Below are positions 1-64,000 of a stretch of 64,000 nt of DNA, in pieces. This DNA comes from Candidatus Cottocaccamicrobium excrementipullorum (GTDB lineage: Bacteria; Bacillota; Clostridia; Lachnospirales; Lachnospiraceae): positions 1-64,000 of the forward strand of contig DVFL01000035.1 in NCBI GenBank assembly GCA_018713255.1, given 5' to 3'. Below the pieces are notes generated by a model. That model worked only from the letters and a program-made list of their open reading frames with translations, made no database searches and was not told the origin of the DNA. Made by a program: the position numbers and the translations under genes. Positions within the stretch are counted from its first letter, which is position 1, and each line of letters starts with the position of its first letter.

Positions 1-766
1 GTCCTTTGAACTCCACCGCATAGCTGCGGGGAAAATCCTCCTGCGAAAGAACCTCACACAGATAGTCCAGCACTTCATGGCAGCATTCCTCCGTATTGTC
101 CCTGGCAGTAATACGGATCACGGCAAAGGCATCGTTGGCCGATGCGGTGAAGTGCTCTGTTTTCCTCTTTTGCAGAGAGAGCAGCAGCCTGCCGGTCCCG
201 TGTTCCCGGAGCTTTTTCACCATATCCGGACGGACTTTCTCCACCAATCCAAAGAGGTAATTGGCGTCCAGATACTGAAAGTCCATACCATATACCTTAT
301 AGCTCACCGCCACATAGCAGGCGAAACGCAGCAGCGGCTCCGGGACCTGCTCTGCACGGATACCTGGTTTTAGGGAATACTCCCGATCCCAGAAGTGGTC
401 ATCTTCATTGCCTGTCACGATAAAATATTTCTCCTGTAGCTCCCGTTGCAGCATATCAAGTAGATGGTGGTCAATTTCACCCCACCGGCTCTGGCGGCGC
501 AGGTTTTCGCTGAAGGCGATGGCCTTTTCCGCGTCAAGAGTCTCAGCCCGCTGCGCTTCGGTCCATGTCCGAAGCAGTTGCCACACCTCAAAGGGCGCGC
601 CTTCGCTGCTGACCACTACCGGAGGCCAGAGAGAATCAAGCCGCGTGATTCTCCCGTCAATGGCATCCTGGATGCACTGGTCAAAGAGCGGTTGCAGTTC
701 CTCCTGCACCTTGGGCTTCATCCAGTAACAGCGCCCGTCCGCACTATTTCGTTTTGGTAAACTCAT
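1..766 (-). CDS. hypothetical protein, 3'-truncated by window edge
   Basis: An open frame runs from an ATG at 766 off the left edge with no stop (255 codons visible). The start is supported by an AGAGGTGG Shine-Dalgarno site 6 nt upstream. The protein begins MSLPKRNSADGRCYW and is a soluble, acidic, Trp/Tyr-rich polypeptide with no signal peptide or membrane segment. I do not recognise the family. The start codon overlaps the stop of the 63-codon ORF at 763-954 (ATGA), so the two are probably translationally coupled. The neighbouring SLOG and XRE genes suggest cargo of an integrative element; that is inference. Confidence 0.6.
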   Translation of the reverse strand, partial: MSLPKRNSADGRCYWMKPKVQEELQPLFDQCIQDAIDGRITRLDSLWPPVVVSSEGAPFEVWQLLRTWTEAQRAETLDAEKAIAFSENLRRQSRWGEIDHHLLDMLQRELQEKYFIVTGNEDDHFWDREYSLKPGIRAEQVPEPLLRFACYVAVSYKVYGMDFQYLDANYLFGLVEKVRPDMVKKLREHGTGRLLLSLQKRKTEHFTASANDAFAVIRITARDNTEECCHEVLDYLCEVLSQEDFPRSYAVEFKG

Positions 767-954
767 ATCAGGCCACCTCTTTCCGAACAATAAAAAACGC
801 CCTGCGCCGCACTGCCACAAGGGCAGACGAACGCAGGACATAAAAAGGCCGCAAGAGAGGAGCCACATCTACCGGCTGATGTGGTTTCTTCGACAGCTAA
901 AATGGTTTTTTCATATCTAAGAACAGTTGGTGGTTGTCCAAGGACTCTGCCCAT
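763..954 (-). CDS. possible leader peptide / small ORF (63 aa)
   Basis: This 63-codon ORF has a very strong ribosome-binding site (AAGGAGGTG, 6 nt before ATG) and ends in an ATGA overlap with the downstream gene. Its product starts MGRVLGQPPTVLRYEK and is unusually Cys/Gly/Ala rich in the second half (CGSS, CPAFVCPCGS). The DNA under the second half forms hairpins followed by T-runs (861-887 and 791-824), the layout of a leader ORF with an attenuator. It may be a real small protein, a regulatory leader, or both; I do not recognise it. Confidence 0.45.
   Translation of the reverse strand: MGRVLGQPPTVLRYEKTILAVEETTSAGRCGSSLAAFLCPAFVCPCGSAAQGVFYCSERGGLI
791..824 (-). promoter_or_regulatory. terminator-like attenuator inside leader ORF
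   Basis: On the minus strand, GCCCT and AGGGC (799-824) can pair and are followed by GTTTTTTA. The hairpin lies 25 nt before the start of the gene at 766 and inside the coding part of the small ORF, so translation of the ORF could control termination. A second inverted repeat, CCACATC/GATGTGG at about 862-886, could be an alternative pairing partner region. The stem is short (5 bp), so confidence is limited. Confidence 0.35.
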
Positions 955-1063
955 AGTGGCACCTCCTTTATAGGTATAATTTTATATTTTATTATATCAT
1001 AAGGCGCTTGTCATTGGAAATGTTTTGTAAGTTCTGCCGATTAACTTTTTGTGAATTTGTTAT

Positions 1064-1603
1064 TCATCTGAGATATGCAGTATCAGCAGTGTCAGGGTGA
1101 ATCAAGATGATTTGTTTTCCTTGGCGGAGAGCATAGTTTACAGTCTGAGCTGTACCAGATCGCATCTGTTTTGCATTGTCAAATACCCCCACAAGAAAAT
1201 CAGCATGATCCACCATATAGTAGTTGCGTTTTTTATAGCTGGCGGTGTTTGCTTCCTGAGAAACTACAATGCAGTTTGTCGCTTTTTGAATCAGACTTTT
1301 CAGCCTTTTTTGACTTTGCTCTGGCCATTTAGAGTCATGGCCAACGAAGGAAATCGCAACAATAATTTCAATGTTCTCATACCCGGATTTTTCTTTCAGC
1401 GCCAGCAGCTGCTCACCGGCCCACATATCTACACCAAGAGCGCCGCCCACAAAAAATGTTTGAACATTTTCTCTGTCGTGTAGCATTTGAAACTGCTCAA
1501 AAAGGCGCTCTTTTATTTCTTTACACAGCGGATGATTTTCGTTATAACCGAAGCAAAATCTTGTTGGACGATGGCCAGTAATGGCGCAAGCACGCGGATT
1601 CAT
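1064..1603 (-). CDS. SLOG/DUF1273 family protein
   Basis: A 179-aa protein of the SLOG (YpsA/DUF1273-like) Rossmann-type superfamily. It begins MNPRACAITGHRPTRF and carries the conserved FVGGALGVDMWAGE loop (residues ~49-62) and a C-terminal SGTAQTVNYA segment, both typical of nucleotide- or ligand-binding SLOG proteins. The start at 1603 follows GGGGAGGG; a longer in-frame extension to 1720 lacks such a site and is AT-rich intergenic DNA. The biochemical role is unknown. Small SLOG genes of this type are common cargo of integrative elements in gut Firmicutes. It is divergent from the XRE regulator at 1762. Confidence 0.8.
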   Translation of the reverse strand: MNPRACAITGHRPTRFCFGYNENHPLCKEIKERLFEQFQMLHDRENVQTFFVGGALGVDMWAGEQLLALKEKSGYENIEIIVAISFVGHDSKWPEQSQKRLKSLIQKATNCIVVSQEANTASYKKRNYYMVDHADFLVGVFDNAKQMRSGTAQTVNYALRQGKQIILIHPDTADTAYLR

Positions 1604-1688
1604 AAAATCCCTCCCCGTTTTGGCCGTGATTACATATACAAAGCAAAAATCGTGCAAATAATGTTGACAAAAAGCATATTTAATCAAA

Positions 1689-1717
1689 ATTATACCATAT
1701 ACAATGTGGAATATCAA
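1689..1717 (-). promoter_or_regulatory. sigma-A-like promoter of SLOG gene
   Basis: Minus-strand -35 TTGATA (1712-1717) and -10 TATAAT (1689-1694) are separated by 17 bp, about 86 bp upstream of the SLOG start. It lies in the divergent region shared with the XRE regulator, which could therefore control it. Confidence 0.6.
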
Positions 1718-1761
1718 CATTCGCTTTCTGCTATCCTAAACGTAGCAGAGAGGTGATTTGT

Positions 1762-2076
1762 ATGGATGAGGAGTTTATTCGCAATCGGATTACAGAATTG
1801 CGTTTGAAAAAGGGTGTGTCGGAATACCAGATGAGCATGGATTTGGGCCAAAACAAAAACTATGTTCAAGCCATTTCTTCTGGCCGTGCATTGCCGTCTA
1901 TGAAGCAGTTTCTCAACATCTGCCAATATATGGAGATCACCCCATTTCAATTTTTTGATGCACAGGAAAACAACCCTCAACTCATCAAGAAGGCTCTTGA
2001 TGGAATGAGGAAACTGTCTGACGACGATCTGATAATGTTGATTGGATTGATTGGTCGTTTGAACTCGGAGAGCTAA
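1762..2076 (+). CDS. small XRE-family HTH regulator
   Basis: A 104-aa protein with an N-terminal XRE-type helix-turn-helix (residues ~6-60: ITELRLKKGVSEYQMSMDLG, then the recognition-helix region around NKNYVQAISSGRALPS) and a short helical C-terminal tail (KKALDGMRKLSDDDLIMLIG). The ATG at 1762 has AGGTG 6 nt upstream; a GTG three codons earlier sits inside that site and is unlikely. Probably a repressor of its own region and of the divergent SLOG gene. Genes of this form are typical of integrative elements. Confidence 0.75.
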   Translation: MDEEFIRNRITELRLKKGVSEYQMSMDLGQNKNYVQAISSGRALPSMKQFLNICQYMEITPFQFFDAQENNPQLIKKALDGMRKLSDDDLIMLIGLIGRLNSES

Positions 2077-2530
2077 AGGGAGCATAATGTGGCAAGCAAT
2101 GCCTAGGGATAGCCACGGCTCCCTTGCGCTGCTTGTTGAGGGTATCCCCCAAGCCCCCTTTGAACGCAGAATTTCATTCTGCGGCTGTGCGTTCTGCGAA
2201 CGCTTTTTGGCAGCTCCCCTTGTATCCTCAGCAGTGTTCAGAAATTCAAATATCAAATGTCACCGGAAGTCTGCTTTTGTGCGTATGCGAGCGTGTTTGT
2301 GTGTTTCGTTTGCTTCCATAAAGGCACCCCTTTGTATGGAATCGGTTATCCGACAGAAACTAACTAAGCACCGGGAGAACCGCAGTTCGTACATACAATG
2401 CTATTATAGTATAACCTTTCTCCTTCCATACTGCTATTTCAATTATGTGGGGAATTTACGGTTTATGGGGCAGACAATAAAATTTATTTTGTTTGACTTA
2501 AAATTCCCTAAATTTGAATCTCATCACAGA
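2077..2530. other. gene-free mobile-element-like stretch
   Basis: No convincing gene on either strand. At about 2160-2210 there are nested inverted repeats built on GAACGCAGAAT (hairpin GCAGAAT-TTC-ATTCTGC, then further CGTTCTGCG copies). From about 2390 the sequence becomes strongly AT-rich before the DUF503 terminator. Such a patch is compatible with the edge of an inserted element; no attachment site or terminal repeat could be delimited. Confidence 0.35.
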
Positions 2531-2567
2531 AAAAATCCTCCGAAAGACCAATGCCTCCCAGAGGATT
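2531..2567 (-). terminator. terminator of DUF503 gene
   Basis: On the minus strand AATCCTC pairs with GAGGATT (2534-2540 / 2561-2567) and is followed by TTTTTC, 31 bp after the DUF503 stop codon. Confidence 0.6.
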
Positions 2568-2597
2568 CTTACCTGTTTATCCACATATTTATTCTTT

Positions 2598-2885
2598 CTA
2601 TCTAATCTCCCGCTCTACAGAGACAATCTCCGCCTCCGTGCTGTTCTCCACAAGAGCCAGGATGCCATCCATCAGGCCGTCCGCTTGAGCGGCATGAGCC
2701 ACTATGGCCGCCACGCCGATCACAATTGTCTGATGAATGTCCTGTTCTTCCGTTTCGGCTGCCGACACGGCATATCGACTTCTTATTTTTCCCAATAGGC
2801 TTTTTACCACCATTCTCTTTTCCTTTAATGAATGAACCCATGGCGCGTAAAGCCTGAGTTCCATCACCGCAACTTTCAAATTCAT
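2598..2885 (-). CDS. DUF503 family protein
   Basis: A 95-aa protein matching the DUF503 family in length and in its signature HSLKEKRMVVKSLLGKIRSR (residues ~18-37), followed by the family's V-A-E...D-H-Q...V-G-A pattern. Function is unknown; family members are small cytosolic proteins. The start at 2885 is preceded by AAAGGA at short spacing. The gene stands alone, with coding debris upstream and its own terminator downstream. Confidence 0.8.
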   Translation of the reverse strand: MNLKVAVMELRLYAPWVHSLKEKRMVVKSLLGKIRSRYAVSAAETEEQDIHQTIVIGVAAIVAHAAQADGLMDGILALVENSTEAEIVSVEREIR

Positions 2886-2924
2886 TTCCTTTCTTATATA
2901 TGACTCCAGACCGGCTCTGACTTC

Positions 2925-3252
2925 CTATCCGTTCTTTGGTTTCTGATGTACTGCATAATTAGGAGTTTTCTTAACTTTATCCCTATATGGAAATTTTCTG
3001 TTCTTTCTCTTTTCCAGTTCCTCTCTGAGCTCCCCAAAACAATTCAGTCTGTCATACCCTATCTCTTCTCCAATCAGGCTCCACCGTCAATATTATCTTA
3101 CTCCGTCCTGCCAGCATATCTTCGCCATATTGGAATGGGACCACATTCTTCAGTGCCTCTTCCGTCGAAATAGTTCTGACAATCCGTCGCTGAATCTTTG
3201 CTATATTTAATCCTCTTAAGTGTCTCCTTGATTTAATTCCAATATTGAATTA
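2925..3252 (-). pseudogene. degraded coding remnant(s), unrecognised
   Basis: Two overlapping minus-strand frames look protein-like but have no start codon. Frame A ends at 3052 and reads HLRGLNIAKIQRRIVRTIS then EEALKNVVPFQYGEDMLAGR. Frame B ends at 2925 and contains GELREELEKRKNRKFPYRDK. Both have plausible bacterial composition and in-frame stops just upstream, so they may be 3' ends of decayed genes or one frameshifted gene. I cannot name the family. Confidence 0.3.
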
Positions 3253-3285
3253 GCAATTTGATTATTGTCACCTAAATTACCATAT
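3243..3285. repeat. 43-bp imperfect direct repeat, copy A
   Basis: Matches copy B at 4074-4116 at 35 of 43 positions by eye. The two copies bracket the metallophosphoesterase gene; copy A overlaps its last codon and stop. Confidence 0.5.
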
Positions 3286-4023
3286 CCGTACAATCTGTTC
3301 ATACAGCAAGATATGCTTCTCGCTTACATTACAGTTGTCATGATAGTGGCCGAAAAACCATTTTTTATATTTAAGTTTCTCGTCCACATCCTGCAGATAA
3401 TCCGTCAGCCGGTCGGGTTTAAACATCTTCCTGCCAATCATCTCCTGCACCTTCGTAGGAGCACAGTGCGTCACCACGTAATCTACCTCACCGCCACATT
3501 TCTCGATATTCCGCAGGCCTTCCGCACATTCTTCGTCAGAAGGCAGTTCTTCCTTCCACCAGCTTACATGGTTAATCCGATACGGCATATCCCCTCTGTC
3601 CAGCTGCTTTTTCTTCAGCTTGAATTCCGGGTCATCCGGCTCCAGGATGCCTCCCTGGATATCATGGCTCTGTGCCCCTCCGAAGGTAAAGATCCGGCAT
3701 CCGTCTATGTCATAAACCTGTCCCCGCATCAGATGGATGATGGACGGCGCGACATATTGTACTCTCCCGCCATTCCATTCTTTTACCGGGCAAACCGCCA
3801 ACAAATCATAGTTTTCATGATTTCCATCTACCCAGAGCGTGGTGAACGGCTTTTTGTCCAGCCATTTCCGCCACCACAGCTGCTCCCTATCTTCCGACCA
3901 ATAACCAAAATCGCCGCAGACGATTACGTAGTCGCTCTTTCCCATTGTATATTGCTCCGGGAATATCTCCGTGCTGAACCGGCGGTAATCCCCGTGGCAG
4001 TCCCCCGTAATGTAAATAGACAT
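3277..4023 (-). CDS. calcineurin-like metallophosphoesterase
   Basis: A 248-aa dinuclear-metal phosphoesterase with every family motif visible in order: GDCHGD (residues ~7-12), GDFGYW (~37-42), GNHEN (~68-72), THCAP (~184-188) and GHYHD (~226-230). It is cytosolic, without signal peptide or membrane segment. The start at 4023 follows AAAGGAG; the upstream in-frame extension lacks a site. Substrate cannot be assigned. It is monocistronic in appearance and flanked by imperfect 43-bp repeats, which may mean it moved or was duplicated as a cassette. Confidence 0.85.
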   Translation of the reverse strand: MSIYITGDCHGDYRRFSTEIFPEQYTMGKSDYVIVCGDFGYWSEDREQLWWRKWLDKKPFTTLWVDGNHENYDLLAVCPVKEWNGGRVQYVAPSIIHLMRGQVYDIDGCRIFTFGGAQSHDIQGGILEPDDPEFKLKKKQLDRGDMPYRINHVSWWKEELPSDEECAEGLRNIEKCGGEVDYVVTHCAPTKVQEMIGRKMFKPDRLTDYLQDVDEKLKYKKWFFGHYHDNCNVSEKHILLYEQIVRIW

Positions 4024-4073
4024 GGTGTCTCCTTTATCTTTTCTTCTTATTATACCTCTCGAATCCACATTTG

Positions 4074-4116
4074 TATTGAATCAGCAGTTTAATTACTGAC
4101 ATCTAAATACCCATAT
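4074..4116. repeat. 43-bp imperfect direct repeat, copy B
   Basis: Partner of copy A at 3243-3285, about 830 bp apart in the same orientation. It lies between the metallophosphoesterase start and the terminator at 4119-4163. Confidence 0.5.
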
Positions 4117-4118
4117 AA

Positions 4119-4163
4119 AAAGCCGGCCGGTCCCACGAAAATTTCTATAGAACCGACCGGCAG
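4119..4163 (-). terminator. rho-independent terminator after flavoprotein gene
   Basis: On the minus strand GCCGGTCGGT pairs with ACCGGCCGGC around a loop of about 20 nt and is followed by TTTTTATAT. It is the first terminator downstream of the gene ending at 4449, so the repeats at 4183-4440 probably lie in that gene's 3' untranslated region. Confidence 0.65.
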
Positions 4164-4182
4164 CTTCCCTAAAATCCGTTTC

Positions 4183-4440
4183 AGATAAATGTCAAAAAAA
4201 CCGCCCGTATTTTCCCGCTTATTTCGATTTGCAATGTCACTGCCATAAAAACCGTATATTTCGATTTCAAATGTCAAAAATCCTGAATCTTGTTTCGAAT
4301 TCTTATGTCAAAAATTCATTTTCGGAAACCCGCATAAAATAAGGCTTTTTCCGGGTATTTCGAATTCTTATGTCAAAAAATCACTCTGTTTGGGAACGCT
4401 TATTGCGGATGTAATGTCTATATTTCGAATTCAAATGTCG
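4183..4440. repeat. array of 24-nt imperfect repeats
   Basis: Five copies of a unit with consensus TATTTCGAWTTNNNATGTCA plus AAAA start at 4220, 4257, 4291, 4356 and 4421, with a partial copy at 4183. Copies at 4291 and 4356 are nearly identical over their whole length. Start-to-start distances are 37, 34, 65 and 65 bp. No gene is visible here; the stretch between the flavoprotein stop and its terminator holds only this array. Confidence 0.7.
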
Positions 4441-4448
4441 TTAAACAA

Positions 4449-5678
4449 CTAAAACGGCACCGAACTCCCCGCCGCCCACCCGGTGGACCAGGCGATCTGA
4501 AGGTTGAAGCCGCCGGTAACGGCATCTAAGTCCAGCACTTCCCCGGCAAAATACAAGCCCTTAACCCGCTTAGATTCCATGGTGGAAGGGTTGATCTCCT
4601 TCACCGACACTCCTCCCTGGGTAATGATGGCTTCTTTAAAGCTTCTCAGGCCGGTTATGGTTAAAGGATAGTCCTTAAGCAGGGCAGCCAGCCTTCTCCG
4701 CTCTTCTCTGGTAATTTCATTAACCTGCCGGTTTGGATCAATGCCGCTTCGCTCAACGATGATCGGAATGAGCTTAGAGGGAAGAAGGCGGGACAGAGAG
4801 TTTTTAAACTGTTTATTCTTCTCTCCCTGAAAATCTCTCAGGATCCGGTCATCCAGCTGTTCTAAGGTCAAGGCAGGCTTTAAGTCGATGAAAAGGGCGA
4901 GAGGCCCTTTCTCCAGATCTTTTCCCACGAAGCTGCTGGCGGAGAGAATAACTGGTCCGCTGACGCCGAAGTGGGTAAAGAGCATCTCTCCAAATTCCTG
5001 GTAAAGGACCTTTTTCCCCTTTTTTACGGTAACCTGAACATTTTTTAGGGACAGGCCCTGAAGGCGAAGCGGGTCTTCTTCTTTTATGTTAAAAGGAACC
5101 AGAGCCGGGCGGAGGCTGGTTACCTCATGACCGCTCTCTCTGGCCCATTTCAGTCCGTCGCCGGTGGAACCGGTGGCCGGATAAGACAATCCTCCTGCCG
5201 CCACAATCACCGCATCGGCGAAAATCTTCTGATTTCCCACCTGGATTCCCCGGCAAATGCCGTCCTCAATGATCAGGCTCTTAATCTCCTGGTTTAAATG
5301 GATCTTCACTCCTGCTTCTTTCAGGACCCTGGTCAGGGCGGCAATCACATCTGAGGATTTGTCGGAAACAGGGAAAACCCGCATGCCCCGCTCGGTTTTT
5401 AAGGGACATCCATGCCGGACAAGAAAATCCATCATATCTTCATTGGTAAAGCCGTAAAAACTGCTGTAAAGGAATTTCCGATTGGTGACAATCCCATTCA
5501 GCAGTTCTTCCATGCTGCATCCGTTGGTAACGTTGCAGCGCCCTTTTCCTGTGATATACACTTTCTTTCCCAGTTTTTCATTTTTCTCATAAATGGCCGT
5601 TTCATGGCCGGACAATGCTGCAGCGGCGGCAGCCATCATTCCGGCTGCGCCGCCGCCTGCTACGATTACTTTGCTCAT
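4449..5678 (-). CDS. HI0933/BaiN-type FAD-dependent oxidoreductase
   Basis: A 409-aa flavoprotein of the HI0933/YhiN family (often named aminoacetone oxidase family). The N-terminus has the dinucleotide-binding fold GGGAAGMMAAAAAALSG and the family motif YITGKGRCNVTNG (~41-53). Residues ~160-172 read AAGGLSYPATGST, and the C-terminal FAD motif is YFAGEVLDLDAVTGGFN. Family members are cytosolic FAD enzymes of mostly unknown substrate; homologues have been linked to bile-acid metabolism, but that cannot be inferred here. The start codon is 4 nt after the upstream PPK2 stop, so translation is probably coupled; its own ribosome site is weak. Confidence 0.85.
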   Translation of the reverse strand: MSKVIVAGGGAAGMMAAAAAALSGHETAIYEKNEKLGKKVYITGKGRCNVTNGCSMEELLNGIVTNRKFLYSSFYGFTNEDMMDFLVRHGCPLKTERGMRVFPVSDKSSDVIAALTRVLKEAGVKIHLNQEIKSLIIEDGICRGIQVGNQKIFADAVIVAAGGLSYPATGSTGDGLKWARESGHEVTSLRPALVPFNIKEEDPLRLQGLSLKNVQVTVKKGKKVLYQEFGEMLFTHFGVSGPVILSASSFVGKDLEKGPLALFIDLKPALTLEQLDDRILRDFQGEKNKQFKNSLSRLLPSKLIPIIVERSGIDPNRQVNEITREERRRLAALLKDYPLTITGLRSFKEAIITQGGVSVKEINPSTMESKRVKGLYFAGEVLDLDAVTGGFNLQIAWSTGWAAGSSVPF

Positions 5679-5682
5679 GCTG

Positions 5683-7200
5683 TTAATCTTTCTGTTTTTC
5701 CGCTTTTTTTACTTCTTTAATCTTTTTTTCAATAGCATCCACCACAGTCTGAAGCACTTTTACTCTGGCGTAATGCTTATCATTTCCTTCTACAACAATC
5801 CAGGGGGCGTAAGTGGTGGAAGTGCGCACCAGCATTTCGTTTACGGCTTCCTCATAAAGATCCCATTTGGCCCGGTTTCTCCAGTCCTCATCGGTGATCT
5901 TCCACTGCTTGGCGGGATTTTCCATCCGCTCCTTGAACCGGCGTTCCTGCTCGTCTTTATCGATATGCATCCAGAACTTAAGCACTACCGCCCCGGCATT
6001 TGCCATATGGGCCTCCATCTCGTTGATCTCCTGGTAAGCCCGCTTCCATTCTGCTTCAGTACAGAATCCTTCAATTCGTTCCACCATCACACGGCCGTAC
6101 CAGGTCCGGTCAAAAATAGCGATATGTCCGGCTTTGGGAACATTATTCCAAAACCGCCACAGATAATGGTGGACTTTTTCAATATCATTAGGGGAAGCTG
6201 TAGGATTTACCTGATATCCTCTGGGGTCCAGATGGCTGGTGAGACGCTTGATGGCGCCTCCCTTTCCGCCTGCATCCCAGCCCTCAAAGCCGATCACCAC
6301 AGGAATTCTCAGACGGTAAATCTCGCTGTGAAGCATTTCCAGTCGCTTCTGAAGCCGGTTCAGCTCTTCTTTATATTCGCTCTCCGTCAGACGCTTAGAT
6401 AAATCCACCCCGGAAAGCACACCGTTTTTGTATTTATCTCCCGGCACACAGCCGACACTCTTCTCTCCAGCGTGCTCGTTCTGGCTTTTTCTCTTTTTTA
6501 ATTCATAGTCCAGACGCTCAGTGACCGTGGACATTACCTTCATCGCTGCGTAGTTCCGGTCCGTAGCCTCAATAATGGTCCAGGGAGCATGCTCCGTATC
6601 TGTGCGTTCCAGCATCTCCTCGTTAATCCGAAGATACCGGTGGTACTCCTTGTTCCGCTCCCAGTCTGCATCGCTCACCCTCCATGCCGTCTCCTTGGAC
6701 TGGGCCAGCTTTTTAAACCGTTTCTTCTGTTCTTCCTGAGAAATATAAAGAAACAATTTGATAATCACCGTACCGTCGTCCGTAAGCTGTTTTTCAAAAG
6801 AAAGAATATCCTGAAACGCTTTCAAAATATCCTTCTCCTTGGTGAGCCCGTCAAACCGGTCTGCCTGCACGCTTCTGTACCAGCTGCGGTCAAAGATGGC
6901 CGTCCGTCCCTTAGCCGGGGTCTTGATCCAGTAACGCCAGAGGAAGGGGCGCATCAGCTCCTCCTCCGTAGGCCGGTTGCTGGCAAATACCGAAAAACCT
7001 CTTGGGTCCATCGCCTGAATCAGCCGGTTGATCTGCGTTCCTTTGCCGGCAGCGCCCATGCCCTCAAACAGGATAATTACCGGCACTCCTGCCTGCTTCA
7101 ATTCCCGCTGAAGCACACCCAGCCGCTCTCCCAGCTCCGCCACAGCTGCCTTGTAGGTTTCCTTGTCTACGGTGACTGACAAATCAATTTTTTCCAGCAT
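5683..7200 (-). CDS. pap: tandem-domain PPK2, polyphosphate:AMP phosphotransferase type
   Basis: A 505-aa protein with two fused polyphosphate kinase 2 domains, the layout of class II PPK2 (polyphosphate:AMP phosphotransferase, which makes ADP from AMP and polyphosphate). The N-terminal domain has Walker A FEGMGAAGKGTQI and DRSWYRSV; the C-terminal domain has FEGWDAGGKGGAI and DRTWYGRV. In characterised members the C-terminal domain is catalytic. Start 7200 follows AAGGAGGAG. It shares a transcript with the flavoprotein gene 4 nt downstream. Assignment of AMP as acceptor rests on domain count only. Confidence 0.8.
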   Translation of the reverse strand: MLEKIDLSVTVDKETYKAAVAELGERLGVLQRELKQAGVPVIILFEGMGAAGKGTQINRLIQAMDPRGFSVFASNRPTEEELMRPFLWRYWIKTPAKGRTAIFDRSWYRSVQADRFDGLTKEKDILKAFQDILSFEKQLTDDGTVIIKLFLYISQEEQKKRFKKLAQSKETAWRVSDADWERNKEYHRYLRINEEMLERTDTEHAPWTIIEATDRNYAAMKVMSTVTERLDYELKKRKSQNEHAGEKSVGCVPGDKYKNGVLSGVDLSKRLTESEYKEELNRLQKRLEMLHSEIYRLRIPVVIGFEGWDAGGKGGAIKRLTSHLDPRGYQVNPTASPNDIEKVHHYLWRFWNNVPKAGHIAIFDRTWYGRVMVERIEGFCTEAEWKRAYQEINEMEAHMANAGAVVLKFWMHIDKDEQERRFKERMENPAKQWKITDEDWRNRAKWDLYEEAVNEMLVRTSTTYAPWIVVEGNDKHYARVKVLQTVVDAIEKKIKEVKKAEKQKD

Positions 7201-7350
7201 CCCTTTCTCCTCCTTCATTTTCCGGCAACTGCCAAAACAGCCGCTTGATAGTGATAGTATTCTCCGTTCCGACTGCATCATGATATTGGTTACATCATAC
7301 CATAATCTGCCAGAAAATGATAGAAGAAGAGACATATTTGAATGGCTAAT

Positions 7351-8676
7351 TTACTCCATTTCCGTTGTAACAAAAATATCGTAAATTGCCCGGATGGCCG
7401 CCTCAAAGTCTGCGTTCTTTACGCCGATAATAATATTCAATTCACTGGATCCCTGGTCGATCATCTTTACATTTACCCGAGCGTGGGCCAGAGCGGAAAA
7501 GATTCTTCCGGCAGTGCCTCTGGAAGCTTTCATTCCTCTCCCAACCACAGCAATAAGGGCCAGATCGGATTCCATTTCCACAAAATCCGGCTCTACCGCC
7601 CGGTGAATTCCGGCAATGACAGACTGCTCATATTCCTCAAACTCCGACTGGTGAACCAGCACCGTCATGGTGTCAATGCCAGAGGGCATATGCTCGAAGG
7701 ATATGCCGTACCGTTCAAAAACCTCCAGCACTTTTCTCCCAAAGCCTACTTCCGTATTCATCATGGCTTTTTCAATGTTGATGGAGCAGAAGCCTTTCTT
7801 TCCTGCAATTCCGGTAATGGTGTACCGAGGCTTTCTGCAGGTGCTTTCCACAATCAAGGTTCCCTTGTCTTCCGGACGGTTGGTGTTGCGGATGTTGATG
7901 GGAATACCTTCCTTTCTTACCGGGAAAATAGCATCCTCATGAAGAACGCTGGCGCCCATATAGGCCAGCTCCCGAAGTTCTTTATAAGTAATCGTCTCAA
8001 TAACCTGGGGATTCTTTACAATTCTGGGGTCAGCCACCAGGAAACCGGACACATCAGTCCAGTTTTCATACATATCTGCATGAATGGCTCTGGCAACAAT
8101 GGAACCTGTTACATCGGAACCTCCTCTGGAGAAGGTAGTGATGGTACCGTCCTGTTTTGCACCGTAAAATCCTGGAATGACAGCCCGCTCAATATGCTCC
8201 AGACGCTCTCCCAGTTCCCGGTTGGTGGTTTCAGCATCAAAATTTCCATTGTCATCGAAAAATACCACCTGAGCAGCATCCACAAACTCGTAGCCCAGAT
8301 AAGCCGCCATAATCATGCCGTTTAAGTATTCGCCCCGGGAAGCAGCATAATCTCTTCCCGCCTTCTTCAGGAAATTTTCCTCTATCTGATTAAACTCATA
8401 GTCAAGATTCAGATTCAGATCCAGCCCGTCAATAATCTCGTCATAACGGGTTTTAATTTTCTCCAGTATCTTTTTATAGCTTCTTCCTTCCGATGCCGCA
8501 TCGTAGCACTGATATAAAAGATCCGTCACTTTCTCATCTTTATCATTTCGTTTTCCCGGCGCCGAAGGCACTACATACCGTCTGGATTTATCAGACCGGA
8601 TGATTTCTCCTACTTTTTTAAACTGTCTGGCGCTGGCTAAGGAGCTGCCGCCGAATTTTACTACCTTCTTCATCAT
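7351..8676 (-). CDS. lysC: aspartate kinase
   Basis: A 441-aa aspartokinase catalysing ATP-dependent phosphorylation of aspartate, the first step toward lysine, threonine, methionine and diaminopimelate. The kinase core starts VVKFGGSSLA (residues ~5-14), with TFSRGGSDVTGS (~188-199) and the substrate loop WTDVSGF. The C-terminal ~140 residues form two ACT regulatory domains (FCSINIEKAMMN..., LALIAVVGRGM...). Length is normal for monofunctional enzymes. Start 8676 is preceded by GAGGAG; a second ATG follows directly. Feedback effector cannot be predicted. No lysine riboswitch is visible in the 240-bp upstream region, which does contain a clear promoter. Confidence 0.93.
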   Translation of the reverse strand: MMKKVVKFGGSSLASARQFKKVGEIIRSDKSRRYVVPSAPGKRNDKDEKVTDLLYQCYDAASEGRSYKKILEKIKTRYDEIIDGLDLNLNLDYEFNQIEENFLKKAGRDYAASRGEYLNGMIMAAYLGYEFVDAAQVVFFDDNGNFDAETTNRELGERLEHIERAVIPGFYGAKQDGTITTFSRGGSDVTGSIVARAIHADMYENWTDVSGFLVADPRIVKNPQVIETITYKELRELAYMGASVLHEDAIFPVRKEGIPINIRNTNRPEDKGTLIVESTCRKPRYTITGIAGKKGFCSINIEKAMMNTEVGFGRKVLEVFERYGISFEHMPSGIDTMTVLVHQSEFEEYEQSVIAGIHRAVEPDFVEMESDLALIAVVGRGMKASRGTAGRIFSALAHARVNVKMIDQGSSELNIIIGVKNADFEAAIRAIYDIFVTTEME

Positions 8677-8804
8677 GGTTTATCTCCTCGTTTTTCTCGC
8701 GGCCCGGAAATCAGGACTAATGCAGAAGCATATTTTCCGAACTCGTCCGTCCTTTGCATACTTTTGTCCGGTTGACACATACATTTTACCGCTTTTTAGC
8801 GAAA

Positions 8805-8833
8805 ATCATACTGCAAAACTGCGGTTCTGTCAA
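8805..8833 (-). promoter_or_regulatory. promoter of aspartate kinase gene
   Basis: Minus-strand -35 TTGACA (8828-8833), 17-bp spacer, -10 TATGAT (8805-8810). It predicts a 5' leader of about 120 nt. Confidence 0.7.
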
Positions 8834-8915
8834 GTCTCTTTTTGTCATATGATCTATGGAACACATCAGGCTTCACCCTGCAGAAACAGGGCAGCCTGTT
8901 TTGGAGGTTTTGATT

Positions 8916-9422
8916 ATGAGTCTGTTTTTATCCTTTACTGGTGCCGTCACCGCCGTAAGCCCTGTATCTTCCTCATCTGCCAGCGGGCCGGAACCTTGTC
9001 AGGCCATCTACTCCCTGTTTTCCCCCTCCGGCCCGGCGGAATTCCGCACCGATGCCGGCACCTATGTTTTAGAAAGCCAGGCCCCTTCTTTAGGAGACCA
9101 GACCACAGTATTCACCCCCGCCAACGCCCCGGTCCCCCTGATTTATCCTCCCAGATATTATGCCTCTGCCATGGCTAAGCTGCCGGAAGGAAGCCAGGCT
9201 GCTTTAGACCGGTTTGACTCCAGTCTGATGAGCTCTGACGGCAGTCTTCGTCTGAATCTGACGCCGGAGACCCGGATTATTATGCCGAATGGACTAGTCT
9301 ATTTCGGATCGCTTTCCGGGAAGTTAATGATGGCGGTATACACCCGTTCTACCCGCTCCATTCCCGCCGTCATCTCTCCTGACATTTTAGTGGTTTTCTG
9401 CGAAGATACCTCAGCGGAATAA
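8916..9422 (+). CDS. hypothetical protein, possible secretion signal
   Basis: A 168-aa protein on the opposite strand from its neighbours. The start at 8916 follows GGAGG by 8 nt. The N-terminus (MSLFLSFTGAVTAVSPVSSS) is hydrophobic but has no positive charge, so it is at best a weak signal peptide. The C-terminal part (ETRIIMPNG, LMMAVYTRSTRSIP, DILVVFCED) looks like a small beta-rich domain. I do not recognise the family. It ends just before a strong bidirectional terminator. Confidence 0.6.
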   Translation: MSLFLSFTGAVTAVSPVSSSSASGPEPCQAIYSLFSPSGPAEFRTDAGTYVLESQAPSLGDQTTVFTPANAPVPLIYPPRYYASAMAKLPEGSQAALDRFDSSLMSSDGSLRLNLTPETRIIMPNGLVYFGSLSGKLMMAVYTRSTRSIPAVISPDILVVFCEDTSAE

Positions 9423-9451
9423 AACGGATAAATCTCCTTTAAATGAGAACG

Positions 9452-9512
9452 AAAAAGCGGCTCCAGGAACAGATTGCCTTTACGGTCCATCTGTCCAGGA
9501 TGCCGCTCTTTT
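9452..9512. terminator. bidirectional terminator
   Basis: Long two-part inverted repeat: AAAAAGCGGC with GCCGCTCTTTT outside, CCAGGAACAGAT with ATCTGTCCAGG inside. It is T-rich on both strands and lies between the convergent unknown gene and purL. Confidence 0.8.
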
Positions 9513-9560
9513 CACTGACCGAAAGCAGCCATAACTAAGGAAATCCCATGCTGCTCCTGT

Positions 9561-12500
9561 TTATTTAAAGTACTTGACTCCGGCTTCAAAAATCTTCATA
9601 TCCTGCTCGCCGTAAATATTCATGGCCACAGAACGATCCCGGCGCTCGGAATGAGCCATCTTGCCCAGAATCCTTCCGTCAGGGCTGGTAATGCCCTCAA
9701 TGGCCATATAAGAACCGTTAGGATTCCAGAACTCATCCATAGTGGCCTCGCCCTTGTCATTTACATACTGGGTAGCTACTTGACCGTTGTCAAACAGTTT
9801 CTTCAGCCACTGTTCATCTGCCACAAACCGGCCCTCTCCATGAGAAGCGGGATTGCAGTAAACTCCTCCCAGCTCAGCAAGGGACAGCCACGGAGACTTG
9901 TTGGAAACAACCTTGGTATAAACCATCTTGGATACATGGCGTCCAATGGTGTTCATCGCTAAAGTAGGAGAATCCGCCCTCTGCTCGCTGATAGTGCCTT
10001 CCGGAACCAGTCCCAGCTTAATCAGCGCCTGGAAGCCGTTGCAGATGCCTAACATCAGGCCATCCCGCTGATTTAACAGCTTCTCGATCTCTTCCCGGAT
10101 CACGCTGTTGCGGAATACCGTAGCAAAGAACTTTGCGGAACCCTCCGGTTCATCACCGGCGGAGAAGCCTCCGGGGAACATAACGATCTGAGCCTGCTCA
10201 ATCTCTTTCCGGTAAGCATCCACAGAATCCCGGATGTCCTGGGCGGAAAGGTTCTTAAAGACTTTTGTGGAAACCAGTGCTCCAGCCCGCTCAAAGGCTT
10301 TCGTACTGTCATATTCGCAGTTTGTTCCCGGGAATACAGGAATAAACACTCTGGGAGCTGCCAGCTTATGGCTGCACAGATAAATGCTTCCCTCCGGCGC
10401 CTCATAAAGCTTCTGGGGAACAGGCGTGTTTTCCACACCGGAAACTGTGGGGAATACGGATTCCAGAGTAGCCGACCAGGCAGTTAACGCCTCCTCCATA
10501 GAGATGCTTACCGGACCGTACTCCAGGACATCGCTTCCCGTTACCTGTCCAATCAGAGTATAGGAAATGGAAAGCTCTCCTACCTTGCCGTCAGGCACCT
10601 CGCAGAGGATGGAACCCCAGTCAGGGGCAAAGAAATCTCTCGGGTCAACATTGTGCTCTATTCTTACTCCAAGCTTATTTCCAAAGGCCATCTTGCTTAC
10701 TGCCTCAGCCAGTCCATGGCCCTCTACCGCGTAAGCAGAAATAATCCGCCCTGCCTTAATGTCTTCATGAAGCTTTCTATAACCATCCATCAGCTGGCCG
10801 TAATCCGGCAGGTCATTCTCATCCCGCTGAATCTTAAATACCACCAGCTTGCTGCCTGGCTGTTTAAGTTCAGGAGTGATGATGGTTTTGTCGCTGGCCA
10901 CATCCACTGCAAAGGATACCAGGGTCGGAGGAACATTAATCTCTCCGTGGGCAGCATCGTCAAAGGTTCCTGACATGGAATCCTTGCCGCCGATAGAGGG
11001 AAGGCCGAATCCCATCTGTGCGCTGTAAGCGCCTAACAGAGCGCAGAATGGCTGACTCCAGCGCACCGGATCCTCCGTCATCCGCTGGAAGTACTCCTGG
11101 AAGGTAAAGCGAATCTTAGAATAATCTCCGCCTGCTGCCACAATCTTGGCTACCGAAGAAACAACAGCGTAAACAGCTCCATGATATGGACTCCAGCTGG
11201 ACAGATAAGGATCAAAGCCATAGCTCATCATGGTTACCGTGTCCGTCTCTCCCTTCAGCACCGGGAGCTTGGCTACCATAGCCTGAGTCTCTGTCAGCTG
11301 ATATTTGCCGCCGTAGGGCATGTAAACGCTGCCGGCGCCGATAGAGCCGTCAAACATCTCCACTAATCCCTTCTGGGAGCATACATTTAAGGAAGCCAGC
11401 AGATTCATCCAGGTCTGCCGCACATCCCCTGCTTCTTTTCTCTGGAAGGGGCTGTCCTTTCTGGAAGGAATCAGCAAAGTAACCTCCGCCTCCTGATGAG
11501 CGCCGTTGGTGTCCAGGAATGCACGGCTTAAATCTACGATTACCTTGTTTCTCCAGTGCATTACCAGTCTGGGGCTTTCCGTTACCACAGCCACTGGAAC
11601 TGCCTCCAGGTTTTCCTCTGCCGCGTAGGCCAGAAACTGCTCTGCATCTGCCGGATCTACCACCACAGCCATTCTTTCCTGGGATTCGGAAATAGCAATC
11701 TCTGTGCCGTCTAAGCCGGCGTACTTTTTCGGCACCTTGTCCAGATCAATATCCAGACCGGCAGCCAGCTCTCCAATCGCTACTGATACGCCGCCTGCGC
11801 CGAAGTCGTTGCACTTCTTAATCAGGCGGGATACCTCAGGCCGCCGGAACATTCTCTGGATCTTCCGCTCTGTAGGCGCGTTTCCTTTCTGCACCTCAGC
11901 TCCGCAGACCTCGATAGATGCCTCGGTGTGCACCTTAGAGGAGCCGGTGGCGCCGCCGATGCCGTCACGGCCGGTACGGCCGCCTAAGAGAATAATTACA
12001 TCTCCCGGATCAGAGGTTTCCCGAATCACGTCTTTTCTGGGAGCAGCGCCCATTACCGCGCCGATCTCCATCCGCTTGGCCACATAGCCGGGATGATAAA
12101 TTTCTTTTACATAGCCCGTAGCCAGACCAATCTGGTTGCCGTAGGAGCTGTAGCCTCTGGCTGCTTCGGTGACAATCTTCCGCTGAGGAAGCTTGCCGTG
12201 AAGGGTTTCGCTTAAGGGCCGGGTAGGATCTGCCGCGCCGGTCACACGCATAGCCTGGTAAACGTAAGTCCGGCCAGAAAGGGGATCCCGGATAGCTCCG
12301 CCCAGACAGGTGGCCGCTCCGCCGAAGGGCTCAATCTCTGTGGGATGATTGTGGGTTTCATTCTTGAAATTCACCAGCCACTCTTCCGTTTTTCCGTCAA
12401 TGGTCACCGGAACCACGATAGAGCAGGCGTTGATCTCCTCAGAAACCTCCATATCCTGCAGCTTTCCTTCTGCCCGCAGCTTCTTCATGGCCATCAGAGC

Positions 12501-13331
12501 CAGATCCATCAGACAGATAAACTTGTCCTCTCTCCCCTTGTAGATCTCCTGCCGGTCTGCAAGATACTGCTGATAAGCAGCCTCCATGGGCTTCCGATAA
12601 TCGCCCTCTGTGAAGGTGATATTTTTCAGTTCTGTAGAAAAGGTGGTATGGCGGCAGTGATCTGACCAGTAAGTATCCAGCACTCTGATCTCCGTCACTG
12701 AAGGATCTCTCTTCTCTTCTTCCCGGAAATATTTCTGAATATGAAGAAAATCCTTAAACGTCATCGCCAGATTAAGGGATTGGTACAGCTGGTTTAAGCT
12801 CTCCTCCTCCATCTGACAGAATCCTTCAAACAGAGCCACATCCGCCGGCTGCTCGAACTCGGTCACCAGGGTCTCCGGTTTTTTGCCATCTGCTTCCCGG
12901 GAGTCCACAGGGTTAATGCAGAATGCCTTAATGGCAGAAAGCTCCTCCTCGGTAATCTCTCCAGAAATAACATAAGTAACGGCGGACCGAATCACCGGAT
13001 CCTCTTCTTCATTTAACAGCTTTACGCACTGCTCCGCCGAGTCCGCTCTCTGGTCAAACTGGCCTGGCAGATATTCTACCGAAAAGGTCTTATCCTTTTC
13101 CTGAAGGGGAAATTCTTCCACATAAACAAAATCCACCGGGGGCTCAGAAAAAATCGTCACCAAAGCCTGGCGAAAGGTTGCCTCTGAAACATTTTCCACA
13201 TCGTATCTGGTCAGCACCCGCACGCCGGCGACTCCTGAAATCCCCAGATAGCTTTGAATCTGCTCATAAAGCTCTCTGGCCTTTACCGCATATTCCGGCT
13301 TCTTCTCCACAAAAATCCGCTGAACACTCAT
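9561..13331 (-). CDS. purL: phosphoribosylformylglycinamidine synthase (single chain)
   Basis: A 1256-aa FGAM synthase for the fourth step of purine synthesis (FGAR + Gln + ATP to FGAM). The order is an N-terminal PurS-like region, two AIR-synthase-like halves (DTYWSDHCRHTTF at ~230; NETHNHPTEIEPFGGAATCLG at ~330; GGKDSMSGTF at ~810), and a C-terminal class I glutamine amidotransferase with PGTNCEYDS, nucleophile Cys in GICNGFQ, and SHGEGRF. This is the large PurL found in Proteobacteria and many Clostridia, not the PurS/PurQ/PurL trio of Bacillus. The ATG at 13331 sits 8 nt after AGGAGG; the GTG two codons earlier is too close. No other pur gene is in the window. Confidence 0.95.
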   Translation of the reverse strand: MSVQRIFVEKKPEYAVKARELYEQIQSYLGISGVAGVRVLTRYDVENVSEATFRQALVTIFSEPPVDFVYVEEFPLQEKDKTFSVEYLPGQFDQRADSAEQCVKLLNEEEDPVIRSAVTYVISGEITEEELSAIKAFCINPVDSREADGKKPETLVTEFEQPADVALFEGFCQMEEESLNQLYQSLNLAMTFKDFLHIQKYFREEEKRDPSVTEIRVLDTYWSDHCRHTTFSTELKNITFTEGDYRKPMEAAYQQYLADRQEIYKGREDKFICLMDLALMAMKKLRAEGKLQDMEVSEEINACSIVVPVTIDGKTEEWLVNFKNETHNHPTEIEPFGGAATCLGGAIRDPLSGRTYVYQAMRVTGAADPTRPLSETLHGKLPQRKIVTEAARGYSSYGNQIGLATGYVKEIYHPGYVAKRMEIGAVMGAAPRKDVIRETSDPGDVIILLGGRTGRDGIGGATGSSKVHTEASIEVCGAEVQKGNAPTERKIQRMFRRPEVSRLIKKCNDFGAGGVSVAIGELAAGLDIDLDKVPKKYAGLDGTEIAISESQERMAVVVDPADAEQFLAYAAEENLEAVPVAVVTESPRLVMHWRNKVIVDLSRAFLDTNGAHQEAEVTLLIPSRKDSPFQRKEAGDVRQTWMNLLASLNVCSQKGLVEMFDGSIGAGSVYMPYGGKYQLTETQAMVAKLPVLKGETDTVTMMSYGFDPYLSSWSPYHGAVYAVVSSVAKIVAAGGDYSKIRFTFQEYFQRMTEDPVRWSQPFCALLGAYSAQMGFGLPSIGGKDSMSGTFDDAAHGEINVPPTLVSFAVDVASDKTIITPELKQPGSKLVVFKIQRDENDLPDYGQLMDGYRKLHEDIKAGRIISAYAVEGHGLAEAVSKMAFGNKLGVRIEHNVDPRDFFAPDWGSILCEVPDGKVGELSISYTLIGQVTGSDVLEYGPVSISMEEALTAWSATLESVFPTVSGVENTPVPQKLYEAPEGSIYLCSHKLAAPRVFIPVFPGTNCEYDSTKAFERAGALVSTKVFKNLSAQDIRDSVDAYRKEIEQAQIVMFPGGFSAGDEPEGSAKFFATVFRNSVIREEIEKLLNQRDGLMLGICNGFQALIKLGLVPEGTISEQRADSPTLAMNTIGRHVSKMVYTKVVSNKSPWLSLAELGGVYCNPASHGEGRFVADEQWLKKLFDNGQVATQYVNDKGEATMDEFWNPNGSYMAIEGITSPDGRILGKMAHSERRDRSVAMNIYGEQDMKIFEAGVKYFK

Positions 13332-13423
13332 TCGCACTTCCTCCTGTTTTTGTATTCTTGATCAATGGCGCAAAACAACGCGTCTCTGTGGCAAATCTTT
13401 TTCTCCATGGATAAAGGGCAGCT

Positions 13424-13449
13424 GAAGTCTACTGCCCTCATCTGCCCTT
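13424..13449 (-). terminator. weak terminator after first phosphofructokinase
   Basis: GGGCAG pairs with CTGCCC around a 10-nt loop, followed on the minus strand by TTTAT. The T-tract is short. Confidence 0.35.
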
Positions 13450-13515
13450 ATCATATCACAGCTATTATAAATAAGTAAAATTAATAGCATTTATATCTTT
13501 TATAAGCGTGAATTA

Positions 13516-14763
13516 TTATGCGTTCTCAATTTCCGTATAATACAGGTGTCTTGGAAGTCCATCTGTCATAATGGGCGTCAGCTCTGCCTGAATCAGCGGC
13601 TTAATGTAGTTCACGAATTCCGGCGTCACATAATCGCCTGCAGCATTGATCCACTCTCTGGGAACCTTCTTCTCCACATTGGCGATCTTATGTACATCAT
13701 AAATATCCGTCACGCAGATATACGGATCGTCAGAAATTCTCTTTAAAATAATCATCTTTCCTGTTTCGCCTTCATGAGCCGCCTTTACTGCCGCTCCGCC
13801 TACCTGGAAAGCTTCTGTAATGTCAACCCGAGAAACGATGTGGGAGGCGCATCGCTGCAGGGAGTTAAATTCAATAGCCCTGGTCTTGCATCCAGTCTCA
13901 CGGTTAATCTTCTCCGCCAGATATCTGGCCGTTCCGGTCAGCTGCTTATGACCGAAGGCATCCACAAAATCAATCCCGTTAGTCAATTCACACACGTATT
14001 TTCCATCAGCAGTTTTCAAGCCTTCCGATACCGCCACCACAACAGATTTCTTTCTGCTGTGAAGATCAGCCACCTTCGCCATAAACTGGTCCACATCAAA
14101 GGGAATCTCAGGCAGGAAAATCATATCCGGACCAGGACAATCCTCGCACTTGGCAAGAGCCGCCGCGCCAGTCAGCCACCCTGCGTTGCGTCCCATGATC
14201 TCCAGAATCGTCACGTTCTGCTGATCGTAAACCAGTCCGTCACGAATTACTTCCTTGGTAATAGACCCGATATATTTCGCCGCACTTCCGTAACCTGGGG
14301 TATGGTCGGTAACTGCCAGATCGTTATCGATGGTTTTCGGCACGCCCATGAAGCGGATCTTGCTGCCGTTTAATAAGGCATAATCAGAAAGTTTCTTAAT
14401 GGTGTCCATGGAATCGTTTCCGCCGATGTAAAAGAAGTACTCGATCTCCAGCTTATCCAGAATCGAGAAAATCTTGTCGTAAATTTCTCTGTCCTCGCTG
14501 ATCTCCGGAAGCTTAAACCGGCAGGAGCCAAGGTAAGCAGAAGGAGTGCGCTTTAACAGTTCAATATCCAGATCATTGCGGATATGCTTCTCCAGATCTA
14601 CATAGCGCTCTTCCAGCAGTCCCTGGATTCCGTGAATCATCCCGTAAACCTTCTTCGCTCCCCGGTCTTTCGCAGTCTTAAACACCCCTACCAGACTGGA
14701 ATTAATTACTGCCGTAGGACCTCCCGACTGTCCTACAATTACATTACCTGTTACTGCAGTCAT
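13516..14763 (-). CDS. phosphofructokinase, PPi-type residues (copy 1)
   Basis: A 415-aa phosphofructokinase-family enzyme. It has GQSGGPTAVINSSL at the N-terminus, GGNDS at residues 114-118 and GVPKTIDNDL at ~140-149. In E. coli numbering the positions that select the donor are Asp104 (here D117) and Lys124 (here K143), the residues of pyrophosphate-dependent enzymes rather than Gly/Gly of ATP enzymes, so it is probably diphosphate:fructose-6-phosphate 1-phosphotransferase. The start at 14763 follows GGGAGGT. A close paralogue lies at 23418-24656. It appears monocistronic. Confidence 0.88.
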   Translation of the reverse strand: MTAVTGNVIVGQSGGPTAVINSSLVGVFKTAKDRGAKKVYGMIHGIQGLLEERYVDLEKHIRNDLDIELLKRTPSAYLGSCRFKLPEISEDREIYDKIFSILDKLEIEYFFYIGGNDSMDTIKKLSDYALLNGSKIRFMGVPKTIDNDLAVTDHTPGYGSAAKYIGSITKEVIRDGLVYDQQNVTILEIMGRNAGWLTGAAALAKCEDCPGPDMIFLPEIPFDVDQFMAKVADLHSRKKSVVVAVSEGLKTADGKYVCELTNGIDFVDAFGHKQLTGTARYLAEKINRETGCKTRAIEFNSLQRCASHIVSRVDITEAFQVGGAAVKAAHEGETGKMIILKRISDDPYICVTDIYDVHKIANVEKKVPREWINAAGDYVTPEFVNYIKPLIQAELTPIMTDGLPRHLYYTEIENA

Positions 14764-14961
14764 AACAATTACCTCCCATTCATTGCAAACGTGTGCAAGC
14801 TCATATGTTTTTATCATACTACCCCGGTCAATATTTTGCAAGTAAAAGTTGACATTTTGACTAATAATCTTTTATTTAACGTTATTTTTTTAACTATATT
14901 GCTTAATTGCCTGATGGCTGCTTAGGACGTCACGCCGGCCGCCTGACCTTTGGATTTTCAG

Positions 14962-15022
14962 CAAAAAAGCAGCCGGCTTTCCCCTTCCGCCAGTTGGCGG
15001 ATTTTCGGGAAAAACCGACTGC
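14962..15022 (-). terminator. terminator of solute-binding protein gene
   Basis: GCAGTCGG...CCGGCTGC arms with inner AAA/TTT and CCGCCA/TGGCGG pairings, followed on the minus strand by TTTTTTGC. It lies 55 bp past the stop of the gene ending at 15078. Confidence 0.75.
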
Positions 15023-15077
15023 TGATCAGGTCTTATTCAACCTGCCATTCCTTTATGGATTGCTTTCTTTAACGATC

Positions 15078-16682
15078 TTACTGATTTAAGGAGTCTACAA
15101 TTATATCGGACCACTCCTGACCGCCCTCATCCACAAATCTCTGATAGCCGTCCTCAATGGAAAGTCCCTGAGTTACAATATCGGCTACAATAGAGCGCTT
15201 TAAGGTCATTAAGTCGCCGTTGTAGGTTGCCATTGCTTCAGTGGAAGGAATCAAATCCAGGGTAACTGAATTAGCATCAAAAATTTCCTGAGATTCCTTG
15301 GTGAATTCGGGAAGGAATGCACGTCCGGGATCTTCTTCAACCCACTCGCCCAGAGACAGAAGGGGATCGATATATCCTTTCTGATACTGGGTTCCAGGAG
15401 TCTCTAAGCTCTCCAGTCCGTGGAATTCTCCTGCCTCATAGGAGTTGCCGCAAACAGTTTCTGCCTCAGTAGACCAATGGGTTCCCTCAACACCGTAGGT
15501 CCATAACAGCTGCATGTCGCCGCCGTCCAGCATGGACTCGATGAAATACTTGAATACGCCTTCCGGATTCTTGCAGGAAGAAGTAATCGCCATTACATTA
15601 GGAAGCTTTGCAACATAATTGCCCAGTTCTTCAATAGGCGGAAGCGCTACCAGATCTCCAGAAAGTCCGTTGGCTTCCAGAGTGGTGGAAAGGGTGGTGC
15701 CCCAGGTGCCGGACCAGTAGGTAAATACGCCGAACTTATCCTCCCAGAACTTGTTGCGGCAGTCGCTGGTGCCGTTGGTTAAGGTCTCGGGATCCATATA
15801 TCCAGCCTCATAAGCCTCACGCATTCTCTGCAGAGTCTCTTTCATGTTGTCCTGGGTGAAGCCGTCAACCCACTGACCATTCTCATCCTTTGTAAAGTCA
15901 ACGGTTGCGCCCTGGTAAAATTCAGGCAGATACATGGTCCAGGGAGCTTCAGGTGCAATATATCCGGCAGCAGATACGCCATAAGTATCGCCGTCAATTC
16001 CATTTCCGTCCGGATCGCCGTTAGTAAAGGCGTCCAGCATCTCCAGATATTCTTCATAGTTGGTGGGAACATCCAGTCCGCAGTTATCCAGCCAGGACTG
16101 CTTTACGTAAGTAATACATCCCTTGCTGTTTTCATGAGCGAAGCCATACAGACGTCCGTCTAACTTTAACTTCTCCAGAATTTCTTCTCCTTTATACCGT
16201 CCAGATGCCTTAAGATCAGAATTCTCCCAGGCGTCGGTCATATCCCACAGAGCGCCTTCCTCTGCGTAGCCGGTATAATATGCGGAAGAAAGGATAACCA
16301 CATCAGGCCAGTTCTCTGGACCAGATGCAAAGGTCTGTCCTAATACATCGTTGTAAGCGTCATGGTCGGGCTGGGTAATCACCAAGTCGATGCCTGTCAG
16401 CTCCTCCCAGCGTTTCTCAAACTCATCTCGGCCGTTGTCCAGAGTAAATACATTTCCGTTTACCAGAATATTGATCTGCTCTGGTTTCTCAATGTCATCC
16501 TCTGCAGAAGCAGCAGTGGTTTCCTCTCCTGTGGTTTCTCCTGACTCAGCAGCCTCTCCCGAAGTATTCGCTGCTGTAGTACCGCTGCTGGATGAGCCTC
16601 CGCTGCATCCCGTCAGCAGCATGGATGCCGTCATAGCCCCCGCCAGACCTGTTGCCAGAAGTTTGCGTCCTCTTTTTCTCAT
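15078..16682 (-). CDS. ABC transporter solute-binding lipoprotein (orphan)
   Basis: A 534-aa family 1 extracellular solute-binding protein. Residues 1-26 are a lipoprotein signal with lipobox LLTGC, followed by a Ser/Thr/Glu-rich tether to ~70 and the binding domain. A stretch DPDGNGIDGDTYGV (~208-221) resembles a metal-binding or flexible loop seen in sugar-binding relatives. The start follows AAGGAGG. It is 60 bp downstream of the enolase-superfamily gene and probably co-transcribed. No permease or ATPase gene is nearby, so it must share a transporter encoded elsewhere. Substrate is likely a sugar or sugar acid by context; unproven. Confidence 0.85.
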   Translation of the reverse strand: MRKRGRKLLATGLAGAMTASMLLTGCSGGSSSSGTTAANTSGEAAESGETTGEETTAASAEDDIEKPEQINILVNGNVFTLDNGRDEFEKRWEELTGIDLVITQPDHDAYNDVLGQTFASGPENWPDVVILSSAYYTGYAEEGALWDMTDAWENSDLKASGRYKGEEILEKLKLDGRLYGFAHENSKGCITYVKQSWLDNCGLDVPTNYEEYLEMLDAFTNGDPDGNGIDGDTYGVSAAGYIAPEAPWTMYLPEFYQGATVDFTKDENGQWVDGFTQDNMKETLQRMREAYEAGYMDPETLTNGTSDCRNKFWEDKFGVFTYWSGTWGTTLSTTLEANGLSGDLVALPPIEELGNYVAKLPNVMAITSSCKNPEGVFKYFIESMLDGGDMQLLWTYGVEGTHWSTEAETVCGNSYEAGEFHGLESLETPGTQYQKGYIDPLLSLGEWVEEDPGRAFLPEFTKESQEIFDANSVTLDLIPSTEAMATYNGDLMTLKRSIVADIVTQGLSIEDGYQRFVDEGGQEWSDIIVDSLNQ

Positions 16683-16742
16683 GAATTTTCCTCCTTTTTA
16701 TTTCATACATCTTCTTTCTTCTTACGCTGATGTTTGTTTTTC

Positions 16743-17885
16743 TTATTTATCAGGATAGTAAATGGTGCGGCTTTCCAGGTAGCCTTCTTTCTCCAGCTTC
16801 TCCACATTCATTCTTGCCGGCATTCCTGGAATGTCTGCAGGGCAAATGAACTTTCCGTCTTTAGTCTCCGGAACATTCAGCATATACTCTGCTACCGGAC
16901 GGCTGATGGGCTCATGATATTCAATCCGCTCATTTTCATTGTAAAGACATCCAAAGTATGCATTTACTGCGGCTCTGCCTCCCGAGGAGAAGGTAACGCC
17001 GTGCTCTCTTGCCATATCACGAATGCGGATTAAATCATCAATTCTGGACATTCTGCCCAAGGATGGCTGAAGATGATCAACACCTTTTTCAATGTACGTT
17101 TCATAAGCGTAGGAAATCCGCATGGATTCGCCGAAAGCAATGGGCATGGGAACTCCCATTTCTTTTAACCGCTTAATTCCGTTCATATCATGGGAATGAA
17201 TCGGTTCCTCCAGCCATTCCAGATGATAAGGCGCTGCAAGCTGAGCAAATTTATATGCATCCTCCACATCCCATCTCTGGTTTGCATCCACTGCAATTCC
17301 GATCTGGTCTCCTACTGCCTTTCTCACCTTTTCCAGTCTGCGGATATCCCGCTCCATATCCTTTCCTTCACCGCTTCCAACCTTAAACTTAACGGTTTTG
17401 AAGCCTTCCTCAACATAGCGGACCATATCTTCCACCAGCTCTTCATCGGAAAGAAGAATAGAACCGCCGCCTTTATAAGCTGCCGCCCAGTCTTTCTCTG
17501 CTCCCAGGAAACGATGGATGGTTTTTCCCGCGCGCTGAGCCAGAATATCCAGCATCATGAAATCAACTGATCCCACTTCCACTGCCTGTCCGCTCTGGAA
17601 TCCGCTGTTGCGGATTTTCCAGTACAGGGAATGTCTCCACTGGTTATAGCTCATCTCTTCTCCGGTGAGAAGTCTGGGAAGCATATCTTTCACAAAGCTT
17701 CTTCCTACTGTGTAATGAGCGCAAGCTCCGGTCTGATCATAAAGCTCGATGCATCCTTGTTCAGGTGCATACTTCCCCATTCCGCCCGTGCCGTCTTTAA
17801 AGGGCTTGGGAAGCGGAATCGGTCTGAAATTATAATAGACTGCCTTAGTAAAACGAATCTTGTCTTCGAAATCAAAGGAAAACAT
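16743..17885 (-). CDS. enolase-superfamily enzyme (mandelate racemase/muconate lactonizing fold)
   Basis: A 380-aa enolase-superfamily member. Visible features: KTVKFKVGSG (a K-x-K pair at ~163-173), metal ligands in AVDANQRW, LEWLEEP and AFGES, and a capping N-terminal domain. The usual MR-subgroup His-Asp dyad is not evident: the strand-6 motif normally reading QPD reads LQPSLGRMSR and the strand-7 His region reads GVTFSSGG. Activity (dehydratase, racemase or epimerase) therefore cannot be named. It is the first gene of an operon with an orphan solute-binding protein, pointing to uptake and turnover of a carbohydrate acid. Confidence 0.8.
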   Translation of the reverse strand: MFSFDFEDKIRFTKAVYYNFRPIPLPKPFKDGTGGMGKYAPEQGCIELYDQTGACAHYTVGRSFVKDMLPRLLTGEEMSYNQWRHSLYWKIRNSGFQSGQAVEVGSVDFMMLDILAQRAGKTIHRFLGAEKDWAAAYKGGGSILLSDEELVEDMVRYVEEGFKTVKFKVGSGEGKDMERDIRRLEKVRKAVGDQIGIAVDANQRWDVEDAYKFAQLAAPYHLEWLEEPIHSHDMNGIKRLKEMGVPMPIAFGESMRISYAYETYIEKGVDHLQPSLGRMSRIDDLIRIRDMAREHGVTFSSGGRAAVNAYFGCLYNENERIEYHEPISRPVAEYMLNVPETKDGKFICPADIPGMPARMNVEKLEKEGYLESRTIYYPDK

Positions 17886-17950
17886 AATCCCCCTCCTTCA
17901 CGCTGCTTCTTCTTTTTAGCATTTCACGCGCTTTGTTTTTGTATGGCTTA

Positions 17951-17979
17951 AGTATAGCTTTTTTTATGAGTCAGCACAA
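17951..17979 (-). promoter_or_regulatory. promoter of enolase/solute-binding operon
   Basis: Minus-strand -35 TTGTGC (17974-17979), 17-bp spacer, -10 TATACT (17951-17956). The imperfect -35 fits a regulated promoter. Confidence 0.5.
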
Positions 17980-18050
17980 TTTCTTTTTTCGCCAAATTCA
18001 TTGCATTTTTTTCAGCACCTTGACTTTTTCTTTCATCATTGAAATAAATA

Positions 18051-18098
18051 ACCGGTATTGTATTTCATTTTATTACGAAAATGAAACGCAATACCGGT
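18051..18098. promoter_or_regulatory. 48-bp near-perfect inverted repeat (operator or terminator)
   Basis: Outer arms ACCGGTATTG / CAATACCGGT and inner arms TTTCATTTT / AAAATGAAA around ATTACG, with only a TA/CG mismatch between them. It sits 72 bp upstream of the enolase promoter and 28 bp past the phosphatase stop. It could terminate the phosphatase transcript, but the T-tract is interrupted, or it may be an operator for the sugar-acid operon. Confidence 0.6.
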
Positions 18099-18126
18099 AT
18101 GATCCTTCGCCTGTTTTCTTCTTTCT

Positions 18127-18774
18127 TTATTTTTCCGAATTCTGAAGTTCTCCCCCAAGGTGAAAACTGTCATTCAGCTCCTTCAACCAGCATTTTCCTG
18201 TTTCCCCATCCACTTCAACGGTGGTAACTGCCGCATTGTACACCGGGAATTCTTTTTCCAAACTCCTTCGGTTCCCCAAAATCAGCCAGTTCAGCATACA
18301 GCTGATGGACGCTCCATGGCTGACCACCGCTGCTGCCTGAAGGTTCTTCTCCTTCATCTCGTTTAAGATCAGTTCTGCTGCCTGGGCCGTTCTCTCCATC
18401 GCCTGGCTTAAGCTTTCCCCGCCCGGCGGAGCATATTCTGGATCTCCTCTCCACCACAAATCATACTCGCCGGGGTAACGGGCCTTAATCTCCTCCAGAC
18501 TCATCCCTTCCCACAGGCCGTAATGAATCTCCTCAAGATTTTTAATCACCCTCTCAGGAACAGGATACAGCGACAAAATCACCTGGGCAGTCGCCCTGGC
18601 CCGGATCAGAGGGCTTACATACACGGCATCCACAGGCCTTGCGGCCATCGCCTGCCTTAAAGCGTCCGCCTGACTCCTTCCCTTCGCATTCAGCGGAATA
18701 TCCTGGCAGCCTTGAATCCGCCCGATCAGATTCCAGTCTGTCTGTCCATGACGGATCAGGTAAAGCTTACCCAT
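18127..18774 (-). CDS. histidine phosphatase family (phosphoglycerate mutase-like)
   Basis: A 215-aa histidine phosphatase. The catalytic LIRHGQTDWN is at residues ~5-14, with Arg in SPLIRARATA (~55-64), Glu in EIHYGLWEGM (~84-93), and the second catalytic His in VVSHGASI (~149-156). It could be a cofactor-dependent phosphoglycerate mutase, an alpha-ribazole phosphatase or another small-molecule phosphatase; motifs do not separate these. Its ATG overlaps the end of the sigma-like gene by 8 bp and its ribosome site (GGGGAGG) lies within that gene, so the two are co-translated. Confidence 0.85.
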   Translation of the reverse strand: MGKLYLIRHGQTDWNLIGRIQGCQDIPLNAKGRSQADALRQAMAARPVDAVYVSPLIRARATAQVILSLYPVPERVIKNLEEIHYGLWEGMSLEEIKARYPGEYDLWWRGDPEYAPPGGESLSQAMERTAQAAELILNEMKEKNLQAAAVVSHGASISCMLNWLILGNRRSLEKEFPVYNAAVTTVEVDGETGKCWLKELNDSFHLGGELQNSEK

Positions 18775-19327
18775 TAAACGTTTCCTCCCCAAGGCTTTCC
18801 GCCGGCGTGCGGGCAAACTCTCCCGTAACGCTTAAAGCGTCTACCGCCAGCTTCATGATCTCCCGAATCTCCTCTGAACTCATCTCCATCCGCTGAGCCA
18901 GCTCTTCCACCGTAGCCTCACGTCCAAGCTCCTGAGCCATTCTCGCCGACACTTCCTGGAGACGGTTTACCCGCTCCGCCATTGCCTCTTCTACCTGATT
19001 CTCCTGCTGCTGGCACTTTAAAGCCTCCTGAAGGCTGGCGCTGATCTTTTCTTTCGCCTGAGCCAGAAAGTCTCCTTCCTGGTATTCTCCCACAGCAAGG
19101 GTAAGGGCCAGATTCGCCTCCTGGACCAGATCGCTCATGGAAAGACCTTTATCCCTAAAATCTTTAGCCAACGCCAAGGCAAAAATCAAATGCCCCTCAA
19201 TCAGTCTTTTTTTGGCGCTTTCCTCTCCCTTTAACGCCCTTTCCAGCAGAATCTGCCTTTCATCGTCGCTGCAGGGCTTAATCTGGCGCAGCTCTTCTAA
19301 ATACATCTGATAATATTCTTCATTCAT
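18767..19327 (-). CDS. truncated sigma-70-like protein (regions 2 and 3, no region 4)
   Basis: A 186-aa sigma-factor-like protein. Residues ~1-70 resemble regions 1.2 to 2.2 (YLEELRQIKPCSDDE; GLSMSDLVQEANLAL). Residues ~115-165 match region 3 (ELGREATVEELAQRMEMSSE). The aromatic DNA-melting part of regions 2.3-2.4 is missing (GDFLAQAKEKISASLQEALK instead) and there is no region 4. It may bind core RNA polymerase without normal promoter recognition, or be a vestigial or regulatory sigma-like protein. Start 19327 follows GAGGAGGAG. Co-translated with the phosphatase and divergent from the LysR gene. Confidence 0.75.
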   Translation of the reverse strand: MNEEYYQMYLEELRQIKPCSDDERQILLERALKGEESAKKRLIEGHLIFALALAKDFRDKGLSMSDLVQEANLALTLAVGEYQEGDFLAQAKEKISASLQEALKCQQQENQVEEAMAERVNRLQEVSARMAQELGREATVEELAQRMEMSSEEIREIMKLAVDALSVTGEFARTPAESLGEETFNG

Positions 19328-19383
19328 CAAAAAACTCCTCCTCTTGTAACACTTTATCATACTCCGTCAAAAACAGCAAACTC

Positions 19384-19412
19384 TTTACAATCCGTCCTCC
19401 CCGCGGTAAAAT
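19384..19412 (+). promoter_or_regulatory. promoter of LysR gene
   Basis: -35 TTTACA (19384-19389), 17-bp spacer, -10 TAAAAT (19407-19412), 22 bp before the start codon. Confidence 0.6.
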
Positions 19413-19433
19413 ATTTTTGCAGGAGGATTTAAC

Positions 19434-20309
19434 ATGGATATCAATTATGAACTTTATAAAGTTTTCTATCATGTAGCAATTACTTTAAGTTTTTCCGAGG
19501 CTTCTAAGCAGCTGTTCATTTCTCAATCTGCCGTAAGCCAGTCCATCAAGGTTCTGGAAAAAAAGCTGAATCAAACCTTATTTATCCGCAGCACCAAGCG
19601 GGTTCAGCTCACCCCGGAAGGCGAAATCCTTCTCAAGCATGTGGAACCAGCTATGAATCTAATCCGAAAAGGAGAAAACCAGCTTCTGGAGGCCAACACG
19701 TTAAACGGCGGTCAGCTGCGCATCGGCGCCAGCGACACCATCTGCCGCTATTATCTGGTAGACCATCTGAAAGAATTTCATTTGAAATACCCCAACGTGC
19801 ACATTAAAGTTACTAACCAAACCTCTATTGAGTGTGCTCACCTGTTAGATAACGGCCAGGTGGACTTTATCATTACCAATTATCCCAACTCCGGTCTGTC
19901 CAACACCCAGAATGTGCGGATGATCAATGAATTCCATGATGTGTTTGTGGCCGACCGGTCTCATTTCCCATTAGAAGGGAAAAAGCTCTCCCTCCAGGAT
20001 CTCCAGCAGTATCCTATTCTTATGCTGGACAGAAAAAGTACCACCAGCGAGTTTCTCCACCGAATGTTCCAGCGAAGCCAGCTGGATCTAGTGCCGGAAA
20101 TTGAATTAAGCAGCAACGACCTGCTGATCGATCTGGCCCGTATTGGCCTAGGAATCGCCTTCGTTCCAGATTTCTGCATTCCCAAAAACGAGGAACAGCT
20201 TTACGTTCTGGATCTGGAGGAAAGCCTTCCCGCCCGGCAGATGGTAGTCGCCTACAATGAAAATCTTCCCATCTCCCAGGCAGCTAGGCAATTTATGGAC
20301 ATGCTGTAA
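19434..20309 (+). CDS. LysR family transcriptional regulator
   Basis: A 291-aa LysR-type regulator. The N-terminal winged HTH spans residues ~1-62 (FSEASKQLFISQSAVSQSIK), followed by a linker helix and a type 2 periplasmic-binding-like effector domain (~90-291; GQLRIGASDTICRYYL). The start follows AGGAGG. It is divergent from the sigma-like/phosphatase operon, a common place for a LysR target, but no T-N11-A box could be singled out. Its 3' end overlaps the convergent helicase gene by 17 bp. Confidence 0.9.
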   Translation: MDINYELYKVFYHVAITLSFSEASKQLFISQSAVSQSIKVLEKKLNQTLFIRSTKRVQLTPEGEILLKHVEPAMNLIRKGENQLLEANTLNGGQLRIGASDTICRYYLVDHLKEFHLKYPNVHIKVTNQTSIECAHLLDNGQVDFIITNYPNSGLSNTQNVRMINEFHDVFVADRSHFPLEGKKLSLQDLQQYPILMLDRKSTTSEFLHRMFQRSQLDLVPEIELSSNDLLIDLARIGLGIAFVPDFCIPKNEEQLYVLDLEESLPARQMVVAYNENLPISQAARQFMDML

Positions 20310-22737
20310 ACTCTCCGTCTCCTTCTCGGAGACGGTCTCGTTCCTTCCAGAAAGCGGCGGTTTTCTCTCCCGCCGTTTCCAGCGTCACAGCGCAGTAATC
20401 CTTCCATTCCCGGGGAAAAAGAGCCTGATAATCCGGCCACATAAACCGCTCATCCAGCAGAGCGATCACCCCTTCGTCCTTCACCGTTCGAATTACCCGG
20501 CCTGCCGCCTGCATGACCTTGTTCATTCCCGGGTACTGATAGGCATAAGCAAATCCCGGCTTTCCATGAACATTAAAGTAATTTTTCAAAATATCCTGCC
20601 TGGGACATACCATGGGAAGGCCCGTTCCAATGACAATCACCCCGATGAGCTGTTCCTCCTTCAGATCAATTCCCTCGCCAAAAATTCCTCCCATTACACA
20701 GAGCGCCGTCAGGCTCTTATTTTTTTGCCCTTCTGCCGCAAACGCCTGAAGAAAATGATCTCTATCCTCCTCATCCATATGGCTTTCCTGAACTAAAAGT
20801 TCCATCTCCTCCCCTTCCCGGGCAAGAATTTCCTTCAGCTGATCAAGATATTGATAAGAGGGACAAAACACCATATAATTCCCTTTTCTGGCGTTTACAA
20901 TCTCCCGAATATAGGCCGCCGCCTTCTCGTATTCCCGCTGGTTTCTCCGGCTGTAGCGGCTGCTGATATCCGTTCCGATTAACAAAATCCTGTTTTTCGG
21001 CGAAAAAGGAGAATGGGCGTAAACTGCGTACCCCTCCGGCTCCCCGCTGAGCAGTTCCTTATAATAGGGCATAGGAAGAAGAGTGGCGGAAAAAAGAATC
21101 GTACTGATTCCCTGGTCCATACAGGCCTTAAGCCGCCCAGAAGGATTAATGCAGAATAAATTTACAGCAAAATTTCCATCCTCCTGAAGCTGAGCATAAA
21201 TGGTATATCCCTGATCCATGGTTTCATAAACCGACAAAAAATCACGAAGGGAAAAATAAAATTCCAGCACCCTGTCCCTGTCTTCAAATTCCGGATATTC
21301 CTCCATAAATTCTTCCAGGCCGCCAAAAAGCCTTCTGGCTTCATAAGCCAGGCAATCCGCCTCTTCCAGAACCACATAATCCTCACACTGCCGTTTAAGC
21401 TGAAGCAAGGTTTTATTGCAGGCGTCAAACATCCGGGAAAGTCTCCTGGTCTGTTTCTTCACAATCCGCCCCGCCTGAAGAAGCTCTTCCTTTACCAGCT
21501 TTGCACTGTACATTTCTCTGCCGCGGGAAACCAGATTATGGGCCTCATCCACCAGAAAAAGATAATCCCCCTGGTCCCCTTCAGCAAAGTATCGTTTCAG
21601 ACGCACGTTAGGGTCAAACACGTAATTATAATCACAGATCAGTCCGTCCGTCCAGCTGCTGATGTCCAGGCAAAACTCAAAGGGACAAAGTTTAAACCGC
21701 TTGGCATAATCAAGAATCTTTTCCCGGTCAATCAAAAACTCCTGGTTGATGATCTCAAACACCCCGTCATTTACCCGATCATAATGGCCTTTTGCCCAGG
21801 GGCAATCCTCCGGGTTGCAGGAGGGCTTATCCAGAAAACATAGTTTTTCCTTGGCCGTAATGGTCACAACAGAAAAATATAATCCCTGTTTTCTCAATAC
21901 GGCAAACCCATCCTCCGCCGCTTTTCTGGCGACGGTTTTCGCCGTAAGATAAAAAATCTTCTCCCCGATTCCCTCTCCCATGGCCTTTAAGGCGGGGAAC
22001 AAAACCGACAAGGTTTTTCCAATCCCGGTAGGGGCCTGAATGTACAAATTCCGCTTTCTGGCTATCGCCCGATATACATTTACCGCCAGCTCCTTCTGCC
22101 CTTCCCGGTAAGGATAAGGAAACTCCAGGGCTTTTAGGGAAGCGTCTCTCCGAATCTGATGATGGTACTGAAACTGGGCCCATTTTACATACTCATGAAT
22201 CAGTCCGGCAAACCACTGCTCAAGCTCTTGAACATCCATCTCTTTTCTAAACCGGCGGATTTCCTCTGTCTCCATGCTGCAGTAAGTAAGCTGGATCCCC
22301 ACTGCGGAAAGCCCCTTCTTCAAACACCAAAAATAAGCGTAGCACATGGCCTGGGCCAGATGTACCGGGAAAGGCTCCTCTAAACGGGAAAGGTCCAGAT
22401 AAATGCATTTAATTTCATCCACAACATCCATTTCCGGCTCATTTATAATGCCGTCCGCCCTTCCCTCCACCAGTATCTGAAAAGCGTCTTCCTGCACCAG
22501 ATGGCTCAACGTAACCTCCGCCTGGTAATCGGCTCCCATCTTCCGCTGAATCTTCCGGTGAAGCCTGCTGCCTTCCTGCATAGCCTCTTTCTTGGCTCCT
22601 GCCGTCCTCCGATTGTCAATATCACCAGAGTTCATCACAAACTCTACCAGATTACGCACTGATATTTTCACCTGATAAGGGGTATGGTTCTCCTCTGCCT
22701 CTGAAAGGCTTTCTTTATTTCCCATGTTCTCCATCAT
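20293..22737 (-). CDS. RecB-like nuclease / DinG-type helicase fusion
   Basis: An 814-aa XPD/DinG-family 5'-3' helicase with an N-terminal PD-(D/E)XK nuclease region. The nuclease part (~50-165) shows GSRLHRKIQ, EGRADGI, VVDEIKC (catalytic E-x-K) and QAMCYAYF. The helicase has Walker A QAPTGIGKT (~238-246), an iron-sulfur-type cysteine set (LCFLDKPSCNPEDCPW, then KLCPFEFC), the DEAH box LVDEAHNL, and motif VI AAGRVIRT. Probably DNA repair or R-loop/structure processing. Start 22737 has only AAAGGG upstream; an ATG at 22725 is an alternative. The end overlaps LysR by 17 bp. Confidence 0.85.
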   Translation of the reverse strand: MMENMGNKESLSEAEENHTPYQVKISVRNLVEFVMNSGDIDNRRTAGAKKEAMQEGSRLHRKIQRKMGADYQAEVTLSHLVQEDAFQILVEGRADGIINEPEMDVVDEIKCIYLDLSRLEEPFPVHLAQAMCYAYFWCLKKGLSAVGIQLTYCSMETEEIRRFRKEMDVQELEQWFAGLIHEYVKWAQFQYHHQIRRDASLKALEFPYPYREGQKELAVNVYRAIARKRNLYIQAPTGIGKTLSVLFPALKAMGEGIGEKIFYLTAKTVARKAAEDGFAVLRKQGLYFSVVTITAKEKLCFLDKPSCNPEDCPWAKGHYDRVNDGVFEIINQEFLIDREKILDYAKRFKLCPFEFCLDISSWTDGLICDYNYVFDPNVRLKRYFAEGDQGDYLFLVDEAHNLVSRGREMYSAKLVKEELLQAGRIVKKQTRRLSRMFDACNKTLLQLKRQCEDYVVLEEADCLAYEARRLFGGLEEFMEEYPEFEDRDRVLEFYFSLRDFLSVYETMDQGYTIYAQLQEDGNFAVNLFCINPSGRLKACMDQGISTILFSATLLPMPYYKELLSGEPEGYAVYAHSPFSPKNRILLIGTDISSRYSRRNQREYEKAAAYIREIVNARKGNYMVFCPSYQYLDQLKEILAREGEEMELLVQESHMDEEDRDHFLQAFAAEGQKNKSLTALCVMGGIFGEGIDLKEEQLIGVIVIGTGLPMVCPRQDILKNYFNVHGKPGFAYAYQYPGMNKVMQAAGRVIRTVKDEGVIALLDERFMWPDYQALFPREWKDYCAVTLETAGEKTAAFWKERDRLREGDGEFTACP

Positions 22738-22798
22738 CCCTTTCGTTTCAGACTAACTATCTCCATTATGCCACGGCCGGCTCAGTCCTACAAGACAG

Positions 22799-22846
22799 AA
22801 AAAAAACGCCCCACGATCATCGATTCGGTCGTGAAGCGTTTTTTGC
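22799..22846. terminator. bidirectional terminator after HPr-like gene
   Basis: ACGCcCCACGATC and the matching GGTCGTGAAGCGT flank a short loop, with A/T runs on both sides. It lies 35 bp after the stop of the HPr-like gene. Confidence 0.75.
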
Positions 22847-22880
22847 TTTTTCCTGCCTGATTTGCCGCCAGCATCTGCTA

Positions 22881-23126
22881 TTATGCTGCAGTGTTGACTT
22901 TTGCAGCCATCTTGTCCAGATAAGCTTCGAATTCAGGGTCGTCTCCATTTAACGTTACTGTCAGCTCTCTGGTCAGATCCAGGCTCAGTACTCCAAGAAT
23001 AGATTTTGCATCAATTACAACGCGGTTATAAAATATGTCAATATCAAAGTCACATCTGGATGCCCTTGCCACAAATTCCTTTGCGTCTGCAACGGTAGGC
23101 AGCATGATTTTTTTCTGTTTAACCAT
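22881..23126 (-). CDS. HPr-like protein lacking the phosphorylatable His
   Basis: An 81-aa protein of the HPr fold. DAKSILGVLSLDL (residues ~39-51) matches the HPr Ser46 region (KSIMGVMSL), with Ser42 as the equivalent HPr kinase site. The His15 segment GLHARPA of true HPr is replaced by PTVADAKE, with Thr near the catalytic position, so it cannot relay phosphate in the PTS. This is the logic of Crh, a regulatory HPr paralogue for carbon catabolite repression in Bacillus. Start 23126 (ATG) is preferred over an upstream TTG. It is monocistronic with a strong promoter. Confidence 0.8.
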   Translation of the reverse strand: MVKQKKIMLPTVADAKEFVARASRCDFDIDIFYNRVVIDAKSILGVLSLDLTRELTVTLNGDDPEFEAYLDKMAAKVNTAA

Positions 23127-23177
23127 AATCAAAAGACTCCTTTCAAAAAATAAATGGTTTTTTTCTGTGCTGAAATA

Positions 23178-23206
23178 TTTATAGCACGATCAAATATAAA
23201 TGTCAA
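23178..23206 (-). promoter_or_regulatory. strong promoter of HPr-like gene
   Basis: Minus-strand -35 TTGACA (23201-23206), 17-bp spacer, -10 TATAAA (23178-23183). Confidence 0.75.
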
Positions 23207-23316
23207 ATTTTCCATTTGAAATCGATTTCAACCATAATTTACTAGAAATGCCGTGGATTTCCAGGAGTTTTTTCGCCATTATTGTCTATTTTTCGGGAGA
23301 AAAGGAAAAAAGAGGG

Positions 23317-23345
23317 AAAATGCCGGCTCAATCAACCGGCATTTT
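23317..23345. terminator. terminator of second phosphofructokinase gene
   Basis: AAAATGCCGG and CCGGCATTTT form a perfect stem around a 9-nt loop with flanking A/T runs. It lies 73 bp past the gene's stop on the minus strand. Confidence 0.8.
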
Positions 23346-23417
23346 CTCTCTTATTCTTTTGAGATTCTTTCTATTTTTCGGCTTTTTCCACAAAAAATCT
23401 CGTTTCAGCCCGGTCCT

Positions 23418-24656
23418 TTATCTCCGCAGCACCAGATGCTGGGGGAGGCCGTTTACCATAAACGGCTGGTAATCACCCTGGATTAAAGGTTCAATATAAT
23501 TAATAAAATCCTCAGTCACATAATTTCCTTCTCGGTTCACCCAGTTCCTGGGAACCAGCTTTTCGTTATTGGCAATTTTATGCACATCGTAAATTCCCGC
23601 CGCGCTCATATAAGGATCATCGGACACCCGGTCAATCACCACCATCTTCCCGGTATCCCCTTCGTCTGCCGCTTTCACCGCTGCGCCTCCTACCATAAAG
23701 GCTTCATTAATGTCGACCCGGGAAGCCATATGGGAAGCGCTCCGCTGCAAAGTGGAGAATTCCACGCTTCTGGTTTTACATCCAATCTCATTCTTCACAA
23801 ACCCGGCCAAATATGCGGCGGTTCCCTGAAGCTGCTTATGGCCGAAGGCATCTACATAATCTGCGCCGCCAGACAATTCACACACATACCGGCCGTCCTC
23901 CAGTTTAATGCCCTCAGACACCGCCACCACCACGGAACTCTTCTTTTTCAGGAGATCTTTAATCTTTTTCAGGAATTTGTCAATATCGAACACAAGCTCC
24001 GGCAAATAGATCAGATCCGGGCCTTCACAGTCTTCCGTCCTGGCCAAAGCAGTGGCTCCCGTCAGCCACCCTGCATTTCTTCCCATGACCTCAATAACGG
24101 TAACCATGTCCTTCTTATAGGTAAGCCCCAGCGCATCCCGGATTATCTCCTTGGTAGAGGCCCCGATGTATTTGGCGGCGCTTCCATAACCTGGAGTATG
24201 GTCTGTCAGGGCAAGATCATTATCAATGGTTTTCGGAACGCCTAAAAACTTCTGCCGGTGTCCTTTTACAATGGCAAAATCCGACAGTTTTTTTATGGTA
24301 TCCATGGAATCGTTGCCGCCAATATAAATAAACACCTCGATGTTCAGCTTATCCAGAATCTGAAAGATTTTTTCATAAATTTCCGGATTTTCATGAATTT
24401 CCGGAAGTTTATACCGGCAGGAGCCTAAAAAGGCTGAGGGAGTGCGCTTCAGCAGTTCAATGTCCATATCCGAATGGATCTGGGTAGAAAGGTCCACATA
24501 CTGCTCATCCAAAAATCCCTGAATTCCGTGAAGCATTCCATATACTTTATGGAATCCTCTTTCCTTGGCAGTCTTATACACTCCAGCCAGACTGGAATTG
24601 ATAACGGAGGTAGGACCTCCCGACTGTCCAACGATAATATTTCCCTTTTTCGCCAT
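23418..24656 (-). CDS. phosphofructokinase, PPi-type residues (copy 2)
   Basis: A 412-aa paralogue of the enzyme at 13516-14763, alike along its whole length (GNIIVGQSGGPTSVINSSLA; YIGGNDSMDTIKKLSDFA; GVPKTIDNDL). It has the same Asp/Lys donor-selecting residues of PPi-dependent phosphofructokinases. Start 24656 follows AAGGAGG. Having two such genes 9 kb apart may reflect tandem duplication followed by insertion, or separate roles such as glycolysis and pentose metabolism through sedoheptulose phosphates; the sequence does not decide this. Confidence 0.88.
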   Translation of the reverse strand: MAKKGNIIVGQSGGPTSVINSSLAGVYKTAKERGFHKVYGMLHGIQGFLDEQYVDLSTQIHSDMDIELLKRTPSAFLGSCRYKLPEIHENPEIYEKIFQILDKLNIEVFIYIGGNDSMDTIKKLSDFAIVKGHRQKFLGVPKTIDNDLALTDHTPGYGSAAKYIGASTKEIIRDALGLTYKKDMVTVIEVMGRNAGWLTGATALARTEDCEGPDLIYLPELVFDIDKFLKKIKDLLKKKSSVVVAVSEGIKLEDGRYVCELSGGADYVDAFGHKQLQGTAAYLAGFVKNEIGCKTRSVEFSTLQRSASHMASRVDINEAFMVGGAAVKAADEGDTGKMVVIDRVSDDPYMSAAGIYDVHKIANNEKLVPRNWVNREGNYVTEDFINYIEPLIQGDYQPFMVNGLPQHLVLRR

Positions 24657-24699
24657 ACACAAATCCTCCTTATTCTGATTGCGGCACGTTATTTCTATT

Positions 24700-24728
24700 A
24701 TTATAACAAAGGAGGAATTGGCTTTCAA
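24700..24728 (-). promoter_or_regulatory. promoter of second phosphofructokinase gene
   Basis: Minus-strand -35 TTGAAA (24723-24728), 17-bp spacer, -10 TATAAT (24700-24705). Confidence 0.7.
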
Positions 24729-24813
24729 GTTTCTTTACACAAAATGCATAATTTTTCTTTAAATTTCTCATCTTTTTGTGCATTTAATACAAAGCCCCTA
24801 TGCCGATGCAAAA

Positions 24814-24856
24814 CAAAAGCCGCATCGAAAAATAAACTCTTTCGATGCGGCTTTTG
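24814..24856. terminator. terminator downstream of tRNA-Trp
   Basis: CAAAAGCCGCATCGAAA and its perfect complement flank a 9-nt loop, giving T-rich ends on both strands; 35 bp past the tRNA 3' end. Confidence 0.8.
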
Positions 24857-24890
24857 CTGCACATAAACCATTCTTTTTTAAAAAAAGAAG

Positions 24891-24961
24891 CAGGGGAAGA
24901 GGGGCTCGAACCCCCATCTACGGTTTTGGAGACCGCTGCTCTACCATTGAACTATTCCCCT
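24891..24961 (-). tRNA. tRNA-Trp (anticodon CCA)
   Basis: A 71-nt cloverleaf on the minus strand. The acceptor stem AGGGGAA pairs with TTCCCCT plus discriminator G. The D-arm contains GTTCAATGGTAGAGC, the anticodon loop is CTCCAAA with anticodon CCA, and the T-arm is GGGGGTTCGAGCCCCT. The 3' CCA is not encoded. Terminator and promoter lie on either side, so it is transcribed alone. Confidence 0.95.
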
Positions 24962-24994
24962 GTACGCTGTGAGCCGTTCCTCACAACGTTGATT

Positions 24995-25023
24995 ATAATA
25001 GCACAGATATGAACTGATGTCAA
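24995..25023 (-). promoter_or_regulatory. promoter of tRNA-Trp
   Basis: Minus-strand -35 TTGACA (25018-25023), 17-bp spacer, -10 TATTAT (24995-25000), about 34 bp before the tRNA. Confidence 0.65.
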
Positions 25024-25107
25024 CGGTTTTTTGCACGAATTTTTCTGAAAGTTTTCCCATTAAAGACAGTTCAACCCTCACGGCAGTTTTGAACCGGCGG
25101 CGAAAGG

Positions 25108-26475
25108 TCAAAGCAGCGCAGAAATCGCTTCCCGCACGTTGGAGACTCCTATAAGCCGAATACCTTCCACAGGCTTGATTCTTTCCAGACACAGTTTCGG
25201 CAGCACACAGGCGGAAAAGCCCAGCTTCTTCGCCTCATTAATCCGCTGCTGAGCCATGGATACCGCCCGAACCTCGCCAGCCAGTCCCACCTCCCCGAAA
25301 ATCACGACAGAAGGATCCACCGCCTTATCCTTGTAGCTAGAAACCAAAGCGATCACAATAGCCAGGTCCATGGCCGGTTCGTTCATCTTTAATCCTCCAG
25401 CAACATTCACATAAGCGTCATACCGGCCCAGGTCATAACGGCAGCGCTTCTCCAACACAGCCATAAGAAGATTCACCCGGTTATAATCCGCTCCTGCCGC
25501 CGTTCTTCTGGCGATGCCTAAATTAGACTGCGTAACCAAAGCCTGAACTTCCAGAAGAATGGGCCTGGTTCCCTCCATGAGACAGGCTACTGCCGCTCCT
25601 GAAGCATCCTCCGGCCTTCCGCTTAATAGAAATTCTGAAGGATTCTGCACCTCGCAGAGACCTTCCTCCCGCATCTCAAACACGCCGATCTCATTGGTAG
25701 AACCGAAACGGTTTTTCACTCCACGCAGCACCCGGTAAGAAGCCGTTCTCTCTCCTTCAAAATAAAGAACGGTATCTACCATATGTTCCAGCACTCTTGG
25801 TCCGGCCACCACGCCTTCCTTGGTCACATGGCCCACAATGAACACCGCTACTCCCATGCCCTTGGCGATCTGCATGAGTACATTGGTGCACTCCCTCACC
25901 TGGCTGACACTTCCTGGAGCAGAGCTCACATCCTCCATGGACATAGTCTGAATGGAATCGATAACCACCACGTCCGGCTTTCTCTCCTGGATCACCTCAC
26001 GCACCGTATCCAGGCTGGTTTCACACAAGAAGCGCAGATCTCCCGTCACTTGGCCGATCCGGCCTGCCCTGAGCTTAATCTGTTTTAAAGATTCCTCTCC
26101 TGAGATGTAAAGAACCTGTTTTCCCGCTGCCGCCAGATTCCGGCATACCTGAAGAAGGAGGGTGGATTTTCCGATTCCAGGATCGCCTCCTACCAAAACC
26201 AGAGAACCTGCTACCACGCCGCTTCCCAGCACCCGGTCAAGCTCCTCAAAGCCGGTACTCATCCTGTCCTGCTCTTCGATGGAAATCTCAGACAAAAGGG
26301 CAGGCCGAGCCTGCCCTTTTATCCTTGCTGTGGTTCTCGATGAGGGAGAAATCTTCGTCACCGGCTCCTCCACCAGCGTATTCCATTGTTTGCAGGCGGG
26401 ACACTGGCCCATCCATTTGCTGGATTCATAACCGCATTCCTTACAGAAAAATGCAGTCGCCTTTGCCTTCGCCAT
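25108..26475 (-). CDS. radA: DNA repair protein RadA
   Basis: A 455-aa RadA/Sms ATPase acting in recombination intermediate processing and branch migration. In order: a zinc finger CKECG...CPAC (~11-27), Walker A GGDPGIGKSTLL (~93-104), the RadA-specific KNRFGSTNEIG (~252-262), and a C-terminal Lon-protease-like domain without active protease function. Length is typical. The ATG at 26475 is preferred; a TTG three codons earlier is closer to the AAAGGA site but less likely. It follows the small gene at 26494 by 18 bp and is probably co-transcribed. Confidence 0.95.
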   Translation of the reverse strand: MAKAKATAFFCKECGYESSKWMGQCPACKQWNTLVEEPVTKISPSSRTTARIKGQARPALLSEISIEEQDRMSTGFEELDRVLGSGVVAGSLVLVGGDPGIGKSTLLLQVCRNLAAAGKQVLYISGEESLKQIKLRAGRIGQVTGDLRFLCETSLDTVREVIQERKPDVVVIDSIQTMSMEDVSSAPGSVSQVRECTNVLMQIAKGMGVAVFIVGHVTKEGVVAGPRVLEHMVDTVLYFEGERTASYRVLRGVKNRFGSTNEIGVFEMREEGLCEVQNPSEFLLSGRPEDASGAAVACLMEGTRPILLEVQALVTQSNLGIARRTAAGADYNRVNLLMAVLEKRCRYDLGRYDAYVNVAGGLKMNEPAMDLAIVIALVSSYKDKAVDPSVVIFGEVGLAGEVRAVSMAQQRINEAKKLGFSACVLPKLCLERIKPVEGIRLIGVSNVREAISALL

Positions 26476-26493
26476 AAACGTCAATCCTTTCCT

Positions 26494-26907
26494 TTATGCC
26501 TTCACTACCTTCAGCAATAAAGGCTTTCCGTCCTCAAGCTCCAGATTTACAGCCAGCTTTCCGCTTAAGTTGGTCTGGATTTCCGCCGTCAGAACTCCGT
26601 CCTCATAGACTTTATAAGGAACATCTTCTTCCAGCTGAACGGTAACCTGGGAATCCTTATATCCCTCGATCTCACAGGATACTCCCTGATCTGTCTCCTG
26701 AAAATGCCGCACTGCAGTGCCTGGCACCGACTCATAGACGAACATGCCGTTTCTCTCCAGTTTGGTAATCTCGTAAAACGTCTTCACCTTATACGTATCC
26801 CCCTGGTGCTCGAAATCCTGGAGTTTGGATTTTTCATTCAGGGTATAATTTCCAAAACTAATAGTTCCATCCTCTTCGGCCTGGATTAATGCTTCAATTC
26901 CTGGCAT
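26494..26907 (-). CDS. conserved hypothetical protein
   Basis: A 137-aa soluble protein, acidic and beta-strand rich (FGNYTLNEKSKLQDFEHQGD; LERNGMFVYESVPGTAV; LSGKLAVNLELEDGK). Relatives in Lachnospiraceae are often labelled endosialidase, but nothing here resembles a glycosidase active site, so I do not adopt that name. It lies between clpC and radA with the same orientation and 18 bp before radA, suggesting a link to stress or DNA-repair housekeeping. Confidence 0.7.
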   Translation of the reverse strand: MPGIEALIQAEEDGTISFGNYTLNEKSKLQDFEHQGDTYKVKTFYEITKLERNGMFVYESVPGTAVRHFQETDQGVSCEIEGYKDSQVTVQLEEDVPYKVYEDGVLTAEIQTNLSGKLAVNLELEDGKPLLLKVVKA

Positions 26908-26998
26908 GTGTAAGTCCTCCTAGTATTTTAGTTGTGACTGCCGGGCAGTCGGTTCTTATCCTCCATGGGAACAGCTCTGGGAGCTATTCCCATAATTG

Positions 26999-27027
26999 AT
27001 TATACACGAATTCTCCTGGATTGACCA
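26999..27027 (-). promoter_or_regulatory. promoter for unknown gene and radA
   Basis: Minus-strand -10 TATAAT (26999-27004) with a weaker -35 TGGTCA (27022-27027) and 17-bp spacer. Just downstream (26967-26994) is an inverted repeat ATGGGAA/TTCCCAT with inner AGCTC/GAGCT that could be an operator or leader hairpin. Confidence 0.45.
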
Positions 27028-27078
27028 GTGAAACCTTTCTATAATCCTTATGAAATCTTTACAAATTTATCAAGACTT

Positions 27079-29571
27079 TTACGAAACGGGATGCAGTTCC
27101 TTTTCCTGGAGCGCAGACTCCTGAGGCAGGACGGTAAAGGTAAGTTCTCCCTTTTCTGCAGAAATCAGAACATGATCTCCTTCTTTAATTCTGCTCTCCA
27201 GAATTTCCTCCGCCAGCTTGTCTTCCACCATATTCTGGATGGTTCTTCTCAGCGGCCTTGCCCCATACTTCTCGTCATAACCCTTATCAATCAAAAGATC
27301 TTTCGCCTCATCAGTGATCTGAAGGGTCATGTTCATCTGCTCTCTGGTCCGCTTCAAAATGGACTGAAGCATAATATCAGCAATCTGGCGCATATGAGTT
27401 TTATTCAGCTGATGGAATACAATGATTTCGTCGATCCGGTTTAAAAATTCCGGCTTAAACATCCTCTTTACTTCTTCCATCACTTTTTCCTTCATAAACC
27501 CATAATTGGCTTTCTCATCATTCTCTGTCACAAAGCCCAGGCGCTTTGGCGATACAATGTTCTCGGCGCCGGCATTGCTGGTCATAATGATAATGGTATT
27601 TTTAAAGTCAATCTTGCGTCCCTGGGCATCGGTAATATGGCCGTCATCCAGCACCTGAAGAAGAATATTAAATACATCCGGATGAGCCTTCTCAATCTCA
27701 TCAAAAAGGATGACGGAATAAGGGTTCCGGCGCACCTTCTCGCTGAGCTGTCCGCCCTCCTCATAACCTACATATCCTGGCGGCGAGCCGATCATTTTGG
27801 ATACGCTGTGTTTCTCCATATATTCCGACATATCAACCCGGATCAAGGCCGCCTCAGTGCCGAACATGGCTTCTGCCAGAGCCTTGGAAAGCTCGGTCTT
27901 GCCCACGCCCGTAGGTCCTAAAAACAGGAAAGAACCAATGGGACGCCCCGGATCCTTTAATCCTACCCGTCCTCTCCGAATAGCCTTGGCCACGGCGGAA
28001 ACAGCCTCCTCCTGGCCAACCACCCGTTCATGGAGGATGGATTCCAGCTTCATCAAGCGCTCCGACTCTTCTTCTTCCAGCTTGCGCACAGGAATCTTTG
28101 TCCAGCCGGAAACCACGTCTGCAATCTCATTTGCATCTACAACCAGTTTTCTGGTGGCCTTTTCCTGCTCCCAACGGCTGCGGATCTGCTGGATTTCCTC
28201 TTTCTTTTCCTCCTGAGTCTTTTTGATCTGGCCAGCCTTTTCATAAGCCTCAGCCTTTACCGCGTCTTCCTTCTCCTTCTCAAGCTTCTGAATCTCTCCT
28301 TCCAGAACCTTAATCTCCTCCGGCTCCACAAAATTTGCCAGCCGAACCTTAGACGAGGCCTCGTCAATTAAGTCGATGGCCTTGTCCGGAAGGAAACGGT
28401 CGTTAATATATCTGGCAGACAGCTTCACCGCCGCCTCCAGCGCCTGATCGGTAATGGTCACCTTGTGATGATCCTCATACCGGCCGCGAAGTCCTTTTAA
28501 GATTGCAATGGCTTCTTCCTGGCTTGGCTCCTCCACCGTTACCGGCTGGAATCTGCGCTCTAACGCCGCGTCCTTCTCAATATATTTCCGGTACTCTTCA
28601 ATGGTGGTAGCGCCGATCAGCTGGATCTCTCCTCTGGCCAGGGAAGGCTTTAAAATATTAGATGCGTCAATCGCTCCTTCTGCGCCTCCTGCCCCGATAA
28701 TCGTATGAATCTCATCGATGAAAAGAAGGACCTGACCGTCTTCCATCACTTCACTCAGCACCTTCTTAATTCTCTCTTCAAATTCGCCTCTGTACTTGGA
28801 CCCCGCCACCATGCCAGAAAGATCAAGAGTTACCACACGCTTCTGCGCAATGATTTCCGGCACTTCTCCTGCAACGATCATCTGGGCAAGGCCTTCTACC
28901 ACAGCAGTCTTTCCTACTCCCGGCTCCCCGATCAGGCAGGGATTATTCTTGGTTCTCCGGCTGAGAATCTGAATCACTCTCTGGATTTCTTTCTCCCGGC
29001 CGATCACTGGATCAAGTTTTCCCTCTCTGGCCAACATGGTCAGGTCCCGGCTGTAACTGTCCAAGGTTGGAGTGCTGGTCTTTCCCTGGGAGGTCTTTCC
29101 GTTTTGGAACTCCTCCCGCGCTGCCGCCGGAGCATCTTCGCCCATGGCGGACAGCAGATCAATGTAAAGCTTCTGCACACTAACCCCAAGAGTATTTAAA
29201 AGCCTTGAAGCCACGCAGTCTCCTTCCTTAATCATGGCGATCAGCAAATGTTCTGTGCCGATTAACGGCGCATGGAAGCGAACCGCCTCTTTATAACTAT
29301 TTTCCAAAACTCTTCTGGCGCTTGGAGTATAGCCGTTCTGCTCAGCCATGCCCACGGAATGATTAGGAGAAATCAGCTGGCTTACCAGTTCCAGTACCTT
29401 TTCCTCCCTGACGCCGTTCTCCGTCAGCACCTTAGCCGCCGCTCCCGTGCCTTCATGAAGAAGGCCGATCAGCAGATGCTCTGTTCCCACATAGTTATGG
29501 CCCAGAGATTCCGCCACATTCACCGCAAGGGTAATGGCTTCTCTGGCCTTTGCTGTAAATCTATCAATCAT
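27079..29571 (-). CDS. clpC: Clp protease ATP-binding subunit ClpC
   Basis: An 830-aa Hsp100 unfoldase that feeds substrates, including arginine-phosphorylated proteins, to ClpP. In order: twin N-terminal Clp_N repeats (1-145), AAA1 with Walker A GEPGVGKT and [14 protein letters not shown], a middle domain with UVR-type coiled coil (~410-470), AAA2 with [13 protein letters not shown] and [14 protein letters not shown], and a C-terminal D2-small domain (YGARPLRR). Start is 15 bp downstream of mcsB, so it is the last gene of the gntR-mcsA-mcsB-clpC operon. Confidence 0.95.
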
Positions 29572-29586
29572 AAATTGTCCTCCTTT

Positions 29587-30621
29587 TTATTTTAACTCCG
29601 GCAGCTCTCTTCTTAAGTAAGCTGCTCTGGCCACATCCAGCTCCTCCCGGTTAAGAGGCCGGTGAGAAAGCTTCTGCAGATTAGCGGTCTGAACGCCTAA
29701 CATCATTCGGTATACTGAAACCGGTTCCTGGAAGGCAATCAGCCCGTCGTCCACCGCCGCCATCAGCTGGGATAAGAACACCATGGCTTCCTTGGCGGAA
29801 AGTCTTCTGGCATATTTCAGAACGCCGTAGGATTTATAAGCTTCATCCTCCCGCTCCAGGGAGTGATTCTTCATGGTCATCTCCCTCACCTGGCATTCCT
29901 GGCGATTTAACTGGTTGGCAATCCTGGCCACCAGATCAATAATCTCCTGTTCTGATAACCCAAGAGTTTTCTGATTGGCCACCTCGTAAAGGCTGCCGTA
30001 ATTTTCATTTCCCTCGCCGTAAATTCCCCGCAAGGTTACGCCGAATCGGCTCATATCCCCGATGAGATTTTGAAACTTCTTTCCCGTGGACAAAGTCGGC
30101 AGGTGCAGGGTCACCGACGCCCGCATTCCCGTTCCCACATTAGTTGGGAAAGAGGTAAGATAGCCGTATTTTTCGTCAAAGGCATAAGAAAATCTGGCAT
30201 TGACGTAATCATCCAGCTGATCCGCCTTTTTCCACAGCTGATTAAGCTTAAGTCCGGCGGAAAGCAGCTGGATGCGAATATGATCATCTCCATTTAACAC
30301 CAGGCTGACGCTTTCATCTCTGGATACAATCAGACCAACCGTCTCTTTTTTCTCCAAAATGCTGGAATTTAAAATGCGCCGCTCCTTCAACGCCCGGCGG
30401 CTCAATTCGTCCAGCTCCTCCAGGTAGGCGTACTCATAATCTGTGCCGTCAAGCTCATGCAGATCCTTCAGGCCATATTCCAGCCGCTTTACCAGCTCCT
30501 CGCTTTCTCCCGGGGAGAGGGTTTTGGGGAAATGATACTGATCCCAGTTTCTGACCAGCCGAATGCGGCTGCTGACAATATTGGGTTCCTTTCCTTCTGT
30601 CTCCTCAAACCATTTAAGCAT
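29587..30621 (-). CDS. mcsB: protein arginine kinase McsB
   Basis: A 344-aa phosphagen-kinase-fold protein arginine kinase that marks proteins for ClpCP. Visible signatures: VSSRIRLVRNW (~16-26), FDEKYGYLTS (~148-157) and NVGTGMRASVTLHLP (~161-175). In the guanido-kinase active-site loop, normally CPTN, this protein reads SFPTN with Phe158 where the conserved Cys is expected; I read the codon directly as TTC. Its start overlaps the end of mcsA by 8 bp. Confidence 0.93.
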   Translation of the reverse strand: MLKWFEETEGKEPNIVSSRIRLVRNWDQYHFPKTLSPGESEELVKRLEYGLKDLHELDGTDYEYAYLEELDELSRRALKERRILNSSILEKKETVGLIVSRDESVSLVLNGDDHIRIQLLSAGLKLNQLWKKADQLDDYVNARFSYAFDEKYGYLTSFPTNVGTGMRASVTLHLPTLSTGKKFQNLIGDMSRFGVTLRGIYGEGNENYGSLYEVANQKTLGLSEQEIIDLVARIANQLNRQECQVREMTMKNHSLEREDEAYKSYGVLKYARRLSAKEAMVFLSQLMAAVDDGLIAFQEPVSVYRMMLGVQTANLQKLSHRPLNREELDVARAAYLRRELPELK

Positions 30622-31189
30622 TCTGATCCCCCTCTCCTGTCAGTACTCTGATTTGATCTCTGTACCGGGCGGCATCCTCGTACTCTTCCTTTCGGATCGC
30701 CTCCTGAAGTCTGGCCTTTAATACCTCCAGCTGCTCCTTGGGAGTCAGCTCAGGTTCTCTGACTTCTCCTCCATTCTGTCCCTCCACCGTCTGACTGGCG
30801 GCCTGGATCTTCTGATATTTCGGTTTCTTTCCTGTATGATTAACGCTTCCCTGAAGCTTTTTAATCTTATCTCGGATCAGAAGGTCAAAAACGCTGTAGC
30901 AGTCCTGGCAGCCAAAACAGCTGTTTTCCACAAATTCCTGGTAACTGGTGCCGCAGGTGGGACACACAATCTGCTGCAGCTTTTCTTCCTTCTGGCTGTT
31001 TTCTTCCACCCCAAGAAGACTGGAAAGAATTTTCCCCAGAGGAAAATCTCCGTCAAAGATAGCCGAATAATGGCCGAAATCCATCTCCTTGGCGCACTGG
31101 GTACAAAGATTGTGTTCCTTCTTCACTCCGTTAATGACTTCTGTATATTTAATGTTTGCTTCTCTGATTTTGCACTTCTCGCATAACAT
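30614..31189 (-). CDS. mcsA: McsA, zinc-binding activator of McsB
   Basis: A 191-aa McsA protein. Four CxxC pairs (CEKC, CTQC, CPTC and CFGCQDC) form two zinc sites in the first ~105 residues. The C-terminal UVR motif (~155-190, KARLQEAIRKEEYEDAARYR) resembles that of ClpC and UvrB. It activates McsB and helps control ClpC. Start 31189 follows AGGAGG. It sits between a GntR regulator (11 bp upstream) and mcsB (8-bp overlap). Confidence 0.93.
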   Translation of the reverse strand: MLCEKCKIREANIKYTEVINGVKKEHNLCTQCAKEMDFGHYSAIFDGDFPLGKILSSLLGVEENSQKEEKLQQIVCPTCGTSYQEFVENSCFGCQDCYSVFDLLIRDKIKKLQGSVNHTGKKPKYQKIQAASQTVEGQNGGEVREPELTPKEQLEVLKARLQEAIRKEEYEDAARYRDQIRVLTGEGDQNA

Positions 31190-31200
31190 GAAAATCCTCC

Positions 31201-31593
31201 TCACTTCCGCTGTTTTTCGGAGCTGTTTAAAAACAAGTCATAAATCTCATCTACCAGCTGATGAACCTCATCTCTAGTAACGTTCCTGCAGATGCCTCTG
31301 GCTAAAACGGCATTTAAATCCTGCCGCATTTCCTCCAGCGCCCGCATCTTATCCACATCCAGAGAAATCACCGCGCCTCTGCGCCGGTCAAGCTTTACGA
31401 AGCCTTCCTGACGAAGAAGGGCGTAGGCCTTGTTGACGGTGTGCATGTTAATGCCGACCTGGTCCGCAAGCGTACGCACAGACGGCAGAGGATCACCCTC
31501 GCTGAACGCTTCCGTGGCAATTCCCAGAATAATCTGGTTGCAAAGCTGCAGGTAAAAGGCTTCATCACTGTTAAAATCAATTTTTAATATCAT
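31201..31593 (-). CDS. GntR family (YtrA-type) regulator at the ctsR position
   Basis: A 130-aa GntR regulator of the short YtrA subfamily: N-terminal winged HTH (~5-75; PSVRTLADQVGINMHTVNKAY, QEGFVKLDRRRGAVI) and a ~45-aa helical C-terminus with no ligand domain. In most Firmicutes this slot of the mcsA-mcsB-clpC operon holds ctsR; CtsR is a different fold. The ATG at 31593 has GGTGA upstream; an ATG at 31611 is possible. Its promoter carries a palindrome over the -10, so autorepression of the whole operon is likely. Confidence 0.85.
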   Translation of the reverse strand: MILKIDFNSDEAFYLQLCNQIILGIATEAFSEGDPLPSVRTLADQVGINMHTVNKAYALLRQEGFVKLDRRRGAVISLDVDKMRALEEMRQDLNAVLARGICRNVTRDEVHQLVDEIYDLFLNSSEKQRK

Positions 31594-31621
31594 ATGTTCA
31601 CCATCTTTCATTTGCTCGTCT

Positions 31622-31659
31622 GTTATACACATTGTATAACAAATAGCATCATATGTCAA
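31622..31659 (-). promoter_or_regulatory. promoter and operator of gntR-mcsA-mcsB-clpC
   Basis: Minus-strand -35 TTGACA (31654-31659), 17-bp spacer and -10 TACAAT (31631-31636). The inverted repeat GTTATAC-N5-GTATAAC (31622-31640) covers the -10, the expected site for the GntR protein. The -35 overlaps the stop of the upstream ATPase gene. Confidence 0.75.
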
Positions 31660-33515
31660 GACAGAGAATTCCTCCTGCTGTCAAAAAAAGGAAATTTATC
31701 CACTGCATCCAGAATATCCTGAAAATCCTCCCTTGGCGCCAGGTCAATGTAGCGGCCCAGAAGTTCTTCTTCATTTTTCTTGTAGGGTCCGTAAAAAATA
31801 TCATAAAGGTTATGCCCTCTTACATGTATTTTAATCTCCTCCATATGGGCTTTTACGTCCTCGGGAGATGTTAAATCCCGCCCCAGAACCTGAATCAGCC
31901 GCTTTCCGCTGGCAATGCGGTGAAGATACTCCTTCCATTTTGCAAAGAGAATTTCATAAAACTCTTCTTCACTGTTCACCACCCCAAGCGCTGTCATAAT
32001 CCTGGGATTAAAAAAATAGTTTTCAAAAGAATAATACTTTAAAATCAGTACATTTTTTCTGGTTACTCTGGGAAGACGGTCCACATCCTCCAGATTCCGT
32101 TCTTCATAATATCGGCAAAGCTGCCCTGCCAGCTCTTCTCTATCCTTGCCGTCTCCATCTCTGATCATCAAGAACTGATCCCGCAGATATACCTGATTCA
32201 TATATTTTAAGTTGGCGTAGGTTTTAATGTTGGTGCAGCTGTTGGTGGTAATAATGGCGATCCGCTTAAGCTGCCCTTCCTGGTCGTAAATTTCCGAGTA
32301 ATACTTTTCCAGCAAAAGAGGAAGGCGGCTTTTGTCCTGCTTTCCCTCTACAATAAACACAAAATCCACGTTCAGAAAATCGTTTGCCCCATATCCAAGG
32401 CTGTCTAAGATCACATCAATATCTGCATTGGGATGAATCACAGAATAATATTCCTCATCCAAAACTACCTGCCGAATTTGTCTGGTCGTAAAGTTGGACA
32501 ACAGCGCCGCCGAATGAGTGGTAAAGATCACCTGATTCTTTTTGGACAGCTGGTAAAGGATCTGTCCTGAAATTTTCTGCAGCTGAGGATGGAGAAAAAG
32601 CTCTGGATCTTCCACAATGATAATGCTGGGAATTCTGGCGTCGTCATCTGTATACGTTTCCAGCATAGACAGCATATAAAGGCTCTTCATGCCGTTGCTT
32701 AAATACTCCACCGGGCAGACTCTTCCCTGCTCCTCCCGGCAGGTTTCCGCCTTTACCTTAAACATTTCCTGGCTGCTTAAGGCAATAGAAAGAATGATCC
32801 GCTCGTACCCTCCGTTTTTCCGATAATTCTGGTTCAGCTTTTTTTCGAAATCCTTGATATTCAGCTGATACATTTTATATTCCAAAAGCCTGGCCGCCTC
32901 GAAAATATCTAAATCCTGAGGACTTTTCTGGTTGATCAGCCCAATGCACTGAAAGCACTGGGTACAGGATTTGGCCGGATCGAACATGCAGCGGCCTGAT
33001 TGAAGCTGCTCAAGACGTTCATCCTCCCGAAACATCATTAAATCCTCCTGGAACTGGCTTAAGCTTCGGTTGGCATCAATGTAATAAAGCCTGGGAAGAA
33101 TCTCCGGAATGTGGCGGTTATCCTTCTTGCGTCCATCACTGTAACGCCGCTCCCCTTTCCAGTTTATGATGCAGGTAAAGGTTAAAACACCATTTTGATA
33201 GGAAGGAAGTTTTGCGCAAAAATCTTTCTCCCAGACTGGATAACGTTTGTACAAGCTCACCTTCCCCCGCTGATGGAGCTGGTGCAGATCCTCTTCCGAG
33301 AGAGACAAGGTTACAGTAATTTCAATCTTCTGCTTTTTCTCATTAAAATCCCCCTCCGTCACCTGATACCCTCCGAAAGCGGCCCGGACCGCATCTACTA
33401 CTGAAGTTTTTCCTGTGTTGTTTTTTCCCACCAAAATCAGGGCATTTTCCATGTCCCTGATCTCCATCTGGCGTATGGATTTAAAATTTTTAATCTGAAG
33501 CCCTGTAATCCGCAT
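31656..33515 (-). CDS. OLD-family ATPase/TOPRIM nuclease with cysteine cluster
   Basis: A 619-aa protein with an ABC/SMC-like ATPase (LQIKNFKSIRQMEIRD; Walker A LVGKNNTGKTS at ~29-39; signature-like VEYLSNGMKSLYML; Walker B IIIVEDPELFLHP) and a C-terminal TOPRIM domain (FVFIVEGKQDKSRLP). This is the layout of OLD-type nucleases, found in phage P2 Old and in defence systems such as Gabija GajA. A C-x7-C-x2-C-x2-C cluster (CMFDPAKSCTQCFQC, ~185) is inserted in the ATPase half and looks metal-binding. No GajB-type helicase is adjacent. Start 33515 follows GAAGGAG. Confidence 0.8.
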   Translation of the reverse strand: MRITGLQIKNFKSIRQMEIRDMENALILVGKNNTGKTSVVDAVRAAFGGYQVTEGDFNEKKQKIEITVTLSLSEEDLHQLHQRGKVSLYKRYPVWEKDFCAKLPSYQNGVLTFTCIINWKGERRYSDGRKKDNRHIPEILPRLYYIDANRSLSQFQEDLMMFREDERLEQLQSGRCMFDPAKSCTQCFQCIGLINQKSPQDLDIFEAARLLEYKMYQLNIKDFEKKLNQNYRKNGGYERIILSIALSSQEMFKVKAETCREEQGRVCPVEYLSNGMKSLYMLSMLETYTDDDARIPSIIIVEDPELFLHPQLQKISGQILYQLSKKNQVIFTTHSAALLSNFTTRQIRQVVLDEEYYSVIHPNADIDVILDSLGYGANDFLNVDFVFIVEGKQDKSRLPLLLEKYYSEIYDQEGQLKRIAIITTNSCTNIKTYANLKYMNQVYLRDQFLMIRDGDGKDREELAGQLCRYYEERNLEDVDRLPRVTRKNVLILKYYSFENYFFNPRIMTALGVVNSEEEFYEILFAKWKEYLHRIASGKRLIQVLGRDLTSPEDVKAHMEEIKIHVRGHNLYDIFYGPYKKNEEELLGRYIDLAPREDFQDILDAVDKFPFFDSRRNSLS

Positions 33516-33759
33516 CCTTTTCTCCTTCTTCCCTTTTTCCGGCAGCATCCTCCGGCGGCAGAATTTTTCTCCTTAAGTATAACACAGGTTAGTATTTTCC
33601 GCGAGCTAAAGGACAACGTGCAAGTCCAATATGAGCTTTCCGGCTTTTTCCCCGAAAATTCAAAAAAACATGCCTTTTCCAGAAAAACGGCGCATATATC
33701 ATTGGAAGGACGTCGGCGCGGCCTGCCGACACAGAAAGATCTTAATTCAGGAGGATATT

Positions 33760-35610
33760 ATGTGCGGGATTGCCGGATTTTACCAACCAGACCGAAAAGA
33801 AGAACACAACAGAGAAGAATTTTGTGCTCTCTTAAACCGGATGAAGCAGGCCCTCTGGCGCAGAGGACCTGATGATTCTGGAATATGGCTTAAACAGTGG
33901 GCAGGGCTTGCCCACACCAGACTGGCGATTATTGATCCTTCCGGCGGGAAGCAGCCAATGATCAGAAGGGAAGGGGGATACGAAACCGCCATTGCCTACA
34001 ACGGAGAACTGTACAATACCAGCGAACTTCGTCAGGAGCTTCTCGCTTCCGGGCGTACTCTGGAAACCTCCAGTGATACAGAAGTAATTTTAAACGCCTA
34101 CCTGGAGTATGGGCTGGAATTTCTTTCGAGACTCAACGGGATTTTCGCCCTTGCCATTGTTGATTTCCGAACCAAACGGCTCCTCCTTGCCAGAGACCGG
34201 GCCGGCGTAAAACCGCTTTTTTATGCCAAAACAAAATCCTCCCTGTTCTTTTCCTCGGAAATCAAGGGCCTTTTCGCCTGTCCTGAAATAAAGCCGCGCC
34301 TCAGCCTTCGAGGTCTCCAGGAAATTTTCGCTCTGGGTCCTGCGCGGATTCCCGGCTCCGGCATTTTTCAGGGCGTCTCTGAAGTGCTGCCTGGCCATTA
34401 TCTCCTCTGCCAGGAGGATTCCATCTGCCAAAAACCTTACTGGAAGCTGGAAAGCCGTCCCCACGAAGACAGCTTTGAGGACACCGTGGAGTACACTGGT
34501 TTTCTTCTGCAGGACGCCATCCGGCGCCAGATGGTGTCCGATGTTCCCATCTGCACCTTCCTTTCTGGAGGAATCGACAGCAGCCTGGTTTCCGCCGTCT
34601 GTGCCCAAGAACTCAAAAAACAGGGAAAAAGGCTGATGACGTTCTCTTTCGACTTTACAGGAAATGATCAGTTCTTCCAGGCAAATGCCTTCCAGCCCTC
34701 TCAGGACCGCCCCTATGTGGAGATGATGGTAAAGAATCTCGATTCTTCCCATCAGTATCTGGAGTGCAGCACCCTGGACCAGGCCAGAGGGCTTTTCGAT
34801 TCCGTGCTTGCCCACGACCTTCCTTCCATGGCAGATGTGGATTCCTCCATGCTCCACTTCTGCTCTTTGGTTAAAGCCTCCTGCAAGGTAGCCCTCACCG
34901 GCGAATGCGCTGATGAAATCTTCGGCGGATACCCCTGGTTTTACAGCGAAGAAGCCTTTCGCCGTCATGCATTTCCCTGGTCCATGGAGATGGCCCCCCG
35001 TCAGGTTCTTTTGAAAGATGAAGTGATCAGCGATCTGAGGATGGAGGAATTTTCCTGTGAAATCTATGAAGAATCCAGAAGCAAAACCCCTTATCTGGAC
35101 GGAGAGTCCCCTGACAAACGGCGGCAGCGAGAAATCTCCTGGCTGAATTTAACATGGTTTATGCAAACTCTTCTGAATCGAATGGATCGAACCAGCATGT
35201 ACTCCGGCCTGGAAGCACGGGTCCCCTTTGCCGATCACCGAATTATCGAATACCTATGGAATGTGCCCTGGTCCATGAAAACGGCAGGAGGCATGGCAAA
35301 GGGACTTTTGCGCCAGGCTGCCGGCGATCTTCTTCCCAAGGAAATTCTGTACCGGAAAAAATCACCTTATCCCAAATCCTACGACACCGGCTATGAGGCG
35401 CTGTTAGGAAAGTGGGTTCTGGAAATGGCCCAGGATCCGTCTTCTCCCATCATGACCTTTTTCGCAAAAGAAAAGCTTCTGGAGTTTTTGTCCGCCCCTT
35501 CAGACTACGGAAAGCCCTGGTACGGCCAGCTTATGGCCGGTCCTCAAATGCTGGCCTACATTCTCCAGATTGACTTCTGGCTGAAGCATTATCATATTCA
35601 AATTCTTTGA
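33760..35610 (+). CDS. asnB: asparagine synthase (glutamine-hydrolysing)
   Basis: A 616-aa class B asparagine synthetase. The start at 33760 is fixed by catalytic Cys2 in MCGIAGFY and AGGAGG upstream. The N-terminal Ntn amidotransferase (~1-200) shows RGPDDSGIW and AYNGELYN. The synthetase domain has the pyrophosphatase loop FLSGGIDSSLV (~265) and GECADEIFGGYPWF. The enzyme makes asparagine from aspartate using ammonia from Gln and ATP. It is monocistronic, divergent from the OLD-type gene, and ends at a strong terminator. Confidence 0.93.
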   Translation: MCGIAGFYQPDRKEEHNREEFCALLNRMKQALWRRGPDDSGIWLKQWAGLAHTRLAIIDPSGGKQPMIRREGGYETAIAYNGELYNTSELRQELLASGRTLETSSDTEVILNAYLEYGLEFLSRLNGIFALAIVDFRTKRLLLARDRAGVKPLFYAKTKSSLFFSSEIKGLFACPEIKPRLSLRGLQEIFALGPARIPGSGIFQGVSEVLPGHYLLCQEDSICQKPYWKLESRPHEDSFEDTVEYTGFLLQDAIRRQMVSDVPICTFLSGGIDSSLVSAVCAQELKKQGKRLMTFSFDFTGNDQFFQANAFQPSQDRPYVEMMVKNLDSSHQYLECSTLDQARGLFDSVLAHDLPSMADVDSSMLHFCSLVKASCKVALTGECADEIFGGYPWFYSEEAFRRHAFPWSMEMAPRQVLLKDEVISDLRMEEFSCEIYEESRSKTPYLDGESPDKRRQREISWLNLTWFMQTLLNRMDRTSMYSGLEARVPFADHRIIEYLWNVPWSMKTAGGMAKGLLRQAAGDLLPKEILYRKKSPYPKSYDTGYEALLGKWVLEMAQDPSSPIMTFFAKEKLLEFLSAPSDYGKPWYGQLMAGPQMLAYILQIDFWLKHYHIQIL

Positions 35611-35641
35611 TCTGGAAGCCGTCCTGAAAAATTACCTGTTA

Positions 35642-35682
35642 AAAATGCTGCCCTCCTGTTAAACACAGGTCGGCAGCATTTT
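35642..35682. terminator. bidirectional terminator between asnB and AraC gene
   Basis: AAAATGCTGCC and GGCAGCATTTT with inner CCTGT/ACAGG, T-rich on both strands. Confidence 0.85.
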
Positions 35683-35683
35683 C

Positions 35684-36580
35684 TCAGCCCCGGAACTGCC
35701 CCGGCGAAGTCCCGTAACGTTTTTTAAATAATCTTGCGAAGTAACTGATATTTCCAAATCCACAGGATTCACAGATCTGGGCCAGCCCTTGATCCGTATT
35801 GGCCAGCAGGTACGCCGCCACGGAAAGGCGGTACTGATTTAGATATTCCACAGGAGACTGGTTAATCACCATTCGAAAGCAGCGAAAGCACTCTCTTCGG
35901 CTGACGCCGCCGGCACCGGCAATTTGATCTACGGTAATCGGCTCCTGATAATGCTGGTGAATAAAATTTAACATTCCCTGAATTCGCTCTGTCTGTTCCA
36001 TCTCTGCAATGCCGAAAGAAGAAAGTCCCGTCCGGCAGCCCAGACGCCGAAAAAGATCTCTCCAGATTCCGCAGATCAATTCAAGACTGTGGAGTTCATA
36101 ATCTCCCTTTCCAGGAGTTAAGGCCTTAAATTCCCGAAAAAGTTTCAGCATGGATTCGTCCTTTTTATTTCCCGCTGACAAGAAAAAGCCAAATACAGGA
36201 GAATGAAGAACAGGAAGAACCATCTTCTGATATATGCTTCCAAAATTTAAGGCAGCAAAAAAACTGCTGGGAATTCCAAATGTGAAAATCTCCGTCCCAG
36301 GAACCATTTGACGGCATCCATGAAGGACCCTGGAATTAATAAAAAATCCATCTCCCGGTCTGATCACCTGACTGACTTTAGAAACAGGATCACGAAACAG
36401 ACAATACTCAAGCTCGCCGGTAAGCATCAGCCCAAACTGAAATTCCGAATGCCAGTGATGAGCCATCTCCCCATTTCTGTAATTATCCAGGGAATTTTTG
36501 AGACGAACAATGGGGATTCCTTCGGAATACTGAAAAAATTCCTGCCCTTTTTCATTCATTATTATGGTTTTTCGGCACAT
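35684..36580 (-). CDS. AraC family transcriptional regulator
   Basis: A 298-aa regulator with an N-terminal cupin sensor (~20-110; HHWHSEFQFGLMLTGE, PGDGFFINSRVLH) and a C-terminal double HTH (~200-298; ITVDQIAGAGGVSRRECFRC; YLLANTDQGLAQICESCGFG; SYFARLFKKRYGTSPGQF). The cupin fold suggests sugar sensing. I place the start at 36580, after GGAG, because an upstream in-frame extension to 36640 runs through a 21-bp-spaced direct repeat that looks like its operator. It may control itself and the divergent htrA. Confidence 0.85.
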   Translation of the reverse strand: MCRKTIIMNEKGQEFFQYSEGIPIVRLKNSLDNYRNGEMAHHWHSEFQFGLMLTGELEYCLFRDPVSKVSQVIRPGDGFFINSRVLHGCRQMVPGTEIFTFGIPSSFFAALNFGSIYQKMVLPVLHSPVFGFFLSAGNKKDESMLKLFREFKALTPGKGDYELHSLELICGIWRDLFRRLGCRTGLSSFGIAEMEQTERIQGMLNFIHQHYQEPITVDQIAGAGGVSRRECFRCFRMVINQSPVEYLNQYRLSVAAYLLANTDQGLAQICESCGFGNISYFARLFKKRYGTSPGQFRG

Positions 36581-36592
36581 AAAATTTACTCC

Positions 36593-36628
36593 ATTTCTGG
36601 CACAATCTGAACAATTTTTGGCACAATC
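36593..36628. promoter_or_regulatory. paired direct repeat, likely AraC operator
   Basis: Two copies of ATTTYTGGCACAATC (36593-36607 and 36614-36628) differ at one base and are spaced 21 bp, two helical turns. This is the usual geometry for an AraC dimer. They sit 13 bp upstream of the proposed start. Confidence 0.55.
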
Positions 36629-36746
36629 GTTTCTTTTCATTTCCCCCCATAGATTTTATTATTATAAAATGGGGGTTAACAGAAGTCAACACAGAAGTTG
36701 GCTGATGTGAGGCGCCCCAAAATACATCCAGAAGGGAGCACAGATT

Positions 36747-38108
36747 ATGACTGAAATGAATGAAAACAACTTCAATGACATCCGCAGCCCAGAAGAAAAT
36801 CCAGGGGACCAGACAAGGAAAGCGCCTGAAAAGCCTAACTCATCATCAAAAAGATGGGGAACGCTGATTGGGATGGGAGCAGTATTCGGCCTCGTCGCCG
36901 GCGGCGTTATGTGGGGAGTAAACACCATTGGCAGTCAAGTCTATCCGCAGCGGCAGATTGCTGCCACAGAAACCTTAAGCGCCGCAGATTCTTCTGCAGG
37001 AAGTCAAAACAGCAGCGGAAACCAATCCGGCGATTCTTCCTCATCCGCCAGCACGGAGGATAAGGGGAGCGTTGCAGCAGTTGCTAAAAACGCCATGCCA
37101 TCGGTGGTTACCATCTCCACCTTATCGGTTGAAGAAATGCGCAGCTTTTTCGGCGGAACTCAGCAGTTTGAAGTAGAAGGCGCCGGCACCGGCGTAATTG
37201 TGGGAACGAACGATACTGAACTGCTCATTGCCACCAACAACCATGTAGTGGAAGGAGCCCGCAGTCTTTCTGTCGGCTTCATTGATGAAACAACTGCAGC
37301 CGGCGAAATAAAAGGAACTGATGTAAACAATGATCTGGCGGTGGTAGCCGTCAAACTTTCTGACATTCCCGATGAAACAATGGATCAAATCAAGGTTGCT
37401 GTCATCGGAGACTCCGATGATCTGGTTCTTGGGGAACAGGTTGTTGCCATCGGCAACGCTTTAGGCTATGGACAATCTGTAACCAGTGGATACGTAAGCG
37501 CCCTCAACCGAGATTTAACCCTTACCGATGAAAGCGGAAACACCATTAATTCCACCGGCCTGATTCAGACCGACGCCGCCATTAACCCCGGCAACAGCGG
37601 CGGAGCTTTGCTGAATATGAAAGGTGAACTGATTGGAATCAACGAGGCGAAAACCGGTTCCACCAACGGCACCTCTGTAGATAACATCGGCTTTGCCATT
37701 CCCATCGACAAGGCAGAGTCCAGCTTAAAAGAGCTGATGAACCTGCCCACCCGAGAAAAAGTGGGCGAAGATCAGGCCTCCTTCCTGGGCATTCAGGGAC
37801 AAACTGTTCCTTCAGATGTAACCCAGCTTTACGGAATTCCCGGCGGCGTGATTGTAGCATCTGTAACTGAAGACGGCCCCGCAGCCAATGCCGGCGTTCT
37901 CCAGGGAGATATTATTACCGCCTTTGACGGGCGTTCTGTAGCCAGCATGGAACAGCTCCAGGATACCCTGCAGTACTACGCAGCAGGAGAAACGGTAACC
38001 ATAACGGTGCAGCGTCGGGATGACAAGGGAAGCTATCAGTCCGTCTCCCTCTCTATTATCCTTGGATCTGCAAAAGAAGCTAATCAGTCCTCTTCCCAGT
38101 CCAATTAA
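36747..38108 (+). CDS. HtrA/DegP-type serine protease
   Basis: A 453-aa membrane-anchored S1C protease. A single transmembrane helix (~38-58, GTLIGMGAVFGLVAGGVMWG) follows a cytosolic N-terminus. A Ser-rich tether leads to the trypsin-like domain with catalytic His in TNNHVV, Asp in NNDLAVVAV and Ser in GNSGGALLN, then one PDZ domain (~345-440; PGGVIVASVTEDGPAANAG). It degrades or holds misfolded extracytoplasmic proteins. Start follows GAAGGGAG. Several paralogue names exist (htrA, htrB, degP), so no symbol is given. Confidence 0.92.
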   Translation: MTEMNENNFNDIRSPEENPGDQTRKAPEKPNSSSKRWGTLIGMGAVFGLVAGGVMWGVNTIGSQVYPQRQIAATETLSAADSSAGSQNSSGNQSGDSSSSASTEDKGSVAAVAKNAMPSVVTISTLSVEEMRSFFGGTQQFEVEGAGTGVIVGTNDTELLIATNNHVVEGARSLSVGFIDETTAAGEIKGTDVNNDLAVVAVKLSDIPDETMDQIKVAVIGDSDDLVLGEQVVAIGNALGYGQSVTSGYVSALNRDLTLTDESGNTINSTGLIQTDAAINPGNSGGALLNMKGELIGINEAKTGSTNGTSVDNIGFAIPIDKAESSLKELMNLPTREKVGEDQASFLGIQGQTVPSDVTQLYGIPGGVIVASVTEDGPAANAGVLQGDIITAFDGRSVASMEQLQDTLQYYAAGETVTITVQRRDDKGSYQSVSLSIILGSAKEANQSSSQSN

Positions 38109-38148
38109 GGTTCAGCAGACTTTTTCCTTTACTGGCAGAAACAGCAAG

Positions 38149-38190
38149 AAAAACGGCGTGCATTCTAATCTGGAATGCACGCCGTTTTTC
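38149..38190. terminator. bidirectional terminator between htrA-like and cohesin-like genes
   Basis: AAAACGGCGTGCATTC and GAATGCACGCCGTTTT form a 16-bp perfect stem with a 7-nt loop. Confidence 0.88.
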
Positions 38191-38202
38191 TCTTTCCATT
38201 AA

Positions 38203-39744
38203 TTAAGACAGGTCAATATCAATGAATTCAAAGTCATCGTCTTCGTCTTCTTTAGGCTCTTTTTCTTCTTTGGTTCGCTCAGCAGTTTGAGCAGGCGTCG
38301 GTTCAGGAGATGCAGATACAGCAGTTTCAATCTGAACGACATCCAAATCTTCCATGGGGATTTCTTCAAAATCCCGATCCATCATATTCCACTGAACGAC
38401 TTCTTGATCATTAGAAGAAGTTTTTGCCTCAGCCTTTTCTCCAGGATTATCTTCCTCATCCTCTTCGTCCCGCATATAGCGTTCTTCCCGGCTGATCTTC
38501 TTTACCGGTTTTCGTTCTGGAAGATCATCCTTGTCGTTCTCAGGCTTTCTCGGACCATTGCTTCCGTCAGATTTCTTCGAAGCCAACAGCACAATCACAA
38601 TGATTAACAGTACCACTGCTACTGCAATCAAGGCAATAATGATGTAAAGTCTGATCTGGTAATCCTCCAGAAGATTATTGTAATTCTCTGCGAGAGTTAC
38701 ATACTCCTCCTGGCTTGCCTGAGCTGCCGGATCCTGGAAGTACCGCTGAATCGTCTTCTCCGTCAAATCATACCGGTACAGATTCTTCTCTCCTGCTGCA
38801 TTGGCCGCATAGAAGATGCAGTACTGATGATCGCTTTCATTCTCCCAGATCCATCCTGTTACCTCGTGGCCGTCAATGTTAATCTTAGCCTCCACAAAAC
38901 CTTCTGGAGGAGCAACTCCTTCCTCAGGCTCCAGAATGGTGATGGCTTTTGCAGCCGCTTCAAGGCTTACGCCTTCCACCGCTTCAGTCTCAGCAGCAGC
39001 CGTCTCTCCGCCTTCGCTCTTGGTAACAGAAATGGTATAAGTTTTTACCGTTCCGTCCGGCGCTGTTACCCGAATCGTAACAGTATTCTCTCCCATCTGC
39101 AGTCCTTCGCTGCCTTCTACAGTAACGGTGGAACCGTCTCCCGCCAGAGCCTGAACATCAATGCTCTCCACATCCATGCCTACGTTTGCGGAATAGCTGT
39201 CAATGGATGGCGCGAATGCCGGCGTCAAGGTTCCTGGGGAAATAGAAAGGGCAGTAAGCTGGCCTTCCGCTGCTGTTTCTCCCGTTTCTCCATCTCCGGA
39301 AACGGTAATGGTGGAATTTCCTAAATGGTTGATGGTTACCATCTGGGCGTTAATATCATATACCTCTTGTGAAGTAATCGTAATCTGGCTGGTCCCTGCT
39401 GTCAGGGCCTGAAATTCCATGGAAAATACGATGGTGGAAGGATCTGCCGCATCCGGACCGCCTCTGGCCCGGAGAGCGCCCGCGCCTCCCTCTACGCTGT
39501 TGCCGCTGATAAACTCCAGAGCATTAGCGTCATAAGCCAGCATTACATCCGCACTGCTTAAGGAGCCGTCGGAAGTGGTGATTTTCATATTTACGGTAAT
39601 CTGCTGGCCCACAGCGCCGCTGGGGTCAGAAAAGATAATATTTCCGCTGGCAGCCATGGATACCAGCAGCCTCGCCGGCATGAATACCGCCAGCATGCAC
39701 ACCAGCAGAACCCCTGCCAGAGCTTTTTTGATTCGTTCGTTCAT
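38203..39744 (-). CDS. secreted/membrane protein with cohesin-like and cadherin-like domains
   Basis: A 513-aa surface protein. It has a signal peptide (~1-32), a cohesin-like beta-sandwich (~33-150; SDPSGAVGQQITVNMKI, YDANALEFISG), a cadherin-like beta-sandwich repeat (~165-245; LTALSISPGTLTPAF, NTVTIRVTAPDG), a further extracellular domain, a transmembrane helix (~366-390) and a long acidic cytosolic tail ending DDDFEFIDIDLS. The cytosolic tail argues against simple wall anchoring. It is 60 bp downstream of a glucosaminidase-like gene that carries the same cadherin-like repeat, and shares its operon. Confidence 0.75.
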   Translation of the reverse strand: MNERIKKALAGVLLVCMLAVFMPARLLVSMAASGNIIFSDPSGAVGQQITVNMKITTSDGSLSSADVMLAYDANALEFISGNSVEGGAGALRARGGPDAADPSTIVFSMEFQALTAGTSQITITSQEVYDINAQMVTINHLGNSTITVSGDGETGETAAEGQLTALSISPGTLTPAFAPSIDSYSANVGMDVESIDVQALAGDGSTVTVEGSEGLQMGENTVTIRVTAPDGTVKTYTISVTKSEGGETAAAETEAVEGVSLEAAAKAITILEPEEGVAPPEGFVEAKINIDGHEVTGWIWENESDHQYCIFYAANAAGEKNLYRYDLTEKTIQRYFQDPAAQASQEEYVTLAENYNNLLEDYQIRLYIIIALIAVAVVLLIIVIVLLASKKSDGSNGPRKPENDKDDLPERKPVKKISREERYMRDEEDEEDNPGEKAEAKTSSNDQEVVQWNMMDRDFEEIPMEDLDVVQIETAVSASPEPTPAQTAERTKEEKEPKEDEDDDFEFIDIDLS

Positions 39745-39804
39745 ATTCCTTATCTCCAGTCTTATGATTATCCTTTGGAGAGCTGAGGAAATGGTTTATT
39801 TTCC

Positions 39805-41907
39805 TCAGCCCACAATGGTCACATTGCTTCCTCCAGGGCCGATTATCTCTCCCGAGCCGCCGGAAGAGGTTCCCGGCGCCCCAGGAGAAGAAGCTCCCGG
39901 CCCCTCTGCCGAACCGCCGGGCCCTGCCGTCTGCCCCGACTGACTTGTGCCGCCGGGAGTGCTTTCTGCCACAGGACCAGACGCGCTTCTGGTAATGCGA
40001 ACCATGTATTCTCTCACTGCGCCGTTCTGGGCAGTTACCTGAATCATCACTTCTGTCAGGTCGCCATTCAGGCTGATGGTTCCCGTTCCGCTGATCTGTG
40101 CCGTGCTGTCAATTGCCGAAGCCTGAATAACTACGCTGTTCACCGAGGTATTTACCGTCACATCATAAACGGAAGTATCCCGGTTAAAGGACGGCGTAAT
40201 GGCAAATCCATCCACACTGATAGAGGAAAGCTTATTGTTGGGACTTCCGTCAACAGAGGGAAGTATACAAGGATCTGCCGGCATATTCTGATATACAGGG
40301 ATAGAAAACTGCAGTGCAGACTGGCGCATATTGGAAGAATATGCCTCCGCCATTTTCGACCCTTCTGATGCCGCGCCCTGAATGTTCGTCATAAACTGAT
40401 GCAGGTACAAGCTGCTTCCTTGTACATTAAATTTCTTCAAATAAAATGTATTCTGGCCTGCCTGGACGTAATTCTGGCCGTACTGACAGGCGCCTCCGAT
40501 AATGGCCTTATCGATGCTGTTCCAAGGACGCAGATAATCTCCCGACTGAGAAGCGTACCATAAGCCCCGCTCCACTGCGGACATGCCGTTGCTGGCATAA
40601 GCTTCGAAATTGTAGTAATTATAATAGCCGCTGCTTCCGCTGATAGATGAGCCGCTTCCGTCAGTGTTCTGCTCCTGAAGAATCATCGCCGCAAGAACGT
40701 AAGGACTAACTCCTGACTGACGGGCTGCCTCCATCAAAATATCCACATAATATGCACTTCGTCCGCTTCCCGAGCTTGAGACCCCTGAAGACCCGGAACT
40801 CTGTCCCGGAGAAGAGGAATTGGACGTACTGGTGCTTCCGTCAGGATTCACCCGGATAATGGTGGTAGCCGCCACCTTCTGTACCTGGTTCTGGCTGATG
40901 GACAAGCCGTCTCCTCGATCGCTGACATTCATGCCCGGCGCCGTTCCTATGGAAATCTCCGGTGAACCGGAGGAGGAACTGCTCTCTCCTGTCCCGCCCG
41001 GACCTTGGCCCGACTGAACGGACTGGCTGCTCTCCGCCTGACTCTCGCCGGGAGAAACCACTGTCCCGCCTTCACTTCCGCTGCCTGGTGAAGTCTGGGC
41101 AGTCCCGTTGTTCACGGTAACGCCGGCGTAGGAATCGCTTACCGGCACAATCCCCTCTAAGAAGGTTCCCTGAACTAAAGCCGCCAGACCTTCTCTGGTA
41201 TGTACCGCACTGTCATAACTTTGGAGCAGGAACTGAAAGATATAAGTCTCATTTAAAAAGTTCCTGGGGTCCATATAATAGCGGATAATATCTTCACTGG
41301 CCGCCACCCAGCTGCTTCCGTCAAATCCCGGCCAGGTGGAAGTTCCCCAGTCGTAAGCTCCATCTGCAGTAGATTTCCAAGATGAAATGCTGGAACTGCT
41401 CACCAGATTTCGTCCCACCAGGCTCTCATTTTCGATTACCGTATTCCAATCCAGTCCCGTGTTAAAGGCGGTAAACACCCACTGGGGATACAGACTGTGA
41501 AGCTGACGCAATGCAGGGCGATAAGATTCCGGAAAACCCTGCGCGGTAAGATAAGCCTCAAAATCCGAATCCTGGGAATAGGCTGACGCTGTACTTAAAT
41601 ACGCCCCGGACACATAGCCGGTAGACTGAGCTCCGCCGCTTCCCGTAAAGCGGATCTGATACCATACCGCTCCATCGCTTCCAGTGGTCTGTCCTAAGAT
41701 GGTGACTCCCGTGCCGTAAGTAAGACGGCCTACCACCGAATTCCCTGTTCCCGGACCACTCCGCACGTTCAAGGTCGTAGCGGTTACCGTAGCCGCCTGC
41801 TCTGCTCCATAGCTTACCGGAACTGAAGAAGGAAATCCAAAAAAAGCCCCCGCCCCAATGATCACGCTTAAGCCTAATGCCAGGCTTTTTTTCCAATGTT
41901 TTTTCAT
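39805..41907 (-). CDS. secreted SH3 / glucosaminidase-like cell-wall protein
   Basis: A 700-aa exported protein. Signal peptide ~1-35, then a bacterial SH3 domain (~38-105; VTATTLNVRSGPGTGNSVVG), a peptidoglycan-hydrolase-type glucosaminidase region split by a Ser/Gly/Gln-rich linker (DPRNFLNETYIFQFLLQSYD at ~220; ILMEAARQSGVSPYVLAAMI at ~392), a cadherin-like repeat (~555-645; LSSISVDGFAITPSFNRDTS) and a Gly/Ser/Pro-rich tail. Probably an N-acetylglucosaminidase in wall turnover. The second of two adjacent ATGs has better spacing from AGGAG. Confidence 0.78.
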   Translation of the reverse strand: MKKHWKKSLALGLSVIIGAGAFFGFPSSVPVSYGAEQAATVTATTLNVRSGPGTGNSVVGRLTYGTGVTILGQTTGSDGAVWYQIRFTGSGGAQSTGYVSGAYLSTASAYSQDSDFEAYLTAQGFPESYRPALRQLHSLYPQWVFTAFNTGLDWNTVIENESLVGRNLVSSSSISSWKSTADGAYDWGTSTWPGFDGSSWVAASEDIIRYYMDPRNFLNETYIFQFLLQSYDSAVHTREGLAALVQGTFLEGIVPVSDSYAGVTVNNGTAQTSPGSGSEGGTVVSPGESQAESSQSVQSGQGPGGTGESSSSSGSPEISIGTAPGMNVSDRGDGLSISQNQVQKVAATTIIRVNPDGSTSTSNSSSPGQSSGSSGVSSSGSGRSAYYVDILMEAARQSGVSPYVLAAMILQEQNTDGSGSSISGSSGYYNYYNFEAYASNGMSAVERGLWYASQSGDYLRPWNSIDKAIIGGACQYGQNYVQAGQNTFYLKKFNVQGSSLYLHQFMTNIQGAASEGSKMAEAYSSNMRQSALQFSIPVYQNMPADPCILPSVDGSPNNKLSSISVDGFAITPSFNRDTSVYDVTVNTSVNSVVIQASAIDSTAQISGTGTISLNGDLTEVMIQVTAQNGAVREYMVRITRSASGPVAESTPGGTSQSGQTAGPGGSAEGPGASSPGAPGTSSGGSGEIIGPGGSNVTIVG

Positions 41908-42042
41908 CATACACTCCTGTATGTTTTCCTTGCAGTCAAATTAAATTTCGTCGGCGGCATCTGCAAACTGACATCAGCTTCCGCCGTCCAGCAAAAGCTC
42001 CCATTTCAACAGGGAAAATCGCTGGAAATATACACCTTATTT

Positions 42043-42071
42043 ATTATAATGAGAAACTTCCTCTCCGTCAA
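42043..42071 (-). promoter_or_regulatory. promoter of glucosaminidase/cohesin operon
   Basis: Minus-strand -35 TTGACG (42066-42071), 17-bp spacer, -10 TATAAT (42043-42048). Confidence 0.7.
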
Positions 42072-42112
42072 TAACATCAAAAAAAGTTCACATTCATACT
42101 GCAATTCGTAAG

Positions 42113-42160
42113 AAAAAGTTAAGGCCCCGCTCAGCACAAATACTGAGCAGGGCCTTAACT
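42113..42160 (-). terminator. terminator of the decarboxylase operon
   Basis: AAGGCCCTGCTCAG pairs with CTGAGCGGGGCCTT and is followed on the minus strand by AACTTTTTC, 50 bp past the last gene. Confidence 0.8.
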
Positions 42161-42210
42161 GTTATCTTACGATGTTGAGACCAAATGGAATTTACCCCAA
42201 CATCAACATT

Positions 42211-43623
42211 TTATACAGGATATGCCTTATTCGTCTTGTCTGCAGCCGTCTGATCTACCTTAGTCTGCTGCGCTTCCCGGTACTGGAAGAACTCTTTTGC
42301 CACAGCGGGGAACAGAGCATAAGATAAAACATCCTCATCCTGCTGCTTCCACTGAGCGCATTCTTTCTCAAATTTCGGAAGCTGAGGCTCAATCAGATCT
42401 GCAGGTCTGCAGGTGATGGGCTTTGCATCACCGATGATCTTCTTCTGTACTTCTGGATTAAACGGCTTAACCGTCTGTCCAAATTCACCCATCATGATTT
42501 TCTTGGATTCCTTCGGCACCATCTTATACCGCTCGCCGGAAATAACGTTCAACACTGCCTGCGTACCTACAATCTGGGAAGAAGGAGTAACCAGCGGCGG
42601 CTCGCCGAAGTCCTTGCGCACTCTCGGAATTTCCTCCAGAACCGCCTGATATTTGTCTTCCTGCCCGGCTTCTTTCAGCTGGCTTACCAGGTTAGAAAGC
42701 ATGCCGCCGGGAACCTGATACTGCAAGGTCTTAATGTTAACCCCCAGAACCTTAGGATTCAGCAGGCCGCTCTTTAATGCCTCTTCCCGGATCGGACGGA
42801 AATACTCCGCAATATCTACCAGAAGGTTCAGATCATAGCCTGTATCATAAGGGGTTCCTTTAAGGGTTTCAACCATAACCTCAGTGGCCGGCTGGCTGGT
42901 GCCCAGAGCCAGAGGAGACATGGCGCAGTCAATAATGTCGCAGCCTGCTTCCACTGCCTTTAAGTAGGTCATGGAAGCCACGCCGGAAGTATAATGGGTA
43001 TGCAGGTCAATGGGAAGGGAGGTTCCTTCCTTCAGAGCCCGAACCAGCTCATCTGCTGCATAAGGGGTCAAAAGACCGGCCATATCCTTGATGCACAGGG
43101 AATCTGCCCCCATCTCTTCAATTCTTCTGGCAATATCCTTCCAGTAATCCAGAGTATATGCATCACCCAGAGTATAGCAAAGAGCAATCTGGGCATGTCC
43201 TTTTTCCTTCTTTGTGGCCTTTACTGCAGTTTCCAGATTTCGAATATCGTTCAGACAGTCGAAAATACGAATAATATCAATACCATTGGCGATGGATTTC
43301 TGCACGAAATATTCTACCACATCGTCTGCATAATGATTATATCCCAGAATATTCTGACCGCGGAACAGCATCTGCAGTTTCGTATGCTTGAATCCTGCTC
43401 TTAACTTTCTCAGTCTCTCCCAGGGATCTTCCTTTAAGAAACGAAGGCAGGCATCAAAGGTTGCACCGCCCCAGCACTCTACTGCGTGATAGCCTACCTG
43501 ATCCATCTTATCTACGATGGGCAGCATCTGCTCGGTAGTCATTCTGGTGGCAAGTAAGGACTGATGAGCGTCACGAAGGACCGTCTCCACAATCTTTACC
43601 GGCTTTTTCTCTATCTCAGCCAT
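42211..43623 (-). CDS. oadA: oxaloacetate decarboxylase alpha / pyruvate carboxylase subunit B (carboxyltransferase)
   Basis: A 470-aa carboxyltransferase moving CO2 between oxaloacetate/pyruvate and biotin. The TIM-barrel motif ETVLRDAHQSLLATRM is near the N-terminus, followed by ECWGGATFDACLRFLKEDPW and metal-binding HTHYTSGVA (the two His of HxH) and SLCIKDMAGLL (Lys carboxylation region). The biotin-carrier tail of full-length OadA is absent; the carrier is a separate gene at 44860. Start 43623 is 8 nt from AGGAGG. It is the last gene of the operon. Confidence 0.9.
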   Translation of the reverse strand: MAEIEKKPVKIVETVLRDAHQSLLATRMTTEQMLPIVDKMDQVGYHAVECWGGATFDACLRFLKEDPWERLRKLRAGFKHTKLQMLFRGQNILGYNHYADDVVEYFVQKSIANGIDIIRIFDCLNDIRNLETAVKATKKEKGHAQIALCYTLGDAYTLDYWKDIARRIEEMGADSLCIKDMAGLLTPYAADELVRALKEGTSLPIDLHTHYTSGVASMTYLKAVEAGCDIIDCAMSPLALGTSQPATEVMVETLKGTPYDTGYDLNLLVDIAEYFRPIREEALKSGLLNPKVLGVNIKTLQYQVPGGMLSNLVSQLKEAGQEDKYQAVLEEIPRVRKDFGEPPLVTPSSQIVGTQAVLNVISGERYKMVPKESKKIMMGEFGQTVKPFNPEVQKKIIGDAKPITCRPADLIEPQLPKFEKECAQWKQQDEDVLSYALFPAVAKEFFQYREAQQTKVDQTAADKTNKAYPV

Positions 43624-43661
43624 TGTCATTTCCTCCTAATAAAATTCTGATTTTTGCCGGC

Positions 43662-44807
43662 TTATACGCCGAAAATCGCCATAAATGCGCCTGCCGCTAC
43701 TGCCGTACCGATTACACCGGCTACGTTGGGACCCATGGCATGCATTAACAGGAAGTTGGTCGGATCTGCCTCAGAACCAACCTTCTGGGAAACCCGGGCT
43801 GCCATGGGCACTGCAGATACGCCCGCCGAACCAATCAGCGGATTCACCTTGCCGCCGGTCGCCTTGCACATCAGCTTGCCTAACAGCACGCCTCCTGCAG
43901 TTCCCACTGCAAACGCTACAAGACCCAGGAAAACGATCTTCAATGTATCTGCATTCAGGAAAGCCTCTGCGCTGGTGGATGCACCAACAGAAGTTCCCAG
44001 CAGAATAACCACCGTATACATCATAGCATTGGACGCCGTCTCCGTCAGATACTTTACTACGCCGCACTCTTTAAACAGATTGCCTAACATCAGCATACCT
44101 ACCAGAGGCGCCGTAGAAGGCAGAATCAGACATACAACCGTTGTTACAATGACGGGGAAGAGAATCTTCTCCAGCTTGGAAACAGGACGAAGCTGCTCCA
44201 TCTTGATCTTCCGCTCTTCTTCTGTCGTCAACGCCTTCATAATCGGCGGCTGAATAATGGGAACCAGAGCCATATAAGAGTATGCTGCCACGGCGATCGG
44301 ACCCATAAGACTCGACTGTCCTAACTTTCCTGCCAGGAAAATAGAAGTAGGTCCGTCAGCTCCGCCGATAATGGAAATCGCTGCCGCTGCCCGTCCATTA
44401 AAGCCCATAAGAATAGCAAGAAAATACGCAGCATAAATTCCCAGCTGTGCCGCAGCTCCCAGCAGAAAGCTCTGAGGATTAGCAATCAGCGGACCAAAGT
44501 CCGTCATGGCGCCTACTCCCATGAAAATCAGAGAGGGCAGAATACTCCACTCATCCAACTGGAAGAAATACCAGAGAAGACCTCCCGTGCCGTTTGAAGA
44601 TTCTTCAGGAGACATCATAATATCCGGATAAATGTTAACCAGAAGCATACCGAAGGCAATGGGCACCAGCAAAAGGGGCTCAAAGCCTTTTTTGATCGCC
44701 AGATATAGGAACAAAAATGCAACTGCGATCATCACGAAGTTACCCCAGGTTAAATTGAAAAATGCCATCTGATGAAGAAGGTTATTAAAGGTACTGCCTA
44801 AATCCAT
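43662..44807 (-). CDS. oadB: sodium-translocating decarboxylase beta subunit
   Basis: A 381-aa polytopic membrane protein of the OadB/MmdB/GcdB family, which decarboxylates carboxybiotin while exporting Na+. Hydrophobic helices run throughout. The conserved region [18 protein letters not shown] (~171-188) contains the functional Asp, with a second set near [14 protein letters not shown] (~335). Start 44807 follows GGAGGG; the in-frame extension upstream lacks such a site. Confidence 0.93.
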
Positions 44808-44859
44808 GTTTAATCCCTCCATCCGGAACGCATCGTAATTCAATGCGTTTCTTTTTCTT

Positions 44860-45288
44860 TTAGTTTAATGTAGCAAGTACTGCTCCGGACTCTACGGAAT
44901 CTCCGGTGGATACATTCACAGTGGCAATGGTGCCGTCCTGAGGAGCAACAATATCATTTTCCATCTTCATTGCTTCCAGAACCAGAATCGCCTCGCCCTT
45001 CTTTACTGCCTGACCAGGGGCTACCTTTACTCCCAGAACCTTACCTGGCATAGGAGCAGTTACAGAAACAGCGCCAGGTGTTCCAGCTGCTGCAGGTGCC
45101 GGTGCCGGTGCTGGTGCTGGAGCTGGTGCCTGCGCAGGAGCGGGGGCTGGTGCTGGTGCAGGAGCTGGCGCAGCCTGAACTACAGGAGCCACAGGTCTTG
45201 CAACAGGAGCAGCTGCCGCTGCAGTAACACCTTCTTCAACAGTAACAACGTAAGCGTTTCCATTTACGGTAATGGTATAAGTTTTCAT
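44860..45288 (-). CDS. biotin carboxyl carrier protein of decarboxylase
   Basis: A 142-aa biotinyl carrier. A short N-terminal beta region ([20 protein letters not shown]) leads to an Ala-Pro linker (~25-68) and a biotinyl domain with EAMKMEND (Lys ~109 biotinylated). Ala-Pro linkers of this kind give the biotin arm reach between soluble carboxyltransferases and the membrane pump, as in methylmalonyl-CoA decarboxylase gamma. The repeated codons make the linker prone to length changes. Confidence 0.92.
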
Positions 45289-45348
45289 ATAATAAATCCT
45301 CCTAAAATATAATTGAATCAGATTATTTTCCTTATCTTCTGCAGCCGC

Positions 45349-46155
45349 TTATTTCCATCTGGAACCAGGCTTGCGCTTAATGGAACGAACCACCAGTCCA
45401 TCTGCCGGCGTATCAGTATATGCTGCAATCGCCGCGGTAATTACGCTGACCAGCTCAAGATCATTAACCAAATTCTCTTCAGCAGCCACAGCCGCCATCA
45501 TTCCAGCTACCAAGGCCGGATCAATTTCTTCCGCCGCAGCAGATGCTGCTGCAGGAGCAGCCGCAGAAACTGGCTTCTGTTCTTCTGCTTTGCCAGCATT
45601 GTGTCTCTTTTCCCAGGCATTGATATATTTGAACCGGCTGATCAGGAAGCTGATGAAAATCAGAACAATAAATACCGTTCCCATACCAATAATGGTATGA
45701 ACTGCCGCCCGGCTCATGTTGTCAGCCAGGGAGTACTGGGGCGTAAATTCCATGCTGGTCAACGCGCCCTGACGGTTGCTGATAATGGTAACCACCACTG
45801 GGCACCGTTCAAACTGAGCATCTATTTCAGCCGTATACTCACCATCTTCGTAAGAAACAGCTACATTATTTACCTCGATCAGGCTGCCGACTTCTTCTTT
45901 GTTGGACATCCAGTTTTCAAGGCTGTTTACCATGTCAGTATTGTCATTGTACTCGTACTGTTGAATCATGGTCTCAATATCGGCATCGGAATATCCCGCC
46001 AGCTCCTGGAGAACCGCCTGAGAACCAGCCATCAGATTTGATTCCATCATGGGGTCCAGGCTGCTTTCTTCTTCATTCTGGGACGCACATCCCGCCAGAG
46101 ACCCTAAGCACAGCGCCAGGGCAGCAGCAGCGAATAACTTTCTTTTTAATTTCAT
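45349..46155 (-). CDS. OadG-like subunit with N-terminal lipoprotein domain
   Basis: A 268-aa protein. It starts with a lipoprotein signal (lipobox SLAGC, Cys23) and an ~120-aa extracytoplasmic domain (SNLMAGSQAVLQELAGYSDA; SYEDGEYTAEIDAQF). A single transmembrane helix (~155-178, IIGMGTVFIVLIFISFLIS) is typical of OadG/MmdD small subunits, followed by an Ala-rich linker and a cytosolic tail ending VRSIKRKPGSRWK. Ordinary OadG is ~80-130 aa and lacks the lipoprotein part. Located between the carboxyltransferase and the biotin carrier. Confidence 0.8.
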   Translation of the reverse strand: MKLKRKLFAAAALALCLGSLAGCASQNEEESSLDPMMESNLMAGSQAVLQELAGYSDADIETMIQQYEYNDNTDMVNSLENWMSNKEEVGSLIEVNNVAVSYEDGEYTAEIDAQFERCPVVVTIISNRQGALTSMEFTPQYSLADNMSRAAVHTIIGMGTVFIVLIFISFLISRFKYINAWEKRHNAGKAEEQKPVSAAAPAAASAAAEEIDPALVAGMMAAVAAEENLVNDLELVSVITAAIAAYTDTPADGLVVRSIKRKPGSRWK

Positions 46156-46172
46156 TCTGCGTCACCTCATTC

Positions 46173-47612
46173 CTAGACTGTACCGTGTTTCTTATCCGGA
46201 CGATCCTCTCTCTTGGTAAACAGCATTTCCAATGCTGCAGCTACCCGCTTCCTGGTTGCAGCAGGCTCAATAATGTCATCTACATATCCTCTTCTGGCAG
46301 CAGCCTCAGCGCTGGACTGTTCCTTCTGGTAAACAGCAGCTTTTTCTGAAATCACCGCCGCAGCATCCTCAGCCTCTTCAATCTCTTTAGCATACATAAT
46401 CTTCACAGCGGCAGCCGCATCCATCATGCCGATGGAAGCCTTGTCCCAGGCATAAACAATGTCGGCGCCGATGGACTTGCTTCCCATGGTCAGATATGCC
46501 GTGCCATAAGCCTGTCCCGTTACTACCGTTACCTTAGGAACCGTAGCATCTGCATAAGCGTAGGTGAGACGGCCTGCAGCTCTGGCAATTCTCTTTTCTG
46601 ACTCCTTGTCCGCCTGGTAGCCTTTTACATCAACCAGAGTAAGAAGGGGGATACTGAATGCATCACAGAATTGAATAAATCTGGCAGCCTTTTCGCATCC
46701 GTTTACCGTCAGCACCGGAGCCGGAGCATTCTTCTTCTCTCCTGCTGCGCTGTTGGCCACGCATCCTACTGTGCTGCCGTTCAGACGAATAAAACCGGTT
46801 ACCATCTCAGGCGCATAATCCTTTTTTAATTCCATAAAGAAATTTTCATCGGAAATTGCCTGAAGAACAGCCGCCCCGTCGCCGGCTGCTCCGGATACCT
46901 CAGGGCAGAGACGGTTTAAATCATCCTGGCATTCATCATAAGACATGTCATCTTCATTATTTGCTGGAAGAATGGTAATCAAGCTGCGGATCTGCTCCAA
47001 AATAGAAGCCTCATCGCCCACTCCATCGGCCATACCGGCCTCTGCACTCTGGAAATCAGCTGCCGCCGTATCACATTTGGCCGTATAATTGCCATCCAGA
47101 GCATTGGGAGAATTGACAAACAGCTTTCCTTTCTTCTCCTCCATAAAAACGAAATCAGTGATCGCCGCAGAAACAGCCATGCCGCCTCCGCAGGCGCCGA
47201 ATACAGCCGTAATCTGGGGAATCACTCCGGAAGCCATGGTCTGGCACCGATAAATCTGTCCGAACCCATCCAGCGCGTCTGTTGCTTCCTGAAGACGAAG
47301 GCCGGCGCAGTCCACTAACCCCACTACGGGAGCGCCCATCTTCATGGCCAGAGAATAGAGATTAGCAATCTTTTTGGCGTGCATCTCTCCCACTGAACCG
47401 CCAAGCACTGCTGCATCCTGGCTGTAAACATACACGAGACAGCCGTCAACTGTGCCGTAGCCGGTAATTACACCGTCAGCCGGCGTCTCGTCTGCAGTTA
47501 AGTTGAAGTCTGTTGCCCTGGCTGTGATATATCCGCCGACTTCCACAAAACTGTTTTCATCAAGCAAAGCATTTATTCTTTTTCTTGATGAATTCTGTGC
47601 TGAAATACTCAT
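46173..47612 (-). CDS. acyl-CoA carboxyltransferase (methylmalonyl-CoA decarboxylase alpha-like)
   Basis: A 479-aa crotonase-fold carboxyltransferase of the MmdA / propionyl-CoA carboxylase beta / transcarboxylase 12S group, with N and C carboxyltransferase halves (VYSQDAAVLGGSVGEMHAKK at ~70-90; LTLVDVKGYQ and GQAYGTAYLTMGSKSIGADI in the C half). It is somewhat shorter than the usual ~515 aa. Start 47612 follows GGAGG; the upstream in-frame ATG is the codon containing that site. First gene of the operon. The acyl-CoA partner (propionyl, methylmalonyl or another) is not decided by sequence reading. Confidence 0.82.
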   Translation of the reverse strand: MSISAQNSSRKRINALLDENSFVEVGGYITARATDFNLTADETPADGVITGYGTVDGCLVYVYSQDAAVLGGSVGEMHAKKIANLYSLAMKMGAPVVGLVDCAGLRLQEATDALDGFGQIYRCQTMASGVIPQITAVFGACGGGMAVSAAITDFVFMEEKKGKLFVNSPNALDGNYTAKCDTAAADFQSAEAGMADGVGDEASILEQIRSLITILPANNEDDMSYDECQDDLNRLCPEVSGAAGDGAAVLQAISDENFFMELKKDYAPEMVTGFIRLNGSTVGCVANSAAGEKKNAPAPVLTVNGCEKAARFIQFCDAFSIPLLTLVDVKGYQADKESEKRIARAAGRLTYAYADATVPKVTVVTGQAYGTAYLTMGSKSIGADIVYAWDKASIGMMDAAAAVKIMYAKEIEEAEDAAAVISEKAAVYQKEQSSAEAAARRGYVDDIIEPAATRKRVAAALEMLFTKREDRPDKKHGTV

Positions 47613-47770
47613 TTTGCAGTCCTCCATTTTTTCTTATTTTGCGGGAATCCAGCCCTGCGGCAGGCTCCGCAGGGCACACAGCAATGCCGGATGGCCGCAA
47701 TATTTAACAGGGGCCTGCCTGGCTCTGGATGAAGCTGAACAAGCCTCCGGTAAATCAAAATCCTGCGGTT
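47613..47770 (-). promoter_or_regulatory. structured 5' leader of the decarboxylase operon
   Basis: About 155 nt separate the predicted transcription start from the first gene. It contains a perfect hairpin GCCCTGCGG-N6-CCGCAGGGC (47652-47675) without a T-tract, so not a terminator. No known riboswitch core was recognised. Confidence 0.4.
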
Positions 47771-47773
47771 ATA

Positions 47774-47802
47774 ATTTTATAATGAGATGGGAAAAATATC
47801 AA
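47774..47802 (-). promoter_or_regulatory. promoter of the decarboxylase operon
   Basis: Minus-strand -35 TTGATA (47797-47802), 17-bp spacer, -10 TAAAAT (47774-47779). Confidence 0.6.
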
Positions 47803-47905
47803 GTCATTTCAAATACAAATTCCTCGAGTAAAGGGAATTTTGCGCAAAAATTGTTTTTTATCTCTATATAGTTCGGATACTTTGTTCTTTCCGACTGTTT
47901 TATCC

Positions 47906-49243
47906 TTAAAATAATGAAGAGGTCTCCCTTGCGCAGCTTCCCAAAAAAGCCTCTGCCGCTTTGCCCATGCACCAGCCAAACGTAAAGGCTTCCACATCCT
48001 CTGCCGTATAAACCGGCGCTGCGGCGGCAGGATTTCCGTTAATAAAATATACGATTTCTCCCACCTTTTTTCCCGCCTCCACCGGCGCCGTCAAATAATC
48101 CGGGACCTGTCGGACAACCTTAACCTGGTCCCAGGGAGAAAGAAGCACCGGAAGGACCATCGCTTCTGTTCCTTCCGGCCGCGGGCCTGGGATCTCCTGC
48201 AAAAGTCTGGCTCTTCCCACGGTTAACCGAGCCCAGGCCTTTCCAGGCTTTTCCCCCTTTTTCTGATTTCCGCCGGGAACTCCATCAGCCACCAAGACCG
48301 GCTCTAAATCCGCCTGGCAGTAAATATCCTGGTATTCGTAATGCGCTTTTCCATACTCCACAAGACTCCTTGCATCCGACCATTTATACGTTTTATGAGG
48401 CGGCCAGCCGCAGCCGAGAAGTGCAAAAATAAACGTTCTTCCTTTGTCTTTAACTGCTCCAATATAACAATATCCTGCCTCCGCCGTAAATCCGGTCTTG
48501 CCGGAAACCGCTCCCTCCATCATCGTCAGAAGGGCATTATGGTTTCGGCAGCTATACCTCCCTTTTCCCTCTGCATCCTGAAACCAATAGTCTGAAGTTC
48601 TGGTAATTTTCAGAAATTCCTCTGCTTTTGGCGATTCCGATATACAGTACTGAAAAATACGGGCCAGATCTCTGGCGGTGGTGGAATGCACCCGTTCCTT
48701 CCCATCTTCCCTTATCTCCGTTTCATCTAATCCATTGGGCGTAATAAACCAAGTATCTAAACAGCCAAGTTCTCTGGCCTTCTGATTCATTATCCCGGCA
48801 AATTCTTCCACGCTTCCTGCCGCCGCCTCTGCAATGGCCACCGCAGAATCGTTGTGGGATTCCAGCATTAACGAATAAAGGAGATCACGGGTATGAAACT
48901 TCTGGCCTTCACGCATTCCCAAACGCACCTGAGGCTGAGCCGCCGCCTTCTTGGATACAGCGACAACCCGATCATCATCAAGCCCTCCTTCCAGCGCCAA
49001 AATACAAGTCATGATCTTCGTGGTGCTGGCCATGGGCCGAATGGTTTCCCCCTCCTTCTCCCAAAGAATCCTGCCGGTGTCTCCGTCCATCAGCACCGCA
49101 GACAACGCGTAAAGCCCCAGAGCTTCCGGCACGTCCTCTTCTGCAGCAAAAGAGGCCGCCGGCCAGGCCGCGGCAAACACCGCTGACGCCAGGACGGCAG
49201 CCCCTATTCTCTTAATGATGATTACCCATTTCCATACGTCCAT
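47906..49243 (-). CDS. D-alanyl-D-alanine carboxypeptidase (DacB/PBP5 type)
   Basis: A 445-aa low-molecular-weight penicillin-binding protein. Signal peptide ~1-34, then the S11 catalytic set: SxxK in MASTTKIMT (~72-80), SxN in SHNDSAV (~128-134) and KTG in VSGKTGFTAEAG (~252-263). A C-terminal PBP5-like beta domain (~310-420) follows. It trims the terminal D-Ala of peptidoglycan stem peptides, with a role in wall maturation or sporulation. The ribosome site is weak (AGGCGG). A hydrophobic C-terminal amphipathic anchor is not obvious. Confidence 0.9.
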   Translation of the reverse strand: MDVWKWVIIIKRIGAAVLASAVFAAAWPAASFAAEEDVPEALGLYALSAVLMDGDTGRILWEKEGETIRPMASTTKIMTCILALEGGLDDDRVVAVSKKAAAQPQVRLGMREGQKFHTRDLLYSLMLESHNDSAVAIAEAAAGSVEEFAGIMNQKARELGCLDTWFITPNGLDETEIREDGKERVHSTTARDLARIFQYCISESPKAEEFLKITRTSDYWFQDAEGKGRYSCRNHNALLTMMEGAVSGKTGFTAEAGYCYIGAVKDKGRTFIFALLGCGWPPHKTYKWSDARSLVEYGKAHYEYQDIYCQADLEPVLVADGVPGGNQKKGEKPGKAWARLTVGRARLLQEIPGPRPEGTEAMVLPVLLSPWDQVKVVRQVPDYLTAPVEAGKKVGEIVYFINGNPAAAAPVYTAEDVEAFTFGWCMGKAAEAFLGSCARETSSLF

Positions 49244-49295
49244 ACCGGTACCGCCTGGAATTCCTTTCTTCTAATTTACGCAGAAGGCAAAGGCT

Positions 49296-51098
49296 TTATT
49301 CCCCGCTTTTTTCGCCTGGAGTCTTTTTCTTCTGCCTTTCCGGCAGCATTACCGACTGAATAAACAAAACCGGCGCCGCCATCATTACACCCAGAAGATA
49401 TCGGACTGTAATGCATGGTCCTAAAGCTAACGTAAGAATATATCCTCCTAAAAACAGCGGCAAAACCAGCGTTTTTTTCTCTCCTCTTCCAAAGCTTTCC
49501 GCCCCGGCCAAAAGAACCATCCACACATAAAATGAAGTATAAAACACCATGGAAACCATAGGAAGGTAGGTTTGAAGATGAATATCAGTAAACCAGCTGT
49601 AAACTTCTTTCAGTCCAGGCAGAAGGCTTCTGGTTTCCACTGCATGCTCCTGATCAAAGGGCTGGCTCATCTGGTACTCCACATAACAGCTTGAATCCCC
49701 GCCAAGATACCATAACCCCATCATATTGTAAACAGGCGCCAAAAGATACTCCCCAGGAAATTGAAGTCCCAGACGGACCCAAAGCTTCACAAATTCTCCC
49801 AGATTTTCTTCCAGATACGCCTGGTCCGTCCCTGATTTTACCGGATCAGAAACGTAATACTTATACCGGCTTAAATTATCCTCTGGGATAAAGGAAAAAA
49901 GCTCCTTCAAATCATTCTCGTCCATTTCTTCCTGATGATAGACATAAGTTCTGGCCATCTGCTGCATGGGCATGCTCAGCATTTCCGCCACGCTCCCCTG
50001 CTGGGCGTCAAGACCCTTTTTCAAACCGATAAATCCGCCTTCCATCCCCAGAATTCCCACTGCAAAAATCAGTGCCAGCTTCAGGAGAAACTCATCCTTT
50101 TTCTTTTCCCTGACAAATACCGCCAGAGCCCATAAAAGAAGACAGGCCACAAGGAAAGCAATCCCGTAGACTGCATTGTTGCGAAATAGTCCCATTAAAA
50201 TCAAAACAACAAGAAAACCTGCCAGAGGAAGTCCTCTGTAAATTTTTCTTTCCCGCACCATATCGCTAAGACACACAAACACCACAAGCATCAGTCCTCC
50301 AAAGAGAATGTCCTTTGTGGTGCTGATTCCCGACACAGGGAAAAAGGGAAACAGCAGATAGAACCCGGCAATCAGCAGCCATACTGCCCGGGGCACTCTG
50401 ATTTTCGCCAGATAACGAAGGGAAAAGGCCATTGCTCCCGTTAACAACAGCATTTGAACCAGAGAATGAAGGGCAAGCCCTCTCTCATAAGAGCCAAAGA
50501 GAATTTTCCCCAGCTCAATCACCCCTCCTGAAAACAAAGTATGGATCAGAGGATGGTGAGTGCTGTAAGACCCGGAGGCAAACATCTGCCACTGCCAGAT
50601 CATGTCATAGCAGTAAAGTCCCGGATAAAAGGCAAAAAAGCAGGGAAGCCAGCCTACAAACAGCACTGCCCAGCACAGAAAAAACACCTGATTAAGGCTT
50701 CTTTTCCCCGCCGCTTTTGGCTGCCAGCGAATTCCCAACAGCCAGAAAAAGAACGGTTCAAGAATCCAGGAAAATCCAAACGCCGCCCCAGCCATCCAGG
50801 CCACGGTTCCAACGGTAATCGTTACTCCCCCCTGATTCTCCAAAAGCCTGAGGGAAGCGCCTAAAATCTCCGTAAAACAAAGAAGCCAGGAAAGAAAAAA
50901 AGCCGTTCTCCCCTTCCGCCCATTCTCCTTCATCTGAGCCGCAGTCCGTCCTGATCCTTCCACCGTCAGTAAAAATAAGGCTGCAGACAGAAAACTTTTA
51001 TTAAAATAGATCCAGTCCCATAACCCCATAATCCGGATCAGCCCTGCAGCCAGCAATACATTGGCCGCTCCAAGAAGAATTTTATTTCTGGTTTTCAT
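49296..51098 (-). CDS. polytopic membrane protein (DUF6020-like)
   Basis: A 600-aa integral membrane protein with at least ten hydrophobic segments and a larger extracytoplasmic part (~400-510). The segment STHHPLIHTLFSGGVIELGK (~211-230) is reminiscent of DUF6020 proteins and of GT-C glycosyltransferase-like membrane enzymes. Start 51098 follows AAGGAG and lies 17 bp inside the end of the GT2 gene, so the pair is translationally coupled. A polyprenyl-sugar-using transferase is plausible because its partner makes such donors; this is inference. Confidence 0.7.
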   Translation of the reverse strand: MKTRNKILLGAANVLLAAGLIRIMGLWDWIYFNKSFLSAALFLLTVEGSGRTAAQMKENGRKGRTAFFLSWLLCFTEILGASLRLLENQGGVTITVGTVAWMAGAAFGFSWILEPFFFWLLGIRWQPKAAGKRSLNQVFFLCWAVLFVGWLPCFFAFYPGLYCYDMIWQWQMFASGSYSTHHPLIHTLFSGGVIELGKILFGSYERGLALHSLVQMLLLTGAMAFSLRYLAKIRVPRAVWLLIAGFYLLFPFFPVSGISTTKDILFGGLMLVVFVCLSDMVRERKIYRGLPLAGFLVVLILMGLFRNNAVYGIAFLVACLLLWALAVFVREKKKDEFLLKLALIFAVGILGMEGGFIGLKKGLDAQQGSVAEMLSMPMQQMARTYVYHQEEMDENDLKELFSFIPEDNLSRYKYYVSDPVKSGTDQAYLEENLGEFVKLWVRLGLQFPGEYLLAPVYNMMGLWYLGGDSSCYVEYQMSQPFDQEHAVETRSLLPGLKEVYSWFTDIHLQTYLPMVSMVFYTSFYVWMVLLAGAESFGRGEKKTLVLPLFLGGYILTLALGPCITVRYLLGVMMAAPVLFIQSVMLPERQKKKTPGEKSGE

Positions 51099-52092
51099 CT
51101 TCTCTCTCCTTATCTCCCGTTTTTTCCCAATTTCCTTCCCTTTCCCTCTCTCCCAGGGCAAGACGCCGTTTATACTCCCCATCGGCCAACTGGAGTCTGA
51201 ACTCAAAAGCCTGCTTATCCTTCTGCATCAAACTCTGGAGAATCAATCCGGAAAACAAAGACAGAAAAGCCGCCATAGCGCAAAAACCGCAGACAATCAA
51301 CGTAGGAAAATTAGGCACCAGCCCAGTCTCAACGTATTCCTCCAGTACCGGAAGGAAAAAAACTCCTGCCAGCAGGAGAAGAATTCCGCCTGCAGCGCCG
51401 AAAAAATGCATGGGTTGATAATCCCGGTAAAGACGAAAAATCGTTCTCAGCACCTTCATCCCATCGGAAAAAGTGTTCAGCTTCGACTGACTTCCCTCAG
51501 GACGGTCCCGGTAGTCCAAAATCACATTTGTCATGGACATGTTCTTGTCCACTGCATGAATGGTCATTTCCGTCTCGATTTCAAATCCTTTGGATAAAAC
51601 AGGGAAGGTTTTTACAAAAAGAAAGCTGAAGGCCCGGCATCCTGTCATAATATCCCGGACATCACTCTTGAACAAATGGTTAATGCAGCCTCTCACCAGG
51701 CTGTTGCCGAAATTATGAAAAGGCCGCTTGTTTTCGGCAAAGTATGTGGAAGACAGCCGGTCCCCCACCACCATATCCGCCTGGCGGCAAAGCACCGCCT
51801 CTGCCATATCCCGGCCAGCCTCGGCAGGGTAAGTATCATCTCCGTCCACCATAATGTAACATTTGGCGTCAATCTCCCGAAACATGCGGCGGACTACATT
51901 TCCCTTCCCCTGGCAATATTCAGCCCGGACAACGGCTCCGGCCTGACGCGCCAAATCTGCTGTATGATCGGTAGAATTATTGTCATAAACGTAGATTTGG
52001 GCCTCAGGAAGGACTCGCTTCCAGTCCCGGACCACCTTTTCAATAGTCTGCTCCTCATTATAACAGGGAATCAGAACAGCGATTTCATCCAT
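51082..52092 (-). CDS. family 2 glycosyltransferase, DPM/GtrB-like
   Basis: A 336-aa GT2 enzyme. The GT-A domain has AVLIPCYNEEQTIEKVV at the N-terminus, YDNNSTDHTADLA, the DxD-type VDGDDTYPAE (~98) and ADMVVGDRLSSTYF. Two C-terminal transmembrane helices (~228-250, 264-288) and a cytosolic tail follow. This architecture makes polyprenyl-phosphate sugars on the inner membrane face. It overlaps the DUF6020-like gene by 17 bp and is the promoter-proximal member of the pair. Confidence 0.85.
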   Translation of the reverse strand: MDEIAVLIPCYNEEQTIEKVVRDWKRVLPEAQIYVYDNNSTDHTADLARQAGAVVRAEYCQGKGNVVRRMFREIDAKCYIMVDGDDTYPAEAGRDMAEAVLCRQADMVVGDRLSSTYFAENKRPFHNFGNSLVRGCINHLFKSDVRDIMTGCRAFSFLFVKTFPVLSKGFEIETEMTIHAVDKNMSMTNVILDYRDRPEGSQSKLNTFSDGMKVLRTIFRLYRDYQPMHFFGAAGGILLLLAGVFFLPVLEEYVETGLVPNFPTLIVCGFCAMAAFLSLFSGLILQSLMQKDKQAFEFRLQLADGEYKRRLALGEREREGNWEKTGDKEREDENQK

Positions 52093-52255
52093 GTTACTCT
52101 CTCCTTCGTGTATCTTTGCGCCGCTGTCACAGCGCCCAAGTGCTCATAGTATATCACAGCAGGCGATGAAATGGAATCATGCTTGACAATTCCCCAAAAA
52201 TCAACCAAAATAGATAATAATGGACACGAATAAATTCACGGGGGATAAAACAATC

Positions 52256-53734
52256 ATGAAAATCGGATTTGACAATCAGAAATATCTTTCTCTCCAGTCA
52301 GAGAAAATCAAAGAACGCATCGGCAAGTTCGGAGACAAACTTTACCTGGAATTTGGCGGCAAACTGTTTGACGACTACCATGCTTCCCGGGTGCTTCCGG
52401 GATTTGCGCCGGACAGCAAACTGAGAATGCTTCTCCAGCTGGCGGATCAGGCGGAGCTGGTAATTGCCATCAATGCAGCAGACATTGAGAAAAATAAGGT
52501 ACGCCACGATCTGGGCATTACCTATGATATGGACGTACTTCGGCTGATTCAGGAGTTCCGGGACAAGGGCCTTTATGTGGGAAGCGTAGTGATTACCCAG
52601 TACTCCGGCCAATCCAGTGCAGATCAGTTCCGGATCAAGCTTGAGCATATGGGCATTAAGACATACCGCCACTACGTAATCGAGGGTTACCCTGCCAATG
52701 TTTCCCGGATTGTCAGTGATGAAGGCTATGGGAAAAATGACTATATCGAAACCTCCAGACCTCTCGTCATTGTCACCGCCCCCGGACCAGGAAGCGGAAA
52801 AATGGCCACCTGCCTGTCCCAGCTTTATCATGAAAATAAGCGGGGAATCAAAGCTGGATACGCTAAATTTGAAACCTTTCCAATCTGGAACCTGCCGCTT
52901 AAACACCCGGTCAATATGGCCTATGAAGCTGCGACGGCAGATTTAAACGACGTCAATATGATCGATCCCTTCCACCTGGAGGCTTACGGAGAAACCACCG
53001 TCAATTACAACCGGGATGTGGAGATCTTCCCGGTGCTTAACGCCATTTTCGAGGGGATTTATGGAAAGAGTCCCTACAAATCTCCTACGGATATGGGCGT
53101 AAATATGGCCGGTTTCTGCATTGTAGACGACCAGGTCTGCCGGGACGCTTCTAATCAGGAGATTATCCGCCGGTATTATCAGGCGCTTAACCGGGCGGCC
53201 ACCGATTCCGGTTCTCCAGATGAGGTATATAAAATTGAACTTCTGATGAAAAAAGACAATATTACTCCTTCCATGCGGAAAGTAGTCGGGGTCTGCAACA
53301 CCTTAGCCGCTGCCACCCAGGCTCCCGCCGCTGCCATGGAACTAAACGACGGTCAGATGGTAACCGGAAAAACCAGCGATCTGCTGGGGGCTTCCGCCGC
53401 TCTTTTGTTAAATGCTGTAAAAGAACTGGCGGGTATTCCCCATGAAGTTCATGTAATCGCTCCCTCAGCCATCGAGCCCATTCAGACCTTAAAAACCCAG
53501 TATTTGGGCAGCCACAATCCAAGACTTCACACCGACGAGGTGCTGATTGCCCTGTCTGTCAGCGCCGCCACTGACGAAAATGCGCAAAAGGCTTTAGCCC
53601 AGCTTCCTAAGCTGGAAAACTGCCAGGTGCATACTTCCGTGATGCTGTCTCAGGTGGACATTAATACGTTCAAGAAACTGAAAGTTCAGCTTACCTCCGA
53701 ACCGGTTTATGAACACAAAAAGCTGTATCGATAA
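52256..53734 (+). CDS. DUF1846 domain-containing protein
   Basis: A 492-aa cytosolic protein of the DUF1846 family, matching its usual length. Features visible: MKIGFDNQKYLSLQSEKIKE at the N-terminus, the glycine-rich VTAPGPGSGKMATCLSQLYH (~180-199, a P-loop-like segment), FAPDSKLRMLLQLADQAELV and FPIWNLPLKHPVN. Function is unknown. The start at 52256 follows GGGGGAT; the in-frame ATG at 52220 has no site. A TTGACA at 52183 may be its -35, but no good -10 at the right spacing was seen. Monocistronic. Confidence 0.85.
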   Translation: MKIGFDNQKYLSLQSEKIKERIGKFGDKLYLEFGGKLFDDYHASRVLPGFAPDSKLRMLLQLADQAELVIAINAADIEKNKVRHDLGITYDMDVLRLIQEFRDKGLYVGSVVITQYSGQSSADQFRIKLEHMGIKTYRHYVIEGYPANVSRIVSDEGYGKNDYIETSRPLVIVTAPGPGSGKMATCLSQLYHENKRGIKAGYAKFETFPIWNLPLKHPVNMAYEAATADLNDVNMIDPFHLEAYGETTVNYNRDVEIFPVLNAIFEGIYGKSPYKSPTDMGVNMAGFCIVDDQVCRDASNQEIIRRYYQALNRAATDSGSPDEVYKIELLMKKDNITPSMRKVVGVCNTLAAATQAPAAAMELNDGQMVTGKTSDLLGASAALLLNAVKELAGIPHEVHVIAPSAIEPIQTLKTQYLGSHNPRLHTDEVLIALSVSAATDENAQKALAQLPKLENCQVHTSVMLSQVDINTFKKLKVQLTSEPVYEHKKLYR

Positions 53735-53830
53735 TCTCCATCTGCAAAGCTGTATCGCGCTTTGCCGAGAGCGCAGGCGCAAAATTTATCCCTTGACGGA
53801 TTTTTCGTTTTTGCTGCCCGGTTAAACGTA

Positions 53831-53878
53831 CAGAGCCGGTAACCGCATTATTAATCTGCGTGCTGCCGGCTCTGTATT
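53831..53878. terminator. terminator between convergent DUF1846 and nitroreductase genes
   Basis: AGAGCCGG/CCGGCTCT arms with inner ACCGCA/TGCGT pairing; the T-tract is poor (GTATTTATG). Confidence 0.5.
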
Positions 53879-53903
53879 TATGTGTTTTCTGTTCCGCTTT
53901 TTC

Positions 53904-54488
53904 TCAATGAGAATGGGGCAGGAGCAGAACATCTTCCAGCGCTCTTTTCGGCACATAATGCACCTGATTTTCATCCCGGTAATAGCGCACGTCTCCATCT
54001 TCCTTTATGGGAACCACCACGACTTTTTCCTTTGGCTTTCCTAACGCTAATAAAAGATCCAGGCTATATTTCTCCGGATCGATTCCCAGGATTTCTGCTG
54101 CCTTGCTGCGATTAAATGATCCGATCAAACAACCGCCAAACCCCTTTTCTGCCGCTCCCAGCATCATAGTCTGCGCAGTGATTCCGTCATCCCACTGCTT
54201 GTTCTTTCCCAGCGATAAATCGCAGCAGATAACAATGTAGCCTGACGGCCGCTCTCCCTCCTTTGGCCCCGGCCAATCCGGCAGAGCGCCGGCCCAGCTG
54301 ATGCAAGGAAACAGCTGCTCACACTCTTCTTTCTCATAAACAATACGGTATTTCAGAGCCTGAGAGTTGGCCGTGGAAGCCGTCATTCTGGCCAGATCGA
54401 CTAAATCCATCAGCGTTTCCTTTCCAATTCTCTGGTCCTCATAAAACCGCCGGAATGACCGGCAGCCATAAACAAGATCTTTGAACAT
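53904..54488 (-). CDS. nitroreductase family protein
   Basis: A 194-aa FMN-dependent nitroreductase-fold protein. RSFRRFYEDQRI (~9-20) is the FMN phosphate-binding arginine motif, then TASTANSQALKYRIV (~35-49), and GAAEKGFGGCLIGSFNR (~109-125). Likely an NAD(P)H flavin-linked reductase; substrate unknown. Start 54488 follows AAGGAAGGTG. Monocistronic on the minus strand. Confidence 0.88.
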   Translation of the reverse strand: MFKDLVYGCRSFRRFYEDQRIGKETLMDLVDLARMTASTANSQALKYRIVYEKEECEQLFPCISWAGALPDWPGPKEGERPSGYIVICCDLSLGKNKQWDDGITAQTMMLGAAEKGFGGCLIGSFNRSKAAEILGIDPEKYSLDLLLALGKPKEKVVVVPIKEDGDVRYYRDENQVHYVPKRALEDVLLLPHSH

Positions 54489-54621
54489 AAACACACCTTC
54501 CTTTTTATTTTCCATTATACCCCCTCTCCCAGTCTCTGGCAAGAAAAGCCGGGTATATCCAAGGCCCGCCGCTTTTTATCCGGCAGGCATTCAGGGATTC
54601 CATGTGCGCGCAGCATAGGAC

Positions 54622-56139
54622 TTACTGGTGATAATACTGGAAAAAATCTCCCAGCTTTTCTACCGCCTCTTTCAGCACCTCAATTCTGGGCAGATATACT
54701 ACCCGGAAATGATCTGGCTTTTCCCAGTTAAAACCGCCGCCATGAACTAAAAGGATCTTTTTCTCCCGGAGCAAATCCAGAGCAAACTTCTCATCATCAG
54801 TAATATTGAACTTCTTCACATCCATCTTGGGGAAAATGTAAAAAGCAGCCTTAGGCTTGACTGCGCTGATCCCCGGAATATCATTCAGCGCCTTATAAAT
54901 GTATTCTCTCTGCTCATAAATCCTGCCTCCTGGAACCAGATAACTGGTTACGCTCTGATGACCGCCAAGAGCCGTCTGCACAATAGACTGAGCCGGGACA
55001 TTGGAACAGAGACGCATATTGGAGAGCATTTTAATCCCCTCAATATAATCTTTGGCAATCCGTTTATTTCCGCTGAGAATCATCCAGCCGATGCGGAAGC
55101 CGGCAATCATATGGGATTTAGACAGTCCGCTGTACGTTACGCAAAATACATCTGGTGCAAGGGATGCGATGGAAACATGCTTCTCCCCGTCCATCACCAA
55201 ACGGTCATAAATTTCATCGGAAAAAATGATCAGCTGATGCTCTCGGGCAATCTCTACAATCTCATTAAGAACCTCTTTGGGATATAACGCGCCGGTGGGG
55301 TTGTTGGGATTAATGATTACAATGGCTTTCGTCCGGTCGGTGATCTTCTTTCTGATATCCTCCATATCCGGATACCACTCCGCCTCCTCATCACAGACGT
55401 AATGAACCGCCTTACCTCCCGCCAGGGTAGCGCAGGCCGTCCACAGGGGATAATCCGGAGAGGGGATAAGGATCTCATCTCCATCATTCAAAAGGGCGGA
55501 CATGGACAAATTAATCAGTTCGCTAACCCCGTTTCCCGTATAAATATCTTCCATGGAAACATTAGGAATCTGCTTCAGCTGGGCGTACTGCATAATCGCC
55601 TTTCTGGCAGAAAACAATCCATTAGCCGCCGAGTAGCCCTCACATTCCGTCAGCTGCCGGCTCATATCATAAATCACCTCATCTGGAGTGCGGAATCCAA
55701 AGGGCGCGGGATTCCCAATATTCAGCTTTAAAATCTGCGTTCCTGTTTCCTCCATCCTTGCCGCTTCGTCCACCACCGGACCTCTTACGTCATACAGCAC
55801 ATTATCCAGCTTGGTTGATTTTTTAAACTCTCTCATATTCTTTCCTCCTGATTTTTTCCTCTCCGAACCTTCCTGGTGTTCTCCGCCGCCAAAAGACCTC
55901 TCCTCCTCTCCAACATCAGAGGAGCCGCCTTCCAGCCAGGTTTCTTCTACCTGAAGCGTTCGGGCCAGGAAGCGAAGAATATCCGCTCTGGGCACGTTCT
56001 TTCCGCTGACATATTGGCTGACATGGCTTTTTCCCAGCTTAATCCCCTGCTCTGCGGCTGCCCGGACCAGATCAATCTGCTTAATTCCCTGTCTGTCCAT
56101 GGCCTCTTTCAGTCTCTCTGCAAAGATTTCTTTTTCCAT
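54622..56139 (-). CDS. XRE HTH - class I aminotransferase fusion (internal start at 55836)
   Basis: A 505-aa open frame. Residues ~1-68 are an XRE HTH (RLKEAMDRQGIKQIDLVRAA; KSHVSQYVSGKNVPRADI), 69-101 a low-complexity linker, and 102-505 a complete fold-type I PLP aminotransferase like alanine transaminases (GNPAPFGFRTPDEV; IINPNNPTGALYPKE; PLP Lys in SGLSKSHMIAG; FRIGWM). The linker codons contain AGGAGGAAAGAAT directly before ATG at 55836, so a 404-aa stand-alone aminotransferase starting MREFKKSTKLDNV can be made as well. Start 56139 also has AGGAGG. The promoter carries GTTCAA repeats that the XRE part may bind. Confidence 0.85.
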   Translation of the reverse strand: MEKEIFAERLKEAMDRQGIKQIDLVRAAAEQGIKLGKSHVSQYVSGKNVPRADILRFLARTLQVEETWLEGGSSDVGEEERSFGGGEHQEGSERKKSGGKNMREFKKSTKLDNVLYDVRGPVVDEAARMEETGTQILKLNIGNPAPFGFRTPDEVIYDMSRQLTECEGYSAANGLFSARKAIMQYAQLKQIPNVSMEDIYTGNGVSELINLSMSALLNDGDEILIPSPDYPLWTACATLAGGKAVHYVCDEEAEWYPDMEDIRKKITDRTKAIVIINPNNPTGALYPKEVLNEIVEIAREHQLIIFSDEIYDRLVMDGEKHVSIASLAPDVFCVTYSGLSKSHMIAGFRIGWMILSGNKRIAKDYIEGIKMLSNMRLCSNVPAQSIVQTALGGHQSVTSYLVPGGRIYEQREYIYKALNDIPGISAVKPKAAFYIFPKMDVKKFNITDDEKFALDLLREKKILLVHGGGFNWEKPDHFRVVYLPRIEVLKEAVEKLGDFFQYYHQ

Positions 56140-56187
56140 TTTTTCCTCCTGGCTCTCATCAACTATCCGCCTCATTTAACGCAGCGG

Positions 56188-56305
56188 AACAATGTTCAAA
56201 AGCTACGGAGATTATAGCACAGATTTTTGATAAGTTCAATTTCTTTTTTATTGGTTCAATCTTGTCTCTTGGTTCTCAAAAAGAGTTCAATTTCTTTTTT
56301 GAACT
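56188..56305 (-). promoter_or_regulatory. promoter with GTTCAA operator-like repeats
   Basis: Minus-strand -35 TTGAAC (56234-56239), 17-bp spacer, -10 TATAAT (56211-56216). Related sites around it: GAACAATGTTC palindrome (56188-56198), a 17-nt direct repeat AGTTCAATTTCTTTTTT (56233 and 56284), GGTTCAATC (~56253), and the inverted pair AGTTCAA/TTGAACT at 56284-56305. One copy covers the -35. Confidence 0.6.
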
Positions 56306-56313
56306 GATCGTAT

Positions 56314-56371
56314 AAAAAACACCCCGGGCAGTCTGCAGGGTACAGCATCCCTGCAGACCGCCCAAGGTGTC
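56314..56371 (-). terminator. terminator of ROK gene
   Basis: Long stem ACACC..GGGC.GTCTGCAGGG with its complement, followed on the minus strand by TTTTTTATA; 20 bp past the ROK stop. Confidence 0.8.
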
Positions 56372-56390
56372 TGTTCACACGTTTCTCCAT

Positions 56391-57569
56391 TTATTGCGGC
56401 TTTTCCGCCATCAGCTCTGGAAGACTGCAGGCCAAGGCGGTATACGCCGCCCCAATCATCCCTTCTCTTCCATTTACTGCCGGGGTAATGCAAAGTTCAG
56501 GCCTGGCCCGTTCAGGATCCTCCGCCTTTCCAAGTTCCTCCTGCAGCACATCGAACAGCATGTCTCCGAAATATTCCACGGTTAATCCAGCCAAAACAAA
56601 ATCCTGAATGTCAAGAAGCTGACTTAAATTATTGATCACATAGGCAAGATACTGGCTGACATAGCGTACCACCGTTCTCCGCTTCTCTTCATCACAAGAG
56701 CCAGGGTCCTGGAAATCAAACTGAAATTTCCGCTGAAGCTCGCTCTGACAGATAAATTCCTCCACATATCGTTTTTTCCCGTACTGAAGTCCGTTCTCCG
56801 TCCACCGCGGCACCAGCATCTGTCCTACATTTCCCGCAAAGTAACTGGTTCCATGCCAGATCTTTCCATTGATCACTACGCCGGAGCCAAAGCCTGTTCC
56901 CAGCGACAAGTAAAGAAGGTTGGCATGATGAAAAAGCTTTCTCTGAATCGTCTCTCCCAGAGAGGCGGCGTTCATATCATTTTCCAGATAGAGAGGAATG
57001 TCCTGAAATTTTTTTAGTGCTGGAAAGCTTTCGTAAATCTCCTCAAATTCCTCCTCCTTTTGGCTGTGCCTGATCTTCTGCTTCCTGCAGTCGATGATGC
57101 CGGGAAGAGCAAAACCAATGCCCAAAATCTTGGACCGCCCATAGAGCTGGAGTATATGTTCGATCTCTTCTGCCATCTGGAAGGAAAGGGATTTTTTTTG
57201 CTCTGGCGAAGCTTTTTCTCCTCTCGTGAGAAAGGCCTTTTCTCTCACCAGCACAAAATCCATATTCATTAATCCTATCCGCAGCGCATTTCCCTCAAAA
57301 TAGATTCCTATGGTAAAGAACCCCTGGGGATTCAGGCGCAGAATCTGGCTTTTCCTCCCAAATCCGCTGTCCGAAGCCGCAGTCTTTTCCGGATTTTCCT
57401 GAATCAAATTTTTTCCCAGAAGGAAATCTGTGATTTTAATAACCGTAGGCATACTGATTCCCGTCATTTTGGCAATCTCAGGCCGCGTCAGCTCTTTATT
57501 CTCAAAAAAGAGCGACATTACCCTGGTTCTGTTTTTATTTTTTAAATAAGCCGGAAGATATGCATCCAT
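56391..57569 (-). CDS. ROK family transcriptional regulator
   Basis: A 392-aa ROK repressor. The N-terminal winged HTH (~15-65; LTRPEIAKMTGISMPTVIKI) is followed by a sugar-kinase-like ROK domain (ALPGIIDCRKQ; LYLENDMNAASLGE; LLYLSLGTGFGSGVVINGK). The usual ROK zinc motif (C-x-C-G-x4-C-x-E) after GNVGQML is missing, replaced by VPRWTENGLQYGKKRY, so it probably senses sugar but lacks the zinc site. Start follows AAAGGAG. It is 17 bp downstream of the MFS gene; the palindrome upstream of that gene is a candidate target. Confidence 0.85.
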   Translation of the reverse strand: MDAYLPAYLKNKNRTRVMSLFFENKELTRPEIAKMTGISMPTVIKITDFLLGKNLIQENPEKTAASDSGFGRKSQILRLNPQGFFTIGIYFEGNALRIGLMNMDFVLVREKAFLTRGEKASPEQKKSLSFQMAEEIEHILQLYGRSKILGIGFALPGIIDCRKQKIRHSQKEEEFEEIYESFPALKKFQDIPLYLENDMNAASLGETIQRKLFHHANLLYLSLGTGFGSGVVINGKIWHGTSYFAGNVGQMLVPRWTENGLQYGKKRYVEEFICQSELQRKFQFDFQDPGSCDEEKRRTVVRYVSQYLAYVINNLSQLLDIQDFVLAGLTVEYFGDMLFDVLQEELGKAEDPERARPELCITPAVNGREGMIGAAYTALACSLPELMAEKPQ

Positions 57570-57586
57570 TTTATTCTCCTTTAACG

Positions 57587-58789
57587 TTAATGAAAATCCG
57601 CCGCAGGATATTCCTTCTGCCTGCTCAGTTCTTTCTGCTGGATCATGTTATAGCTTATCACAAAAATTCCCACTGCAGCGAAAGCCGCCGCTCCCACAAA
57701 CTGGAGCATGGCCGGAACTCCAAACAGATCACTTAAATGACCGATCACCACGCCGCCGATTCCCCGGGAGAGAATGGTACTGATCATGTTGTTCAGACTT
57801 TGCCCCGTCGCTCTTAACTCCTTCGGCACATTTTGATTGATAAAGGTTACTATACAGAAATTCAAAGTTACAAAACAAAATCCATGGGTCAGATTAATGC
57901 AGACAGCGGCTGCCGGCTCCCGGACCATGCTCAGTAAAATCCATCTGACCCCTGTAACTGCCGCCGAGATCATGATCATTCGTTTGTATCCGAACCGCTC
58001 CGTCAGCCTGCCGGCAATCAGCCAGAACGGGATTTCTGACGCAGCAGTGGCAAACATAAGAATGCCAACGCTTCCGCTGTCTCCGCCAATAGAAGTAAAA
58101 TACAAGGGATAATAAGAATAATATACCGTGGTGCCCAACGAAAAAACAAAGTTCATAAAAATGAAACAGAATATTTTTTTGCTGCTGATTAATCCTCTCC
58201 AGGATGTTTTTTCTTTCTTCCGGCGATATCCCTGAACATCCGGCACCAGCTGCATCGCCAAAATGGACAGCAGAAACAGAATGCTGATCATCACAAACAT
58301 TCTTTCATACCGGTCCTCCATAATCTGGCCGGAGACAAGAACACCTATGGCGTAGCCTATGGTGCCTCCTACCCGAATATGTCCAAAGTTAAATCTGCCT
58401 CCCCGTTTCTCCAGATTCTCCAACGATAAATTGTCAATTAAAGGAGGAATGGGGTGATACACCAGGCAGAACAAGCAGTTAATTACCAGCAGCCACCAAT
58501 AATTTAAACTGCAGTAAAATCCTAAAATCGATATCATTCCAATCAGGAGCATCACCACAATCACTTTATTCTTGCTTTTTGCCCGATCGCTGACATTTCC
58601 CCAAAAGGGCTGGGCCAGAAGAACCAGGATGGTGGAAGCAGAAGTAAAGGTTCCCATCTGTGTCTGGTTGTATCCAGCATCCTGAAGATACAAATTCAGA
58701 TAAGTTCCGAAAATTGCCTGCGCTGCATAAAACCCTAAATAGGGCAGCAGAATGTTAACAGGAAATTTCTCTCTCGCCGTTGTATTCAT
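57587..58789 (-). CDS. MFS transporter
   Basis: A 400-aa major facilitator with 12 predicted helices in two bundles. Signature-like loops are WGNVSDRAKSKNK after helix 2 and GRLTERFGYKRM after helix 8. The N-terminal PYLGFYAAQAIFGTYLNLYL resembles sugar/nucleoside:proton symporters. The start has only a weak ribosome site (AAAGGCAG). Co-transcribed with the ROK regulator, so a carbohydrate substrate is likely; unproven. Confidence 0.85.
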   Translation of the reverse strand: MNTTAREKFPVNILLPYLGFYAAQAIFGTYLNLYLQDAGYNQTQMGTFTSASTILVLLAQPFWGNVSDRAKSKNKVIVVMLLIGMISILGFYCSLNYWWLLVINCLFCLVYHPIPPLIDNLSLENLEKRGGRFNFGHIRVGGTIGYAIGVLVSGQIMEDRYERMFVMISILFLLSILAMQLVPDVQGYRRKKEKTSWRGLISSKKIFCFIFMNFVFSLGTTVYYSYYPLYFTSIGGDSGSVGILMFATAASEIPFWLIAGRLTERFGYKRMIMISAAVTGVRWILLSMVREPAAAVCINLTHGFCFVTLNFCIVTFINQNVPKELRATGQSLNNMISTILSRGIGGVVIGHLSDLFGVPAMLQFVGAAAFAAVGIFVISYNMIQQKELSRQKEYPAADFH

Positions 58790-58818
58790 CGTGGTTCATC
58801 TGCCTTTCCGCCAAATAA

Positions 58819-58835
58819 TTAATAAACTTTATTAA
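58819..58835. promoter_or_regulatory. 17-bp palindrome upstream of MFS-ROK operon
   Basis: TTAATAAA-C-TTTATTAA, a perfect 8-bp-arm palindrome 30 bp before the MFS start. It is a good candidate for the ROK operator. It lies immediately before the bilS stop codon. Confidence 0.6.
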
Positions 58836-58836
58836 G

Positions 58837-59394
58837 TTATTTGACTATAGCACTTTCTTTCTTCTGTGTCAAGATAAAACGCTCAGCCGCCTGAAACAGC
58901 CCTTCCATATCCTGATCATCTGGATGAGACAAAGCCTGGTCAAAATTCCGAATCAGCATCTCCATACGCTCTGGGTCTTTTTCCTTCATCATCTCATAAC
59001 GTCTGCGAACGCTTTCCGGCATTTTCCCCTGGCACATAAAGCTTCCTCGGCAGATATTCGTCTCCTCCAGGTGCTCCTTTACCCGAGACAAAATCCGCGA
59101 AAAATACTCCTGACTTTCTCCAAAGCCTGCTGTGCCAAAAAGAAACACCTGTTTCCCGTGAAGACGTTCCAGAAAAGCGGCGGTTTTCTCATCGCAGTCT
59201 CCCTTGTCCGTCCAGAATCCTGCAAACCACAGCTCTCCTTCTTCCAGCATATGCTCGTCCGCCCCTTCCGGCTCTCCAAAATAAATGCAGGACATTCCCT
59301 CAGGCCGGCAGATTCTTGCCAGCTCTTCCTTCAATCCTTCTGCCAATTTTCGTGTATTCCCGGTTTGACTGCTGTATACAATTCCGTATTTCAT
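58837..59394 (-). CDS. bilS: flavodoxin-like protein, BilS candidate
   Basis: A 185-aa flavodoxin-fold protein. The FMN phosphate loop is YSSQTGNTRKLAE (residues ~7-19) and FGTAGFGESQEYFS (~90-103) forms the second flavin-binding region. In gut clostridia a flavodoxin-like gene (bilS) is encoded beside bilirubin reductase bilR and is proposed to pass electrons to it. Order, strand and size fit that operon. Start 59394 follows TAGGAG; an upstream in-frame extension runs back to bilR and lacks a site. It lies 43 bp after bilR. Confidence 0.82.
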   Translation of the reverse strand: MKYGIVYSSQTGNTRKLAEGLKEELARICRPEGMSCIYFGEPEGADEHMLEEGELWFAGFWTDKGDCDEKTAAFLERLHGKQVFLFGTAGFGESQEYFSRILSRVKEHLEETNICRGSFMCQGKMPESVRRRYEMMKEKDPERMEMLIRNFDQALSHPDDQDMEGLFQAAERFILTQKKESAIVK

Positions 59395-59437
59395 AACCTT
59401 TCTCCTATTCTCCAAAATTTTCAATGTGATCACACGT

Positions 59438-60550
59438 TCAGCTGTTCCTGTGATCATAGATACAATGCACTCCTCGATGGGCCTGAATCCCCCCCAGGCA
59501 CTCCCGGTTGCACCGGACACAGCGGTGTATCTTGTCTTTTTCACCAGATTTAACTTTCTGCGGCCAATCTGAATCAGCGATCAGCTGACGGCTCATAGCA
59601 GCGCACTGAATCCTTCCTGATGCCAGCTGTTCCTCGATAAAATCCGGATTTGTCAGTCCGCCGACACCGGTTATGGGGAGATTGGTAAACCGCCGCACCT
59701 GATCACAAATCGGGAGGAAGCACCCTTCTCCGCTGAAGGCCTGATGAGACGCCGGCGGAATAGTATCGGTCAGATGGGAATGATTCGCCAACGTCACATG
59801 ATAACTATTCACCCCTGCTTCTTCAAGCAAAGGGAGAAAAATCGGCAGCTCTTCTTCCAGAATTCCTGCTTTTCCATAATCCGGATTTTCCAGGCGTACT
59901 GCCAGCTTATAATCAATAGACACCTCCGGAAGGGCCTTCCGCACTGACTTTACCGCCTCTGCTGCAAATCTGGCTCGGTTTTCCGGCGTTCCTCCATAGC
60001 AGTCTTTCCGCTGATTAAACAGAGCAGAAGAAAAGCTTCCGGCCATCCGGTCTCCGTGAATCTGAACCATATCAAAACCTGCCGCCACAGCCAGCCGCGC
60101 CGCCTGCCCAAAGGATGAGGTAATTTCCCGAACCTTCCATTCCGGCATTTCATTAATTAGGGCGGAAATCTGCTCATTCAGCAGAACACGAAGCTCGTCA
60201 GATGAAATCTTCTTCGTCAGCACCCCAGGAATATATTTCAGCATTCCTTTAAGATTGCTGTCCGACTGGTGAAGCTGGGCACAGATTCTGCAGTCATAAC
60301 GGTGGGCAATCTGGCAGAGTTCCTGATAAAAAGCAAATCCCTTCTTTCGATACAACGATTTCCCAAAAAGAGTGTGTTTCAGTACCGGCACATCCCCAAT
60401 TATGATCATTCCGCAGCCGCCTGCTGCAATTTTCCTTATTTTTTCCTTGTACTCATCATCCTTAAGCCCCATACTGGTGGGCGCAAAAATAATGCGGTTT
60501 TTCAGACTGGTTTTTCCCAAGGTCACCGGGCTGAACATTGTCTCATACAT
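59438..60550 (-). CDS. bilR: bilirubin reductase BilR candidate (old yellow enzyme family)
   Basis: A 370-aa OYE-family enzyme. The FMN TIM barrel starts MYETMFSPVTLGKTSLKNRI. Where most OYE proteins have an H-x2-H or H-x2-N pair, this one reads IHGDRMAG, with His165, Gly166, Asp167 and Arg168: the HGDR motif that distinguishes bilirubin reductases. NQRKDCYGGTPENRARF follows. A C-terminal cysteine set C344-x2-C347-x3-C351-x11-C363 is an iron-sulfur-cluster motif as in 2,4-dienoyl-CoA reductases, but the FAD/NADH domain of those is absent, fitting use of a separate flavodoxin. It would reduce bilirubin toward urobilinogen. Start overlaps bilQ by 8 bp and follows AAGGAGG. Confidence 0.85.
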   Translation of the reverse strand: MYETMFSPVTLGKTSLKNRIIFAPTSMGLKDDEYKEKIRKIAAGGCGMIIIGDVPVLKHTLFGKSLYRKKGFAFYQELCQIAHRYDCRICAQLHQSDSNLKGMLKYIPGVLTKKISSDELRVLLNEQISALINEMPEWKVREITSSFGQAARLAVAAGFDMVQIHGDRMAGSFSSALFNQRKDCYGGTPENRARFAAEAVKSVRKALPEVSIDYKLAVRLENPDYGKAGILEEELPIFLPLLEEAGVNSYHVTLANHSHLTDTIPPASHQAFSGEGCFLPICDQVRRFTNLPITGVGGLTNPDFIEEQLASGRIQCAAMSRQLIADSDWPQKVKSGEKDKIHRCVRCNRECLGGIQAHRGVHCIYDHRNS

Positions 60551-60998
60551 GGCAATTTCCTCCTTCCTTTTCTGTCCTTTCCATTATGTTCAATTCTTTC
60601 ATGGTTTTTTCCAGCAATTTCATCAAAGTTTCTTTCTCCTCCAACGTTAATCCGCCTAAAGCCTTCTGGTCCCACATGGAAAATAATTTCCTGCAAAGCA
60701 AGAACGCTTCCTCTCCCTGCTCTGTCAGATACAAGCTGCGGCTTCTTCTGTCTTCCGGCTTCTGTTCCTGCAGCAAAAATCCCCCCTGCTCCAGCCTGCC
60801 AATGGATCGAGCCGTATGACCCGCGTCCATAGACAAGGCTTTCGCAAGCTGTCCTGGAGTGCATCCCGGATGTTTCCCCAGATAAAGAAGAAAATATAAA
60901 AGTCCCGGAGACAATCCAATCTGCGAAAGCTGACTGCTGGTATACTCCAGAAATTCCTTCCGCAAACATAAAATATAAGATGCAAAAGATGAAAGCAT
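60543..60998 (-). CDS. bilQ: MarR family regulator, BilQ candidate
   Basis: A 151-aa MarR regulator with winged HTH: PGCTPGQLAKALSMDAGHTARS (~43-64) and wing QEQKPEDRRSRSLYLTEQGE (~76-95), flanked by dimerisation helices. It is the first gene of the bilQRS-like operon and overlaps bilR by 8 bp. Start 60998 follows GGAGGGAG. Its promoter holds two identical-type palindromes overlapping the -35 and the start region, the arrangement of an autorepressed MarR operon relieved by ligand. Confidence 0.85.
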   Translation of the reverse strand: MLSSFASYILCLRKEFLEYTSSQLSQIGLSPGLLYFLLYLGKHPGCTPGQLAKALSMDAGHTARSIGRLEQGGFLLQEQKPEDRRSRSLYLTEQGEEAFLLCRKLFSMWDQKALGGLTLEEKETLMKLLEKTMKELNIMERTEKEGGNCHV

Positions 60999-61017
60999 CT
61001 CTCTCCCTCCTTATTAT

Positions 61018-61058
61018 TTGACTTAGTCAAGTATAGAGAAATAAATTGACTTTGTCAA
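61018..61058 (-). promoter_or_regulatory. bilQRS promoter with twin MarR-type operators
   Basis: Minus-strand -35 TTGACA (61053-61058), 17-bp spacer, -10 TATACT (61030-61035). Two palindromes TTGAC-N3-GTCAA lie at 61046-61058 (covering the -35) and 61018-61030 (just after the -10), 28 bp centre to centre. Confidence 0.8.
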
Positions 61059-61114
61059 GTTACTGATTTCCTGTCCAGCCGCAAAGTCAATGCATCGGAA
61101 AAATTTCGGCAAAA

Positions 61115-61156
61115 AAGGGCTGTGAAAAAATTGATTTCTCATTTTTTCACAGCCCC
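61115..61156 (-). terminator. terminator of ftsH
   Basis: GGGCTGTGAAAAAAT and ATTTTTTCACAGCCC form a perfect stem followed on the minus strand by TTTTTTG; 49 bp past the ftsH stop and before the bilQRS promoter. Confidence 0.85.
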
Positions 61157-61204
61157 GAACGCCTGCCTTATTTTTAATTGTCCAGTAATCCTTTGCCTTA
61201 CTCT

Positions 61205-63130
61205 TTACTCCATACTGATTTCTGGCCGCTGAGAAATTCTGCTTTCTTCTTCAGCATTCTGGCCGGCAGCTTCTTCCGCTTTTCTTCCAGTTACTTCCCG
61301 GAAGATCTTCATGAATTCTTTTCCGGTGATGGTCTCCCGCTCGATCAGGAATTCGGCAATCTTATCCATCGCCTCCCGATTTTCAGAAAGAAGGCGCTTA
61401 GCTTCTTCATAAGCCTCCTTCAGGATAGTCATCACTTCTTTATCCACATCTGCTTCTGTCGCATCGCTGCAGTTCATCACCGTGCGGCCGCTAAGATACT
61501 GATTCTCCTGGGTTTCCAGGCCAATCAAGCCAAACTTCTCTGACATACCATACTGGGTAACCATGGCTCTGGCCACCCGGGTAGCCTGTTCAATATCATT
61601 GGCGGCGCCTGTGGTTACCGTATCGAAAACCAGCTCCTCAGCCGCCCGGCCGGCAAGATATCCCACCAGCATGGCGTGGATTTCTTTCTTCGTATTTAAA
61701 TACTTCTCCTCTTCCGGAACCTGCATCACATAGCCCAGAGCTCCCATGGTACGGGGAACGATGGTAATCTTCTGCACCGGTTCAGCATCCTTCTGCAGGG
61801 CGCTGACCAGAGCATGGCCAACCTCGTGGTAAGACACAATTCTTCGCTCTTCTTTGCTTAAAATTCTGTCCTTCTTCTCCTTGCCCACCAGCACTACTTC
61901 CACCGCTTCAAACAGGTCTTTCTGGGACACAGCCTTCCTGCCGTGTTTTACGGCAGTAATGGCAGCCTCATTCATCATGTTGGCTAAGTCTGCACCTACG
62001 GCGCCGGAAGTCGCCAGGGCGATCTCCTCAAAATCTACCGTTTCATCCAGAAGCACATCTTTAGAATGAACCTTTAAAATGTTCACTCTTCCCTTTAAAT
62101 CCGGCTTATCCACAATTACCCGACGGTCAAAACGTCCAGGACGAAGAAGCGCAGGGTCCAAAATTTCCGGACGGTTTGTCGCTCCCAGAACCATAATTCC
62201 CTTTGAGGAATCAAATCCATCCATCTCAGAAAGCAGCTGGTTCAATGTCTGCTCACGCTCGTCATTGCCTCCGCCGTATCGGGAATCACGGCTCTTTCCA
62301 ATGGCGTCAATCTCATCAATGAAGATAATACAGGGCGCCGACTCCTGGGCCTGCTTAAACAAATCCCGAACACGGGAAGCGCCTACGCCCACAAACATCT
62401 CCACAAAATCAGAACCGGAAAGAGAATAAAAAGGGACATGAGCCTCTCCGGCAACCGCCTTGGCCAGCAGGGTTTTTCCAGTACCTGGAGGGCCTACTAA
62501 CAGAGCGCCTTTCGGAAGCTTCGCGCCGATCTGAGTATATTTAGCTGGATTATGCAGGAAATCCACAATCTCTGTCAAGGATTCCTTCGCCTCATCTTCC
62601 CCGGCCACATCCTGGAAGGTAACGCCGGTTTCTTTCTGAACGTAAACCTTGGCATTGCTCTTTCCCACTCCCATGATGCCGCCTCCGCCCATGCGCTTCA
62701 TCATAAAATTCATCACTACCAGAATAAAGATGAACGGAAGCACGAAGCTCAGCACATTCCATAGCATCTGCTGAGCATCTTGATCTGCCTGCTCAAAATT
62801 CACTCCGGCTGCATAAAGCCGGTCCACCAGCGTATCATCTCCAGATACCCGGAGAGTATAATAATAAGTAACCATAGGATTTCTGGCCTTTACCCGGTCT
62901 GTAGGCTCAATCTCAATCCGAGAACCATTGAGCACAACGCTCTCTACTTCGCCTTCATCAACCATGGTCAAAAATTCACTATAGGTATATTCTATGGTGG
63001 AATTTCTTGTAAACGTATCACGCATAAAGCTGATCACCATAAATGTAATCAGCGCGGCAACCGCCCAGACCAGGAGGGTCTGACCGCCTTTCTGCATCTT
63101 GTTGTTGTCTTGCGTATTGTTATTGTCCAT
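61205..63130 (-). CDS. ftsH: ATP-dependent zinc metalloprotease FtsH
   Basis: A 641-aa membrane AAA protease for membrane-protein quality control. Two transmembrane helices flank a ~90-aa extracytoplasmic domain (~18-36 and ~128-146). The AAA module has Walker A VGPPGTGKTLLAKA (~212-225), Walker B IIFIDEIDAIG and SRH ATNRPEILDPALLRPGRFDR. The M41 protease has zinc motif SYHEVGHAL (HExxH) and the third ligand region. Start follows GGAGGAG. Monocistronic, divergent from pyrG. Confidence 0.96.
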   Translation of the reverse strand: MDNNNTQDNNKMQKGGQTLLVWAVAALITFMVISFMRDTFTRNSTIEYTYSEFLTMVDEGEVESVVLNGSRIEIEPTDRVKARNPMVTYYYTLRVSGDDTLVDRLYAAGVNFEQADQDAQQMLWNVLSFVLPFIFILVVMNFMMKRMGGGGIMGVGKSNAKVYVQKETGVTFQDVAGEDEAKESLTEIVDFLHNPAKYTQIGAKLPKGALLVGPPGTGKTLLAKAVAGEAHVPFYSLSGSDFVEMFVGVGASRVRDLFKQAQESAPCIIFIDEIDAIGKSRDSRYGGGNDEREQTLNQLLSEMDGFDSSKGIMVLGATNRPEILDPALLRPGRFDRRVIVDKPDLKGRVNILKVHSKDVLLDETVDFEEIALATSGAVGADLANMMNEAAITAVKHGRKAVSQKDLFEAVEVVLVGKEKKDRILSKEERRIVSYHEVGHALVSALQKDAEPVQKITIVPRTMGALGYVMQVPEEEKYLNTKKEIHAMLVGYLAGRAAEELVFDTVTTGAANDIEQATRVARAMVTQYGMSEKFGLIGLETQENQYLSGRTVMNCSDATEADVDKEVMTILKEAYEEAKRLLSENREAMDKIAEFLIERETITGKEFMKIFREVTGRKAEEAAGQNAEEESRISQRPEISME

Positions 63131-63244
63131 AGATATTTCGCTCCTCCATTATGAATCGCTCTCTCAACCTCCCAACAGATTTGCCGCCGTTTTGAACTGC
63201 TGCGTTCTGTTAATATTCGGAAATTATTTGCGCTATTCCCTACC

Positions 63245-63273
63245 ATTATAGTGTCAGTCTCCCCATAAATCAA
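63245..63273 (-). promoter_or_regulatory. promoter of ftsH
   Basis: Minus-strand -35 TTGATT (63268-63273), 17-bp spacer, -10 TATAAT (63245-63250). Confidence 0.65.
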
Positions 63274-63340
63274 GAAAAACCCGGAGGAAAAAATTAAAAT
63301 TTTTCTTAAATTTATATAGATTTCTTTCATCGATCGTTGT

Positions 63341-63346
63341 ATAATG
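63341..63346 (+). promoter_or_regulatory. possible -10 box of pyrG
   Basis: TATAAT 67 bp before the pyrG start; no good -35 at 17 bp. No clear attenuator was seen in the leader. Confidence 0.35.
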
Positions 63347-63412
63347 TTTTAGTTATTTTTTCATGCAGTATATTAATTCCCCATCTCAATCACAAAAGGA
63401 GGTACCCGTTCT

Positions 63413-64000
63413 ATGCCAGTAAAATACGTGTTTGTAACCGGCGGTGTGGTTTCCGGTCTGGGTAAAGGCATCACTGCCGCATCTTTAGGCCGTCTGCTGA
63501 AGGCCAGAGGCTATAAGGTAACCATGCAGAAATTTGATCCCTACATCAACATCGACCCGGGAACTATGAACCCCATTCAGCATGGAGAGGTTTTCGTCAC
63601 AGACGACGGAGTGGAAACCGATCTGGATCTGGGACACTATGAGCGGTTCATTGATGAAAGCTTAAACCGGAATTCTAATGTCACCACCGGAAAGATTTAC
63701 TGGAGCGTTCTGCAGAAGGAGCGCCGCGGAGATTACGGCGGCGGAACTGTTCAGGTAATTCCCCACATTACCAACGAGATCAAAAGCCGTTTTCACCGAA
63801 ATTACAGCACGAAAGAAACCGAAATCGCCATTATCGAAGTAGGCGGAACTGTGGGCGACATTGAAAGCCAGCCCTTCCTGGAAGCAATCCGCCAGTTCCA
63901 GCACGAAGTGGGACCGGAAAATGCTATTTTAATCCATGTAACGCTGATCCCCTACCTGAAGGCTTCCGGTGAATTAAAAACGAAGCCGACCCAGGCCAGC
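63413..64000 (+). CDS. pyrG: CTP synthase, N-terminal part (cut by window edge)
   Basis: 196 codons of CTP synthase (UTP + Gln + ATP to CTP), open to the right edge. The start follows AAAGGAGGT. Diagnostic N-terminal synthetase motifs are present: [20 protein letters not shown] (residues 4-23, P-loop), [46 protein letters not shown] and [17 protein letters not shown]. The glutaminase domain lies beyond the window. Confidence 0.95.

Follow-up and report, generated by a model that had tools for sequence, protein, structure and literature searches.

A short-BilR bilQRS operon predicted to reduce bile pigments in a Lachnospiraceae genome, with paired palindromes as a candidate BilQ operator

We identified in a Lachnospiraceae genome a bilQ-bilR-bilS operon that, with high probability, encodes a short BilR fed by BilS, is repressed by BilQ through paired boxes, and yields divinyl-urobilinogen in a genome in which BilV was not found. 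BilQ binding and its ligand, the electron path, the substrate and the product are parts of this scheme that we infer. The locus lies in the 64,000-nt stretch of DNA analyzed here (the window) and is an ordinary new example of the published bilQRS system in an added species, with the reduction of bile pigments, bilirubin among them, as its predicted role. Its genes are:

60998-60543, minus strand: bilQ, a MarR-family regulator of 151 aa with an ATG start (NF045593)
60550-59438, minus strand: bilR, a short-form OYE of 370 aa (NF045592)
59394-58837, minus strand: bilS, a flavodoxin-like protein of 185 aa (NF045594; PF12641 Flavodoxin_3)

The order MarR, OYE, flavodoxin with an 8-bp overlap, as originally proposed, agrees with these coordinates: all three lie on the minus strand, bilQ and bilR share positions 60543-60550, and a gap of 43 bp separates bilR from bilS. 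NCBIfam release 20 contains equivalog-type models for BilQ, BilR and BilS, and each protein passed the curated cut-off: BilQ with 164.1 bits on NF045593 (cut-off 125), BilR with 535.7 bits on NF045592, an equivalog-domain model of the bilirubin reductase N-terminal domain (cut-off 425), and BilS, whose gene adjoins bilR, with 207.0 bits on NF045594 (cut-off 155). These scores far exceed what would be expected by chance, and the three cut-offs, together with the position of BilR in the BilR clade (below), uphold the proposed bilQ-bilR-bilS identity. Pfam by itself labels the genes MarR, Oxidored_FMN and Flavodoxin_3; the expectation that a generic annotation would miss the operon did not hold, since NCBI's models assign each of the three its specific name. 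In the bilS frame, the listed ORF opens at an upstream GTG (235 aa) and the ATG at 59394 gives 185 aa; we placed the start at this ATG because it is preceded by AGGAGAAAGG and because the BilS model aligns from residue 3. Since curated models, motif, gene order and tree all support bilQ, a short bilR and bilS, pigment reduction by this organism is a well-founded prediction.

BilR carries the active-site motif H165 G166 D167 R168 and Fe-S cysteines at 344, 347, 351 and 363 (C-x2-C-x3-C-x11-C), matching the HGDR motif with D167/R168 and the cysteine cluster of the original prediction. The protein is of the short subtype: its last cysteine is residue 363 of 370, the flavodoxin-like and NAD(P)H C-terminal domains are absent, and the long-form model NF045599 gave 293.5 bits, below its cut-off of 750. 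In the available text of PMC10769871, BilS and the C-terminal domains of long BilR are suggested to serve electron transfer. The flavodoxin BilS is probably the route by which electrons reach the short BilR, since the NAD(P)H domain found at the C-terminus of long BilR is absent from it. Among short-bilR loci having bilQ (the window and 17 others; tblastn, E up to 1e-5), bilS was found in just 10 of 18, so that BilS cannot supply electrons to short BilR in general, and the remaining loci must draw on other donors.

With regard to the product, PMC10769871 (2024), in the part available, concluded that BilR alone converts bilirubin to urobilinogen. This claim is revised in a 2026 preprint (PMC13252198), whose available text states that BilR reduces the methine bridges only, giving divinyl-urobilinogen, and that vinyl reduction requires BilV, reported in 0.4% of short-bilR species. 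A BilV with AHAH was not found in our genome (96.1% complete); the query was the BilV-like protein of a congener (G005), chosen by its neighborhood (insertion-type BilR) and AHAH motif and not a verified enzyme, and its best match (33% identity, 297.4 bits) was an OYE without AHAH on contig C9. By this test, the BilR-plus-BilV pathway to urobilinogen appears incomplete in the genome at its 96.1% completeness. Because BilR alone is assigned the methine bridges only (PMC13252198) and BilV was not found in the genome, we predict divinyl-urobilinogen as the product in place of the urobilinogen originally named. The C9 protein (L002, 657 aa; G000:C9:83621-85534, same genome as the window) was considered as a BilV or a second BilR and rejected, having neither HGDR nor AHAH. 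Its scores all fall below the cut-offs and leave it unclassified: 191.0 bits against 425 for bilirubin reductase, and 404 bits against 793 for mycofactocin OYE_2 and 825 for BaiCD. It is a weak sister of BilR in the tree described below (92/84, long branch). A BilV-like OYE with AHAH that falls among the BilV-like rows was also seen in a genome without bilR above the cut-off (L059, G332).

It is conceivable, although we would put it forward only tentatively, that the natural substrate of BilR is mainly biliverdin or another open-chain tetrapyrrole and that bilirubin is incidental. According to the available text of PMC13252198, C. difficile bilR-S reduces biliverdin and short BilR predominates in the gut of birds, whose main pigment is biliverdin, and the nearest relative was described from chicken faeces (PMC8035907, as far as available). 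However, the available account of PMC10769871 has bilirubin as a substrate of BilRS from C. symbiosum and from C. difficile, and the two substrates are compatible.

The bilQRS operon, as a predicted bile-pigment reduction system, is preceded by a putative promoter with the following elements:

61046..61058, minus strand: box 1, palindrome TTGACAAAGTCAA, containing the -35 hexamer TTGACA (61058-61053)
61030..61058, minus strand: predicted bilQ promoter, TTGACA-17 bp-TATACT, an 11/12 consensus match
61018..61030, minus strand: box 2, palindrome TTGACTAAGTCAA, placed 28 bp from box 1 and beginning with the T that ends the -10 hexamer

Thus, two TTGACNNNGTCAA palindromes, 28 bp apart, overlie the -35 and -10 of the bilQ promoter, and the right-hand limit first given for the locus, 61058, is the outer edge of this promoter/operator. 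No other site of the window matches TTGACNNNGTCAA exactly, and shuffling predicts 0.03 such matches. Since TTGACA is itself a -35 sequence, promoters should often show a half-box, which accounts for neither the GTCAA half nor the second box. Across 29 bil operons, 33 boxes with at most one mismatch were found in 7,210 bp of upstream sequence vs. nine in 290,136 bp elsewhere. Among bilQ-containing operons, 18 of 19 have at least one box at this threshold: 14 have a pair, four a single box, and L007 none, where two diverged CTGAC...ATCAG-type sites occur instead. In this tally L068, which is L004 reversed, was not added a second time; locus counts are not independent events, given the close relationship within the pairs L008/L009 and L077/L079. 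The spacing of the pair is 28 bp in 13 loci and 29 bp in one (L077), yet the -35/-10 spacer of the latter is still 17. Of ten loci without a bilQ match, one (L086) has a box, a single perfect copy, with a MerR-like gene in place of bilQ. In Peptacetobacter hominis (L011), where bilR lies ahead of bilQ, the pair is upstream of bilR and none occurs before bilQ, indicating that the pair tracks the operon promoter. Judged by record titles, box-bearing sites occur in Lachnospiraceae, Butyricicoccaceae, Oscillospiraceae and Peptostreptococcaceae.

The boxes also occur away from BilQ. Of 397 genomes sampled from the family, two carry perfect TTGACNNNGTCAA pairs, 28 bp apart, before alpha/beta-hydrolase-MarR operons (L088, G113:C20; L094, G165:C5), whose MarR proteins are BilQ-related and scored 51.5 and 55.1 bits on the BilQ model, below the cut-off of 125. 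With up to two mismatches, a pair occurs in eight of the 397 genomes, and the reversed-pattern control in four; five of the eight are at bilQ of short-bilR genomes (5/8 of those sampled), two are the hydrolase-MarR operons, and one, in G404, has two mismatches and is probably due to chance. Genome-wide, three exact boxes were found in our organism, two at the bilQ promoter and a single one on contig C25. As this one extra box is fewer than the six sites of the reversed-pattern control, further BilQ targets in the genome were rejected, and exact matching gave no sign of a wider regulon. We therefore read the pair as a predicted BilQ operator of good specificity, which the hydrolase-MarR operons and their sub-cut-off MarR proteins prevent from being complete.

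Conservation of the box pair across the promoter suggests BilQ as the regulator of the bil operon, and the pair is probably its operator for autorepression. In this scheme BilQ, as a MarR repressor, probably binds both palindromes over its own -35 and -10, and bound BilQ would shut off bilQ, bilR and bilS; a ligand, either a bile pigment or another small aromatic, would lift repression. The broader view, that BilQ is a bile-pigment-responsive autorepressor and that an ancient design of two TTGACNNNGTCAA boxes (28 bp, -35/-10) was carried along as bilQR(S) spread horizontally through the Clostridia, has in our judgment an even chance of being correct. No description of a bilQ operator or promoter design was found in the open-licence literature searched.

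Downstream of bilS, the following features were mapped:

58872-58844, minus strand: promoter-like TTGACA-17-TATAGT (11/12), within the 3' end of bilS and before the MFS gene
About 58842-58813, minus strand: AT-rich dyad between the promoter-like site and the MFS gene
58789-57587, minus strand: MFS transporter, outside the operon
57569-56391, minus strand: ROK-type regulator, outside the operon
56368-56321, minus strand: terminator-like hairpin after the ROK gene

Because a promoter-like site of its own precedes the MFS gene, the MFS and ROK genes look separate from the bil operon, and the AT-rich dyad is possibly the operator of the ROK regulator. A transcription unit extending to the MFS transporter (and the ROK regulator), which would make the former a pigment transporter, is improbable. 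The MFS gene is on the same strand, 47 bp from bilS, and the interval contains no terminator-like site, so read-through is possible, but the 11/12 promoter-like site and the dyad stand before it, and an MFS homologue was present in none of 28 distinct bilR neighborhoods (flanks of varying length, some contigs ending nearby). In addition, the nearest relative has a different membrane protein at the matching position, which we take to be DUF368-like.

To place BilR, a maximum-likelihood tree was built from the N-terminal regions of 59 OYEs (28 BilR, 5 BilV-like and 26 other OYEs from the searches). Rows were cut at 420 aa, L008 and L009 were trimmed to the last 372 aa, and four rows were left out: the BilR of L012 (broken frame) and the OYEs of L003, L021 and L030 (partial, redundant or distant). 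The window BilR lies inside a 17-row short-BilR clade (100/100) nested in the 28-row BilR clade (100/99), and is sister to the BilR of Ca. Caccovicinus merdipullorum, to which it is 78% identical; the BilV-like rows, which bear AHAH, form a separate clade (100/99). The experimentally verified BilR of C. symbiosum, C. difficile, R. gnavus and Clostridium sp. M62/1 are not among the rows, and the curated model substitutes for them; the closest literature anchor is Roseburia inulinivorans, a predicted bilR carrier in the available text of PMC10769871. All 30 BilR-labelled rows had HGDR and no other OYE row did, some of the latter having been re-read on the correct strand for AHAH only. A divergent short BilR (L086, G378:C23) with HGDR and 384.4 bits, below the cut-off of 425, branches beside the short clade; its row is named 'long' in the tree, though the protein is short (about 360-390 aa). 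The placement of the 370-aa protein in the BilR clade, as anticipated, showed no grouping with enoate or dienoyl-CoA reductases outside BilR. It is very improbable that BilR is an enoate/dienoyl-CoA-type reductase that retained HGDR by descent and acts on a different substrate: the superfamily is broad, with 136 distinct PDB sequences matching BilR at E up to 0.001, but BilR exceeds a cut-off on NF045592 that none of 14 control genomes passes (13 of them give matches), and the distribution of HGDR and the operon partners BilQ and BilS also argue against it.

Above the model cut-off, bilR was found in 17 of the 397 sampled family genomes (eight short and nine long, by open-frame length) and in 4 of 11 genomes of the genus. 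Ca. Caccovicinus, a genus from chicken faecal metagenomes in Lachnospiraceae, equals GTDB genus UMGS1370 (PMC8035907, available text); its species merdipullorum is represented by L004, whose sequence is identical to the reverse complement of contig C65 of G001, a genome of the same genus as the window. Between ftsH and a nitroreductase gene our genome has 6,662 bp, as compared with 60-263 bp in 8 of 10 congeners (between tblastn ends); in G001 the interval is filled by 4,690 bp of unrelated genes, and G002 is arranged differently. The extra 6.7 kb carries a helix-turn-helix/aminotransferase gene along with bilQRS, MFS and ROK. That 8 of 10 congeners lack these 6.7 kb at this position is as would be expected of horizontal gain. 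Other short bilR loci of the genus lie beside a membrane-protein gene in G001 and a phosphofructokinase gene in G004, and the G004 BilR is not sister to those of the window and G001. Repeated horizontal gain is the simplest reading of bilR in the genus, with loss and relocation as alternatives. The interval itself (window 54543-61204) looks like a variable site among congeners. The aminotransferase gene (54622-56175, minus strand) encodes a 517-aa fusion of an N-terminal helix-turn-helix domain and a class I/II aminotransferase. The window also contains two phosphofructokinase-family genes (13516-14841 and 23418-24728, minus strand), and a 91%-identical counterpart of the latter adjoins bilQR of G004.

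Bilirubin reduction in the gut bears on jaundice and pigment recycling, and its enzymes have been known since 2024. The locus adds one species to the carriers of bilR, in a genus that holds both kinds, some members having a short bilR and one a long bilR with BilV. The addition made here is the regulatory design, a hypothesis open to testing about what turns on the short operon. Should BilQ respond to bile pigment, its operator would provide a direct route to a sensor and to predicting expression of the enzyme by gut bacteria. If the autorepressor reading is true, the box pair could mark inducible short-BilR operons in genomes and could be a ready-made part for a bilirubin/biliverdin biosensor.

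Among known systems, an OYE protein with Y166 shares with the window BilR the OYE fold family and the Fe-S cysteine pattern, matching it through the N-terminal part only (query 2-366, E 4.1e-27). Its active site has Y166 (PMC10769871, available text), in contrast to HGDR in the window BilR. The insertion-type long BilR (PMC13252198, available text), as in G005 (L069) of the window's genus, is of the HGDR type as well, but is about 670 aa with extra C-terminal domains and adjoins an AHAH-type BilV, whereas the window BilR is short; moreover, the L069 stretch has neither a bilQ match nor a box, unlike the window operon. The bilQRS of C. symbiosum and Clostridioides difficile (Hall et al. 2024, PMC10769871) are from other species and were likened to our operon by the available part of the published description: three genes and a short BilR with HGDR, as here. 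That part mentions bilQ twice and MarR once and does not describe a bilQ promoter or operator. Closest is the bilQRS of Ca. Caccovicinus merdipullorum, which, unlike the window operon, is not beside ftsH, but has the same gene order in the same genus, BilQ and BilS 68% and 64% identical to ours, and paired boxes 28 bp apart, as in the window.
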